Positions 1 to 45,136 are shown, counted from the first letter of the stretch. The stretch: DNA of 45,136 nucleotides from Lentisphaerota bacterium (GCA_016873655.1 VGWI01000013.1:1-45136), one strand, 5' to 3'. Translations and numbers: made by a program. Notes: a model not told the origin generated them from the sequence alone.

Positions 1-48
1 TGTGGACGGGCCGAGGGCGGCCGACGCGCGCGCATGGTAATTCATCAT
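1..48 (-). CDS. possible 5' end of a further minus-strand gene, cut by the window edge
   Basis: Just downstream of the OppF-type gene, the minus strand has GGGAGAA a few bases before tandem ATG codons at 48-46 and 45-43, and the frame stays open for 16 codons to the window edge. A ribosome site followed by an open frame, in line with the operon, suggests the next co-transcribed gene begins here. Too little is visible to name a product. It could also be chance. Confidence 0.3.
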   Translation of the reverse strand, partial: MMNYHARASAALGPST

Positions 49-83
49 CGGTATTCTCCCACAGGGTGGCGGATCGCCTGTTT

Positions 84-1145
84 CTACGGGTTAACGTCGC
101 CGGACGCCGGATGGTTCACTTCACACGCGTTTCCGGCAAGTATCTCCGCGGCGAAGTGGCACGCGCTGCTTCTTGCCGTCACGACTTCGAGAAGGGGCGG
201 CGTTTCGGAGGCGCACCGGGCTTCGGCGCGATGGCAGCGGTTCCGGGCCGGGCATCCGTCATCTGAAACCGAAGGCTCGACCGCTTCCCCTTTCCATGCG
301 TGTCTGGCGGCTTTTGCGGCGTTTCCGCGGCTGCGCTCCGTGAGTCCGCGGTCAACATCGGGCACGGCCGACAGGAGCGCCTCGGTGTATGGATGGGCGG
401 GCGAGGCAAGAACCCGGCGCGCCGGGCCGTGTTCGACAATGCGGCCCGCGTACATCACGTAGATGCGGTCGCACAGGTATTCCACGACCGCGAGATCGTG
501 TGCAACAAGCAGGAATGCAACGCGGAACTCATCGCGCAGGGCGCCGACTAGGTTCAGTATCTGGGCCTGCACGGAGACGTCCAGCGCCGAGACCGGCTCG
601 TCCGCGACGATGAGCTGCGGGCCGGCCGCAAGCGCCCTGGCCAGGCCGACCCTCTGGCGTTGTCCTCCGCTCAGCTCGTGGGGGTAACTTGATGAACAGG
701 CGGCCGGCAGGCCCACCGCGTCGAGCAGAACTGCGGCGCCTGCTTCGGGCCGGGCGACTCCCCGCGAGATGAGCATCGGCGGCATGCCTCGGACGCGGAG
801 GACTTCAGAGAGTATTCCGCCGACGGTGTGGCGCGGGTTCAGGGATGAGTTCGGATCCTGGAAGACCATCTGGACTTCCGAACGGCGCGAGCGCGGCATG
901 CCCGGCGCGCGGAGCAGATTGCCGCGGAAACGGACTTCGCCGGCCGAAAGGGCGACAAGTCCCGCGAAGACGTTCCCGAGTGTTGTCTTCCCGCACCCGC
1001 TTTCGCCCACGAGTCCGACCATTTCGGCTTCGCCAACGCGCAGGTCCACATCGTGCAGCACCATGGCGGTGTGGCCCGACTGTGCACGGTAGCCTGCTCT
1101 TACGGCGCGCGCTTCAAGAAGGGCGGGGGGAGCAGCGGGCGTCAT
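84..1145 (-). CDS. oligopeptide/dipeptide ABC transporter ATP-binding protein (OppF/DppF type)
   Basis: Cytoplasmic ATPase of a peptide-type ABC importer, 353 residues. Seen: Walker A GESGCGKT at residues 47-54, Q-loop around VFQDP (94-98), ABC signature LSGGQRQR near 158-165, Walker B LIVADEP near 178-184, switch His in AHDLA. The Cys-containing C-terminal tail is typical of OppD/OppF proteins. The start was set at 1145 because this ATG overlaps the TGA of the preceding ATPase gene (ATGA), the usual arrangement for translationally coupled oppD-oppF pairs; an upstream in-frame extension to 1235 would run well into that gene. No permease or substrate-binding gene lies in the window, so the substrate (peptide, nickel or an oligosaccharide) cannot be assigned. 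Opp and Dpp cannot be separated from sequence alone. Confidence 0.93.
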   Translation of the reverse strand: MTPAAPPALLEARAVRAGYRAQSGHTAMVLHDVDLRVGEAEMVGLVGESGCGKTTLGNVFAGLVALSAGEVRFRGNLLRAPGMPRSRRSEVQMVFQDPNSSLNPRHTVGGILSEVLRVRGMPPMLISRGVARPEAGAAVLLDAVGLPAACSSSYPHELSGGQRQRVGLARALAAGPQLIVADEPVSALDVSVQAQILNLVGALRDEFRVAFLLVAHDLAVVEYLCDRIYVMYAGRIVEHGPARRVLASPAHPYTEALLSAVPDVDRGLTERSRGNAAKAARHAWKGEAVEPSVSDDGCPARNRCHRAEARCASETPPLLEVVTARSSACHFAAEILAGNACEVNHPASGDVNP

Positions 1146-2194
1146 CGGCTGCCCCCTTCCGCGCCCAGCGCGTGCCAGCACCTTACCGTCCTGCCGTCGG
1201 CCGGCCTGGTTTCGGGAGGCGCGGCCTCCCTGCATCGCGCCGTTTCACCGTCGCACCGGCCGGCGAAGCGGCACCATTCCGGACGTTGAGAGGGGTCCGG
1301 CACCGAGCCGGGGATGCCCCGGAGCCGGGCGCCCGGGGAGTCATGCCTGCGGCTGAGGCGCGGAACGGCTCTCAGCAGGGCGGCAGTGTATGGGTGAGCC
1401 GGGCGGGCCAGGACAGATGGCGCGGGTCCCGACTCAACTATCATTCCCGCGTACATGACGTGCACCGAGTCCGCCATTTCCGCCACCAGGGCCAGATTGT
1501 GCGTTATCAGCAGAATCGCCATGCCCAGTTCCTTCCGGAGCCTGGCGAGAAGCTCCAGTATCTGCGCCTGGATCGTCACGTCCAGGGCGGTGGTGGGCTC
1601 ATCCGCGACGAGTATGTCCGGGCCGCAGGCCAGGGCCATCGCTATCACAGCGCGCTGCTTCATGCCGCCGCTGAGTTCGTGCGGGTGGCAGCGCCATATC
1701 CTGTCCGGGTTGCCCAGGCCGGCCATCGAAAGGAACCGCAACCCTTCGCCGGCGGGGTCCATGCCGGGCCGGTGAAGGCGCACGCATTCCGCGACCTGCT
1801 TTCCGACGGTCACAACCGGATTCAGGGCGGTTCCCGGCTCCTGGAACACGTAGGCGATGCGTTTTCCGCGGATACGGCGCATGGTCTGCGGGCTCGCGTC
1901 GAGGACGCTGACGCCCCCGACCTTGACCGTGCCGTGCGGATACAGGGCCGGCGGTTCGGGGTGCAGGCGGGCAAGCGCCAGGGCCGTGGCCGTCTTCCCG
2001 CACCCGCTTTCGCCGACAAGCGCGCACACCTCTGCTCGAGCGACGCAGAAGCTGGCGCCGTCAACCGCCCGCACGATTCCTCCGTGTGTCCGGAACCAGA
2101 CGTGGAGATCGCGCACATCGAGTACAACACTGCTGCCGGCCGTTCCAGGCTGCGGTTGCGTGTCTGACGGCGCCGTTGCTGCTGGAGAAGTCAT
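1142..2194 (-). CDS. oligopeptide/dipeptide ABC transporter ATP-binding protein (OppD/DppD type)
   Basis: Second ATPase of the importer, 350 residues, expected to dimerise with the OppF-type partner. Seen: Walker A GESGCGKT at about 61-68, Q-loop VFQEPG, signature LSGGMKQR at 174-181, Walker B ILVADEP at about 194-200, and the C-terminal Cys pattern (CRFAGRC and later cysteines) of the oligopeptide-transporter C-terminal domain. The first 20 residues are Pro/Thr/Ser-rich and look like a loose leader. It starts 3 nt after the stop of the sulfotransferase-like gene and overlaps the next ATPase gene by 4 nt, so all belong to one minus-strand operon led by the MBOAT gene. Placing a transporter in an acylation operon is unusual. 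Confidence 0.93.
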   Translation of the reverse strand: MTSPAATAPSDTQPQPGTAGSSVVLDVRDLHVWFRTHGGIVRAVDGASFCVARAEVCALVGESGCGKTATALALARLHPEPPALYPHGTVKVGGVSVLDASPQTMRRIRGKRIAYVFQEPGTALNPVVTVGKQVAECVRLHRPGMDPAGEGLRFLSMAGLGNPDRIWRCHPHELSGGMKQRAVIAMALACGPDILVADEPTTALDVTIQAQILELLARLRKELGMAILLITHNLALVAEMADSVHVMYAGMIVESGPAPSVLARPAHPYTAALLRAVPRLSRRHDSPGARLRGIPGSVPDPSQRPEWCRFAGRCDGETARCREAAPPETRPADGRTVRCWHALGAEGGSR

Positions 2195-2197
2195 AGG

Positions 2198-3064
2198 TCA
2201 GAACCGTTCCTGTATTACCCGAAGTGTCAGGCGGACGCGTTCCGGGAAGGGCATCGACCTGAGAACAGTCTGCTCGTAGGCGTGAAGTCGGTCCATTGCC
2301 CCGTCGGAAACCTGTTGCGGCGAACTTTCCGGCGAAGCTCCTGAACGGAAAGCTTCCCACAGGTCCGACTGGGCCGGGGACAACGCAATCGCGCGATCGG
2401 ACGAGCCTGATCTATGGTGGATGAGCGACGGCTGAACGACCGACGTCTGCGGTGAAGCCGTTTCCCTGACCGATCCTCCGAGCGCACGAAGCCACGTGCC
2501 GATGCGCTCGGAAGTTTCGGCCTGTTTGCCGACGAGGTCATCGAACAGCAGTGTCATTCGCGGCATTGCTCTCGAACAATCCAGCGCGCGGATGTTGTAC
2601 AGCTCCCACAGGGCCAGGCCTGCCTCAACCGGGATGCCGTTTCTGCGTTCCAGCGAACGCGCGACGTCCGCCGGGTGCCTGATCACGAACACGCAGGCCG
2701 GACGATAAAGAAGCGGCGTCCACAGCGGCAGGGCGACGCACATCCGCGGCTCCTTCACGCCCCATTGCCCGTGCCTGTTCAGTTTGCCGACGATTTCATT
2801 CGCCCTTTGCCTGAACATCGCCATCGTCCGCCGGCCGACGCGCGCGGGATCGAACCCGGACACCATGTCCCATCTGCAGCGGCACCGGCGCAGGACTTTG
2901 CGGTTCAGCCGGAGCACGTCCTGTCTTTCCCAGAATCCAGCAGGATTGTCCTCATCCGGGGGCAGCAGGTCAGCCTGTTCCCCGAAGAAGAGCCCCATTT
3001 GCGAGAGCGTCATCGCGGCGAGCGACGTGCCTGAGCGGTGCATTCCAAGTATGATGATCTGCAT
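2198..3064 (-). CDS. sulfotransferase-like protein (PAPS-binding fold)
   Basis: 288 residues. The N-terminus has the PAPS 5'-phosphosulfate loop, GMHRSGTS (residues 7-14), followed by a helix. A second block, FVIRHPADVARSL (about 126-138), matches the 3'-phosphate-binding region of sulfotransferases with Arg129 and Ser137; Lys104 in WGVKEPR is also family-typical. The likely reaction is transfer of sulfate from PAPS to a hydroxyl or amine, but this broad family has many uncharacterised members. No signal peptide, so cytoplasmic or peripheral. It lies 20 nt after the SGNH gene and 3 nt before the first ABC ATPase gene. Sitting beside an MBOAT/SGNH pair, it could sulfate the same surface polymer that those proteins acetylate. 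That substrate is inferred. Confidence 0.75.
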   Translation of the reverse strand: MQIIILGMHRSGTSLAAMTLSQMGLFFGEQADLLPPDEDNPAGFWERQDVLRLNRKVLRRCRCRWDMVSGFDPARVGRRTMAMFRQRANEIVGKLNRHGQWGVKEPRMCVALPLWTPLLYRPACVFVIRHPADVARSLERRNGIPVEAGLALWELYNIRALDCSRAMPRMTLLFDDLVGKQAETSERIGTWLRALGGSVRETASPQTSVVQPSLIHHRSGSSDRAIALSPAQSDLWEAFRSGASPESSPQQVSDGAMDRLHAYEQTVLRSMPFPERVRLTLRVIQERF

Positions 3065-3084
3065 TACGCCGTCGTATGTCCGAG

Positions 3085-4419
3085 TCAGCGGACGGACCTC
3101 TTCTCCAGGCCTGCCCGGATAATCGGCAGGACCTGCCTGGCCATTTCCTCTCCGTAGTAGCGGTGGACGACTTCGTTCGGATGCTTCTCTCCGGGGTAAG
3201 GGAAGAGCTCCCGCGGATCGTACGCTCCGTAATCAAGGTCGTAGGTATCAACGATCCAGACCCCCTTCTTCTCCCCGAAATGGCGCAGGAACTGGCGGAA
3301 CCTCCATGCCTGCGCGGCGTCGTAGGAGCCTTCCAGGGGTTTGAGCAGATAGAAGACAGTCTCGGCTTCGCCGGCGATTTCCTTGAGGAGGTCCATTGCC
3401 TCCAGCACATTCTTCTGGCCTGCGGCCATTTCGTCGAACTGTTCGGCGGTGAGGGAGCCGCGCGTTTTCTTCGCGAAGCCGACGGCGGCAGCGGCGGCGA
3501 GCTGCCTCGGGCTCATGTGCTGATAGACCAGGTCGCCGCGGCGCGCCAGGTTCATCAACTGCAGGAAGAAGAATCTCGACGAGAGAAAATTGAACTTGGG
3601 ATCCAGGACCGTGCGCCATGCCGGCCCTTCGTAGGCGCGCACCTTGCGCGGGATTATCTTCATTTCGCCGCCGGAAATGCTCTCGTTCGCCAGGAACATG
3701 ATCATGTCCGGATCGTATTCCGGGCATATGGTCCGCAGCGCGTGGATCTGGTGTCCGTAGATGCTTCCGCCGACCGCGACGTTTGCCACCTCCACGCGTG
3801 CCGGGAGCCCGGTCGAATTGAGCATCCGCTCCATTACGACCGTCATGACCTCGTCGTCGCCCACGCCTGATCCCATGCAGGTCGAGGCTCCGGCAAGGAC
3901 TATGCGGTACACGCCCGGCGGTTTGGGCCTGACGATTTCAGGCCCGCGGAAGCCGTCTGAGTTGGTTGTGAACGGCCGGCCCCGAAAGCTCATACGGGTT
4001 GAAGGTTTCAGGCCCGTGTACGTAGAAGAGTCGAACTCGAAGTTGCCGTGTGGATGTCCGTAACCGGCGGGACGATAATTGTTGAACGAAAGGCCGGCTG
4101 GGCCGAAGTAGTACAGCCTGAACCCGATCTCGCCGCAGGACAGGAAGAGGATCATGCCCGCGGCGAACATGAGGATATGGCGTCTGAACTCGCGCAACCT
4201 GGCGAGGCCGGCGGCCAGCAGCGCGATTTCCCCGAGAAGCAGCCAGTGCAGGCCGATGCGGTCAAACTGCGAGTAGAATCCCCACGCCATGGCGGCGCAG
4301 AGCGCCCCGAAAGCCGCCTGTCGCAAGGTGACTGTTCCGCGCAGTGCGCGGATATGTTCAGAACTGAAAATAGATGAAGTCCTCCCCGCCCTTGACGTTC
4401 GCGCCAAGGAAGTAAGCAT
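3085..4419 (-). CDS. membrane-anchored SGNH/GDSL-type hydrolase or acetyltransferase, MBOAT partner
   Basis: Up to 444 residues. Two or three hydrophobic segments (about 35-50, 56-73 and 82-98) precede an extracytoplasmic SGNH domain. Block I is LAGAST with Ser179, block II VAVGGS (Gly217-218), block III FLANES (Asn245), and block V EKHPN with His413. The Asp normally three residues before this His is Gly410 here, with Glu411 nearby, so the catalytic dyad may be altered. With AlgI-type MBOATs, such partners usually place the acetyl group on an exported polysaccharide. The drawn ATG at 4419 lies 62 nt inside the MBOAT gene and has no ribosome site; a TTG at 4326, after a GGAA, or ATG at 4290 may be the real start. 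Confidence 0.72.
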   Translation of the reverse strand: MLTSLARTSRAGRTSSIFSSEHIRALRGTVTLRQAAFGALCAAMAWGFYSQFDRIGLHWLLLGEIALLAAGLARLREFRRHILMFAAGMILFLSCGEIGFRLYYFGPAGLSFNNYRPAGYGHPHGNFEFDSSTYTGLKPSTRMSFRGRPFTTNSDGFRGPEIVRPKPPGVYRIVLAGASTCMGSGVGDDEVMTVVMERMLNSTGLPARVEVANVAVGGSIYGHQIHALRTICPEYDPDMIMFLANESISGGEMKIIPRKVRAYEGPAWRTVLDPKFNFLSSRFFFLQLMNLARRGDLVYQHMSPRQLAAAAAVGFAKKTRGSLTAEQFDEMAAGQKNVLEAMDLLKEIAGEAETVFYLLKPLEGSYDAAQAWRFRQFLRHFGEKKGVWIVDTYDLDYGAYDPRELFPYPGEKHPNEVVHRYYGEEMARQVLPIIRAGLEKRSVR

Positions 4420-5794
4420 ACAGCACGTAGGCCAGTGTCAGGAGCGCGATGAGATAGCGGCTCCGGCCGCGCTGCTTCATGTACCACAGTTCGTCGCGCG
4501 TTGTCCCGACGCAGGCATTCTCCACGATGATCGGCGCCGCGTAGATAGACAGCGCGATCAAGTTGCGGAAGGTGGCCGCGCCGGCGATATCCGGCCGGAC
4601 GAGATGCTTCAGCATTCCCCACGTGTGCGACAGGCTTGTCGCCCTGAACAGAATGCCGCCCATTATGAACGCCTCGACCGCGAACACGCGGCTGGCGACG
4701 GCCCAGAACCGCTCCATCGGAGGATTCCACATGCCGGGCCGCGGCCTTACGATCTTGCGGAACAGGTTGTATCCGACCTGCAGCATTCCGAAATAGAAGC
4801 CCCAGAGCACGAACGTCCAGTTTGCTCCGTGCCAAAGCCCCATCACGGTCATCGCTATGACGGTGTTGACCTGGACCCGCCATCTGCCGCCCGACCTTCC
4901 CAGCGACTTGAAGACGTAGTCGCGCACCCATGTCGAGAGCGAGATATGCCAGCGGGCGAAGAACTCCGGAATCCGCGCCACCGCGAACGGCGCGTTGAAG
5001 TTGACCATCAGGTCGAACCCCATCAGCCTCGACAGCCCGCGGGCGATGTTGGAATACCCGGAGAAGTCGCCGTATATCTGGAGCGCGAAAGCATGGACAT
5101 AGATGAGTATGTCCAGCCATCCGCCCGACGCGTAGTTGGCGTAGCCGCGGTTGACGATCCGCGCGAGGCTGTCGGCGATGATGATCTTCTTAAGGAGCCC
5201 GACTGCGATCAGGTAAAGGCCGCTGAGCACCTTGTCGCGACTGATCGTGCGCGGGTTGATCATCTGGCCGAGCAGGTTGCTCGCGCGCTCGATCGGGCCC
5301 GCGACGAGCTGCGGGAAGAACGAGACGAACAGGGCGAAATCGAGGAATTTGCGGGTCGGTTTCAGCGTGCCCCTGTAGACGTCGAGCGTGTAGCTGAGAG
5401 TCTGGAAAGTGTAGAACGAGATGCCGACGGGAAGGATCACCTTCAGCGACCAGGGATTCACCTGCAGGCCCAGGCTGGAGAGCATGGAGGCGAACGAGGC
5501 GCTGAAGAAGTTCATGTACTTGAAAAAGCCCAGCATGCTGAGGTTGCCTGCGAGCGAGACGGCAAGCCAGCCGCGCCTGGCCGCGCTGGTGCGCGCCGAC
5601 GCGATCCGCAAGCCGCACGCGAAATCGAGCACTGTCGAGACCAAGAGCAGCGACAGGAACCGCCAGTCCCACCAGCCGTAGAAGAAGTAGCTGGCGAGGA
5701 GCAGCATCCGGTTCTGCCACTTGTGGTCGAGCGCCAGGTAGAGGGCGTAGACCAGGAGGAAGAAGTAGAGAAACTCTATGGAGTTGAATACCAC
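4358..5794 (-). CDS. MBOAT family O-acyltransferase (AlgI-like)
   Basis: 478-residue polytopic membrane protein that moves acyl groups across the membrane for O-acetylation of a surface or exported polymer. It begins MVFNSIEFLYFFL, the hallmark N-terminus of AlgI/DltB-type proteins, and continues with multiple hydrophobic helices. The family's two key histidines are present: His283 in FFARWHISLS and His322 in GLWHGANW. The GTG start at 5794 is favoured over an upstream ATG at 5896 because AGGAG lies about 10 nt before it and the protein then starts like its family. First gene of the minus-strand operon, with a readable promoter at 5839-5868. It is followed by the SGNH partner, as in alginate-type acetylation clusters, but no alginate synthesis genes are nearby. 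Confidence 0.9.
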   Translation of the reverse strand: MVFNSIEFLYFFLLVYALYLALDHKWQNRMLLLASYFFYGWWDWRFLSLLLVSTVLDFACGLRIASARTSAARRGWLAVSLAGNLSMLGFFKYMNFFSASFASMLSSLGLQVNPWSLKVILPVGISFYTFQTLSYTLDVYRGTLKPTRKFLDFALFVSFFPQLVAGPIERASNLLGQMINPRTISRDKVLSGLYLIAVGLLKKIIIADSLARIVNRGYANYASGGWLDILIYVHAFALQIYGDFSGYSNIARGLSRLMGFDLMVNFNAPFAVARIPEFFARWHISLSTWVRDYVFKSLGRSGGRWRVQVNTVIAMTVMGLWHGANWTFVLWGFYFGMLQVGYNLFRKIVRPRPGMWNPPMERFWAVASRVFAVEAFIMGGILFRATSLSHTWGMLKHLVRPDIAGAATFRNLIALSIYAAPIIVENACVGTTRDELWYMKQRGRSRYLIALLTLAYVLYAYFLGANVKGGEDFIYFQF

Positions 5795-5810
5795 GTCGGC
5801 AGTTCTCCTG

Positions 5811-5825
5811 CCGCCCTTCGGGCGG
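5811..5825 (-). promoter_or_regulatory. leader hairpin before the MBOAT gene
   Basis: A perfect 6-bp GC stem (CCGCCC/GGGCGG) with a 3-nt loop lies between the predicted promoter and the AGGAG ribosome site of the MBOAT gene, ending only a few nt before that site. It could tune ribosome access or mRNA stability. The regulatory role is inferred. Confidence 0.4.
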
Positions 5826-5838
5826 AAGCGCTCCGCGG

Positions 5839-5868
5839 ATTGTGCCGGACGCCCGCGTTGAGGGTCAA
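5839..5868 (-). promoter_or_regulatory. promoter of the MBOAT-SGNH-sulfotransferase-ABC operon
   Basis: Read on the minus strand: -35 TTGACC (5868-5863), 18-bp spacer, -10 CACAAT (5844-5839). It stands back to back with the plus-strand promoter of the lipoprotein gene (5886-5915), so one roughly 80-bp region serves both divergent units. The predicted leader is about 40 nt long. Confidence 0.5.
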
Positions 5869-5885
5869 ACTGAAAGCGGCCCTTC

Positions 5886-5915
5886 TTGACCGGCATGCCG
5901 CCCGCGGCCTAGACT
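5886..5915 (+). promoter_or_regulatory. promoter of the lipoprotein-like gene
   Basis: -35 TTGACC (5886-5891), 18-bp spacer, -10 TAGACT (5910-5915), followed by GCCGACA. Transcription would start near 5922, leaving a leader of about 33 nt that carries the GGGGAGGAAG ribosome site. Confidence 0.55.
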
Positions 5916-5954
5916 GCCGACACCTGTCTGTGTCGAACTCGGGGAGGAAGAGTC

Positions 5955-7538
5955 ATGAAGCATGCATGTCTGACGTCTGCAATTGCACTGTCCCTCGTGT
6001 TCTGCGCCGCCTCGTGCAGGAACCTGGCGCCGCCCCTGTCGCCGGATGAGTTGAAGAATGTCCTGATGTCCGACGTCGCCTCGGCACTGGAAGGAGGGCG
6101 AACGAACGACGCCATAGCTCTGCTGGCTGATGCCGCGGAGAAGCCTGAGTTCGCCGGGATGCGGGGCGAGATGCTTTCCATGGAGCTGCGTTACCGGGCG
6201 CTCTCGCAGCCGGTGCAGGAGGTGATTGCGCGATACGCGGCGGTTGCTTCCGGCAGTTTCGACCTTGCGGAGAGAGGCTATCAGGTTGTTGAAGCTGCGT
6301 TGGCGGACCGGGCGGACGGCCGGGAGGCGGCGGCAATATGGGCTGAGGCCCTGGTGTCCAGGCCTCTTCCTCCGTCGATTCGCGCCGCGGCGTATGGGCG
6401 CGTGTTGGAGACCGCGTATGCCGCGCGTTCGGCGGGGCTGCTTGCGGCGCATCTCGCCGGAGCCATCTCCTCGCTGCCTGAGCAATACTCGGCCAGGCTT
6501 GCGGAGCGCGAGGCGGGGCGGCTGGCCAGCGATCCGGCGCCCGGGCTTTTCGACGCCGTGGCTGGCCTGCTTGACGGCGTTGGAGCCGAGAAGCGGGTGT
6601 TCGGCGCCATTGCTTCGGCCGCGCGGGTGAGGAGGTCGCTTGCTCTTTCGGGCCCCGCGGCCGGTGCGGACGACTACAAAGCCCGGTTTGACGCGCTTGG
6701 CGAGCATACGTCCGGCGCATTCCAAGATGTGGTAGCGGCTGCTGGCACAAACACGGTGCTGTTCGCTGATGTCTGCCGTTTCACGATGAGAAAGACCGGA
6801 GCGGCGGACGGGTTGTTCAAGCAGGCAGCGCGTCGCTGGCTGGACCTTTCGCGAAATGCGAAGGATGCCGCCGGACTGCTAGCAACTCTCGCGGAAGCGA
6901 GGGCGCTGGGCATGTCGCCGGAGGATGCCGCCGTTCAGTTGGAGAGGGCTTTCTATGACATAATGCCTTCTGCCTCCGCGGCAGACAGGCAGGCCGTGCT
7001 GGATGCGGGCGAAGGGCTGTTTGCCGCCGTCTCGAATGAGGGCGCGAAGAAGTCGCTGGGGTTCATGCTCCTGGACGGGTGCGCTCTTTCCGAGGACTAC
7101 ACACGGGCGCTCGGAATCCTTGCACGCGGGGTCCCGATGATGGATGAGAGGCAGGCTCGGATGCTGCTTGCCAAGGCCAAGGCCCACGACGCCCTCAAGC
7201 GCGGGGAAAAGCGCGAAGCCATCGGCCATTTCAGGACATTCATGGCTGACATCGACCTTGATGAGTCGTTCGTTGATCCGCTGAGCATGGAGAGTGTCTC
7301 CTCCGTCTACCTGAAAGCGATGAATGCGGCGCGTGTCGCCGGGCTTTGGGACGAACTGGGAGACGCCGAAGAGGCCATTGCCGCGCGCAGGGAAGCGCTT
7401 GAGGGGTACATTGCCGCCATTGAGTCCACCGGCAAGGACTCCAGGCTGCGTGAGAAGATTTCAGCGGAGATCGCGCGGCTGCGCACCGAGCCGGGCCTGG
7501 ACAATGCGGCTGTCCCGGAGTCCGATGTGGCGGAGTGA
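5955..7538 (+). CDS. putative secreted lipoprotein, helical-repeat (TPR-like), unknown function
   Basis: 527 residues. The N-terminus is a signal peptide: a short basic start, a hydrophobic core (about 6-17), then CAASC. Cys21 with Ala/Ala/Ser before it is an acceptable though imperfect lipobox, so a lipid-anchored envelope protein is likely. The rest is almost entirely Ala/Leu/Glu-rich amphipathic helices, with segments such as the 370-410 region looking like degenerate tetratricopeptide units. No catalytic motif seen. Start supported by GGGGAGGAAG upstream and by a promoter at 5886-5915. It is monocistronic and ends 16 nt from the convergent stop of the hybrid kinase gene. A scaffold or assembly role is plausible but not shown. 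Confidence 0.72.
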   Translation: MKHACLTSAIALSLVFCAASCRNLAPPLSPDELKNVLMSDVASALEGGRTNDAIALLADAAEKPEFAGMRGEMLSMELRYRALSQPVQEVIARYAAVASGSFDLAERGYQVVEAALADRADGREAAAIWAEALVSRPLPPSIRAAAYGRVLETAYAARSAGLLAAHLAGAISSLPEQYSARLAEREAGRLASDPAPGLFDAVAGLLDGVGAEKRVFGAIASAARVRRSLALSGPAAGADDYKARFDALGEHTSGAFQDVVAAAGTNTVLFADVCRFTMRKTGAADGLFKQAARRWLDLSRNAKDAAGLLATLAEARALGMSPEDAAVQLERAFYDIMPSASAADRQAVLDAGEGLFAAVSNEGAKKSLGFMLLDGCALSEDYTRALGILARGVPMMDERQARMLLAKAKAHDALKRGEKREAIGHFRTFMADIDLDESFVDPLSMESVSSVYLKAMNAARVAGLWDELGDAEEAIAARREALEGYIAAIESTGKDSRLREKISAEIARLRTEPGLDNAAVPESDVAE

Positions 7539-7554
7539 CGGGGCCGTTCCGGCG

Positions 7555-10500
7555 TCACCGGGCGGCGTCATGCCCTGAAAGCGCGCGTCTGACCTGAACG
7601 GCGAGAGCTTCCAGAGAGAACGGTTTCTGAAGGAATTCGAAATCGTTGTCGGCGCCGTTCTCCCTGCTGAGCTCTTCCGCCGCATAGCCGGATATGAAGA
7701 GCAGGGCCGTGTCGGGCCTGTCCGCCCTGATTCGGTCCGCCATCTTCCTTCCGGACATGTGGGGAAGCACGACGTCGGAGATCAGCAGATCAATACGGCC
7801 TTGATGCCCTGCGGCGATCGTGATGGCCCTGGCCGGATCGTCCGCTTCGATAACCTTGTAGCCAAGCTTCTCCAGCATGCGTGTTTCCATTGCCAGAATC
7901 GACGGGTCGTCCTCCACGAGGAGGACGGTTTCCCCGCGTGCGCGCGGAATGTGATGCCTGTCCTCCTGCTCCTGGTTGGGCAGCGCTGGGTTCTCGCGGG
8001 CCGGAAGATAGACGCGGAACGAGGCGCCCTTCGCCGGTTCGCTCTCGACATCAACGAACCCGTTGTTCTGCTTTACGATACCGTAGACGGTCGCAAGGCC
8101 CATGCCGGTGCCTTTCCCGAGGACCTTGGTCGTGAAGAAAGGCTCGAAAAGATGAGAAAGCACCTCGGCAGACATGCCGCAGCCGGTATCGGCAACCTCC
8201 ATAACAACGTAGTTGCCCGGGGTTATGTCGGCGTGCCATGCGCAGGAGTTCTCGTCCGCCACGAAGTTTGCGACCGAGATGCTGATCCGGCCCGCCCCTT
8301 CAATCGCGTCCCGCGCATTGACTGTCAGGTTGGCCAGAATCTGGTCAACCTGGCTCGGGTCAATGCAAACGGGCCAAAGGCCGTTCTGGGGAGTCCAGAC
8401 CAGTTCTATATTCTCGCCGATCAGGCGGCGCAACATCTTGAGCATGCCTTCGACGACATCGTTCAGGTCGAGAACCCTTGGCGCGACTGTCTGTTTGCGG
8501 GCGAACGCCAGAAGCTGGCGTGTCAGATCTCCTGCGCGTTTGCCGGTTCGCAGTATTTCGGCAATGTCGTCCCGCCGCGGGTCGTCCGGCGCGGTTTGCA
8601 TCTGCGCCATTTCCGCGTGACCCAGGATCGCCTGAAGCATGTTGTTGAAATCGTGCGCAACGCCGCCGGCGAGCTGCCCCACAGCTTCCATCTTGCGGGC
8701 CTGCTGCAGACTGGTCTCCAGGCGCCGGTTCTCGGTGATGTCCAGAACGAGAGAAGCGACGCCGACAACGTTGCCCGATTCGTCCACAAGCGGGGTGTTG
8801 AACCAGTCGCAGATAAGAGTGCAGCCGTCCTTTGTGACATTCTCGTTTGTGCTGCGTTCTCCGCCGTACTGCCCGAGGAGGTCGGCCCATACCTTGTCCA
8901 CATGTTCCCTGGCCTCTTCAGGGATGACGAGTTCCGACGCGTGGCGGCCGAGCGCCTCGTCTTTCGAGTATCCGAATATTCGCTCCGCCGCCGGGTTCCA
9001 CGCCGTGACGCGGAAGTCCGTGTCCCACTCGATGACTCCCAGCGGCGTTTGCTGGCGGTGCAGGAGTATCCGTTGCTGGGATTCGCGGAGCTGCTCTTCG
9101 GTCTGTCTGCGCGATATGGCCATGGCTATGCTCGCGGCCATGTCTTCCAGGCGGTGTACGAGGTCCGGGGTAAGCATTCCCTTCCGCCGGTCGTTGAGCT
9201 GGAGCAGGCCCATTATGCCATTGGGCGTCCTGAGAGGTATCAGCGCGACGGACTGGTATCCGGCGCGGATGCAGTTGTTGCGCGGATTGGCGCGCGGGTC
9301 GCTGGATGCCGGCATCGAGAGAATGTCGTCGGCCTTCGACGTCCAGAAGCTGCCCGCTTCGGTGAAGAAGGGCAATGACGGGTCCGTGCGCCCGTTCAGG
9401 ACCAGCCCGCAGGTGCATTCAAGAACCGGTCTGCCCCTTTCGTCCCGGGAAATATTGCCGTGTCCATCGCGCGCGCACAGGAGTCTTTCCTCTTTCACGA
9501 ATGCGTCCGGGAAGCCGGATTGCTCGAAGTAGGGGAAGTCGTCGCCGCTGCGGAGCCGCAGTCCCACGGCGTCGAAACCGGTGTGGCTCCTCACAAGCGT
9601 CAGCATTTCACGGATGAGAGAATTGAGGTTGGCGGCAAGGTTGAGCGCCTGTAGAACTTCCGTCGTCAGCCGCTGCATCCGCTCGCGCGTCTTCCGGCCG
9701 GTAATGTCTCTCATCAGCGTTGCGCGGAAAGACCGACCCATGAGAGAGATGTTCCTTGCCGTGCATTCGGCGTTGAAAGTTGAGCCGTCTTTTCGAAGGG
9801 CGATGTATTCGTACGGGCCGCAGGAACCTGAAGCCACCATGGCCTTCACCAGCTCTCGTGATTCAGGGGCGATGAATTCCATTACCTCCCGCCCCAGCAT
9901 TTCCCCGGGAGCGTAGCCCAGCATGTCGGCGATCTGGGGGTTGACGTCGGTCACCACGCCGTTCTCCGCGAAGCCGATTCCGTCAGTGATCGTCTCCGAG
10001 ATATGCCGCAGACGCGCCTCGCTCTCGCGAAGGGCCGCCTCGGTTTTCACTCGCTCCGACAACTCGGCCGTGATCCGGTCCTGGCTGCGGCGCATGGAGC
10101 GGGAGTAGAGAATCACTATTGCGGTCACGAGCAGGGCGGAGGCGGTTACGTCGCCCGCGAAGCTCAGCGGGTTTTCGGAGGACGGCCGGAAAAACTCCAT
10201 CCTTTCTGCGATGGCCAGGAACCAGACCGAAAAAAGACACAATCCCGAAGTGATCGTGGTGAAAAGACGTTTGCGCACGAGGCCGGCCATGAGTATCACA
10301 GCCGCGAAGGCCGCGACTGAGCCGTCGTTCACGCCGCCGCCCACCCATGCCATCCACGTGAGCGCCGCCCATCCGGTCAGAACCCCCGCGGCGCCGACGG
10401 TGTCCGGCGAGACCCATCGCGTCGAAACCAGCAAACCGGCAAAGAAGACAAGGAGCACGGCCAGGACGGAGTTGGAGCGCGGGCCGCCGCCGCCGAGAGT

Positions 10501-10632
10501 CAGGCGGGCCGCGAGCAGGCAGCCGATGACTAGCACGATGGAAACGATGACGCCCCGCAGGAAGCGGGTCGTCGTGTCGTGTGCTTCATCGCCGGCGGCA
10601 GGCGGGACAAGCCATGTAAGGAATCGGCGCAT
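7555..10632 (-). CDS. membrane hybrid sensor histidine kinase (6 TM-PAS-GAF-PAS-HisKA-HATPase-REC)
   Basis: 1025 residues. About six transmembrane helices (about 25-180) form an integral membrane sensor. Then follow PAS1 (about 201-311), GAF (about 321-508), PAS2 (about 516-638), HisKA with phospho-acceptor His660 in GGVAHDFNNML, and an ATPase domain (N-box NLTVNARDA near 768, G-boxes DTGCGMS and GKGTGMGL). A C-terminal receiver domain has phospho-acceptor Asp953 in ISDVVLP and Lys1003. The GAF has four cysteines (CTCG and others) conserved in its subfamily, which might bind a metal or sense redox. The start is set at 10632, after the methyltransferase stop; earlier in-frame starts would run into that gene. 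No DNA-binding regulator is adjacent, so its output is unknown. Confidence 0.9.
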   Translation of the reverse strand: MRRFLTWLVPPAAGDEAHDTTTRFLRGVIVSIVLVIGCLLAARLTLGGGGPRSNSVLAVLLVFFAGLLVSTRWVSPDTVGAAGVLTGWAALTWMAWVGGGVNDGSVAAFAAVILMAGLVRKRLFTTITSGLCLFSVWFLAIAERMEFFRPSSENPLSFAGDVTASALLVTAIVILYSRSMRRSQDRITAELSERVKTEAALRESEARLRHISETITDGIGFAENGVVTDVNPQIADMLGYAPGEMLGREVMEFIAPESRELVKAMVASGSCGPYEYIALRKDGSTFNAECTARNISLMGRSFRATLMRDITGRKTRERMQRLTTEVLQALNLAANLNSLIREMLTLVRSHTGFDAVGLRLRSGDDFPYFEQSGFPDAFVKEERLLCARDGHGNISRDERGRPVLECTCGLVLNGRTDPSLPFFTEAGSFWTSKADDILSMPASSDPRANPRNNCIRAGYQSVALIPLRTPNGIMGLLQLNDRRKGMLTPDLVHRLEDMAASIAMAISRRQTEEQLRESQQRILLHRQQTPLGVIEWDTDFRVTAWNPAAERIFGYSKDEALGRHASELVIPEEAREHVDKVWADLLGQYGGERSTNENVTKDGCTLICDWFNTPLVDESGNVVGVASLVLDITENRRLETSLQQARKMEAVGQLAGGVAHDFNNMLQAILGHAEMAQMQTAPDDPRRDDIAEILRTGKRAGDLTRQLLAFARKQTVAPRVLDLNDVVEGMLKMLRRLIGENIELVWTPQNGLWPVCIDPSQVDQILANLTVNARDAIEGAGRISISVANFVADENSCAWHADITPGNYVVMEVADTGCGMSAEVLSHLFEPFFTTKVLGKGTGMGLATVYGIVKQNNGFVDVESEPAKGASFRVYLPARENPALPNQEQEDRHHIPRARGETVLLVEDDPSILAMETRMLEKLGYKVIEADDPARAITIAAGHQGRIDLLISDVVLPHMSGRKMADRIRADRPDTALLFISGYAAEELSRENGADNDFEFLQKPFSLEALAVQVRRALSGHDAAR

Positions 10633-10723
10633 GAATGTGTTCGCGCTCTCCGGTTGTTCCAGCAGGACCGTGCATTTGACGTGAGGCTGGCAGTTTAGGA
10701 GCAGAAACCTGCGCGGGCAATAG

Positions 10724-11347
10724 TCATGTGCCTCGGGTTGCGGCGACAAGTCCGTGCAGCGCCAGCGGCCGCGGCAGCGGCAGTCCGCGGGAAGCGAGGA
10801 CTGCGAGTCCGTCTGCTTCGAGCAGGCGGCGGATTGACCTGAACCCGTGCCGGCGGACGTGGCCGGGATCAAAGGCGGCTTCGCGGAAACGGAGGCACAG
10901 AACTCTGGCGGCGAACATGGCCCGGTCGAACGGAAACACGACAATCAGACGGCCGCCCGGCTTCAGCACGCGCGCGAGTTCGGCCACGGCCGCTTCCGGC
11001 CTGTCAAGGTGCTCGATCACCTCCATGAAAAGCACGGCGTCGAAAGACGCGTCCGGGAAATCCAGTTGATAGACGCTGCCGTGGCGGGCGGGCAGGCCGA
11101 GTCCTCTGCAGATGGCGACGTTGGCCGGGTCGGCGTCAACTCCTTCGACGCGGGCCGAGGGGAAGCGGGAAACCAGTTTTCCGAGTGTTATACCCTCGCC
11201 GCAACCGGCATCGAGGATACGCGAGCCGGCGACAAACCCGAGGGTAACGTCATCCCGGTAATCCCAGTAGCGCCTTCCGAGGCCGCCCTTGGCGTACTGC
11301 TCGCGCTGGCTGATCTCCTCTTCGCATTTTCCCGCTGTTACCGGCAT
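10724..11347 (-). CDS. class I SAM-dependent methyltransferase (Methyltransf_11 type)
   Basis: 207 residues. SAM-binding motif I is ILDAGCGEG (about 45-53), the acidic end of strand 2 is VEGVDAD, motif II is FDAVLFMEVIEHL (the EVIEHLD block typical of UbiE-like and polysaccharide-linked methyltransferases), and motif III is LKPGGRLIVVFP. The substrate cannot be told. An ATG 17 codons upstream also exists, but ATG 11347 has an ideal AGGAGG ten bases before it, so it was chosen. The gene is followed 91 nt later by the hybrid kinase on the same strand; a link between the two is uncertain. Confidence 0.85.
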   Translation of the reverse strand: MPVTAGKCEEEISQREQYAKGGLGRRYWDYRDDVTLGFVAGSRILDAGCGEGITLGKLVSRFPSARVEGVDADPANVAICRGLGLPARHGSVYQLDFPDASFDAVLFMEVIEHLDRPEAAVAELARVLKPGGRLIVVFPFDRAMFAARVLCLRFREAAFDPGHVRRHGFRSIRRLLEADGLAVLASRGLPLPRPLALHGLVAATRGT

Positions 11348-11374
11348 GGCCGTGTCGCCTCCTGAACAGGGCGG

Positions 11375-11380
11375 ATAATA
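11375..11380 (-). promoter_or_regulatory. -10 element for the methyltransferase gene
   Basis: The minus strand reads TATTAT (5 of 6 to consensus) followed by CCGCC, the same discriminator seen downstream of other -10 boxes in the window. It lies about 27 nt before the start codon. The -35 region is poor. Confidence 0.4.
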
Positions 11381-11428
11381 GCCGCAGGCGCGGAACACGG
11401 CCAGCGATAAGGGCAGGGCGGAATCGTA

Positions 11429-11457
11429 TTGCGCGTGCGGGTGGAGAGGGGGAGAAT
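11429..11457 (+). promoter_or_regulatory. promoter of the secretin-domain gene
   Basis: -35 TTGCGC (11429-11434), 17-bp spacer, -10 GAGAAT (11452-11457). The -35 hexamer is identical to that proposed for the TIR-SUMF1 gene. The leader would be about 18 nt and contains GAGGGGGG. Confidence 0.38.
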
Positions 11458-11481
11458 GGGCAGCGAAAACGAGGGGGGCCG

Positions 11482-12312
11482 ATGAAGACAGGTTTACTTG
11501 CCGTGGTGGCGCTTCTGCTTCCTGCGTTCTGCGCGTGCGGGCAGGACGACGGGGTCTTCAGAGTCTATCCTCTGAACGGCGGCGATGAGATAGTGCAGAT
11601 TCTGCGCGACGTTGCCGGGCCCGAAGCGCGGATTGTTCCCGACCCGCAGAGCCGCAGGCTGATGGTCTATGCCGGAACGAACGCCCACGCCCGGATAGCC
11701 TCCGTTCTGCTGGAGGCGGATCAGCCCCGGAAGAACATCAGGATAGACGTGGTTTTCGTGGAGACCGCCCAGGACACCGCCGCCGGAGCAGGGGTTGGCG
11801 GGTCAGGCCACGTCGTCATAACGCCGTCGGGAGCGGGGGGCACGGTCAAGATCACACCGCGCTTCTACAACAGGGCGACAGGCGTCGATTCGACATCCGT
11901 GCAGACTCTCATGGTCCAGAGCGGCGGCGAAGGCCGGCTCGAGGTCGGCAGTGAAATCCCCCATGTGGAGTGGCTGACCGATTACGGCGCGCGGCACGGG
12001 CTGCTGAGCGCTGAGACGAGCTGGCGGCGGGTCGGCGCGTTTCTTCGCGTCAGGGCGACAGTTGTGGGCGACGGTTCGGCGGTCAGGCTGGAGTTGACGC
12101 CGGAGATGTCGGGGCTCACGGATGCGGGAGACCAGTCCGTGCGATTCTCCGGCGTCTCCACGGAGATGACCGTAAGGAACGGCAGCACCGTGGACATCGG
12201 AGGCTTCGAGCAGAACAGGGACTTCTACAGCCGCTTCCTCGTGGGGTTCGACCGCGGCGGCACGGCGCGCAAGCTGTCAATCCGGGTAACGCCGCGGATA
12301 CTGGACAACTGA
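11482..12312 (+). CDS. short secretin-domain protein, secreted
   Basis: 276 residues. Signal peptide (about 1-18), then a secretin N1-like alpha/beta domain (about 25-82, IVQILRDV, followed by the ARIASVLLEAD helix). It continues through NIRIDVVFVET into a C-terminal secretin-type beta region (about 150-276: VGSEIPHVEW, LRVRATVV, VRLELTPEMSG, RVTPRI). Full-length GspD/PilQ secretins are 500-700 residues; this has one N-domain and a short barrel-like region. It may be an accessory or outer-membrane assembly factor, or a small pore. No type II or type IV pilus genes are near. GAGGGGGG precedes the ATG. Divergent from the methyltransferase gene. Confidence 0.75.
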   Translation: MKTGLLAVVALLLPAFCACGQDDGVFRVYPLNGGDEIVQILRDVAGPEARIVPDPQSRRLMVYAGTNAHARIASVLLEADQPRKNIRIDVVFVETAQDTAAGAGVGGSGHVVITPSGAGGTVKITPRFYNRATGVDSTSVQTLMVQSGGEGRLEVGSEIPHVEWLTDYGARHGLLSAETSWRRVGAFLRVRATVVGDGSAVRLELTPEMSGLTDAGDQSVRFSGVSTEMTVRNGSTVDIGGFEQNRDFYSRFLVGFDRGGTARKLSIRVTPRILDN

Positions 12313-12365
12313 TTCCTGCGGTATTTCCGCCGTACGGCCTTGCGTCGAGCGAATGGCGAAAGCGC

Positions 12366-12385
12366 GCCGCCCTTCGTGCGGCGGC
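12366..12385. terminator. GC hairpin downstream of the secretin-domain gene
   Basis: GCCGCC (12366-12371) can pair with GGCGGC (12380-12385) around a TTCG-containing loop, about 54 nt after the secretin stop. There is no T-run, so intrinsic termination is unproven. It also overlaps the end of the sulfatase relic on the other strand. Confidence 0.25.
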
Positions 12386-12639
12386 TACAGGAAGGTTTTC
12401 GCCGGCAGGCCGTGGCAGCCCATCATGTCGCCGTGGTCGCTTGTGAAGAAGATAATCGTGCCATCCCACTGGCCCGACGCGCGTACGGCGTCGAGGATGG
12501 CGCCGGCATGCGTATCCGCGAGGCTGCACAATCCCCAGTACCGCGCGACCAGCTCGCGCCGGCCGCGTTTGGTGTGGAGAAAGAGCGGGTTCATGGGCTT
12601 TTTCATGCCGGGATGCTGTGTTCCGGCGTCACCGGCGAG
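12385..12639 (-). pseudogene. sulfatase relic (internal fragment)
   Basis: An open stretch on the minus strand encodes a short piece of a type I sulfatase. It reads YWGLCSLADTHAGAILDAV, then IIFFTSDHGDMMG and HGLPAKTFL, and then stops at TAG. In intact sulfatases these blocks sit in the middle of the protein, with TSDHGD providing metal ligands, and the chain continues for well over 100 residues. Here both the N-terminal domain with the formylglycine site and the C-terminal part are absent, and the open stretch begins right after an in-frame stop near 12640. A decayed copy is the simplest reading. A second sulfatase remnant lies at 17044-17295 on the opposite strand, so the two bracket the polyol cassette. 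Confidence 0.72.
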
Positions 12640-12678
12640 TCAAGCCGGTTCTCCCGTTTTCCCTGCCGCCGCGGAGCA

Positions 12679-12707
12679 TTGAAAACGGCGCGCGGATGTG
12701 CGATACA
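12679..12707 (+). promoter_or_regulatory. promoter of the polyol-kinase-reductase cassette
   Basis: -35 TTGAAA (12679-12684, 5 of 6), 17-bp spacer, -10-like GATACA (12702-12707). The ATG at 12717 is only 9 nt beyond the -10 box and has no ribosome site, so a leaderless or near-leaderless transcript is predicted. Confidence 0.42.
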
Positions 12708-12716
12708 TCCCCGCGC

Positions 12717-13961
12717 ATGAGCGGCTCCCGTCATTTCGCAGGATTCGGGTTCGGCCCGATCCAGTCCGGGTTGATGCTCCTGGAAGCGCAGGCGTCCGGG
12801 AATTTCTCCCGCTTCACCATTGCCGAGGTGGACCATGGTCTTGTCGGCGAGGTGAGGGCCAACAGTGGCCGGGTAACGGTGAACGTCGCCCGGGCCGACG
12901 GCGTTGAACACCGGCTGCTCGAAGGGATAGAGATACTGAACCCGGCCGTTCCCGCCGACCGCGAGGCGCTCGTGGAAGCGGTGCGCGCCGCCGACGAACT
13001 TGCCACCGCCCTGCCCAGCGTTGATTTCTATGCCCGGGGCGGCGCAGCTTCGGTTGCCGCGGTGCTGGCCGACGGCCTCGACGGCTCGAAGCAGAGGCTG
13101 CTTTACGCTTCCGAGAACCACAACCACGCCGCAAGCCTGCTGATCAGGGCGGTGTCTGCGGCGCGCGGGGGTGCGGAGTCTGTCGGTCTGCAGGCGGTTG
13201 ACACTGTTATCGGGAAGATGAGCGGTGTTATCAGGGATCCGGCAGTTGCGGCTCGCCTCGGGCTTGCCGCCATGACGCCCGGCGGCGCGCGGGCCGTGCT
13301 GGTGGAGGCGTTCAACAGGATTCTCATATCCCGCGTGAGCCTGCCCGGCTTCGCGCGCGGGATCGGCGTGTTCGAGGAAAAGGACGACCTGCTGCCGTTC
13401 GAGGAAGCAAAGCTGTATGGCCACAATGCGATCCATGCCGTGCTTGGGTACCTCGCCCGCGGCCGGGGCCTGAAAGTGATGAGCGAGATAGCGCGTCACC
13501 GCGACCTGCTGGAACTCGGCAGGCGTGCTTTCATCGAGGAATCCGGAGCGGCCCTTATCCGGCGGCACGGCGGGTCGGGCGAGGCGCTCTTCACCCCGGG
13601 CGGGTATGCCGGATACGCCGACGATCTCCTGCGCCGCATGGTGAACCCCTGCCTGAACGACGAGATAGAGCGTGTTTGCCGTGATCCGCGGCGCAAGCTC
13701 GGCTACGATGACCGCCTCGCCGGCACGATAAGGCTGGCGGTTCAGTACGGGCTGGAGACGCCTGTGATGGCTTCCGGGGCGGCAGCAGCGCTGGAGCAGG
13801 CGCGAGTGGGCGGGGAGATCGCCGTGCCGGCCGGCGCGAGGGATGAAGCCGCGCGCCAGGCGCTGGCCGCTCTCTGGGGCCCGGCGCGGCCCGGCGACGG
13901 GGAAGTGCGCGAAGAATGCCTGCGGCGGATAGCGCGGGCCTATGCGGGAATGGGGAAATGA
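12717..13961 (+). CDS. mannitol-dehydrogenase-family polyol(-phosphate) dehydrogenase
   Basis: 414 residues, long-chain NAD(P)-dependent polyol dehydrogenase resembling mannitol-1-phosphate 5-dehydrogenase. The N-terminus has the nucleotide-binding GFGFGPIQSG (9-18). The catalytic signature is in KLYGHNAIH, with Lys232, Asn237 and His240 in the family's K-x4-N-x2-H arrangement. It would interconvert a sugar (or its phosphate) and the corresponding polyol in the cytoplasm. The start at 12717 matches the family N-terminus and fits the promoter; an ATG at 12696 is the alternative. Its stop overlaps the next gene's start (ATGA), so it is coupled to a PfkB kinase and then to another dehydrogenase. 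The true substrate is unknown. Confidence 0.82.
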   Translation: MSGSRHFAGFGFGPIQSGLMLLEAQASGNFSRFTIAEVDHGLVGEVRANSGRVTVNVARADGVEHRLLEGIEILNPAVPADREALVEAVRAADELATALPSVDFYARGGAASVAAVLADGLDGSKQRLLYASENHNHAASLLIRAVSAARGGAESVGLQAVDTVIGKMSGVIRDPAVAARLGLAAMTPGGARAVLVEAFNRILISRVSLPGFARGIGVFEEKDDLLPFEEAKLYGHNAIHAVLGYLARGRGLKVMSEIARHRDLLELGRRAFIEESGAALIRRHGGSGEALFTPGGYAGYADDLLRRMVNPCLNDEIERVCRDPRRKLGYDDRLAGTIRLAVQYGLETPVMASGAAAALEQARVGGEIAVPAGARDEAARQALAALWGPARPGDGEVREECLRRIARAYAGMGK

Positions 13962-15220
13962 CGTACAGCGGACCTGAAGTCATTGCGGCCGGACACATCT
14001 GCCTGGACCTTTTCCCCAGGTTCACGAACGAGCCGGGACGGAAACTCGGAGACCTGCTGCGTCCCGGCACACTCGTTAAGATGGGGGACATGACCTTTTC
14101 CACGGGCGGGTCGGTTTTCAACACGGGCATGGCGCTTCGCATTTTCGGGTGCAGAGTCGGGTTCGCCGCCAAGGTCGGCGATGACGCCATAGGCCGCATC
14201 ATCACCGACGTACTGCGCCGCAACGGCAATGCGGATGGGGTGAAGGTTTCGGCGGGCGAACCCAGCTCCTACACGGTGGTGCTGGCACCGCAGGGCGTGG
14301 ACCGCGTGTTCCTGCACTGTCCAGGAACGAACGACACCTTCGTGAGCGGCGACATTGATTTCAACCTTGTCCGGGGGGCGCGCCTGTTTCACTTCGGCTA
14401 CCCCACTCTCATGGATGCCCTGCACGCCGAGGACGGCAGGGAACTGGAGGCGATATTCAGCGGGGCGAAGCGCGCCGGCGCGGCCACCTCGATGGACATA
14501 TCGCTCCCGGATCCGTGTTCGCCTGCCGGCCGGGCGGACTGGCGGGCGATCTACGGGCGCGTGCTGCCGAAAGTTGACGTCTTCACGCCAAGCATTGAGG
14601 AGGCGTTTTTCACGCTCGATCCCGCCGCGTACCTCGAGCGCAAGGCGTCCGCCGCGGGTGAGGAGCTGATCGAGCATATCACCCCCGGCGAGTTCCGGCG
14701 GATAGCGGGCGAGTTCGTGAAGATGGGTTGCGCCGTTGTCGCTCTGAAGGCCGGCCACAACGGCTGGTATCTGCGCGCCGGCGACTCGAAACGGCTTGCG
14801 GCGGCCGGATCCATCTTCAGCGGCAGGGAGAAAGAGTGGGCCGGCCGCGAGCTGTGGTGCCCGGCCTTTGCGGTGGACAGGATTGTGAGCGCCACGGGGG
14901 CCGGCGACGTTTCGATAGCCGCGTTTCTCGCGGCGCTTCTGCGCGGAGCGGGTCCGGAGCGTTGCCTGAAGATGGCGAACTGCGCTGGCTACATGAACCT
15001 GCGCGCCATGGACGCGACAGGCGGCCTTGTTTCGTGGGATGAGATGGAGCGTGTTCTGCCGTCCCTGCTCGAGCGCGGCGTATCCGCGCTGGACGGAGCG
15101 GGCGGCTGGGAATGGGAAAAAGAGGAAAGGCTCTGGGAGCGCATCGGCGCCGCCGGGGCGAGAGGGAGAGATGAAAACACTGGCGGTAAGACTCTATGGC
15201 AGGAACGATCTCAGGCTTGA
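13958..15220 (+). CDS. PfkB-family carbohydrate kinase
   Basis: 420 residues. The N-terminal PfkB signature region, STGGSVFNTGMAL (48-60), binds the sugar. The C-terminal ATP/anion-hole motif is ATGAGDVS (312-319), with Asp317 as catalytic base. It phosphorylates a sugar or sugar acid with ATP. It is about 100 residues longer than typical ribokinases, mostly an insertion around 205-300 and a Glu/Trp-rich tail. That tail (after about 385) overlaps the next gene by 50 nt. The start is fixed by the ATGA overlap with the polyol dehydrogenase. Together with that enzyme and the sorbose-phosphate-reductase-like enzyme it suggests an oxidise, phosphorylate and reduce route for a sugar alcohol or ketose. 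Confidence 0.88.
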   Translation: MTYSGPEVIAAGHICLDLFPRFTNEPGRKLGDLLRPGTLVKMGDMTFSTGGSVFNTGMALRIFGCRVGFAAKVGDDAIGRIITDVLRRNGNADGVKVSAGEPSSYTVVLAPQGVDRVFLHCPGTNDTFVSGDIDFNLVRGARLFHFGYPTLMDALHAEDGRELEAIFSGAKRAGAATSMDISLPDPCSPAGRADWRAIYGRVLPKVDVFTPSIEEAFFTLDPAAYLERKASAAGEELIEHITPGEFRRIAGEFVKMGCAVVALKAGHNGWYLRAGDSKRLAAAGSIFSGREKEWAGRELWCPAFAVDRIVSATGAGDVSIAAFLAALLRGAGPERCLKMANCAGYMNLRAMDATGGLVSWDEMERVLPSLLERGVSALDGAGGWEWEKEERLWERIGAAGARGRDENTGGKTLWQERSQA

Positions 15221-16448
15221 CAGCTTCGAACTGCCCCGGATCAAGGATGACGAGATACTGGCGGATATCGTATCCGACAGCATCTGCATGTCGTCGCACA
15301 AGGCGGCCATCCAGGGCGAAGACCACAAGCGCGTTCCGAGCGACGTGGCGAAGAACCCGATCATAATAGGCCACGAGTTCTGCGGCACCATTCTCGAGGT
15401 CGGCGCCCGGTGGAAAGAGAAGTTCCAGCCCGGCCGACGCTACAGCATACAGCCTGCGATGAACGTGCCGGGGCGCGAGCTGGAGGCGCCCGGCTACTCG
15501 TTCAGGACGATCGGCGGCGCGGCCACCCGGATCATCATCCCGCGCGAGGTGATGGAGATGGACTGCCTGCTGCCGTACGACGGCGACGCGTTCTTCAAGG
15601 CATCCCTGTCCGAACCGGTCTCCTGCATAATCGGCGGGTGCAACACCCAGTACCACTACAAGTTGGGCGAGTACACCCACACGTCGGGCATCGTTGCCGG
15701 CGGCCGGATGGCGATCCTCGCCGGCGCCGGCCCGATGGGGCTGGGCGCGATTGACTACGCTCTGAACGGGCCCCGGCAGCCTTCCGTCCTGGTGGTGACC
15801 GACATAGACAACGCGCGCCTGAGCCGCGCCGAATCCGTCTTCAGCGTGGGGGAAGCCCGGCGCCGCGGTGTGGAGCTGAAGTATCTCAATACAGCGTCCG
15901 GCGACGCGGTGGCCGCGATGATGGGCTGTGTCGGCGGCGCCGGATACGACGACGTGTTCGTATATGCGCCCGTGCCGGCGCTGATTGAGCAGGCGTCGCG
16001 CATTCTCGGGTTCAACGGGTGTCTCAACTTCTTCGCAGGCCCGTCGAAGAAGGAGTTCTTCGCCTCGATCAACTTCTACGACGTGCACTACATGGGGCAT
16101 CACGTCGTCGGCTCGTCCGGCGGCAACACGGCGGACATGCGCGAAGCGCTCGACCTCATGGGGCGGAACAAGCTCAATCCTGCCGTCATGATCACGCACG
16201 TCGGCGGGCTGGATTGCGTTGTGGAGACAACGTTGAACCTGCCGAAAATACCGGGCGGGAAGAAGCTCGTCTACACGAACATCTCGATGCCGCTCACGGC
16301 ACTGGACGACCTGCCGAAGCTGGGCGAGACCGATCCGGTCATGGCCGAGCTGGCGGCGATCACGAAGGCAAACAACGGGCTGTGGTCGGCGGAGGCGGAG
16401 AAATACCTGCTTGCGCATGCGAAGCCGATCGCCGGCGCCGCGGCGTAA
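15171..16448 (+). CDS. zinc-type MDR dehydrogenase, L-sorbose-1-phosphate-reductase-like
   Basis: 425 residues. Medium-chain dehydrogenase with putative catalytic-zinc ligands Cys39, His68, Glu69 (GHEF) and Glu148. The cofactor motif is GAGPMG (185-190). The four-cysteine structural-zinc lobe of classic alcohol dehydrogenases is absent. The N-terminal wording (LYGRNDLRL, DSICMSSHKAAIQG, NPIIIGHEFCG) is what I recall for the L-sorbose-1-phosphate reductase group, which interconverts ketose 1-phosphates and hexitol phosphates. Start at 15171, after GAGGGAGAG, inside the end of the kinase gene. Its place after a PfkB kinase supports a sugar-phosphate substrate. Exact specificity is inferred. Confidence 0.83.
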   Translation: MKTLAVRLYGRNDLRLDSFELPRIKDDEILADIVSDSICMSSHKAAIQGEDHKRVPSDVAKNPIIIGHEFCGTILEVGARWKEKFQPGRRYSIQPAMNVPGRELEAPGYSFRTIGGAATRIIIPREVMEMDCLLPYDGDAFFKASLSEPVSCIIGGCNTQYHYKLGEYTHTSGIVAGGRMAILAGAGPMGLGAIDYALNGPRQPSVLVVTDIDNARLSRAESVFSVGEARRRGVELKYLNTASGDAVAAMMGCVGGAGYDDVFVYAPVPALIEQASRILGFNGCLNFFAGPSKKEFFASINFYDVHYMGHHVVGSSGGNTADMREALDLMGRNKLNPAVMITHVGGLDCVVETTLNLPKIPGGKKLVYTNISMPLTALDDLPKLGETDPVMAELAAITKANNGLWSAEAEKYLLAHAKPIAGAAA

Positions 16449-16469
16449 CAGAAAGAAAAGGGGGTGCCC

Positions 16470-17009
16470 GTGCTAAGCCTCAAGAACACGGTGTTTGTCC
16501 TCGTTGACGCGCAGACGAGCCTGTTTTCGGCGATGCCGGACAAAGAGGCCTTGCTCCGCAATCTGGAGCGGCTTGTGCAGGGCATGCAGACCCTTGAGGT
16601 GCCGCTCATATTGCTCGAGCAGACGCCGGACAAGATAGGGCGCACGCTGCCCGAGCTCCGCAGGTTTCTCGGGGCGCTGGAGCCGGTGCAGAAGGAATGC
16701 TTCAGCTGCTGCGGCAGCGAGGAGTTCATGTCCGCGCTGAAGGCGACAGGCCGCCGGCAGGTTGTCATCGCGGGCATCGAGACGCACGTATGCGTGTACC
16801 AGACGGCGACCGATCTTGCGCACGGCGGCTACGATGTGGAAGTCGTCGCAGATGCTGTTTCATCGCGCAGCCCGCAGAACAGGGAACTTGCGCTGGCAAG
16901 GATGCGCCAGTCCGGTTGCGGGCTGACGAGCGTGGAAATGGTGCTGTTCGAACTGATGCGCACCTCGGCGCATCCTGCATTCCGCGATGTTCTGCGGATC
17001 GTGAAATAG
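16470..17009 (+). CDS. isochorismatase-family cysteine hydrolase
   Basis: 179 residues. The catalytic triad of the family is complete: Asp13 in LVDAQ, Lys75 in VQKECFS and Cys108 in GIETHVCVYQT, with the cis-peptide preceding the Cys block. Small members of this type are amidases or hydrolases of uncertain substrate (YcaC-like), not necessarily acting on isochorismate. GTG codons occur at 16464 and 16470; the second is chosen because AAAAGGGG then sits at a usable distance. It follows the sorbose-phosphate-reductase-like gene by about 20 nt and is in line with the polyol cassette. Confidence 0.85.
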   Translation: MLSLKNTVFVLVDAQTSLFSAMPDKEALLRNLERLVQGMQTLEVPLILLEQTPDKIGRTLPELRRFLGALEPVQKECFSCCGSEEFMSALKATGRRQVVIAGIETHVCVYQTATDLAHGGYDVEVVADAVSSRSPQNRELALARMRQSGCGLTSVEMVLFELMRTSAHPAFRDVLRIVK

Positions 17010-17043
17010 CGGCCGGATGCGGGCGCACGGAAGGAAGGCCCCA

Positions 17044-17295
17044 ATGAAGGCCATAATGGTGATGTTTGACTCCCTGAACCGGCACATGCTTCCGCCCTGC
17101 GGGTGGAACCGGGTGCATGCGCCGAATTTCACGCGGCTGGCGTCGAGGTCGGTCACGTTCGACAACTCGTATGCCGGCAGCATGCCGTGCATGCCGGCGT
17201 GCCGCGAGATGCACACAGGGCGCTACAACTTCCTGCACAGGAGCTGGGGGCCGCTCGAGCCGTTCGAGCGGCTCGGGCTTGCCGGGAACGAATGA
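17044..17295 (+). pseudogene. truncated sulfatase N-terminus
   Basis: 83 codons. The first 70 or so match the N-terminus of a type I sulfatase (VMFDSLNRHMLP, APNFTRLA, then MHTGRYNFLHRSWGPLEPF). The active-site signature C-x-P-x-R reads CMPAC followed by RE: the Arg two residues after the Pro is Cys, one CGC-to-TGC change from CMPAR. After EPFE the sulfatase likeness ends and eight residues later a stop occurs, whereas intact enzymes are around 450-550 residues. The TGA overlaps the ATG of the next gene (ATGA), as if a large internal deletion kept the original 3' end. Probably inactive, though its frame and operon position are preserved. Confidence 0.75.
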
Positions 17296-18245
17296 AGGAT
17301 GGCCGACAGGGCGGGGCGGCAGTCCCGCAGCGGGTTGTGATAGTCGGCCCCGGCGCCATCGGGTGCCGGCTTGCCGCGCACCTCTCGGCGGCGGGGCGCG
17401 ATGTCTGTCTTCTTGACCGCGACGAGGGCCGTGCTGCCGTCTTGAGGCGGGATGGTGTGGTTTCGGGCGAAGGCGCCGGGCAGGCGCGCGGGTTTCCCCG
17501 TATCGAGGTGGACCCGCGTGCTGCCGGTCCGGCCGGCTGCGTGGTTGTGTGCGTCAAGGCGTACGACACGCCGGCTGCCGCGCCGGGCGCCGTTGCCGCA
17601 TGTGCGCCCGGCGGGGTGATTGTCTCGCTCCAGAACGGGGCAGGCAATGCGGAGGCGCTTGCCGGGGCCGCGGGCGCGGCGGACAGGATCGTCTGCGCAG
17701 TGACCGGCGCGGGCGCGTTGCTCACGGCGCCGGGACGGGTGACGCCGTTCGCCCCGTTCAGGATCGAGGCGGCTCCGCTTGTGCCGGGCTCGGACGCGGC
17801 AGTCAGGGCTTCGGTGATGCTCGAGTGCGCCGGCGTGGACTTCGCGGTGAGCCCGGACGCTGCGACTCTACTGTGGGGCAAACTCGTCGTCAGCGCCGCC
17901 ATAAACGCCTTGACAGCAATCGAGCGAATCCGCAACGGTGAACTCCTTTCGCGTCCTGAAGCGAGGGCCGCCGCGTTCGCCGCGGCGTGGGAAGCCGGGG
18001 CGGTTGCGCGTGCCGCCGGAGTCCGGCTCCCCTATGGAGACGAAGCCGCTGAGGTCGAGCGTGTTTGCGCGGCTACTGTCGGGAACAGGTCTTCGATGCT
18101 TTGCGATGTCGAGGCGGGGCGCAGGACCGAGATCGGCGAAATAAACGGCTTCGTGGTCCGCGAGGGACGCAGGCTTGGTGTTGCCGTTCCGGCGAACGAA
18201 ATGCTGCTTCGGGAAATCGGAAGGCTTGTGGAGGCAAGGCCGTGA
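17292..18245 (+). CDS. 2-dehydropantoate 2-reductase family protein (ApbA/PanE)
   Basis: 317 residues. NADPH-binding Rossmann motif [10 protein letters not shown] (19-28). Family blocks CVKAYDT (87-93) and SLQNGAGN (112-119) are present, as is the C-terminal catalytic region with Lys197 in [14 protein letters not shown] and the [11 protein letters not shown] block. Classic PanE reduces ketopantoate to pantoate for coenzyme A, but many homologues reduce other 2-keto acids, so the symbol is withheld. The start at 17292 overlaps the stop of the sulfatase remnant, and its TGA overlaps the GTG of fhs (GTGA). Ketopantoate is made by PanB from methylene-THF, which fits the folate genes downstream, but no panB is visible. 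Confidence 0.8.
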
Positions 18246-20005
18246 AGCTTGATCCGCGCGTGCTGAAGGGCTGGCAGATAGCCGAGGCGCTTGAAGCGCG
18301 AATGAAGCCTTTGTCCGTTCTTGCCGGGGAAACGGGGCTGAGCGGGGATGAGCTGATCCCGATGGGCCGGCGTGTGGGGAAGGTTGACTACGCGCGCGCG
18401 ATGGCGCGTCTGCCGGACAAGCCCGACACCCGCTACGTGGATGTCACGGCGATTACTCCGACGCCGCTGGGCGAGGGCAAGACCACGACGACGCTGGGGC
18501 TGGTTCAGGGCCTCGGCAGGCTTGGGCGCCGGGTCATCGGGACGATCCGCCAGCCGAGCGGCGGGCCCACGTTCAACATCAAGGGGTCGGCGGCCGGCGG
18601 CGGGCTCTCGCAGTGTCTGCCGATGACGGAGTTCTCGATCCGGCTGACCGGCGACATAGACTCGATCACGAACGCCCACAACCTTGCGATGGTGGCGCTC
18701 ACCGCCCGCATGCAGCATGAGTTCAACTACGACGACGAGCGGCTGGCGCGCAGCGGGTTGAGACGGCTCGACATAGATCCGGGGCGCGTGCAGATGAAGT
18801 GGGCGGTGGATTTCTCGGCACAGGCGTTGCGGAACATCACGATCGGCAAGGGCGGGAAGATGGACGGATTCCGGATGGATTCCGGGTTCCAGATAAGCGT
18901 TTCAAGCGAGCTGATGGCGATTCTCGCCGTTGCCCGCGACCTGCGCGACCTGCGCGAGCGGATCGGGCGCATAGTCGTGGCGTACAGCAAGTCCGGGGCG
19001 GAAGTGACTGCCGGCGATCTCGAAGTCGCCGGCGCGATGACCGCGTGGCTGGTCGAGGCGATAAACCCGAATCTGCTGCAGACTTCGGAAGGGCAGCCTG
19101 TTCTCGTACACGCCGGCCCGTTCGCCAACATGGCGATAGGGCAGAGCTCCGTGATCGCGGACCGCCTCGCATGCAGGCTTGCGGACTACGTGGTCACTGA
19201 AAGCGGGTTTGGCGCGGACATAGGTTTCGAGAAATTCTGGAACCTCAAGTGCAGGTATTCGGGGCTGAAGCCTGACGCAGCGGTGGTGGTTGCCACCGTG
19301 CGCGCGCTCAAGATGCACGGAGGCGGGCCCGCGGTGCACCCGGGCGCGCAGCTTGACAAGGCGTACACGAGCGGCAACCCTTCGCTGGTCGAAGCCGGCT
19401 GCGCCAACTTGCTGGCGCACATCGCGATCGTGAAACGCAGCGGACTCAAGCCGGTTGTGTGCCTGAACCAATTCCATACGGACACGGATGACGAAGTCGC
19501 TGTGGTGCGGAAGGCGGCAGAGGGGGCAGGCGCCGACTTCGCCTGTTCAGATCACTGGCTGAAGGGCGGCGAAGGCGCGGTCGAGCTGGCCGAGTGTGTC
19601 GAGGGCGCATGCAGGGCGGGGGGCGACTTCAAGCCGCTGTTTGCGGACGGAACCCCGCTGAGAAAGCGGATAGAAACGATTGCGCGCGAGTTATACGGGG
19701 CTGACGGCGTGACCTATTCCGATGAGGCAGCGGCGAAGGCGGCGCAGATAGAGGCCGACCCGGCCGCGCGTGACATGGGAACCTGCATGGTCAAGACGCA
19801 CCTCAGCCTGTCACACGATCCGGACAGGAAGGGGAGGCCGACCGGGTGGGAACTGCCGGTGAGCGACATACTGGTCTATAAGGGCGCCGGTTTTGTCGTT
19901 CCGGTTGCCGGCGCGATCAAGCTGATGCCGGGCACGTCGTCGGATCCGGCGTTCAGGCGGATTGACGTGGATACCGGGACCGGCAAGGTGACGGGGCTGT
20001 TCTAA
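18242..20005 (+). CDS. fhs: formate--tetrahydrofolate ligase
   Basis: 587 residues, longer than the usual 555-560. Makes 10-formyl-THF from formate, ATP and THF in the cytoplasm. Seen: the N-terminal [13 protein letters not shown]-loop (about 72-83), the family signature region around [12 protein letters not shown] and [13 protein letters not shown], and the [14 protein letters not shown] block. The GTG start at 18242 gives the GTGA overlap with the PanE-like gene and a family-typical start; an earlier in-frame start lies deep inside that gene. Followed 16 nt later by folD and then by AICAR transformylase, so the product is used by immediate neighbours. This enzyme also serves the methyl branch of the Wood-Ljungdahl pathway, but nothing else of that pathway is here. 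Confidence 0.96.
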
Positions 20006-20021
20006 GCGGGGAGAACGGGAA

Positions 20022-20906
20022 ATGAGCGCGAAGCTGATGGACGGGAAGGCGCTGGCGGCGGAGATGCGCGCCGAGCTGCGTGCGGAAGTGGAGCGGTTGG
20101 CCGCGACCGGCGTCGCGCCAGGGCTTGCCGTGGTGCTTGTCGGGAAGGACCCGGCTTCGCAGTCCTATGTTTCGGCGAAGGAACGCGCCTGCGCCGAGAT
20201 CGGGGTCAGATCATTCGATCACAGGCTTCCGGCGGAGACGACGCAGGACCGGCTCATGGGGCTGGTGCGCGAGTTGAACGCCGACCCGAAGGTGCACGGG
20301 ATACTCGTCCAGCTCCCGTTGCCGAAGCACATCAACGAAGACGATGTTCTGCTTGCGATCGATCCGGCGAAGGACGTGGACGGGTTCCACCCGGTGAATG
20401 TCGGGCGCATGCTGATCGGCCACAAGGCCTACCTGCCCTGCACTCCGCACGGCGTGGTGCAGATGCTGGTGCGGCACGGCGTAAGGACCGACGGCGCGCA
20501 CGTTGTGATCGTGGGCCGGAGCAACATCGTGGGCAAGCCGCTTGCCGTGCTGATGATGCAGAAGCGGGAAGGCGGCAACGCGACCGTGACCGTGTGCCAT
20601 ACCAGGACGCGCGACCTCGCCTCCCACACTCGCCGCGCGGACATCATCGTTGCGGCCGCGGGCAGGCCGAACACCATCACCGCCGAGATGGTCAAGGACG
20701 GCGCGGTGGTTGTGGATGTCGGCGTGAACCGAGTTGAGGATGCTTCGAAGAAGAGCGGGTTCCGGCTGGTCGGCGACGTCGACTTCGAAGCCGTGAAGCA
20801 CAAGGCCTCTCTCATTACGCCCGTGCCGGGCGGGGTGGGGCCCATGACGATTACCATGCTGCTGGCCAGCACCGTCGAAGCCGCGAAGTTGTCTTCGGGC
20901 ACCTGA
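20022..20906 (+). CDS. folD: bifunctional methylene-THF dehydrogenase / methenyl-THF cyclohydrolase
   Basis: 294 residues, normal for FolD. Catalyses NADP-linked oxidation of 5,10-methylene-THF and hydrolysis of the methenyl product to 10-formyl-THF. Catalytic Tyr49 and Lys53 in YVSAK are present, with [22 protein letters not shown], the cofactor site [12 protein letters not shown] and the C-terminal [11 protein letters not shown] block. It starts 16 nt after fhs and ends 16 nt before the AICAR transformylase gene. Together these link formate, methylene-THF and purine formylation. Confidence 0.97.
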
Positions 20907-20922
20907 GAGAGGAGGAAGAGAG

Positions 20923-22173
20923 ATGGCGCGAGACCTCAAGAGCGACTACAAGACGATCATGGACGACCATTTTCCGCCGCGGATGGAGATCCACTTCGTG
21001 GACGGCGGCGACCGGCGGGTACTCTGCTACGAGAAGGCGACGTGGCGGATTGACGGGGTCGAAAAGGGTCTGCGGTACGGGGAGAATCCCGGCCAGGAAG
21101 CCGCGATGTACAGGCTCATGAACGGCAACCTCGTCCTGGGTGACGTGGAATGCATACAGCCGGGCCGCGCGCTGGCTTCTGATGTTGAGCTCCTGCAGTC
21201 GGGCAAGCATCCGGGCAAGACAAACATCACGGACGTGGACAATGCCCTGAACATACTGCGCTACCTGATGGATTCCCCGTGCGCGATCATCGTGAAGCAC
21301 AACAACCCGTGCGGTGTGGCGAAGGGCCGCACGCTGGCCGAGGCCTACACGCGCGCGAACATGGCCGATCGCGTTGCGGCGTTCGGGGGCGCGATCGCGT
21401 TGAACGGTGAAGTGGATGTTGAGACCGCCGAACTGATCAACGAGAACTACGCCGAGGTGGTTGCCGCGCCGGAATTCGCGCCGGGCGTCATGGATATCTT
21501 CGCGCGCAAGAAGAACCTGCGGGTCGTTCGCGTACGGAACATGGCCAGGCTGAAGGAGTACGACGGTGCGAAGTTCGTGGACCTCAAGTCGCTCATGGAC
21601 GGCGGCGTCATCGCCCAGACATCGTTTGTCCCCCTGGCGCGGCGCAAGGAGGATCTCCTTCCCGCGGCGGTCACTTACAAGGACAGGGAATACAGGGTCA
21701 GTCGCGCGCCGACTGAAGCAGAGTACGCCGACATGCTGTTCGGCTGGCTCGTGGAGGCGGGCGTAACGAGCAATTCTGTTCTGTACGTCAAGGACGGGGC
21801 GACGGTCGGGATCGGGACAGGGGAACAGGACCGTGTCGGCGTCGCGGAGATCGCGCGCGACAAGGCGTATCGCAAGCTTGCCGACCGCCTGTGCTGGGAG
21901 ACGCACGGGATTCCCTACAATGATCTCAAGGACACGGATGCGCGCGCGGAGATAGACCGGGATGTCGCGGCCCGGAACGGCGGGATCAGGGGGAGCTGCA
22001 TGGTGTCCGACGCGTTCTTTCCCTTCCGCGACGGCGTTGACGTGGGCATTCGCGAAGGCGTCACCGCGGTTATCCAGCCCGGCGGATCGCTGCGCGATCA
22101 CGAAGTCATCGAGGCCTGCAATGAGTCGAACGTGGCGATGGTGTTCACCGGCCAGCGCAGCTTCAGGCACTGA
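20923..22173 (+). CDS. purH: stand-alone AICAR formyltransferase (PurH transformylase domain only)
   Basis: 416 residues. Transfers formyl from 10-formyl-THF to AICAR, the penultimate step to IMP. Hallmarks: LRYGENPGQEA (50-60), catalytic Lys125-His126 in VKHNNPCG, FGGAIALN, GIGTGEQDRVG and the C-terminal VSDAFFPF and VIQPGGSLRD blocks. The first 200 residues of ordinary PurH, the IMP cyclohydrolase (MGS-like) domain, are missing; the protein instead has a short N-terminal segment, so another protein must close the ring. The start has GAGAGGAGGAAGAG before it. Following fhs and folD, it is the likely consumer of their product. The symbol is used for the transformylase domain only. Confidence 0.9.
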   Translation: MARDLKSDYKTIMDDHFPPRMEIHFVDGGDRRVLCYEKATWRIDGVEKGLRYGENPGQEAAMYRLMNGNLVLGDVECIQPGRALASDVELLQSGKHPGKTNITDVDNALNILRYLMDSPCAIIVKHNNPCGVAKGRTLAEAYTRANMADRVAAFGGAIALNGEVDVETAELINENYAEVVAAPEFAPGVMDIFARKKNLRVVRVRNMARLKEYDGAKFVDLKSLMDGGVIAQTSFVPLARRKEDLLPAAVTYKDREYRVSRAPTEAEYADMLFGWLVEAGVTSNSVLYVKDGATVGIGTGEQDRVGVAEIARDKAYRKLADRLCWETHGIPYNDLKDTDARAEIDRDVAARNGGIRGSCMVSDAFFPFRDGVDVGIREGVTAVIQPGGSLRDHEVIEACNESNVAMVFTGQRSFRH

Positions 22174-22191
22174 CGTCGCGGCGGTGTTGGC

Positions 22192-23556
22192 GTGACGGCT
22201 GCCGGCTCGAGATCGTCGGAGCTCCGCAAAGCGCTTCGGATCGTGACCGCCGGGGGTTGCCTTGCCATGGCGTATGCCACCGGCGTCTCTTCCGCGCCGA
22301 CGACCGAGTTCTTCAGGCACATAGGCGCGGGCGAGTTCGAATTCGGTCTCCTTGGCGGGCTTCCGCTCGTGATGATCTCCCTTCAGTTCGCGGGCGCCAT
22401 CGCGGCGGGGAGGCTCAGGCGGCGCAAAAAGCTCTTCATGGTATCGCATATCGCCAGCAGGCTGGCGTACCTGCCGATCGCGTTTATTCCGCTTCTTTTT
22501 CCCGGCGCGCGCCTGGCATTCACGCTGCCGTTGATGATCGGGCTGGTGGCGTTGAGTTCGGCAATGACCAACCTTGGCTCGCCGAGCTGGTTCTCGTGGA
22601 TGGCGGACCTCATTCCGCGCAGGGTGCTGAATCACTACTGGGGTGTCAGGCAGCGCTGGATGTTCGCCGTCTGGACGGCCGCCAGCCTGATCATCACCTT
22701 CCTCACGCTTGCCTGGGGGCCGCCTGTGACGGTTCTGTTCCCGGTGCTCGTCACAGTGGCGGTTGCCCTGGGCGTGATGGACATACTCCTGTTCGCGAAG
22801 GTGAAGGAGCCGGAGAACCTGACGACCGGATCGCGGGAGAGCCTTGATGTTCTGATCGAGCCTTTCAGGCACCGGGAGTACAGGAGCTTCCTCATTGCCT
22901 CCGCGGCGGAGACCGCGGCGATCATGATGGCCGCGTCATTCATGCAGATCTACGTGCTGAAGGAACTCGGGCTGCCCCTGTGGCAGGTGACGCTTATCTG
23001 GTGCATGTACGGCGTAGGCAACGCCATTGCCTCGCCGATGTGGGGCAGGCTGGCGGACAGGCACGGGCACAAGCCCATAATGGTCGTATGCATGGCCTTC
23101 AAGCCGATTGCCGCGGCGGTGTTTGCGGTGATCACAAAGGAATCCGCGCTGTGGGTGCTGCCCGTGTTCTTTCTGCTCGATTCCTCCTGGAACGCGGGGA
23201 TCTCCGTGGCCAGGAACGGATACATGCTGAAGATCGCCCCGCGCGAGAACAGGTCCATGTTCGTTGCCGCGATAACCGGCATCACGGGAATAACGGCCGG
23301 GCTGGCCACGATAGCGGGAGGCTGGTTCCTCAAGACCGCGCACGGCTTGACCTTCGCGCTGGTCGGGCATGACTGGAGCGGGTACCAGATACTGTTTCTC
23401 TCAAGCGCCTTGCTCCGCGTGCTGTGCCTGTTTCTTACGGTATCCGTCCGTGAGCCGAAAAGCTCTCCGCCGGTCCATCTTGTGCAGGACATGGCGGACA
23501 TGCTCACTTCCCGGTTGGCGAAGTTCCCGGTGGGTTTCTATCGGCGCTGGCGGTGA
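22192..23556 (+). CDS. MFS transporter, substrate unknown
   Basis: 454 residues with about 12 hydrophobic segments and a central cytoplasmic loop around residue 210. The between-helix loop GRLADRHGHKPIM (about 285-297) is the MFS signature motif in the second half; the matching loop of the first half, AGRLRRRKKLF, is partly kept. GTG start 18 nt after the AICAR transformylase stop, with only a weak ribosome site. Last gene of the 12717-23556 run, so it may import the substrate of that run or export a product. No specificity motif recognised. Confidence 0.83.
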   Translation: MTAAGSRSSELRKALRIVTAGGCLAMAYATGVSSAPTTEFFRHIGAGEFEFGLLGGLPLVMISLQFAGAIAAGRLRRRKKLFMVSHIASRLAYLPIAFIPLLFPGARLAFTLPLMIGLVALSSAMTNLGSPSWFSWMADLIPRRVLNHYWGVRQRWMFAVWTAASLIITFLTLAWGPPVTVLFPVLVTVAVALGVMDILLFAKVKEPENLTTGSRESLDVLIEPFRHREYRSFLIASAAETAAIMMAASFMQIYVLKELGLPLWQVTLIWCMYGVGNAIASPMWGRLADRHGHKPIMVVCMAFKPIAAAVFAVITKESALWVLPVFFLLDSSWNAGISVARNGYMLKIAPRENRSMFVAAITGITGITAGLATIAGGWFLKTAHGLTFALVGHDWSGYQILFLSSALLRVLCLFLTVSVREPKSSPPVHLVQDMADMLTSRLAKFPVGFYRRWR

Positions 23557-23598
23557 CCGCCGCGTTCCGTTCGCGGTTCCGTGGTCCATCCGGTCGCC

Positions 23599-23615
23599 AC
23601 GGCCGGGACGGCCGT
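23599..23615 (+). terminator. hairpin downstream of the folate/MFS operon
   Basis: A perfect 7-bp stem, ACGGCCG/CGGCCGT, with a GGA loop lies 42 nt after the MFS stop. There is no T-run. It could stabilise the mRNA 3' end or act as a weak terminator. Confidence 0.33.
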
Positions 23616-23762
23616 CTCCAGGGGGCCGCGCGAGGGCGTCATGCCCGACATCCCGTTCTTCCTCCCACCGGGCTTATTCCGCAAGAGCCGAAGGCCGGCA
23701 AGGCTCCTGTGGCGCCGATCCCACCCGCGGGCTTGTACGGGGGGCGCAGATTCCGATCGGGT

Positions 23763-23792
23763 TCGACATGGGGGAGGGGGCACGAGTAGACT
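23763..23792 (+). promoter_or_regulatory. promoter of the NERD-domain gene
   Basis: -35 TCGACA (23763-23768, 5 of 6), 18-bp spacer, -10 TAGACT (23787-23792). The start ATG at 23801 is 8 nt after the -10 box, which predicts a leaderless mRNA. Confidence 0.48.
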
Positions 23793-23800
23793 CGCCGGCC

Positions 23801-24529
23801 ATGACTGCGCCGTCGAGCGAGTATGCGAAGGTGTGGGGAAGCCCGGGTGAGCGGGCCCGTTTTACGGGCCTGACGCGCGCCGCGGCTCCGCTGTTTCTCG
23901 TGGTCGGGGTTGCCGGCTATCTTCTGCGCGCGGCGCTGCCGTGGCCGGGGCTTACGCCCGCGGCGACGGGGTTCCTTTTCCTGGCTCTCTCGGCGGCGGT
24001 CGTCTGGAGTCTGCCCTTTGCGCGCCGCCGGGTTGCATCCTATTTCAAGGGCGCGCGCGGTGAGGAATGGGTGGCGCACGAGCTGGCATTTCTGCCCGCC
24101 GACTGTTCCGTGTACCACGGCGTTCGGCTCTCGTCGGGCGGCAGGACTGCCGGCGATGCCGACCACGTGGCGGTAACGCCTTTCGCGGTGATCCTTGTGG
24201 AGACGAAGAACTGGAGCGGCCGGCTGGCGATAGACGGCGAGCGGGTTCTCTGTAACGGCGCCGAACCATCGAGACAGCCGGTTGCCCAGGCGCTGGAAGC
24301 GGCCCGGGAGCTGGAGCGGACCCTTGCGGGCAGGGGTTGCCGCGTGCAGGTGCGCCCCGTTGTCTGTTTCGCTTCCGGCAGGCTTCCTCAAGGGCCCGTC
24401 GAGGCCGGCGGGGCGACGCTCTGCGACGTGCGCGCGCTTGCTTCGGTGGTGAAGGGGTTCGGCGGGGTGTCGTTGCCGGAACTGGACCGCGGCGTTATCG
24501 AGTCGTGCCTGCAAAGTCTGGTTGAATGA
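23801..24529 (+). CDS. NERD (nuclease-related domain) membrane protein
   Basis: 242 residues. Two hydrophobic segments (about 25-45 and 50-68) anchor a cytoplasmic NERD domain. The domain opens with GARGEEWVAHELAFLP and has the PD-(D/E)xK-like core GDADHVAV, then VILVETKNWSG, with Asp, Glu and Lys in the expected places. NERD proteins are thought to process DNA or RNA, but few are characterised. An ATG 11 codons upstream (23768) with a purine-rich run is possible; 23801 is chosen because the promoter sits directly against it. The last codons contain the -35 box of atpB. Confidence 0.78.
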   Translation: MTAPSSEYAKVWGSPGERARFTGLTRAAAPLFLVVGVAGYLLRAALPWPGLTPAATGFLFLALSAAVVWSLPFARRRVASYFKGARGEEWVAHELAFLPADCSVYHGVRLSSGGRTAGDADHVAVTPFAVILVETKNWSGRLAIDGERVLCNGAEPSRQPVAQALEAARELERTLAGRGCRVQVRPVVCFASGRLPQGPVEAGGATLCDVRALASVVKGFGGVSLPELDRGVIESCLQSLVE

Positions 24530-24550
24530 GTCATTGCCCGCTGGTATCGT
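24522..24550 (+). promoter_or_regulatory. promoter of the atpBEFH operon
   Basis: -35 TTGAAT (24522-24527), 17-bp spacer, -10 TATCGT (24545-24550), then CGCCGC and ATG at 24557. The start codon falls where transcription should begin, so atpB is predicted to be leaderless. The -35 box overlaps the stop codon of the NERD gene. Confidence 0.58.
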
Positions 24551-24556
24551 CGCCGC

Positions 24557-25646
<1,090 letters not shown>

Positions 25647-25673
25647 CCTGTATCGCAACGGAGTCGAGCCAAC

Positions 25674-26174
25674 ATGGATGGCATGCATTTCGACGCCGGA
25701 CTGTTCGTCTGGACTCTCATCACCTTCGGCATCCTTTTCGGGCTCCTGGCGCGTTTTGCCCTTCGCCCGATCCGCAGGCTGATGCAGGAACGGGAGGATT
25801 CCATACGCTCCGCGCTTGACGGCGCCGCGAAGGCGCGTGACGAGGCGGAGAAGATGCGCGCCGAAAGCGAGGAGAGAATCGCCGCGGCGCGGGAGGACGT
25901 GAGGAAGATAATCGAGGACGGCGAGCGCATTGCCGCGAACATGAGGAAGGAAGCCGCCAGAGCCGCCGCCGGGGATGCCGCGCGTCTCGTCGAGGAGGCC
26001 AGGGCCGACATCGAGAAGGAAACCAGGCGCGGGCTTGACGAGCTGAAGGGGGTTGTCGCCAACCTGTCGCTGCGCGTGTCGCGGCAGATACTGCGCGACG
26101 AGCTGAGCCCTGAACGCCACGCGGAGCTGGCGGACCAGTTCATAGAACGGCTGAAGAAGACTCATGGAAACTAG
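25674..26174 (+). CDS. atpF: F-type ATP synthase subunit b
   Basis: 166 residues. A single N-terminal membrane helix (about 8-28) is followed by a long charged coiled-coil helix rich in Ala/Glu/Arg, the peripheral stalk of the synthase. The C-terminus is expected to bind subunit delta, whose gene follows with an 11-nt overlap. Sequence conservation of b subunits is low, so the call rests on architecture plus position between atpE and atpH. Confidence 0.93.
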   Translation: MDGMHFDAGLFVWTLITFGILFGLLARFALRPIRRLMQEREDSIRSALDGAAKARDEAEKMRAESEERIAAAREDVRKIIEDGERIAANMRKEAARAAAGDAARLVEEARADIEKETRRGLDELKGVVANLSLRVSRQILRDELSPERHAELADQFIERLKKTHGN

Positions 26175-26706
26175 CTGCGCCGATGCCGATGCCTTCGCGG
26201 ACCTGCTGCTTGCGATGGGCGCCGTGACCGATTCCCCGCAGGAGCTGCTGGAGGAATACCGGGCCTTTCTCGAATGGTATTCGGCCAACGGCGAACTCAG
26301 GAGCTTTCTAGGCGCAGGCGAAGTGACCGGGGAAGGCAAGCGCGCCGCGCTCGAGGGGATACTGAGGGGCAGGGTTGCTTCGCCGATCGTGTACTTCGTC
26401 CTTCTTCTTCAGGAGCGCGGCGGCATGCACCTTGCCGCCCGGATAGAGGCGCTTGTACGGCGGAGGATCGAAGTGCGTGGCGGCGGGTCGGCGGGCGAAC
26501 TGCTGTGTGCCGCGCCGCTGACCGATGAACAGGTATCGCTGATAGAGGCGGAAGTGGGCCGGATTCTGGGCCGTGAGGCAAAACTTCGGGTAAGGCACGA
26601 CCCGTCGCTGATCGGCGGGTGTGTCGTGCGGGCCGGGCATTTCGTGTTTGACTGGTCGGTCCAGTCCCGTCTCGCAAGGATCGGCGAGAGTCTGGCGGCG
26701 GGTTGA
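26164..26706 (+). CDS. atpH: F-type ATP synthase subunit delta
   Basis: 180 residues, normal for delta/OSCP. N-terminal helical region (about 1-105), then the C-terminal block SLIGGCVVRAGHFVFDWSV (153-171) that marks the family. It joins the F1 head to the peripheral stalk. The start overlaps atpF by 11 nt. In most bacteria atpA, atpG, atpD and atpC follow directly; here the next gene is a sensor kinase with its own promoter, so the catalytic genes must lie elsewhere. Confidence 0.93.
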   Translation: METSCADADAFADLLLAMGAVTDSPQELLEEYRAFLEWYSANGELRSFLGAGEVTGEGKRAALEGILRGRVASPIVYFVLLLQERGGMHLAARIEALVRRRIEVRGGGSAGELLCAAPLTDEQVSLIEAEVGRILGREAKLRVRHDPSLIGGCVVRAGHFVFDWSVQSRLARIGESLAAG

Positions 26707-26745
26707 GCGCCGACGCGTGGGTTTCCCCGCGCCGGCCGCGTGCCG

Positions 26746-26775
26746 TTGCACTGCCCGGTACGGAAAGGCTATCAT
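26746..26775 (+). promoter_or_regulatory. promoter of the second hybrid kinase gene
   Basis: -35 TTGCAC (26746-26751), 18-bp spacer, -10 TATCAT (26770-26775, 5 of 6). A GCCGGCG discriminator follows. The leader would be about 17 nt and includes a CGGGGGG ribosome site. Confidence 0.52.
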
Positions 26776-26799
26776 GCCGGCGATTCGGGGGGTGACGGC

Positions 26800-29043
26800 G
26801 TGGGACATCACATAGTCTATCTCTCCATTGTTGCGGTTCTGACGGCGGGCGCGGCCGTCGCGGTATTTCTGCTTTTCAGCTTGCGCAAGAAGGCCGGGGT
26901 CGAAGTGGCTGAGGCCTGCAGGAAGGCGCACGAAGCGGCCGCGCGCGAAGCGTTTGCCACCGGGCAGGCTGAAGCCGCTTCCTTTGGCCGTTCGTGGCTT
27001 GAGCATGCCCTTGCAAAGACCCGCGAGATAGTGCTGGCTTACGAAATTGCGCCCGACAACGTGCCGGGGCCTTACGTATTCGCCAGCGACATGGCATGCG
27101 AAGCGCTGGGCTTCGCCAGGGACGAACTCCTGAAGCTCTCGCCGCGCGACATAGAGGTCTTTCGTTCGGTGGGCGTCGGATCGGCCTCCGCCGACGTCAA
27201 GTACATGTCCCTGAACAACACCTCCGCCCTTGCAACAGGCGGCGCGTACGCGATGAGGGGCATGGAAGTCCTGGTGAACACCATTCTCCGCGACCGGCAG
27301 ACCGACTACGAGGGCGGCTTCCTGTGCAAGAACGGGCGTTTGCTGTCCGCCTCCATCATGGCTGTCCGCGTTGATTTTGCCGGCAGACCGCGCGTCCTCT
27401 GTTTCGCCAGGGATCTCAGCGAGCAATCGAGGCGCGAGGCGGAGGCGCACGAGCGCGAACGACTGCTTAAGGATCTCGTTACGAACTCAGCCACGGGCGT
27501 GGTCCTGCTGGACGCCGGTCACGCGGTGCGTCAGGTGAATGCGGCATGTCTCCGGATGTTCGGATGCCCGGACGATAGGGAGTTCCGGAAAGTGAAACTG
27601 CTGGAGAGCAGGTTCTTCCCGGAATCCGCGAAGGAGAAGCTGGCGCGCGGTGAGACATTTGTCTGCGAAGTGGCGTTTGATTTTGACGCCGCGCGCAGGG
27701 AAGCCTTGTTTGCGACAACGCGCCAGGGGCTGTGTCACTTCGAGATCCACGTGACGAATCTGGGCGTGGAGCGCGGGCTCAGCTCGCGGGGCGTGCTTCT
27801 CCAGGTTCTGGACATCACGGCCCAGCGGAACGCGGAAAGGGAGGCCGAGCAGATGGAGGAGTCGCTTCGGCAGGCGCGCAAGCTGGAAGCGATCGGCACG
27901 CTTGCCGGAGGCATAGCGCATGACTTCAACAACATCCTCACCCCGATTCTCGGCTACGCGGAGCTCGGCCAGGACCTGTGCGAGGAGGGCTCGCCGCTGC
28001 GCGGGTTCCTGAACGAGATCATGCAGGCCAGCCTGCGGGCCAAGGAGCTGGTGGAACAGATACTCGTTTTCAGCCGGCGCGGGGAGCGGACGACGAAGCC
28101 GATGCGGATAGGACCGATCATCAAGGAGGTGTCGAAGCAGATAGCCGCGTCCGCGCCTGAGAGCGTGAGGGTCAACTGCTCCATCCGCACGACGGCGGAC
28201 AGGGTTCTGGCGATGCCGACGCATATCCACCAGATTCTCATGAACCTGTGCTCGAACGCCGTCTACGTGATGAAGAAGAACGGCGGAGGAACGCTCGACA
28301 TCAGCATGACCGGATTCGTCCTGAGCCATATCCACAAGAAGGAGTTTCCGACACTGACAACCAGGGCTTACCTGCGGGGCGGGGAGCAGAAGCGGTTTCT
28401 GCGCCTGACGGTCACGGATACTGGGCCTGGCATGGACGAAGCCACTCTGGCGCGGATATTCGAGCCTTTCTTCACCACGAAACCCAGCGGCGAGGGGACG
28501 GGAATGGGGCTGGCTCTCGTGCAGGGGATCGTCACAACGCTTGGCGGGGCCATACGTGTCGAGACCGCGCCGGGGGCCGGTACTTCGTTTCACGTTGCCA
28601 TCCCGATTGCGGAAGAGAAGAAGGAAGACCAGACCCAGCAGACCGGGCCGGTTGTGTCCGGCAGTGCGCGCGTGCTGTTCGTTGATGACGAGACCGCCAT
28701 CGTGCAGATGGCGGAGAAGATGCTCCAGTCGCTCGGCTACGAGCCCGTTGTCACGAACAGGAGCGTGGATGCGCTGAACATATTCCGGCGCGACCCGGAC
28801 ATGTTCGATATCGTTGTCACCGACCAGGTGATGCCGGAGATGACAGGCGCGGAGCTTACGAGGGAACTGCTGGGGGTGAGGCCTGACCTGCCGATCGTGC
28901 TTTGCACGGGTTTCAGCGAGAGGTTCCCGCGAGAGAAGGCGGAAGAAGCCGGCATCCGTGAGTTCGTCATGAAGCCGATAGTCCGCCGGGACCTTGCCCT
29001 GGCCATCGAGCGGGCGCTGGGACGGACCACCGACCACGTGTGA
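26800..29043 (+). CDS. membrane-anchored hybrid sensor histidine kinase (TM-PAS-PAS-HisKA-HATPase-REC)
   Basis: 747 residues. One N-terminal membrane helix (about 5-27), two PAS-like sensor regions (about 75-205 and 220-345), then HisKA with phospho-acceptor His374 in GGIAHDFNNIL. An ATPase domain follows (N-box NLCSNAVYVM, DTGPGMD, GEGTGMGLALV), then a receiver domain (FVDDE; Asp675 in VTDQVMPEM). The GTG start at 26800 follows CGGGGGG and gives a normal membrane anchor; the longer open frame to 26740 would contain the promoter. It interrupts what would normally be the rest of the ATP synthase operon. No partner response regulator is adjacent. Confidence 0.88.
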   Translation: MGHHIVYLSIVAVLTAGAAVAVFLLFSLRKKAGVEVAEACRKAHEAAAREAFATGQAEAASFGRSWLEHALAKTREIVLAYEIAPDNVPGPYVFASDMACEALGFARDELLKLSPRDIEVFRSVGVGSASADVKYMSLNNTSALATGGAYAMRGMEVLVNTILRDRQTDYEGGFLCKNGRLLSASIMAVRVDFAGRPRVLCFARDLSEQSRREAEAHERERLLKDLVTNSATGVVLLDAGHAVRQVNAACLRMFGCPDDREFRKVKLLESRFFPESAKEKLARGETFVCEVAFDFDAARREALFATTRQGLCHFEIHVTNLGVERGLSSRGVLLQVLDITAQRNAEREAEQMEESLRQARKLEAIGTLAGGIAHDFNNILTPILGYAELGQDLCEEGSPLRGFLNEIMQASLRAKELVEQILVFSRRGERTTKPMRIGPIIKEVSKQIAASAPESVRVNCSIRTTADRVLAMPTHIHQILMNLCSNAVYVMKKNGGGTLDISMTGFVLSHIHKKEFPTLTTRAYLRGGEQKRFLRLTVTDTGPGMDEATLARIFEPFFTTKPSGEGTGMGLALVQGIVTTLGGAIRVETAPGAGTSFHVAIPIAEEKKEDQTQQTGPVVSGSARVLFVDDETAIVQMAEKMLQSLGYEPVVTNRSVDALNIFRRDPDMFDIVVTDQVMPEMTGAELTRELLGVRPDLPIVLCTGFSERFPREKAEEAGIREFVMKPIVRRDLALAIERALGRTTDHV

Positions 29044-29076
29044 GCCGCCGCCGCGGGTTCAAGTATTTCCGGCGGC
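29044..29076 (+). terminator. weak hairpin after the second hybrid kinase
   Basis: GCCGCCG (29044-29050) can pair with CGGCGGC (29070-29076) across a 19-nt loop just after the stop codon. There is no T-run. Listed as a possible end structure only. Confidence 0.22.
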
Positions 29077-29128
29077 TGCATGAAGCCGACGGGCCATGCA
29101 ATCTCAGGAGCAAAAGGAGAAAGCCGCC

Positions 29129-29911
29129 ATGAAAGCCGGATCGGTGAAGTTTGTGTTGGCCGGGTTGTGTTTCGCCGCCGCGGTGTCGTCCGCTGATCTG
29201 GAAAAGGCGGCCTATCTCGGGGTGGGCGCTGCGCCGGCGGATGCCGCCATGGCCAGCCAGATCGGACTGCCGCCGGGCTTCGGCCTGGTTGTGAACCGTG
29301 TTGATGCCGAAGGCGGGGCATCGGACGCCGTCCGCATGCACGACATCCTCATGATGCTGGACGACCAGCACCTCGTGAACCAGGAACAGTTAACTGCGCT
29401 TGTGCGAAGCAGGAAACCGGGCGACGAAGTGAAGCTGTCGCTTCGCCGGGAAGGGAAGCCGCTTACAGTTACGGCGACACTTGTCGAAAAGGAACTCCCC
29501 CCGTTCTCGAGGGAGTCGGGACGAACACCTTCCTGGAGCAGCTGGACGTTAAGCGACTGGATGACCAATCTCAATGCACGGGCCTCCCAGCCCGGTGTGC
29601 CGGACGGCAGACCGCGCCGGGGCGCCTTCTCCCGAAGAACGTCTTCTGTCTCTTCAAGCGTCGCCAATGGAAGGATGACCGGCAGAGTGACCACGACCGA
29701 CGCGGAAGGGAGAACAGTAACGCTGAACGAGACCGACGGCGACAGGCGTCTGTCGGTTACCGACAGCTCGGGCGCGGTTTTATTCGAAGGCCCGGTGAAT
29801 ACCGACGACGAACGCAACGCCGTTCCGGCTGAATACAGGGACGGTTTGCGCGAGATGGAGGGCAGGAGCGCCGTGTTCCTGCTGAATGACGGGGGACGCA
29901 GTGCGGAGTAG
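29129..29911 (+). CDS. secreted PDZ-domain protein
   Basis: 260 residues. Signal peptide (about 1-22, cleavage after VSSA). Then a PDZ domain (about 28-125): YLGVGAAPAD, GFGLVVNRVDAEGGAS, HDILMMLDDQHL, LTALVRSRKPGDEVKLSL. This is the C-terminal-type PDZ fold of DegP-like proteins, but no protease domain is attached. The rest is Ser/Arg/Thr-rich followed by a short beta-rich segment. It is probably a periplasmic binding or scaffold protein. GGAG sits nine bases before the ATG. It overlaps the next gene's start, so the two are probably co-translated. Confidence 0.78.
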   Translation: MKAGSVKFVLAGLCFAAAVSSADLEKAAYLGVGAAPADAAMASQIGLPPGFGLVVNRVDAEGGASDAVRMHDILMMLDDQHLVNQEQLTALVRSRKPGDEVKLSLRREGKPLTVTATLVEKELPPFSRESGRTPSWSSWTLSDWMTNLNARASQPGVPDGRPRRGAFSRRTSSVSSSVANGRMTGRVTTTDAEGRTVTLNETDGDRRLSVTDSSGAVLFEGPVNTDDERNAVPAEYRDGLREMEGRSAVFLLNDGGRSAE

Positions 29912-30611
29912 ACTCTTTGCCGTTGCATCGCTGGCAGCGGTTGTCGTGCTGGCGGCGGGAGTTGCGGCTGCCGAAGTCCGGGACTGGACGAGCGGCTCCG
30001 GCGACAGTGTTCGCGCGGAGTTTGTGGAGATGCGGGGCGGAATGGTCGTTCTCCGGACGGCCGCCGGCTCTCGCGTCAGCATAGGACTGAACGAACTCAG
30101 CCTTGCCGACCGGGAATACCTTGCCGGCCTTTCAGTCGCCGCCCCGGCGGGTCAGGCAGGCGGGACGGTCGTGTTTTCATTCGATACGAAGAGCACGGGC
30201 TCCGACTTCGCTCCCCGGCATGTGCTTGCAGTTTGGGTGACCGATTCGAAGGGCCGGTTCATCAAGACGCTGGAGTGCAGGGAGAAGAACTACGGGCGCT
30301 ACCTCGTCCAGTGGGCCAGGGCCGCCGGCGGCAACAAGACCGACGCCGTGACCGGCGCCAGCCTCAAGACACACGGGGCTCACAGGGTGACATGGGACTG
30401 CAGGAATGCCGCGGGCGAGACGGTTCCCGACGGGGAGTACCGTATCCGCGTCGAGTTCAGCGAACGCAACGGGCCGGGGCCGTTGCTGCCGGACGACCAC
30501 GTGCGATTCATCAAGGGGCCCGAGGCCAAGACCGCAAGACCGGCCGACACTGCATACTTCAAGAACATGGCGCTTTCCTTCACCCCGGCCGGCGCCCCGG
30601 TCGGGGATTGA
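29901..30611 (+). CDS. secreted SHD1-like/DUF2271-like protein
   Basis: 236 residues. Signal peptide (about 1-24, ending AGVAAA). Residues about 25-75 (RDWTSGSGDSVRAEFVE, VVLRTAAG, LNELSLADREYL) match the SHD1-like module common in secreted proteins of Planctomycetes, Verrucomicrobia and Lentisphaerae. The C-terminal half (VVFSFDTKS, LAVWVTDSKGRFIKTL, VTGASLKTHG, VTWDCRN, DGEYRIRVEF) resembles DUF2271/FlgD-like beta-sandwich domains. The TGAS motif resembles an FMN-attachment-type sequence, but that is not established. GTG 29901, with GGGGGA just upstream, is preferred; ATG 29886 is the alternative. It overlaps the PDZ gene by 11 nt. Confidence 0.72.
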   Translation: MRSRLFAVASLAAVVVLAAGVAAAEVRDWTSGSGDSVRAEFVEMRGGMVVLRTAAGSRVSIGLNELSLADREYLAGLSVAAPAGQAGGTVVFSFDTKSTGSDFAPRHVLAVWVTDSKGRFIKTLECREKNYGRYLVQWARAAGGNKTDAVTGASLKTHGAHRVTWDCRNAAGETVPDGEYRIRVEFSERNGPGPLLPDDHVRFIKGPEAKTARPADTAYFKNMALSFTPAGAPVGD

Positions 30612-30616
30612 TGATC

Positions 30617-30637
30617 CGCGGGCCCGCCCGGGCCGCG
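30617..30637 (+). terminator. GC-rich hairpin after the PDZ/SHD1 pair
   Basis: CGCGGGCCCG (30617-30626) and CGGGCCGCG (30629-30637) form a long GC stem with one bulge, beginning 5 nt after the stop codon at 30611. The loop would be very tight and no T-run follows. A termination or mRNA-end function is likely but not certain. The rest of 30638-30880 has no gene that I can support; a perfect TTGACA at 30758 lacks a good -10 partner. Confidence 0.42.
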
Positions 30638-30880
30638 TCCATCAAACACCCGGGAAGTCGGTCCTTGACGCAGGATTGGGCCAACGTTCGAGGACAAGAG
30701 CCTGTCGGTTGTCGAGGAGGCCAACGCCGGGCTGGCGTTGTTGAAAAGATCCGCTCATTGACAGTCCGCCTGGAGGCGATGACGGCTACTTCATGATCGT
30801 GCGCGTCGCGGGTGGTGAATAGACTGCGCAGCGCGCCCGGTGTGCTATGCCGGGTGAATGGCGGATGTGGGGAGTCAAGC

Positions 30881-31054
30881 ATGAATGACCCGGCCGGGTT
30901 TGTCGTGGGATGGGGGACTCTTTCGCTGATCAACGCGGGGCTTGCGCAGAGCAAGAACCGCAGCGGACTTCTCTGGTGGGCGCTCTCGCTCCTGCTGGGG
31001 CCGGCGGCAACTTTCCTGATCGTCGTGATGGGCCGCGGCGAAGAGCGGCGGTGA
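30881..31054 (+). CDS. small membrane protein, unknown
   Basis: 57 residues. Two hydrophobic segments (about 5-20 and 30-50) with a polar NAGLAQSKNRSG link and an Arg/Glu tail. Short proteins with this plan (a turn near KNRSGLLWW, then SLLLGPAATFLIVV) are common beside transport genes and are usually unnamed. Its TGA overlaps a GTG in frame with the CDF exporter that follows. The start has GGGGAGTCAAGC before it. Function unknown. Confidence 0.6.
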   Translation: MNDPAGFVVGWGTLSLINAGLAQSKNRSGLLWWALSLLLGPAATFLIVVMGRGEERR

Positions 31055-31080
31055 AGGCGGTTCATTTGCGGGGGCATCCG

Positions 31081-31980
31081 ATGCACGTGGGCATGGTCGA
31101 ACGCTGGGCGCACGAGCACAGGTTCCACGCAGGTGATTCCGGCGCTGAGCGGAGAACCCTGTGGGTTGCCGGTATCACCGCGGCAACCATGTGTGTCGAA
31201 GTGGTTGCGGGCTGGCTGTCTGGTTCCATGGCACTGCTTGCCGACGGCTGGCACATGGGCACGCACATGTTCGCACTGGGGATTTCCGTGTATGCCTACA
31301 GGTTCGCGCGCAGGCATCGCGACAATCCTGCGTTCTCCTTCGGAACTGGGAAGGTCGGCTCGCTCGGCGGCTTTGCCAGCGCGGTTGTACTCGGCATGGT
31401 GGCGCTGGCGATGGTCGGAGAGGCCGTGTTGCGGCTCTTTACGCCGCAGGAGATACTATTCTCACAGGCCATGACCGTCGCAGTTATCGGGTTTGCGGTT
31501 AATGCGGTCTGCGCATGGCTCCTGCACGGCGCGCACGGCGATCACAACCTGCGCGCGGCGCTCGTGCACGTTGTTGCAGACGCCGTCACGTCAGTTCTCG
31601 CGATGGGCGCGCTCGTCTGTGTGCGTTTCTTCGGGTTGCGTTGGATGGATCCCGCGGTAGCGCTGCTGGGGGCGGGGTTGATACTCCGGTGGGCGGTCGG
31701 GCTCCTGCGTGAAACGAGCGGCATCCTGCTCGATGCCGGGGTGAGCGGCGCGGTCGTCGCGAAGATCAGGACCTGCATCGAATCCGACTCCGACAACATG
31801 GTGTCGGATCTCCACGTATGGAGGGTGGGCGGCGAGGCCCTGAGCGTGGCCGTCTCCGTTGTGACGCACAATCCGCGTCCGGCGGAGCACTACAAGGCGC
31901 TCCTTGGAGCGATTCCGGAAGTGCGGCACTCGACGGTCGAGGTGCTTGCGTGCGACGGTGAATCATGTTTGCGTGGGTGA
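31081..31980 (+). CDS. cation diffusion facilitator (DmeF-like metal exporter)
   Basis: 299 residues, about six membrane helices. The metal site in helix 2 is LLADGWHMGTH (Asp55, His58, His62) and in helix 5 HVVADAVTS (His163, Asp167). A short His-rich loop HGAHGDHN lies between helices 4 and 5, and a cytoplasmic C-terminal domain (SDLHVWRVG, then VTVEVL-like strand) follows. The N-terminus RWAHEHRF and the FSFGTGKVG block are what I recall for DmeF-type exporters of Co, Ni and other divalent ions. ATG 31081, after GCGGGGGC, is chosen; an upstream GTG (31051) overlapping the small-protein gene is possible. Exact metal unknown. Confidence 0.88.
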   Translation: MHVGMVERWAHEHRFHAGDSGAERRTLWVAGITAATMCVEVVAGWLSGSMALLADGWHMGTHMFALGISVYAYRFARRHRDNPAFSFGTGKVGSLGGFASAVVLGMVALAMVGEAVLRLFTPQEILFSQAMTVAVIGFAVNAVCAWLLHGAHGDHNLRAALVHVVADAVTSVLAMGALVCVRFFGLRWMDPAVALLGAGLILRWAVGLLRETSGILLDAGVSGAVVAKIRTCIESDSDNMVSDLHVWRVGGEALSVAVSVVTHNPRPAEHYKALLGAIPEVRHSTVEVLACDGESCLRG

Positions 31981-32169
31981 AGTCATCGGAAATGAAGGTG
32001 GCATGCGAACCCATAGCGGTTTGTCAGGTTCTAATTCTTGAGTCCCAAAGGCCATGTCCCGTGCCGGCGTCAGGCAAGGCATCGGGCGTTTATGTGTAGG
32101 ACTTTTCCGACATGATAATGAATGGCGAAAACCCAAAGTGCGGGTATATGCAGTGTTTTGAGGGTTCGG

Positions 32170-32184
32170 GCGGGCGTGGCCCGC
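32170..32184 (+). terminator. short hairpin in the low-GC intergenic stretch
   Basis: GCGGGC and GCCCGC pair perfectly around a GTG loop and are followed by TTGACC rather than a T-run. It could be the end of the CDF transcript or part of a structured RNA. Confidence 0.25.
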
Positions 32185-32206
32185 TTGACCTCTGTTCGGG
32201 AGCGGT

Positions 32207-32218
32207 ATCCGGCCGGAT
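32207..32218. promoter_or_regulatory. 12-bp perfect palindrome, possible operator
   Basis: ATCCGG followed by its reverse complement CCGGAT, lying about 130 bp before the kinase start and next to a TTGACC. This could be a dimer-binding operator; no regulator is encoded nearby. Confidence 0.3.
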
Positions 32219-32344
32219 CCAGTGGCAAGATAGATGCTGTAGTAACCGTGAACGGATGATGCACTTGAGGGCATGGGAAGAAGCCCTTTGAGGCTGTGCC
32301 CGTCCTGGCCGGGAGGCGGGAGTGCAGTGAGCCAAGGTGATACC

Positions 32345-33499
32345 ATGTTCGCGCCTGCGGACAGGTCCGAGCCCGGAGAACTCAAGCAGGATTCAGAGAG
32401 AGTGGCGCGCGCGGGGCTGGTAGACCACGTCACGCACGTGATCCCGTCGCCGGTTCTCATTCTCAACGGCTGGCGCCAGGTTGTCTATGCGAACGACAGT
32501 GTAAAGCGGATGCTGGGTGCGGCATCAGATGATGAAGTCCTCGGCAGGCGTCCGGGCGAGCTGCTCAACTGCATACATGCTTGCGAGCGTGCGGCGGGTT
32601 GCGGCACAAGCGAGTTCTGCAGCCAGTGCGGTGCGGTAAGGGCCATTCTCAACGCCCAGTCACGCCAGGTCGGGACGGCGCAGGAATGCCGGATTACCAC
32701 GACAAGCGGCGCTGCCTACGAGTTCATGGCTTGGGCTTCTCCCTTCGGGTTCGACGGGCACAGGTACGTGATATTCACGCTCGCCGATATCCGCCACCAG
32801 AAGCGGCGGGAGGTGCTTGAGGAGACTTTCTTCCATGATGTGAACAACATGTTGACCTCGATCGTTGGCCACGCCGAAATGCTCGGCGAGGCGTCCAATC
32901 CTGAAGAGACGTCCCGGTTGGCGAGTTCCATCGAGGTCGCCGGAAGGGAGCTTGCCGCGCAGGTGGGCGCTCAGCGGAATCTGCTGGCCGCGGAAGACGG
33001 GAGACTGGGCCTTGAGCTTGAAAGCGGCGTGAGCGGGCTGGACATGCTTGCGGAGCTGACAGACGCGGCGCGGAGGTGGTGGCCCGACACTGCCGTAGTG
33101 CAGCGCCAGTCTTGCGGGGATTTCTCGTTCACGACCGACCGTTCGCTGCTTCACCGGGTGCTCTTCAACATGGTGAAGAATGCCGTCGAGGCTTCCCAGC
33201 CCGGGGACGTCGTCCTGGTTGGATGTTCTCCGAGGACCGGTCTCGGAATATTCACGGTCCATAACCGCGGCTTCATGCCGAGGTGTGTTCAGTTGCAGGT
33301 GTTTCAGCGATCCTTCTCAACAAAAGGGAGGGGAAGGGGGGTTGGCACTTACAGCATGAAGCTCTTTGGCGAGAAGTATCTGAAGGGCCGGGTGTGGTTC
33401 ACTACGTCCGAGGAACACGGAACGACCTTCTTTCTTTCCGTCCCGCTTCGTGCCAGCGAAACGTTCTCCGCCTCCACATGCCGACCTGCCGGGCAGTAA
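32345..33499 (+). CDS. sensor histidine kinase with Cys-rich PAS domain
   Basis: 384 residues, soluble. A PAS domain (about 28-150) carries a Cys cluster, LLNCIHACERAAGCG then FCSQCG: Cys76, 80, 86, 92 and 95 in C-x3-C-x5-C-x5-C-x2-C spacing. HisKA has the phospho-acceptor His164 in FFHDVNNMLTS. The ATPase domain has N-box NMVKNAVEA, but its D-x-G box reads VHNRGFMP and the lid FSTKGRGRGVGTYS, as in one known kinase subgroup. The Cys cluster suggests metal, redox or Fe-S sensing. ATG 32345 follows AAGGTGA; GTG 32327 is possible. No regulator gene adjacent. Confidence 0.85.
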   Translation: MFAPADRSEPGELKQDSERVARAGLVDHVTHVIPSPVLILNGWRQVVYANDSVKRMLGAASDDEVLGRRPGELLNCIHACERAAGCGTSEFCSQCGAVRAILNAQSRQVGTAQECRITTTSGAAYEFMAWASPFGFDGHRYVIFTLADIRHQKRREVLEETFFHDVNNMLTSIVGHAEMLGEASNPEETSRLASSIEVAGRELAAQVGAQRNLLAAEDGRLGLELESGVSGLDMLAELTDAARRWWPDTAVVQRQSCGDFSFTTDRSLLHRVLFNMVKNAVEASQPGDVVLVGCSPRTGLGIFTVHNRGFMPRCVQLQVFQRSFSTKGRGRGVGTYSMKLFGEKYLKGRVWFTTSEEHGTTFFLSVPLRASETFSASTCRPAGQ

Positions 33500-33508
33500 G
33501 CCGGGCTG

Positions 33509-33537
33509 TTGCTGGCTGGTCTGCCGGGTGCTATTCT
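33509..33537 (+). promoter_or_regulatory. promoter of the GT39-type gene
   Basis: -35 TTGCTG (33509-33514), 17-bp spacer, -10 TATTCT (33532-33537), then CCGCCGC and ATG at 33545. The start codon is 7 nt past the -10 box, so a leaderless transcript is predicted. Confidence 0.55.
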
Positions 33538-33544
33538 CCGCCGC

Positions 33545-35167
33545 ATGGAAGAGGGCCAGTCATCCTGTTCGTCGCCGGAAACCCAGGCTTCCGCCCGCAG
33601 GCTGTTCTGGGCGGTGCTGGTTGGAGCGACGCTCCTGCGTCTGCTCATTGCCGGGACGTTCGGACTCAGCGCCGACGAGAGCCACTACGTAATGTATGCG
33701 CGGCGCCTGGCATGGGGATACTTCGATCATCCGCCGATGGTCGGTTTTCTCGGAGCGCTCGGAGAGCTGCTGGGTGGAGGCGTATGGGCGGCCAGGCTGG
33801 GCCCGGTTCTCTGCTGGGCCGGGGCGCTGTACCTGCTTCGCAGACTCGCCCTTGCGCTCTACGGGGATGAGCGTGTTGCGGCCGGAGCGGTGGTTGTTCT
33901 TGCGCTGATGCCGATGCAGCAGATGATAGGCATGGCCCTGCTGCCGGACGCCACGCTGAACCTCTTCTGGTGCGGGGCCCTGCTTGCCGGCTGGCACGCG
34001 CTGCGCACGGAGCGCTGGAGCCGGTGGCTTCTTGCCGGCGCGTGCATCGGCGGCGCGCTCTTGAGCAAGTACCACGCCGTGCTGCTCGGAGCGGGGCTTG
34101 GGATATACATTGTTTTCAGCGGGGAGGGCAGGCGGGCGTTGAAGACACCGAAACCCTATGCCGCCGCCCTGGTCGCATTTCTCGTTTTTGCGCCCAACGT
34201 CTTCTGGAATGCCACGCACGGGTGGGTTTCCTACAAGTTCCAGCTTGCTCACGGCGGAGGCAGCGGCCGGTTCGAGCTGCAGAAGCTCGCGAACGTGATC
34301 GGCGGCCAGATGGCGGCGGCTTCTCCGGTTCTGGCCGTTCTTCTCGTCATCGCGCTTGTCCGGCTGCTGCGCGGGCGCGGAACGGGAAAGACGGCGGACC
34401 GGTATGTTGCGCTGTCGTGCCTTGTAGTGGCGCTTTTCTTTGCGTTCTTCGGGGCTGTAGGCAAGATTCTTCCTCACTGGCCGGCAGTCGGATGGTGGCC
34501 GGGCGCACTGGCTGTCGCAGTGGTAACTGTCAGGGCGCTTGATGCCGGTTCCGTGCGCTGGCGACGCTGGGCGTGGACGGCGGGCATCCTCGCCGCATTG
34601 ATGTCGGCCGTTGTCTATCTTGCGGCCGCGGTGCCGGTCACAGGCCGCCTGTATGACGCAGCCCGAACTGCTGCGGAGAAGATCAACGGCCGCTTTCCGT
34701 CCATCCCCGTGCCTGGTCCGTTCAAGCCGGAGTATGACCTTTCGAACGACGTGCACGGCTGGCCTGAATCCGCGCGCCAGGTTGAGAACATCATGGCGGC
34801 CATGCCGATGCCCGGCCGCACGTTTGTATTCTGTCACCGCTTCTACGCCACCAGTCAGTTAGGCGTTCACCTGTCGCCGGGTGTTGTGGCGACGACCCTG
34901 CGGCGCAGGCCGAGCCAGTACATGCTCTGGTTCGAGCCGGCGGAGTACAGGGGGTGGGACGCGCTGTTCGTTGACGAGAACCACGATTTCAGGGGGCCGG
35001 ACCAGTATGCTTCGCTGTTTGAGAAAGTTGACTCTGAGCCGGTGCGTTTCGAGACGCTGCGCGGCGGCAAGCCGTCGCATATCTTCCATGTCTATCGCTG
35101 CTACGGATTTGCCGGGCGCGTGGAAGGCGGACGGGAACCGTCAGCCCGTCTGAAGGAACAGCGGTAG
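33545..35167 (+). CDS. membrane glycosyltransferase of the PMT/ArnT type (GT39/GT83-like)
   Basis: 540 residues with about ten or more membrane helices in the first 370 and a soluble extracytoplasmic C-terminal domain. The first loop contains the family's acidic pair and neighbourhood, LSADESHYVMYARRLAWG, followed by YFDHPPMVGFL. Enzymes of this type take a sugar from a polyprenyl-phosphate donor and transfer it to a lipid or protein outside the membrane. ATG 33545 is set by the promoter immediately upstream. The 3' end overlaps the convergent trmB gene by 67 nt. The acceptor is unknown. Confidence 0.86.
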   Translation: MEEGQSSCSSPETQASARRLFWAVLVGATLLRLLIAGTFGLSADESHYVMYARRLAWGYFDHPPMVGFLGALGELLGGGVWAARLGPVLCWAGALYLLRRLALALYGDERVAAGAVVVLALMPMQQMIGMALLPDATLNLFWCGALLAGWHALRTERWSRWLLAGACIGGALLSKYHAVLLGAGLGIYIVFSGEGRRALKTPKPYAAALVAFLVFAPNVFWNATHGWVSYKFQLAHGGGSGRFELQKLANVIGGQMAAASPVLAVLLVIALVRLLRGRGTGKTADRYVALSCLVVALFFAFFGAVGKILPHWPAVGWWPGALAVAVVTVRALDAGSVRWRRWAWTAGILAALMSAVVYLAAAVPVTGRLYDAARTAAEKINGRFPSIPVPGPFKPEYDLSNDVHGWPESARQVENIMAAMPMPGRTFVFCHRFYATSQLGVHLSPGVVATTLRRRPSQYMLWFEPAEYRGWDALFVDENHDFRGPDQYASLFEKVDSEPVRFETLRGGKPSHIFHVYRCYGFAGRVEGGREPSARLKEQR

Positions 35168-35751
35168 ACCTTCTTTCCCTTGCCGGTGAACAGCAGTTCG
35201 AAGTCGGTCCGTTCCTCGTCGGTCGGCAGGAAAGGCTCCGTTCCGGCGTAGCGCGCGTCCGCGGCGAACAGCTTGCCTATCGCCTCGAAGTAGTCGGCGT
35301 CATCCGTCGCGGCGTGCATGACGCCGTCGGGCGCGAGTGTCCGGTCCATGTCGTCGAGGAAGTCGGGTGAAAAGAGGCGACGGCGGTGATGGCGTCTTTT
35401 AGGCCACGGGTCGGGGAAGAGGATGTAGTAGGCGCGCACGGATCCGCCTGGGATGAGCCAGTGCAGCGCGTAGGATGCCTCGACGCGGAGCAGGCGCGCG
35501 TTGTTCAGCCCGGCGCGCACAAGTTTGCGGTCTGTCCTTCTTATGCGGGAGAGCTGGTGGTCCATGCCGATAAAATTGGCGTCCCGTTGCGAAGCCGCCC
35601 GCGCTGCCAGGAACCGACCCTTTCCGCAGCCGACATCCACTTCGAGTGGGCGGGCGGAATCGAACATCTCGGAGAGGTCGAGCGTGGCCGTGAGCGACGG
35701 GGGCGTGAAGACGCACGTACTGGATGGCGCTGTGCCGGAGGGATGGCTCAT
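35101..35751 (-). CDS. trmB: tRNA (guanine-N7-)-methyltransferase
   Basis: 216 residues, typical size. Methylates G46 in the tRNA variable loop with SAM. SAM motif I is VDVGCGKGRFL (38-48). The family signature FPDPWPKRRHHRRRL spans 112-126, and the C-terminal DYFE and TDFE blocks are present. The start at 35751 overlaps the TGA of the small upstream gene (ATGA). The last 67 nt overlap the 3' end of the GT39-type gene on the opposite strand. Confidence 0.95.
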   Translation of the reverse strand: MSHPSGTAPSSTCVFTPPSLTATLDLSEMFDSARPLEVDVGCGKGRFLAARAASQRDANFIGMDHQLSRIRRTDRKLVRAGLNNARLLRVEASYALHWLIPGGSVRAYYILFPDPWPKRRHHRRRLFSPDFLDDMDRTLAPDGVMHAATDDADYFEAIGKLFAADARYAGTEPFLPTDEERTDFELLFTGKGKKVYRCSFRRADGSRPPSTRPANP

Positions 35752-36104
35752 GCCCGGCCGAACAGCCTGCTCAACCATCCGCCGGGCCCGGCGTCCATAC
35801 GCTTTTCGATATACTTGAGCGCAAAGACCTCGAAATGATCCGGGGCGCTGTCCTTCGGGAATCTCCTGGCTGCTCTTACGACCCCTTCCTCCCCTGCCTT
35901 TACAAGGCGGGCGGCTTCGGCCGGATCGGAAGTCCTTTTTTCCGCAAGCGTTCCGAGCAGCGGGTGGAACATGCGGAGCAGTTCCCGCTTCGAGTTCCAG
36001 TCGCCCCGGCGGGCGCCGGCGATCGCCGTGGTCAGGGCGGCGAGACGGTGCAAGCGGTCGGGTCCGGCGACGGGCTCCCCGTTCATGTTGAGCGGTATCT
36101 TCAT
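35748..36104 (-). CDS. small sigma-70-region-2-like protein
   Basis: 118 residues. The segment LLRMFHPLLGTLAEKRTS, then EAARLVKAGEEGVVRAARRF and FEVFALKYIEKRMD, has the pattern of sigma factor regions 1.2-2.1 (helix, dispersed LI-EGN-G-like turn, FSTYA-like helix). But there is no region 2.4, 3 or 4, so it cannot recognise promoters as a normal sigma. It may bind RNA polymerase core or be a domesticated fragment. The second ATG at 36104 is preferred because GGAG sits six bases ahead. It is translationally coupled to trmB. The sigma resemblance is by eye only. Confidence 0.55.
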   Translation of the reverse strand: MKIPLNMNGEPVAGPDRLHRLAALTTAIAGARRGDWNSKRELLRMFHPLLGTLAEKRTSDPAEAARLVKAGEEGVVRAARRFPKDSAPDHFEVFALKYIEKRMDAGPGGWLSRLFGRA

Positions 36105-36320
36105 ACGCATCTCCGGACGAGCGCACCAACGCGCACGGAAGGTAGCCTGTTACCAGACGGCGGCGCGGACGATCAAGGAATAAGATCTATTGCGGGAGCT
36201 TTCCTCTTTGCGCGGCGCGCGCCTGCCGGAGCGTGACCTCCGACGGTCTTATCCGGTCAGACACGGCGGGCGGAGGGCGGCGCGGGGCTCGCCGGGGCCG
36301 GTGGTAGTCGGGCGCGGCGC

Positions 36321-36350
36321 TTGACAAGTTGTCCGCCTGGGTCTGACACT
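36321..36350 (+). promoter_or_regulatory. promoter of the two-glycosyltransferase operon
   Basis: Perfect -35 TTGACA (36321-36326), 18-bp spacer, weak -10 GACACT (36345-36350). The leader would be about 33 nt and ends in GGAGAG just before the TTG start. Confidence 0.4.
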
Positions 36351-36389
36351 CACGCCTTTCGCGGCAACCGTTTCGACCGGAGAGATGCC

Positions 36390-37304
36390 TTGACTGAAGT
36401 AAGTGTAATTGTCGCCACGCGAAACAGGGCGGCCATACTGAAGAGGTTCATGGAGGCGCTTGCGGCGCAGGAGCCGGTGCCGGGCGGGTTTGAGCTGGTT
36501 GTGGTTGATGACTTTTCGCGGGACGATACGCCGTCGGTGTGCGGGGAAGCGGCACGGTCATCGGCATGGATAACCTATCTCAGGGCGCCGGGTCACGTGG
36601 GCATTCCGGCGGCCCAGAACATCGGGATTCGCGCTTCTTCCGGGCGCAAGCTGTTGTTCACGGATGACGATTGCGTGCCGGGGCCCGACTGGGTCCGCCG
36701 GATGTCGGAGGCGCTCGATTCGCATCCCGTGGTCGGGTGCGCCATTGCCGAAGCGCCCGGCAGGGGGTACGTGATGCTGAGCCACCACGTGGCGCTGGTC
36801 GGGGGGTTTCTTCCATCCGACAAGGCCGGTCCTGCCAACATGCTTGCCGGCGGGGGCATGGGCCTCACCCGCGCGGCGTTTGACCGGATAGGCGCGCTGG
36901 CGGAAGACCAGACCAGGGCATTCGACACGGAATGCTCGCTGCGTGCCCGGAGCATGGGATTGGACGTGTGGCTCGACCGCCGCATTGTGACGGTCCACGA
37001 TCCGCCATGCCGGCCCGTTTCCGCGGTCATGCGCTACGCCTGGTTGCATGCAGGCGACACCATTCTGTTGCGCCGGCGTTACGCCGCCGTCCTGCGCACG
37101 CCGTTCATTTTAAGAAATGGTCTTTTTCTGACCGCGCTTTCGCCGGTAATCGCGCTCGGCGTCGTTGTGAGGCTCTGTCTTGACGGATTGCCGCTCCGGA
37201 TGTGGCATACTCTTCCGCTTGTCTGGGCGCTCAAGGTTGCGTGGTGCCTGGGCGCGGCAAAGGGCATTATGCCTGCCGCCCGGAAGGCGGGGAGGCCGCG
37301 GTGA
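36390..37304 (+). CDS. family 2 glycosyltransferase
   Basis: 304 residues. GT-A fold: VSVIVATRNRA at the N-terminus, LVVVDDFSRDD for nucleotide binding, AAQNIGIRASSG, and the DxD-like metal motif in LLFTDDDCVPG (about 89-99). Residues FDTECSLRARSMG (about 198-210) fill the acceptor-site ED-x region. A C-terminal hydrophobic pair (about 255-290) suggests membrane attachment. The TTG start at 36390 is chosen for GGAGAG upstream and because the domain begins right there. It overlaps the next glycosyltransferase by GTGA. Probably works on a surface glycan; sugar unknown. Confidence 0.85.
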   Translation: MTEVSVIVATRNRAAILKRFMEALAAQEPVPGGFELVVVDDFSRDDTPSVCGEAARSSAWITYLRAPGHVGIPAAQNIGIRASSGRKLLFTDDDCVPGPDWVRRMSEALDSHPVVGCAIAEAPGRGYVMLSHHVALVGGFLPSDKAGPANMLAGGGMGLTRAAFDRIGALAEDQTRAFDTECSLRARSMGLDVWLDRRIVTVHDPPCRPVSAVMRYAWLHAGDTILLRRRYAAVLRTPFILRNGLFLTALSPVIALGVVVRLCLDGLPLRMWHTLPLVWALKVAWCLGAAKGIMPAARKAGRPR

Positions 37305-38473
37305 CCGCGACCAGGCCGGAGGTCGCTCTTGCGGGTTCGCTTCCGCCGCTTGCGGGGATCAGCGGCTACTGCGGCGGGCTTGTCGCGGCGCTTGGCAGGC
37401 GCATTCCGGTTGAGGCCGTCTCGTTCCGCGCGATGTATCCGGCGTTTCTTCATCCGGGCGGAGGCCGCGCCGACCCGACTGTTCGCATGCCGCCGGGCGG
37501 GGAACTTGAGATCAGGCGCGATCTCGCGTGGTACAACCCGGTCGGATGGGTTCTTTCCGCGCTGCGGATTCGCGCCGGCGTGGTACACATCCAGCATTGG
37601 TCTTTGCCGCTCGTTCCCGTATGGCTGGTGTTTGCCGCCGTGAGCCGGTTGCGCCGCAAGCGTGTAATCGTCACCATTCACAATGTTCTGCCGCATGAGC
37701 CATCCCTGCTTTGGGGTCCGGCCAGCCGGCTGCTCTGCCGCATGGCGGATCTGTGCATAGTGCACAGCGAGACGAACTTTGAGGCGGCGTCGGAGCATCT
37801 GCGGCTGCCGCGCCGGAAGCTGCGGCGCATAAGAATGGGCGTTGATCCGGCGCGCCATGCCGGTTCGCAGGAGAGAAAGCGCGCCCGTGACCGTCTGGGA
37901 GTGCCGGAATCGGCGCGCGTGGCGCTGTTCTTCGGAGCCGTGCGGCGGTACAAGGGGCTGGACGTTCTCCTGAAGGCTTTCGCCAGGGTGTCCGCCCCGG
38001 ATGCGATGTTGCTGGTTGCCGGTCGGCCCTGGGTGGATTGGGAGCCCTACGATAAGTTGATCCGTTCTTCTCCTCTTGCCGGGCGGGTGCGGGCATGGCC
38101 GGAATTCGTGTCGAGGGAGATGGCGGACGATCTCTTTGCGGCGTCGGACCTGGCGGTTCTTCCCTATGTCAGGTTCGAAGCCCAGAGCGCGGTTGGCGCG
38201 GAGGCGCTTTCGTGGGGGCTGCCGATGGTGGTGACCGATGTCGGCGGGTTGCCCGAATACGTGCCGGATCGGAGCCTGGCGACGCCGCCTGGCGACGAAG
38301 ATGCGCTGGCGCGCGCGATTTCCGGCTGCCTTGGCGATCCGGGCCGGCTGGCGCGGTTGAAGGAATTGAGCGCCGCGCACGCGGCTTTGTTTTCGTGGGA
38401 CAAGGTTGCGGAGGAGACGATCGGCGTTTACCGGGAAGCGGCCGCTGGCGCCGGCCGGGGGCCGATGCAGTAG
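37301..38473 (+). CDS. glycosyltransferase family 4 (GT-B)
   Basis: 390 residues. The N-terminal half has AGSLPPLAGISGYC, a glycine-rich acceptor loop, and VIVTIHNVLPHE. The C-terminal half has the nucleotide-sugar site: LFFGAVRRYKGLDVLLKAF, then AASDLAVLPYVRFEAQS with the E-x7-E region reading EAQSAVGAEALSWGLP and VVTDVGGLPE. The GTG start at 37301 is fixed by an excellent GGGGAGG and the GTGA overlap with the GT2 gene. Its last 46 nt overlap the convergent beta-propeller gene. Works with the GT2 enzyme on a glycan. Confidence 0.9.
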   Translation: MTATRPEVALAGSLPPLAGISGYCGGLVAALGRRIPVEAVSFRAMYPAFLHPGGGRADPTVRMPPGGELEIRRDLAWYNPVGWVLSALRIRAGVVHIQHWSLPLVPVWLVFAAVSRLRRKRVIVTIHNVLPHEPSLLWGPASRLLCRMADLCIVHSETNFEAASEHLRLPRRKLRRIRMGVDPARHAGSQERKRARDRLGVPESARVALFFGAVRRYKGLDVLLKAFARVSAPDAMLLVAGRPWVDWEPYDKLIRSSPLAGRVRAWPEFVSREMADDLFAASDLAVLPYVRFEAQSAVGAEALSWGLPMVVTDVGGLPEYVPDRSLATPPGDEDALARAISGCLGDPGRLARLKELSAAHAALFSWDKVAEETIGVYREAAAGAGRGPMQ

Positions 38474-39906
38474 AGCGCCTTGTCCGTGCGGACATACATC
38501 CGGTTTCCGTCGAAGCACGGCCGGCTTGGCACCCATGCCGACGTCTTTTTCGCCAGGACCCCTTCTCCCAGCTTGGCGAACACGCGGCCGGGTTTGAGAG
38601 TTGCGAACACGCCAAAGTCGCAGTTGACCACCAGCATTCCGCCGGCGGCCGAGATGGACGGGTACCGCCAGTGCCCGCCTTTCGCCCGGTCCTGCCGTCC
38701 GATCGGTATTCTGGCCCTGTAGCACGGTTCGCCGGTGGAAACGTCCGATACGGACAGGTTAAGGTCGCGGTCCAGCAGGTACAGCAAGCCGTCGAAGACA
38801 AGCGGGCTTGGGTGGTGGCGGCCGGTTGTGAGGTCATCCCTTTCCCACGCGCGTTCCAGCCGCAGGCGGTTCCGGCGTCCGAGTTCGATCCTCACCGGGT
38901 ACACGTAATCGCCTTCGCGGCGCGGAAGGTTCTTCAGCTTCTTGCCCTGCATGTGAGACGGTTGTTCCACGAATAGAACCGTGTCGCCGTCGCCGATGAC
39001 GACGGGCGACGCGGCCTCGCCGCAGATCCCGATGCCGCGATGCAGCAGGCGGCCATTGTCCAGCCGCGCCACGGCGCCGCCGGCCGAAACGACGAGGTCC
39101 GTGTCCGATGCGCGGGCGATGACGGGCGAGCCGCATCCCCAGCCCGGCGCGCGGAAAACGCGGCTTTTCCAAAGCCTCTTACCCGTCTCCGCATCCAGCG
39201 CGATAAGTCCCTGATACTCCCATGCCGTTCCGTCCGTCTGCCAAGTCTCCGGCGCCCACGTGAAGACGAGCTTCCCATCCCTGAGCAGCGGCGAAGCGTA
39301 GGTCAGTTCGAGATCGTGCCCGCGGCCGGCCGGGTAAAGCGCCGACCACAGCAAGTTGCCTTCCAGGTCGAAACATGCGGCGACGCCGGTCCCGATGCGG
39401 ACCCAGACCCGCCGTCCGTCAGTGACAGGGGTTGACGAGGTGTAGCCCGCCTCGTACCAGCGCGGTTCCGGAACGCCCAGCGCGTTCAGGCGCGGGGCGA
39501 TGTGCCTCTTCCACTCGTCGCGGATCGGCGTGCCGCGCCTGGCGAAGTACCACTCATGGAAACGGGAATGATGAGACTCGAACTCCGCGCGCCGTTCCGG
39601 GCGTCGCATCGCGGAAAAGACATCAACCTTGCGCGCCCACAGGATCGCCCCGGAACCGGCGTCAAGGCACAGGAGCGTATCCGGCTCCGCGAGCGTGAAG
39701 ACGCGTCCGTCCGCGACAACAGGGGATGCCGAGGATTCAGCGGGCATACCCGCGACCCACAGAATGTTGACGCCGGCTTCCTCGTCGAACACCGCGGGCG
39801 GCGAAGCGCCGGGCCAGACATCGGAGCCGTCATTGCGCCATCCGTTGGCCCGCGCGTCCGCCGCCGTGAAGTGGGTCAGCGCGAGCAACGCGAGGCGCAG
39901 CGCCAT
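38428..39906 (-). CDS. secreted PQQ-binding-like beta-propeller protein
   Basis: 492 residues. Signal peptide (about 1-20), then repeated propeller blades with the PQQ-type pattern in which a segment like SSASPVVADGRVFTLAEPDTLLCLDAGSGAILWARKV recurs at intervals, e.g. TPVTDGRRVWVRI, ALDAETGKRLWKS and SPLVFDGLLYLLD. Such proteins in PVC bacteria are usually called outer-membrane or periplasmic PQQ-like repeat proteins; most do not bind PQQ, and no catalytic residues stand out here. ATG 39906 is chosen for its signal peptide; a start at 39963 would add 19 residues before it. The 3' end overlaps the GT4 gene on the other strand. Confidence 0.85.
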   Translation of the reverse strand: MALRLALLALTHFTAADARANGWRNDGSDVWPGASPPAVFDEEAGVNILWVAGMPAESSASPVVADGRVFTLAEPDTLLCLDAGSGAILWARKVDVFSAMRRPERRAEFESHHSRFHEWYFARRGTPIRDEWKRHIAPRLNALGVPEPRWYEAGYTSSTPVTDGRRVWVRIGTGVAACFDLEGNLLWSALYPAGRGHDLELTYASPLLRDGKLVFTWAPETWQTDGTAWEYQGLIALDAETGKRLWKSRVFRAPGWGCGSPVIARASDTDLVVSAGGAVARLDNGRLLHRGIGICGEAASPVVIGDGDTVLFVEQPSHMQGKKLKNLPRREGDYVYPVRIELGRRNRLRLERAWERDDLTTGRHHPSPLVFDGLLYLLDRDLNLSVSDVSTGEPCYRARIPIGRQDRAKGGHWRYPSISAAGGMLVVNCDFGVFATLKPGRVFAKLGEGVLAKKTSAWVPSRPCFDGNRMYVRTDKALYCIGPRPAPAAASR

Positions 39907-40078
39907 GACGGCGCCGCCGCGCGGCCGGGTGCAGCCTGCGTTTCGTGGCAATGATCCGTGCATGTCCGATCTCGAAACCTACTCAATCGGGATTCCAGAT
40001 TTCGGAGAACACGGATACGCCACCCCGCCTGCTCTGTCAATCTGCGGCAGCGCGTGGTTCCAGGTCCTTCGCAATGGG

Positions 40079-40107
40079 TTGCGCGGACGGCTGGCAGGCC
40101 GTATGCT
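40079..40107 (+). promoter_or_regulatory. promoter of the TIR-SUMF1 gene
   Basis: -35 TTGCGC (40079-40084), 17-bp spacer, -10 TATGCT (40102-40107). The leader is about 30 nt and carries GGGGAGG, well placed for ATG 40145. Confidence 0.5.
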
Positions 40108-40144
40108 CGTGCGGCAAACGTGCTTCACAGGGGAGGTCATGGTC

Positions 40145-41584
40145 ATGGGGGGCGCGCGGCGGACCGGGCCGTCTTTCTTCATCAGTCACTCATCGAAGGA
40201 CCGCGAGGCGGCCGACGAACTGTGCGGTCAGCTTGAGTCGCGTGGCGCGGTGTGCTGGATAGCGCCCAGGGATGTGACTCCCGGCGAGCCGTACGGCGCG
40301 CAGATCGTGGCCGGGCTTGAGCGGTCTTCCGCGCTGGTCTTCCTTCTTTCATCGAGCTCGAACGCGTCGCGCCATGTCGAGAGCGAAGTCGCCCGCGCGT
40401 TCGAGAAAGGAAAGGACATCTTTCCCGTGCGGCTCGAGGAGATCAAGCCGTCGCCCGAACTGGAGCTTTTCGTAACATCCCCGCACTGGATAGATGCCTG
40501 GCGGACCGGCATGGCGAAGGCGGCTGAAGCGTTGATTGCGGCGTCCCGGGCCGGCGGGAGCCCGAGGCCGGGCGCGGGGGCGGGGAGACGGGGCGGGCGG
40601 AGAGTGGGGATCCTTGTTCCGTCCGTCCTGTTGCTTGCTATGATCTGCGTCTTCGGGTGGGCGGCGGTTTATCTTGCCTCCAATCCGCGGGAGCGCGAGC
40701 GTCTGCGTGGATTCCTGACCGGGCAGAAGGACGAGCCGTCCGCCTCCGTTCCGGCGGCGCCGGTTCCTTCGCCTGCGCCTACCGCTTCCGTTGTGCAGGC
40801 GGCGATGCCTGTTCCTGAAGTTGCCGCGGCGACCGGGCAGGAGAACGTTCTTCCGACTGAGCTGCCCAGGCCTGTTTCCGCGCCGTTTGTGCCGCACTAC
40901 CTGGAGACAGGCGACCCGGTGATGGAGTTTGTGTGGATCCCCGCGGCGGGCATCTGGGCCGGGCGCTACGAGGTCACCAACCTGCAGTACCGGCGTTTCA
41001 GGCCGGATCACTGGGCCGGAAGATTCCGGGGCGAGGAGATGGACGGCGACTCTAATCCGGTGGTGCGGGTCACGGCGGGGGACGCGGCGGCGTTTGCCGA
41101 GTGGCTGACGCGGCGGGAAGCGGAGGCGGGCCGTCTGCCTGCCGGCGCGAGACTCAGGCTGCCAACTGGAGAAGAGTGGATGCTCATGGCCGAGTGCGGC
41201 GACGGGCGTCCGTTCCCGTGGGGCGGCGAGTGGCCTCCGCGTTTCGGCAACGTGGCGGACCGCGCGCTGGCCAGACTTTCCTGGGGTTGGGCGTACATTG
41301 ACGGATACCAGGACGGGTACGCGTTGACGGCGCCGGTGAAGGAAAGCGGGGCGAACCCGTGGGAGATACACGGCCTTGCGGGGAACGTGTGGGAATGGAC
41401 TTCGGACATTTCCGGCGGCGAAACCGCGGCGCGCGGCGGAGCATGGGATTCCTGCGGCGAGGAATCGCTGCGTTGCCGGACGCAGGTTCTTCTTCCTTCC
41501 GGCGAGTCCCAACCGACTGTCGGGTTCAGGCTCGTGCTCGAACCCGGTCCCGACGGGCCAGCGGGTACTTCGCCGTCCAGCTGA
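40145..41584 (+). CDS. TIR domain - transmembrane - SUMF1 (formylglycine-enzyme-like) protein
   Basis: 479 residues. TIR domain (about 8-125): FFISHSSKDREAAD, CWIAPRDVTPGEPY, and the S-x6-E spacing Ser75 to Glu81 that places the NADase glutamate. Then a Gly/Arg linker, one membrane helix (about 155-178), a Pro/Ala/Ser-rich stalk (about 195-250), and a SUMF1/C-lectin-fold domain (about 258-465: EFVWIPAAG, GRYEVTNLQYRRF, RLPTGEEWMLMAE, GNVWEWTSD, RGGAWDS, VGFRLVLE). The paired Cys (436 and 443) are not at formylglycine-enzyme spacing, so catalysis there is doubtful. With an N-terminal intracellular TIR and an outside SUMF1 domain it reads as a receptor-effector. ATG 40145 fits GGGGAGG better than 40139. 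Confidence 0.85.
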   Translation: MGGARRTGPSFFISHSSKDREAADELCGQLESRGAVCWIAPRDVTPGEPYGAQIVAGLERSSALVFLLSSSSNASRHVESEVARAFEKGKDIFPVRLEEIKPSPELELFVTSPHWIDAWRTGMAKAAEALIAASRAGGSPRPGAGAGRRGGRRVGILVPSVLLLAMICVFGWAAVYLASNPRERERLRGFLTGQKDEPSASVPAAPVPSPAPTASVVQAAMPVPEVAAATGQENVLPTELPRPVSAPFVPHYLETGDPVMEFVWIPAAGIWAGRYEVTNLQYRRFRPDHWAGRFRGEEMDGDSNPVVRVTAGDAAAFAEWLTRREAEAGRLPAGARLRLPTGEEWMLMAECGDGRPFPWGGEWPPRFGNVADRALARLSWGWAYIDGYQDGYALTAPVKESGANPWEIHGLAGNVWEWTSDISGGETAARGGAWDSCGEESLRCRTQVLLPSGESQPTVGFRLVLEPGPDGPAGTSPSS

Positions 41585-41609
41585 GGGTCGGAGGAAGCGC
41601 AAACGTTAG

Positions 41610-41638
41610 TGGATGGAACTGCGGTTGCGTGATAGGAT
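41610..41638 (+). promoter_or_regulatory. promoter of the third hybrid kinase gene
   Basis: -10 TAGGAT (41633-41638) followed by TCCGCCG, the discriminator type seen elsewhere in the window; the -35 at 41610-41615 (TGGATG) is poor. Confidence 0.33.
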
Positions 41639-41666
41639 TCCGCCGACAGTGCGGAAGGAGGCGGCG

Positions 41667-43817
41667 ATGCCCGGCAATCCGAATGTGCTCTTCAGATTGC
41701 AGAGTGCGCGCAGCAGGGCGCATCTCTGGTTCGGCGTCTGGATACTGATAGTCCTGTCCGCGTACCGCCTGACCACCGAACTGGCCGATCCTTTCCGCCG
41801 TTTCCTTGAGCAGCAGTTCTACATTCCGCTTGCGGACTTGATCGTGAACGTCCTTTTCTTCTGGCTGCTCATCCTGCTCTGGCTTGCCTACAGGCAGTGG
41901 TCTGCGGCGGTGTTCCGTGAGCGCGAGCTCGAAGCCGTGATAGGCAGCATCAGCCCGGACGTGCTTCTCGTTGTGTCGCCCGACCGCACTATGCAGATGT
42001 GCAACGCGACCGTTGAGGCGATGTTCGGGTACAAGCCCGATGAAGTGGTTGGGCGCAAGACGGACCTGCTCTATTTCGACCGCCGTTTGACGGGAAGAAA
42101 ACACGAGCTCTTCACGTATCTTGAAAGGGTGGGGTTTCATCTCGGCACCGCGACGGGCCGCCGCCGCGACGGGCGCACTTTCCCGGTGGAGATAATAACC
42201 GGTGCGATCCGAGACCAGGGCGGCGCCGTCGTCCTGATCCGCGACATCACCGAGCGCATGGAAGCCGAGCACGCCCTGCGCGGCAGCGAGCGGCGGTTCC
42301 GCCTCTTTATGCAGCACCTTCCCGCCTGCGTGTTCATACGCGACAAGGCTGGCAGGTTCGTCTACGTGAACCAGCATTTCGCCAGTACGCTCGGCGTTGA
42401 CGAGCTGTCGGTCGTCGGCAGGGCCGACTCCGAGATACTTCCCCCTGAGATGACCTCCAGCCTCAGGGAGGATGACAAGAATCTTGAAGTGGGCGCGGGG
42501 ATTCTCCGCCGCGTGGAAGAGGTGACGATCCGTGGGTCGAAGCGATTTTTCGACACGTACCGTTTCGCGCTCCCGGACGAGAAAGACGAGTTCCTCCTCG
42601 CCGGGATATGCATGGACGTGACAGAGCAGCGGCAGGCTGAGGAGGACAGGACGCGCATGCAGGAGCAGATGCTGCAGACGCAGAAGCTGGAAAGCCTTGG
42701 GCTTCTCGGCGGAGGGATCGCGCATGATTTCAACAACCTGCTTGCGGGGATACTTGGCTACGCCGACCTTGCGATGGCGGAAATGCCCGCTTCGTCGCCA
42801 GCCTACGCCAGTATTCGTGAGGTGGTGTCCAGTTCCAAGCGAGCGGCGGAACTGTGCGGGCAGTTGCTGGCATATTCCGGGCAGGGCAACCTGACCCTGG
42901 AGGTTCTGAGCCTTTCGCGGCTCGTGGATGACATGCGGCAACTTCTGGAGATATCGGTAACGAAGAAGGCCTCGCTCGTTCTGGACCTTGCAGAGCCGCT
43001 GGTTTCGACGGAGTGCGATGCCACCCAGATGCGGCAGGTGCTGATGAACCTGGTCGTGAACGCGTCCGAGGCCCTGGATGAGAAACCGGGGATTGTGCGT
43101 GTTGTCACTTCCGAGGCGTATTGCACGCGCGAAACGCTCGGGCTCACAGTGCTCGGCGAGGACCTGCCGGAAGGGCGTTATGTCTCCATGTCAGTGCGCG
43201 ACACGGGGTGCGGCATGGCGGAGGAGACAAAGGCGCGGATGTTCGATCCGTTTTTCAGCACGAAGTTCGCCGGGCGCGGACTCGGGATGGCCGCCGTGCT
43301 GGGCATAGTGCGCGGGCATGGCGGGGCGATCAAGGTGGATACGGAACTCGGCAAGGGCACGACGGTGACGGTCTTCCTCCCGGTCTCCGCCAAGCCGCTG
43401 GCCGAAAAGGCGAACCACGACGCTGTTTCGCGCGAGGAATGGAAGGGGGAAGGAACCGCGCTCGTTGTCGATGACGAGCCGGTTGTCAGGTCGCTTGCGG
43501 TGAACATGTTCAAGAAGATGGGATTCGCGACCAAGAGCGCGGTCAACGGCGCGGAAGCGCTGAAGATGCTGAAAGACGACAGGGACGTCTCCGTCGTGCT
43601 GCTGGACATGACGATGCCTGTGTACGGCGGAGCCGAGACTTACGAATCGATCCGGAGTTCGGGGAGCAAGGTGCCGATCATCTTTTCGAGCGGCTACAAC
43701 AAGGCCGAAGAGGTGGATGCCCTGAAAGACCCTCTGGCGGCTTTTATCAGGAAGCCGTACAGCTACTCGTCGTTCCGGGCGGCGGTGCAGGAGATGCTTG
43801 CCTCGTGTGAAGGCTGA
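41667..43817 (+). CDS. membrane hybrid sensor histidine kinase (2 TM-PAS-PAS-HisKA-HATPase-REC)
   Basis: 716 residues. Two membrane helices (about 20-33 and 58-76), PAS1 (about 85-200), PAS2 (about 210-325), then HisKA with His353 in GGGIAHDFNNLL, an ATPase domain (N-box NLVVNASEAL, DTGCGMA, GRGLGMAAV) and a receiver (VVDDE; Asp647 in LLDMTMP). The start at 41667 has a perfect AAGGAGG five bases upstream; the longer open frame to 41613 lacks one. It follows the TIR-SUMF1 gene by 82 nt with a possible own promoter, and converges on the last MFS gene with a 24-nt gap. No adjacent regulator. Confidence 0.89.
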   Translation: MPGNPNVLFRLQSARSRAHLWFGVWILIVLSAYRLTTELADPFRRFLEQQFYIPLADLIVNVLFFWLLILLWLAYRQWSAAVFRERELEAVIGSISPDVLLVVSPDRTMQMCNATVEAMFGYKPDEVVGRKTDLLYFDRRLTGRKHELFTYLERVGFHLGTATGRRRDGRTFPVEIITGAIRDQGGAVVLIRDITERMEAEHALRGSERRFRLFMQHLPACVFIRDKAGRFVYVNQHFASTLGVDELSVVGRADSEILPPEMTSSLREDDKNLEVGAGILRRVEEVTIRGSKRFFDTYRFALPDEKDEFLLAGICMDVTEQRQAEEDRTRMQEQMLQTQKLESLGLLGGGIAHDFNNLLAGILGYADLAMAEMPASSPAYASIREVVSSSKRAAELCGQLLAYSGQGNLTLEVLSLSRLVDDMRQLLEISVTKKASLVLDLAEPLVSTECDATQMRQVLMNLVVNASEALDEKPGIVRVVTSEAYCTRETLGLTVLGEDLPEGRYVSMSVRDTGCGMAEETKARMFDPFFSTKFAGRGLGMAAVLGIVRGHGGAIKVDTELGKGTTVTVFLPVSAKPLAEKANHDAVSREEWKGEGTALVVDDEPVVRSLAVNMFKKMGFATKSAVNGAEALKMLKDDRDVSVVLLDMTMPVYGGAETYESIRSSGSKVPIIFSSGYNKAEEVDALKDPLAAFIRKPYSYSSFRAAVQEMLASCEG

Positions 43818-43841
43818 AGCGGTCCGGCCTGCTGAGTGAGC

Positions 43842-45110
43842 TCAGCCCGATACGCCGCGAGGCGGCGTGATGGGGAACTGTCCGTCGGCGGGCGGCCGGG
43901 CGTCTCCGCGCAGGGCGTCGCGGGCCAGTACCAGCGCCAGCCCGCCTGCCGTCACCACCCCCGCGGTTAGCCAGTAGATGTTCTGAATGCCCACGCCGGA
44001 CCTGTACAGCCACAGTCCGACCAGGGGCCCGGCAAGTCCACGCACTCCCATGAAGAGGTAGTGCAATCCAACGTAGACCGGAACACGCCCGGACGGCGCC
44101 ATCTGCAGCACCATCAGCGAAGCCGACATTTCCATGCCAGCGATTATGAAGCGGAATGCGCCTTCCCCGGCCACGACGCACAGCACCGGGTCCGGATGGC
44201 GGAACGCGAGCGCCCAGATGGCCGGCTTGACCGCTTTCAGGAACATGCAGAGAATGACGATGTTCAGGGTCGGAACCTTCGTCATGCGCCATCCCCAGAA
44301 GAGAAATCCGGCTATGCCGCACACGGGCCCGACAAGGCCGGTTGCCATTCCCACCTGGGTGTAGCGCAGGTTCAGGATATCCGAGAAGTATATCGGAGTT
44401 ACCGGCATCAGCAGTTTTTCGCCGAAAGTGCCGATGAAGAAGATCAGCATGAATAGCCGGAATCGCCGGTCCACGGCGAGAACCCGCAGTTCGGTGAGCA
44501 CGTTGATCCGGGTATGCCTGACGAATCCCTCAAGAAACCTGCGCGGCAGGTTCGAGAGCGGGAGGACCAACAGGATCGCGAGCAGGCCGGCGGCCGGGAA
44601 GGCCCAGCGGTATGAGTCCGGCGACCGGTCGAGCAGTTTGCCGGTGAACCATGCGACGGGCAGTGAGACGGCGATGTTGATGATGCGGACCCACTTGAAC
44701 AGCGCCGGGCGCACCGAGACGCGGATGTGTGCGCGGGTCAGCGACTCGTAGAGCGGCTTGGTGGCGCCGTCAACCGCGCTGGACCATACAAGGAACCCTA
44801 CGAAAAGCGCCGGCTGCGAGATCCAGAAGAAGAACAGGAAAGGTATCCGGATGAGCATCCGGGCGACGGCAAGCAGTGTTCCCCAGCGGTACAGGTAGAC
44901 GAGGCGCGAGGCCGGCACGGCGAACAGGAACCCGATGAACGGGGCCATGGAGAGAACCGTGAGCAGTTCCGCGTTCGCGCCGAGCCGCCGGGCGAGGACG
45001 CCGGCAAACGGTTGGACCGCGCCCGCCAGCAGGCCTGTTCCCAGCGCGTCGGCGAGCGACGCAACGAAGGAATCGCGGCTCAGCGAAGGGACTCTCCAGA
45101 GTACCCTCAT
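43842..45110 (-). CDS. MFS-type transporter, substrate unknown
   Basis: 422 residues with about twelve hydrophobic helices in two halves split by a basic loop (NLPRRFLEGFVRHTR, about 195-210). The MFS loop motif between helices 2 and 3 is only weakly kept (PASRLVYLYRWGTLL), so the subgroup is divergent. The gene starts near the window edge; ATG 45110 lacks a good ribosome site within the visible 26 nt. I do not recognise its substrate class. It is a different protein from the MFS at 22192, which keeps the canonical loop. Confidence 0.8.
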   Translation of the reverse strand: MRVLWRVPSLSRDSFVASLADALGTGLLAGAVQPFAGVLARRLGANAELLTVLSMAPFIGFLFAVPASRLVYLYRWGTLLAVARMLIRIPFLFFFWISQPALFVGFLVWSSAVDGATKPLYESLTRAHIRVSVRPALFKWVRIINIAVSLPVAWFTGKLLDRSPDSYRWAFPAAGLLAILLVLPLSNLPRRFLEGFVRHTRINVLTELRVLAVDRRFRLFMLIFFIGTFGEKLLMPVTPIYFSDILNLRYTQVGMATGLVGPVCGIAGFLFWGWRMTKVPTLNIVILCMFLKAVKPAIWALAFRHPDPVLCVVAGEGAFRFIIAGMEMSASLMVLQMAPSGRVPVYVGLHYLFMGVRGLAGPLVGLWLYRSGVGIQNIYWLTAGVVTAGGLALVLARDALRGDARPPADGQFPITPPRGVSG

Positions 45111-45136
45111 CTTGGGAGGAACGGAAGCTGTCTGCT

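Follow-up and report, generated by a model that had tools for sequence, protein, structure and literature searches.

The DNA analysed here (the window) is a stretch of 45,136 nucleotides that makes up an entire contig (C13) of the 3.08-Mb draft genome, in 243 contigs, of an uncultured Lentisphaerota bacterium of the PVC group. It contains three overlapping genes, called A, B and C below, whose products could together convert a ketose into fructose-6-phosphate (F6P) by moving the carbonyl to the opposite end of the sugar phosphate, a reading that we hold tentatively and at slightly below even chances. In this route B would phosphorylate the ketose at C1. C would then reduce the C2 carbonyl adjoining the phosphate in a SorE-type, NAD(P)H-dependent reaction, giving a hexitol phosphate, i.e. 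D-glucitol-6-phosphate from L-sorbose-1-phosphate or D-mannitol-1-phosphate from D-fructose-1-phosphate. Finally, A would oxidise the far-end carbon of the hexitol phosphate to F6P in an M1PDH-type reaction. The net conversion would be ketose + ATP to F6P, and redox would balance provided that C and A use the same cofactor. In other words, it would be the L-sorbose (Sor) route with a cytosolic kinase replacing the PTS and an MtlD-type enzyme replacing the SDR SorD. It is plausible that A, B and C serve a shared route; its substrates, the C1 position, the direction and the co-transcription of A-B-C are what we infer. Both L-sorbose, from the kinship of C with SorE, and mannose/fructose, from the links of B homologues to GH38 mannosidases and to lyxose/mannose isomerase, are candidates for the sugar.

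The initial annotation had described four open reading frames in a fixed order with a 4-bp and a 50-bp overlap, and the coordinates agree with it, all genes being on the plus strand: A (12717-13961, 414 aa), B (13958-15220, 420 aa), C (15171-16448, 425 aa) and D (16470-17009, 179-181 aa). A and B overlap by the 4 bp ATGA, and C begins inside the 3' end of B, 50 bp before the end of that gene, at a position (15171) that corresponds to the start of SorE homologues. For D, the sequence makes a GTG start at 16470 more likely than one at 16464, because AAAAGGGGG lies upstream of this GTG and D homologues begin there; the gap between C and D would then be 21 bp. The joint promoter that had been proposed for the four genes was not detected, as a simple scan of 12300-17400, limited to the sigma-70-like type, found 0 matches versus 0.5 expected by chance. 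No transporter or regulator was found to accompany the cassette and, in comparison with Klebsiella and E. coli, no mannose-family PTS genes were found beside C among the ORFs at roughly 9-23 kb in the window.

Two degraded sulfatase pieces lie on either side of the cassette, namely an N-terminal piece of 83 aa (17044-17295, plus strand) and a middle piece containing stops (about 12406-12630, minus strand). As neither piece continues and the two are on opposite strands, we rejected the simple explanation that the cassette interrupts one sulfatase gene. Sulfatases are also found close to homologues of B or A in four other loci (L040, L119, L126 and L167). The start codon of a ketopantoate reductase gene (PanE/ApbA, 17292-18245) overlaps the stop codon of the plus-strand sulfatase piece. 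Elsewhere in the window, at 39629-41584, a single ORF appears by eye to combine a TIR-like N-terminal domain with a formylglycine-generating-enzyme-like domain.

The C protein is a medium-chain zinc dehydrogenase (MDR; ADH_N and ADH_zinc_N domains) that shares 52-53% identity over 98-99% of its length with annotated SorE proteins of Klebsiella, Serratia, Citrobacter and E. coli, and about 49% with YggP. In a phylogenetic tree it groups with the SorE/YggP clade with 100/100 support, apart from other MDRs, which agrees with its earlier description as L-sorbose-1-phosphate-reductase-like. The C...GHE motif of the catalytic-zinc type is retained in the alignment. The named activity of SorE is on a phosphorylated substrate: SorE reduces the carbonyl beside the phosphorylated carbon, and oxidation at the opposite end is the task of SorD or MtlD. 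By this relationship we propose that C is a ketose-1-phosphate reductase; as YggP is in the same clade, the substrate of C could differ. No second MDR related to C was found in the window genome. Elsewhere, C orthologues are vertically inherited with an SDR or lie beside dnaK or ruvA. The neighbour family c8 was rejected as a gene linked to C, as it is RuvA and unrelated. Genes resembling those of pyruvate dehydrogenase (fused E1, E2, E3) adjoin SorE-type C orthologues in four loci (L142, L143, L145 and L147).

The A protein belongs to the MtlD family of long-chain dehydrogenases (Mannitol_dh_C domain, PF08125, 1.5e-14). Its best-scoring curated models are those of mannitol-1-phosphate 5-dehydrogenase, though well under the cut-off (NCBIfam: 1.3e-26, 93.6 bits, versus an equivalog cut-off of 368 that is not reached). 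The AlphaFold model (pLDDT 92) has M1PDH structures as its top PDB folds (3h2z, 5jnm and 7oc*), with mannitol 2-dehydrogenase structures ranking behind; identity to 3h2z is 23%. Residues K232, N237 and N134 match a Lys/Asn/Asn set that has been reported for MtlD (PMC11784389). They do not vary among A-type and classical MtlD proteins, and neither does an RDPxRKL motif, in which we infer a phosphate-binding function. The nucleotide-binding motif is divergent, being GFGFGPIQSG in A and GFGFGxIQxG in A-type proteins versus GAGxxGRG in the classical ones. This GFGFGxIQxG subfamily is large and spans multiple phyla (e.g. L111-L130, L179, L193 and L197). The slot beside B homologues is filled by either form. 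By its motifs and predicted fold, A is an M1PDH relative, and we propose that it acts as a far-end hexitol-phosphate dehydrogenase. PHP-domain phosphoesterase-like proteins occur beside A-type MtlD or beside C/SDR genes in several loci (L145, L147/L267, L264-L266, L202 and L134).

The place of A in the proposed route is also suggested by the distribution of the SDR. C orthologues in genomes of the same order and class usually lie beside, or coexist with, a SorD-like SDR that, among curated entries, matches sorbitol-6-phosphate dehydrogenase best (8.5e-65; PDB 5o3z, 8e-48). We compared 31 genomes of the class in which C has at least 58% identity: 25 of them have the SDR, which lies within about 2 kb of C in 15, and six lack it. 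No SorD-type SDR was found in the window genome at 1e-45, the best unrelated SDR having 34% identity. A (E<1e-60) is present in all six SDR-less genomes versus 7 of the 25 SDR-bearing ones (Fisher p 0.0023, uncorrected for kinship; the counts were read by hand, and the six genomes are not phylogenetically independent). This pattern fits A taking over the role of SorD. In the other genomes, A does not adjoin the C orthologues that lack the SDR.

The B protein is a PfkB/ribokinase-family kinase (PF00294, 8.5e-22; 78.3 bits versus a cut-off of 25.8) in which G314, G316 and D317 of the GAGD catalytic motif are invariant among relatives. Its length, earlier called oversized, is ordinary for its own family, where relatives have about 380-420 aa. 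It passes no curated kinase equivalog among IolC, ribokinase, fructokinase, 1-PFK and KDG kinase, the best being IolC with 69.4 bits versus 300; an inositol route for the cassette was rejected, IolC/IolM-like scores being far under the cut-offs. In the predicted structure (pLDDT 90.8) disorder is confined to the last ~22 residues, including the stretch that overlaps C. The best PDB fold match is E. coli YdjH (3h49), at an identity of only about 22-23%, and fructokinases are also among the structural matches. A PfkB-superfamily ketohexokinase of haloarchaea yields fructose-1-phosphate (PMC11519228). By analogy with this precedent, together with the resemblance to YdjH and a class II aldolase beside one B homologue, B is a candidate ketose (C1) kinase; in that locus (L051/L255, 185-2575) the aldolase gene is directly followed by the B-family kinase gene. 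At least 575 B relatives in many phyla were found in a wider scan, and no plasmid records carrying B were found. Elsewhere, B homologues follow GH38 genes and sit with glycoside hydrolases and isomerases, including lyxose/mannose isomerase. Pyruvate-dehydrogenase-like genes adjoin B and MtlD in Chloroflexi (L197, L202 and L242). Speculatively, the B family could supply the L-fuculokinase that has been reported as missing from Pontiella (PMC7356697).

The fourth gene, D, encodes an isochorismatase-family hydrolase (YcaC/MAR1-like; PF00857, 4.4e-31) that the initial annotation had counted as a pathway member. Its orthologues are single-copy and present in 155 of the 388 phylum genomes searched, nearly order-wide and in unrelated surroundings, and no adjacency to A, B or C was found among these 155 genomes. 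In one family (f42) A and D are 5-12 kb apart, amid arginine and other housekeeping genes; this closeness was rejected as a functional link and is ordinary housekeeping synteny. D is about 9 kb from C in one genome (G081). D is probably a neighbour and not a part of the pathway.

The phylum searches always used the identical draw of 388 genomes, of which 46 have B, 118 the A family (about 90 of them strong matches) and 86 relatives of C. A and B are at most 3 kb apart in 6 of the 21 genomes with both, when 0.04 would be expected (p ~3e-12), and one genome of the same order (L155/G406) has B near C. All three genes occur together in no searched genome besides that of the window. The exact set of four genes is not conserved among the relatives searched, and the conservation that the initial annotation had looked to holds at another level: the trio of enzyme types PfkB, MDR and MtlD recurs in several phyla. 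Among the best 80 of at least 575 B loci, an MtlD-family gene is present in 10, and in five of them, from Elusimicrobia (L186), Chloroflexi (L197, L202 and L251) and Firestonebacteria (L239), both an MtlD and an MDR gene lie within 8 kb. The MDRs of these trios are of a different clade (23-32% identity to C), and the MtlD is sometimes classical. In a same-order genome (G345, locus L130), genes for a xylose-isomerase-like protein, a PfkB kinase other than B, an MDR and an A-type MtlD are consecutive, with a kinase/MDR overlap of 4 bp. In Spirochaetes (L179), A-type MtlD, B and D-lyxose isomerase genes are consecutive. Lyxose-isomerase or xylose-isomerase-like genes often accompany trio loci; no member of the D-lyxose isomerase family was found in the window genome. 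That the enzyme types recur with their subfamilies swapped suggests selection on the set of reactions.

Two dehydrogenase families around one kinase had already been recognised in the cassette, and the assignments of A, B and C bear this out. The order then suggested, from polyol to sugar phosphate to polyol phosphate, is better read as ketose to ketose-1-phosphate to polyol phosphate to ketose-6-phosphate, and the view that no named pathway matches was too pessimistic: C, and A by its role, correspond to the SorE/SorD branch of the L-sorbose pathway. This pathway is the closest known system, from which the cassette differs in the phosphorylation step and the final dehydrogenase. As in the Sor operon SorCDFBAME of Klebsiella, E. 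coli and Lactiplantibacillus, C is in the SorE clade, the proposed logic is from ketose-1-phosphate over hexitol-6-phosphate to F6P, and same-order relatives retain SorE with the SorD-like SDR. However, the window lacks a mannose-family PTS, a SorC regulator and the SDR, and has a PfkB kinase and an MtlD-family enzyme instead. In the cryptic mannitol PTS locus cmtBA-yggP of E. coli, YggP, of the same MDR clade as C, is encoded with mannitol-phosphate-forming genes, but this system is PTS-dependent and has neither a PfkB kinase nor an MtlD-type gene in between; no functional characterisation of YggP was found in the literature searched. The mannitol operons mtlA-mtlD (PTS) and the mtl operons of the P. 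fluorescens/P. aeruginosa type (ABC transporter with dehydrogenase/kinase) share with the cassette an M1PDH relative, the conserved Lys/Asn/Asn set of A and the far-end oxidation chemistry. They differ in that the cassette has no mannitol transporter and that a SorE-type reductase has no role in them. By membership the cassette is outside both the Sor operon and the curated MtlD family, and it may work like both.

Other explanations of the cassette were considered. A and/or C might oxidise free polyols to ketoses, with B phosphorylating these at C6 like a fructokinase. Mannitol/sorbitol operons encoding an MtlK-type dehydrogenase and the MtlZ fructokinase are of this kind; the pairing of PfkB with the MtlD superfamily is typical of such free-polyol operons and fits here, as do the fructokinases among the structural matches of B. 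One dehydrogenase and one kinase would be enough, and two dehydrogenases could handle two polyols. We nevertheless judge this route rather unlikely: in profile and fold A resembles M1PDH more than mannitol 2-dehydrogenase, and it keeps RDPxRKL, the clade of C is named for an activity on a phosphorylated substrate, and a polyol transporter was not seen nearby. The three genes might also belong to separate pathways and be together by chance or history, C being a SorE/SDR-type enzyme, A a general M1PDH-like one, and B a kinase of mannose or another ketose working with GH38 enzymes and isomerases. The restriction of the exact set to the window genome among those searched, the vertical inheritance of C orthologues with the SDR or beside dnaK/ruvA, and the position of B downstream of GH38 genes elsewhere are in line with this. 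The 4- and 50-bp overlaps, an A-B adjacency far exceeding chance and the occurrence of the trio with 4-bp overlaps in unrelated phyla argue against separate pathways, which we find unlikely.

The E. coli ydjEFGHIJKL operon provides another comparison, since its PfkB kinase YdjH is the top fold match of B and is encoded with the zinc dehydrogenases YdjJ and YdjL. The operon also encodes a DeoR regulator and an aldolase, and YdjH and YdjI prefer carboxylate-ended long-chain monosaccharides (PMC9602453). B could by analogy act at C1 of a long-chain or acidic ketose, with related polyols or uronates, and not hexitol phosphates leading to F6P, as substrates of the dehydrogenases; the aldolase adjoining B in L051/L255 would suit such a pathway. 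However, the identity of B to YdjH is low, the ydj operon has its own aldolase and aldo-keto reductase and no MtlD-family gene, the window cassette lacks an aldolase, and the mannosidase and lyxose/mannose isomerase links point to plain hexoses or pentoses, so we consider this pathway improbable. Every dehydrogenation step being reversible, the cassette could also run in the biosynthetic direction, A reducing F6P to a hexitol phosphate, followed by oxidation by C or by dephosphorylation. The PHP-domain phosphoesterase genes close to A or C in other genomes would be compatible with that. The kinase would then serve no purpose, though, and B occurs elsewhere with glycoside hydrolases and isomerases, suggesting catabolism. 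We regard this direction as very doubtful, and hold the same low expectation for its products, a mannitol-like solute or a ketose-1-phosphate precursor.

The conversion of a ketose to F6P by B, C and A may be one version of something broader. The trio loci with isomerase genes raise the possibility of a widespread and undescribed 'phosphate-end switch' pathway, from aldose to ketose, ketose-1-phosphate, hexitol phosphate and F6P, of which the window would hold the SorE-type version. Its steps would be carried out by a lyxose-/xylose-isomerase-like enzyme, a PfkB kinase, an MDR and an MtlD-family enzyme, assembled repeatedly from interchangeable subfamilies of the last three. This generalisation is possible but somewhat doubtful. 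We found no description in the open-access literature searched of a route made of PfkB, SorE-type and MtlD-type enzymes, or of a pathway combining a C1-kinase with SorE. If right, the proposal would provide a function for three large enzyme families that lack annotation: for the B-type PfkB kinases present in many phyla, for the GFGFGxIQxG relatives of MtlD and for dehydrogenases of the SorE/YggP type. What was a vague 'polyol cassette' would become a set of named and directly assayable reactions, and PVC bacteria without a sugar PTS at the locus would have an L-sorbose-type route that they could use.
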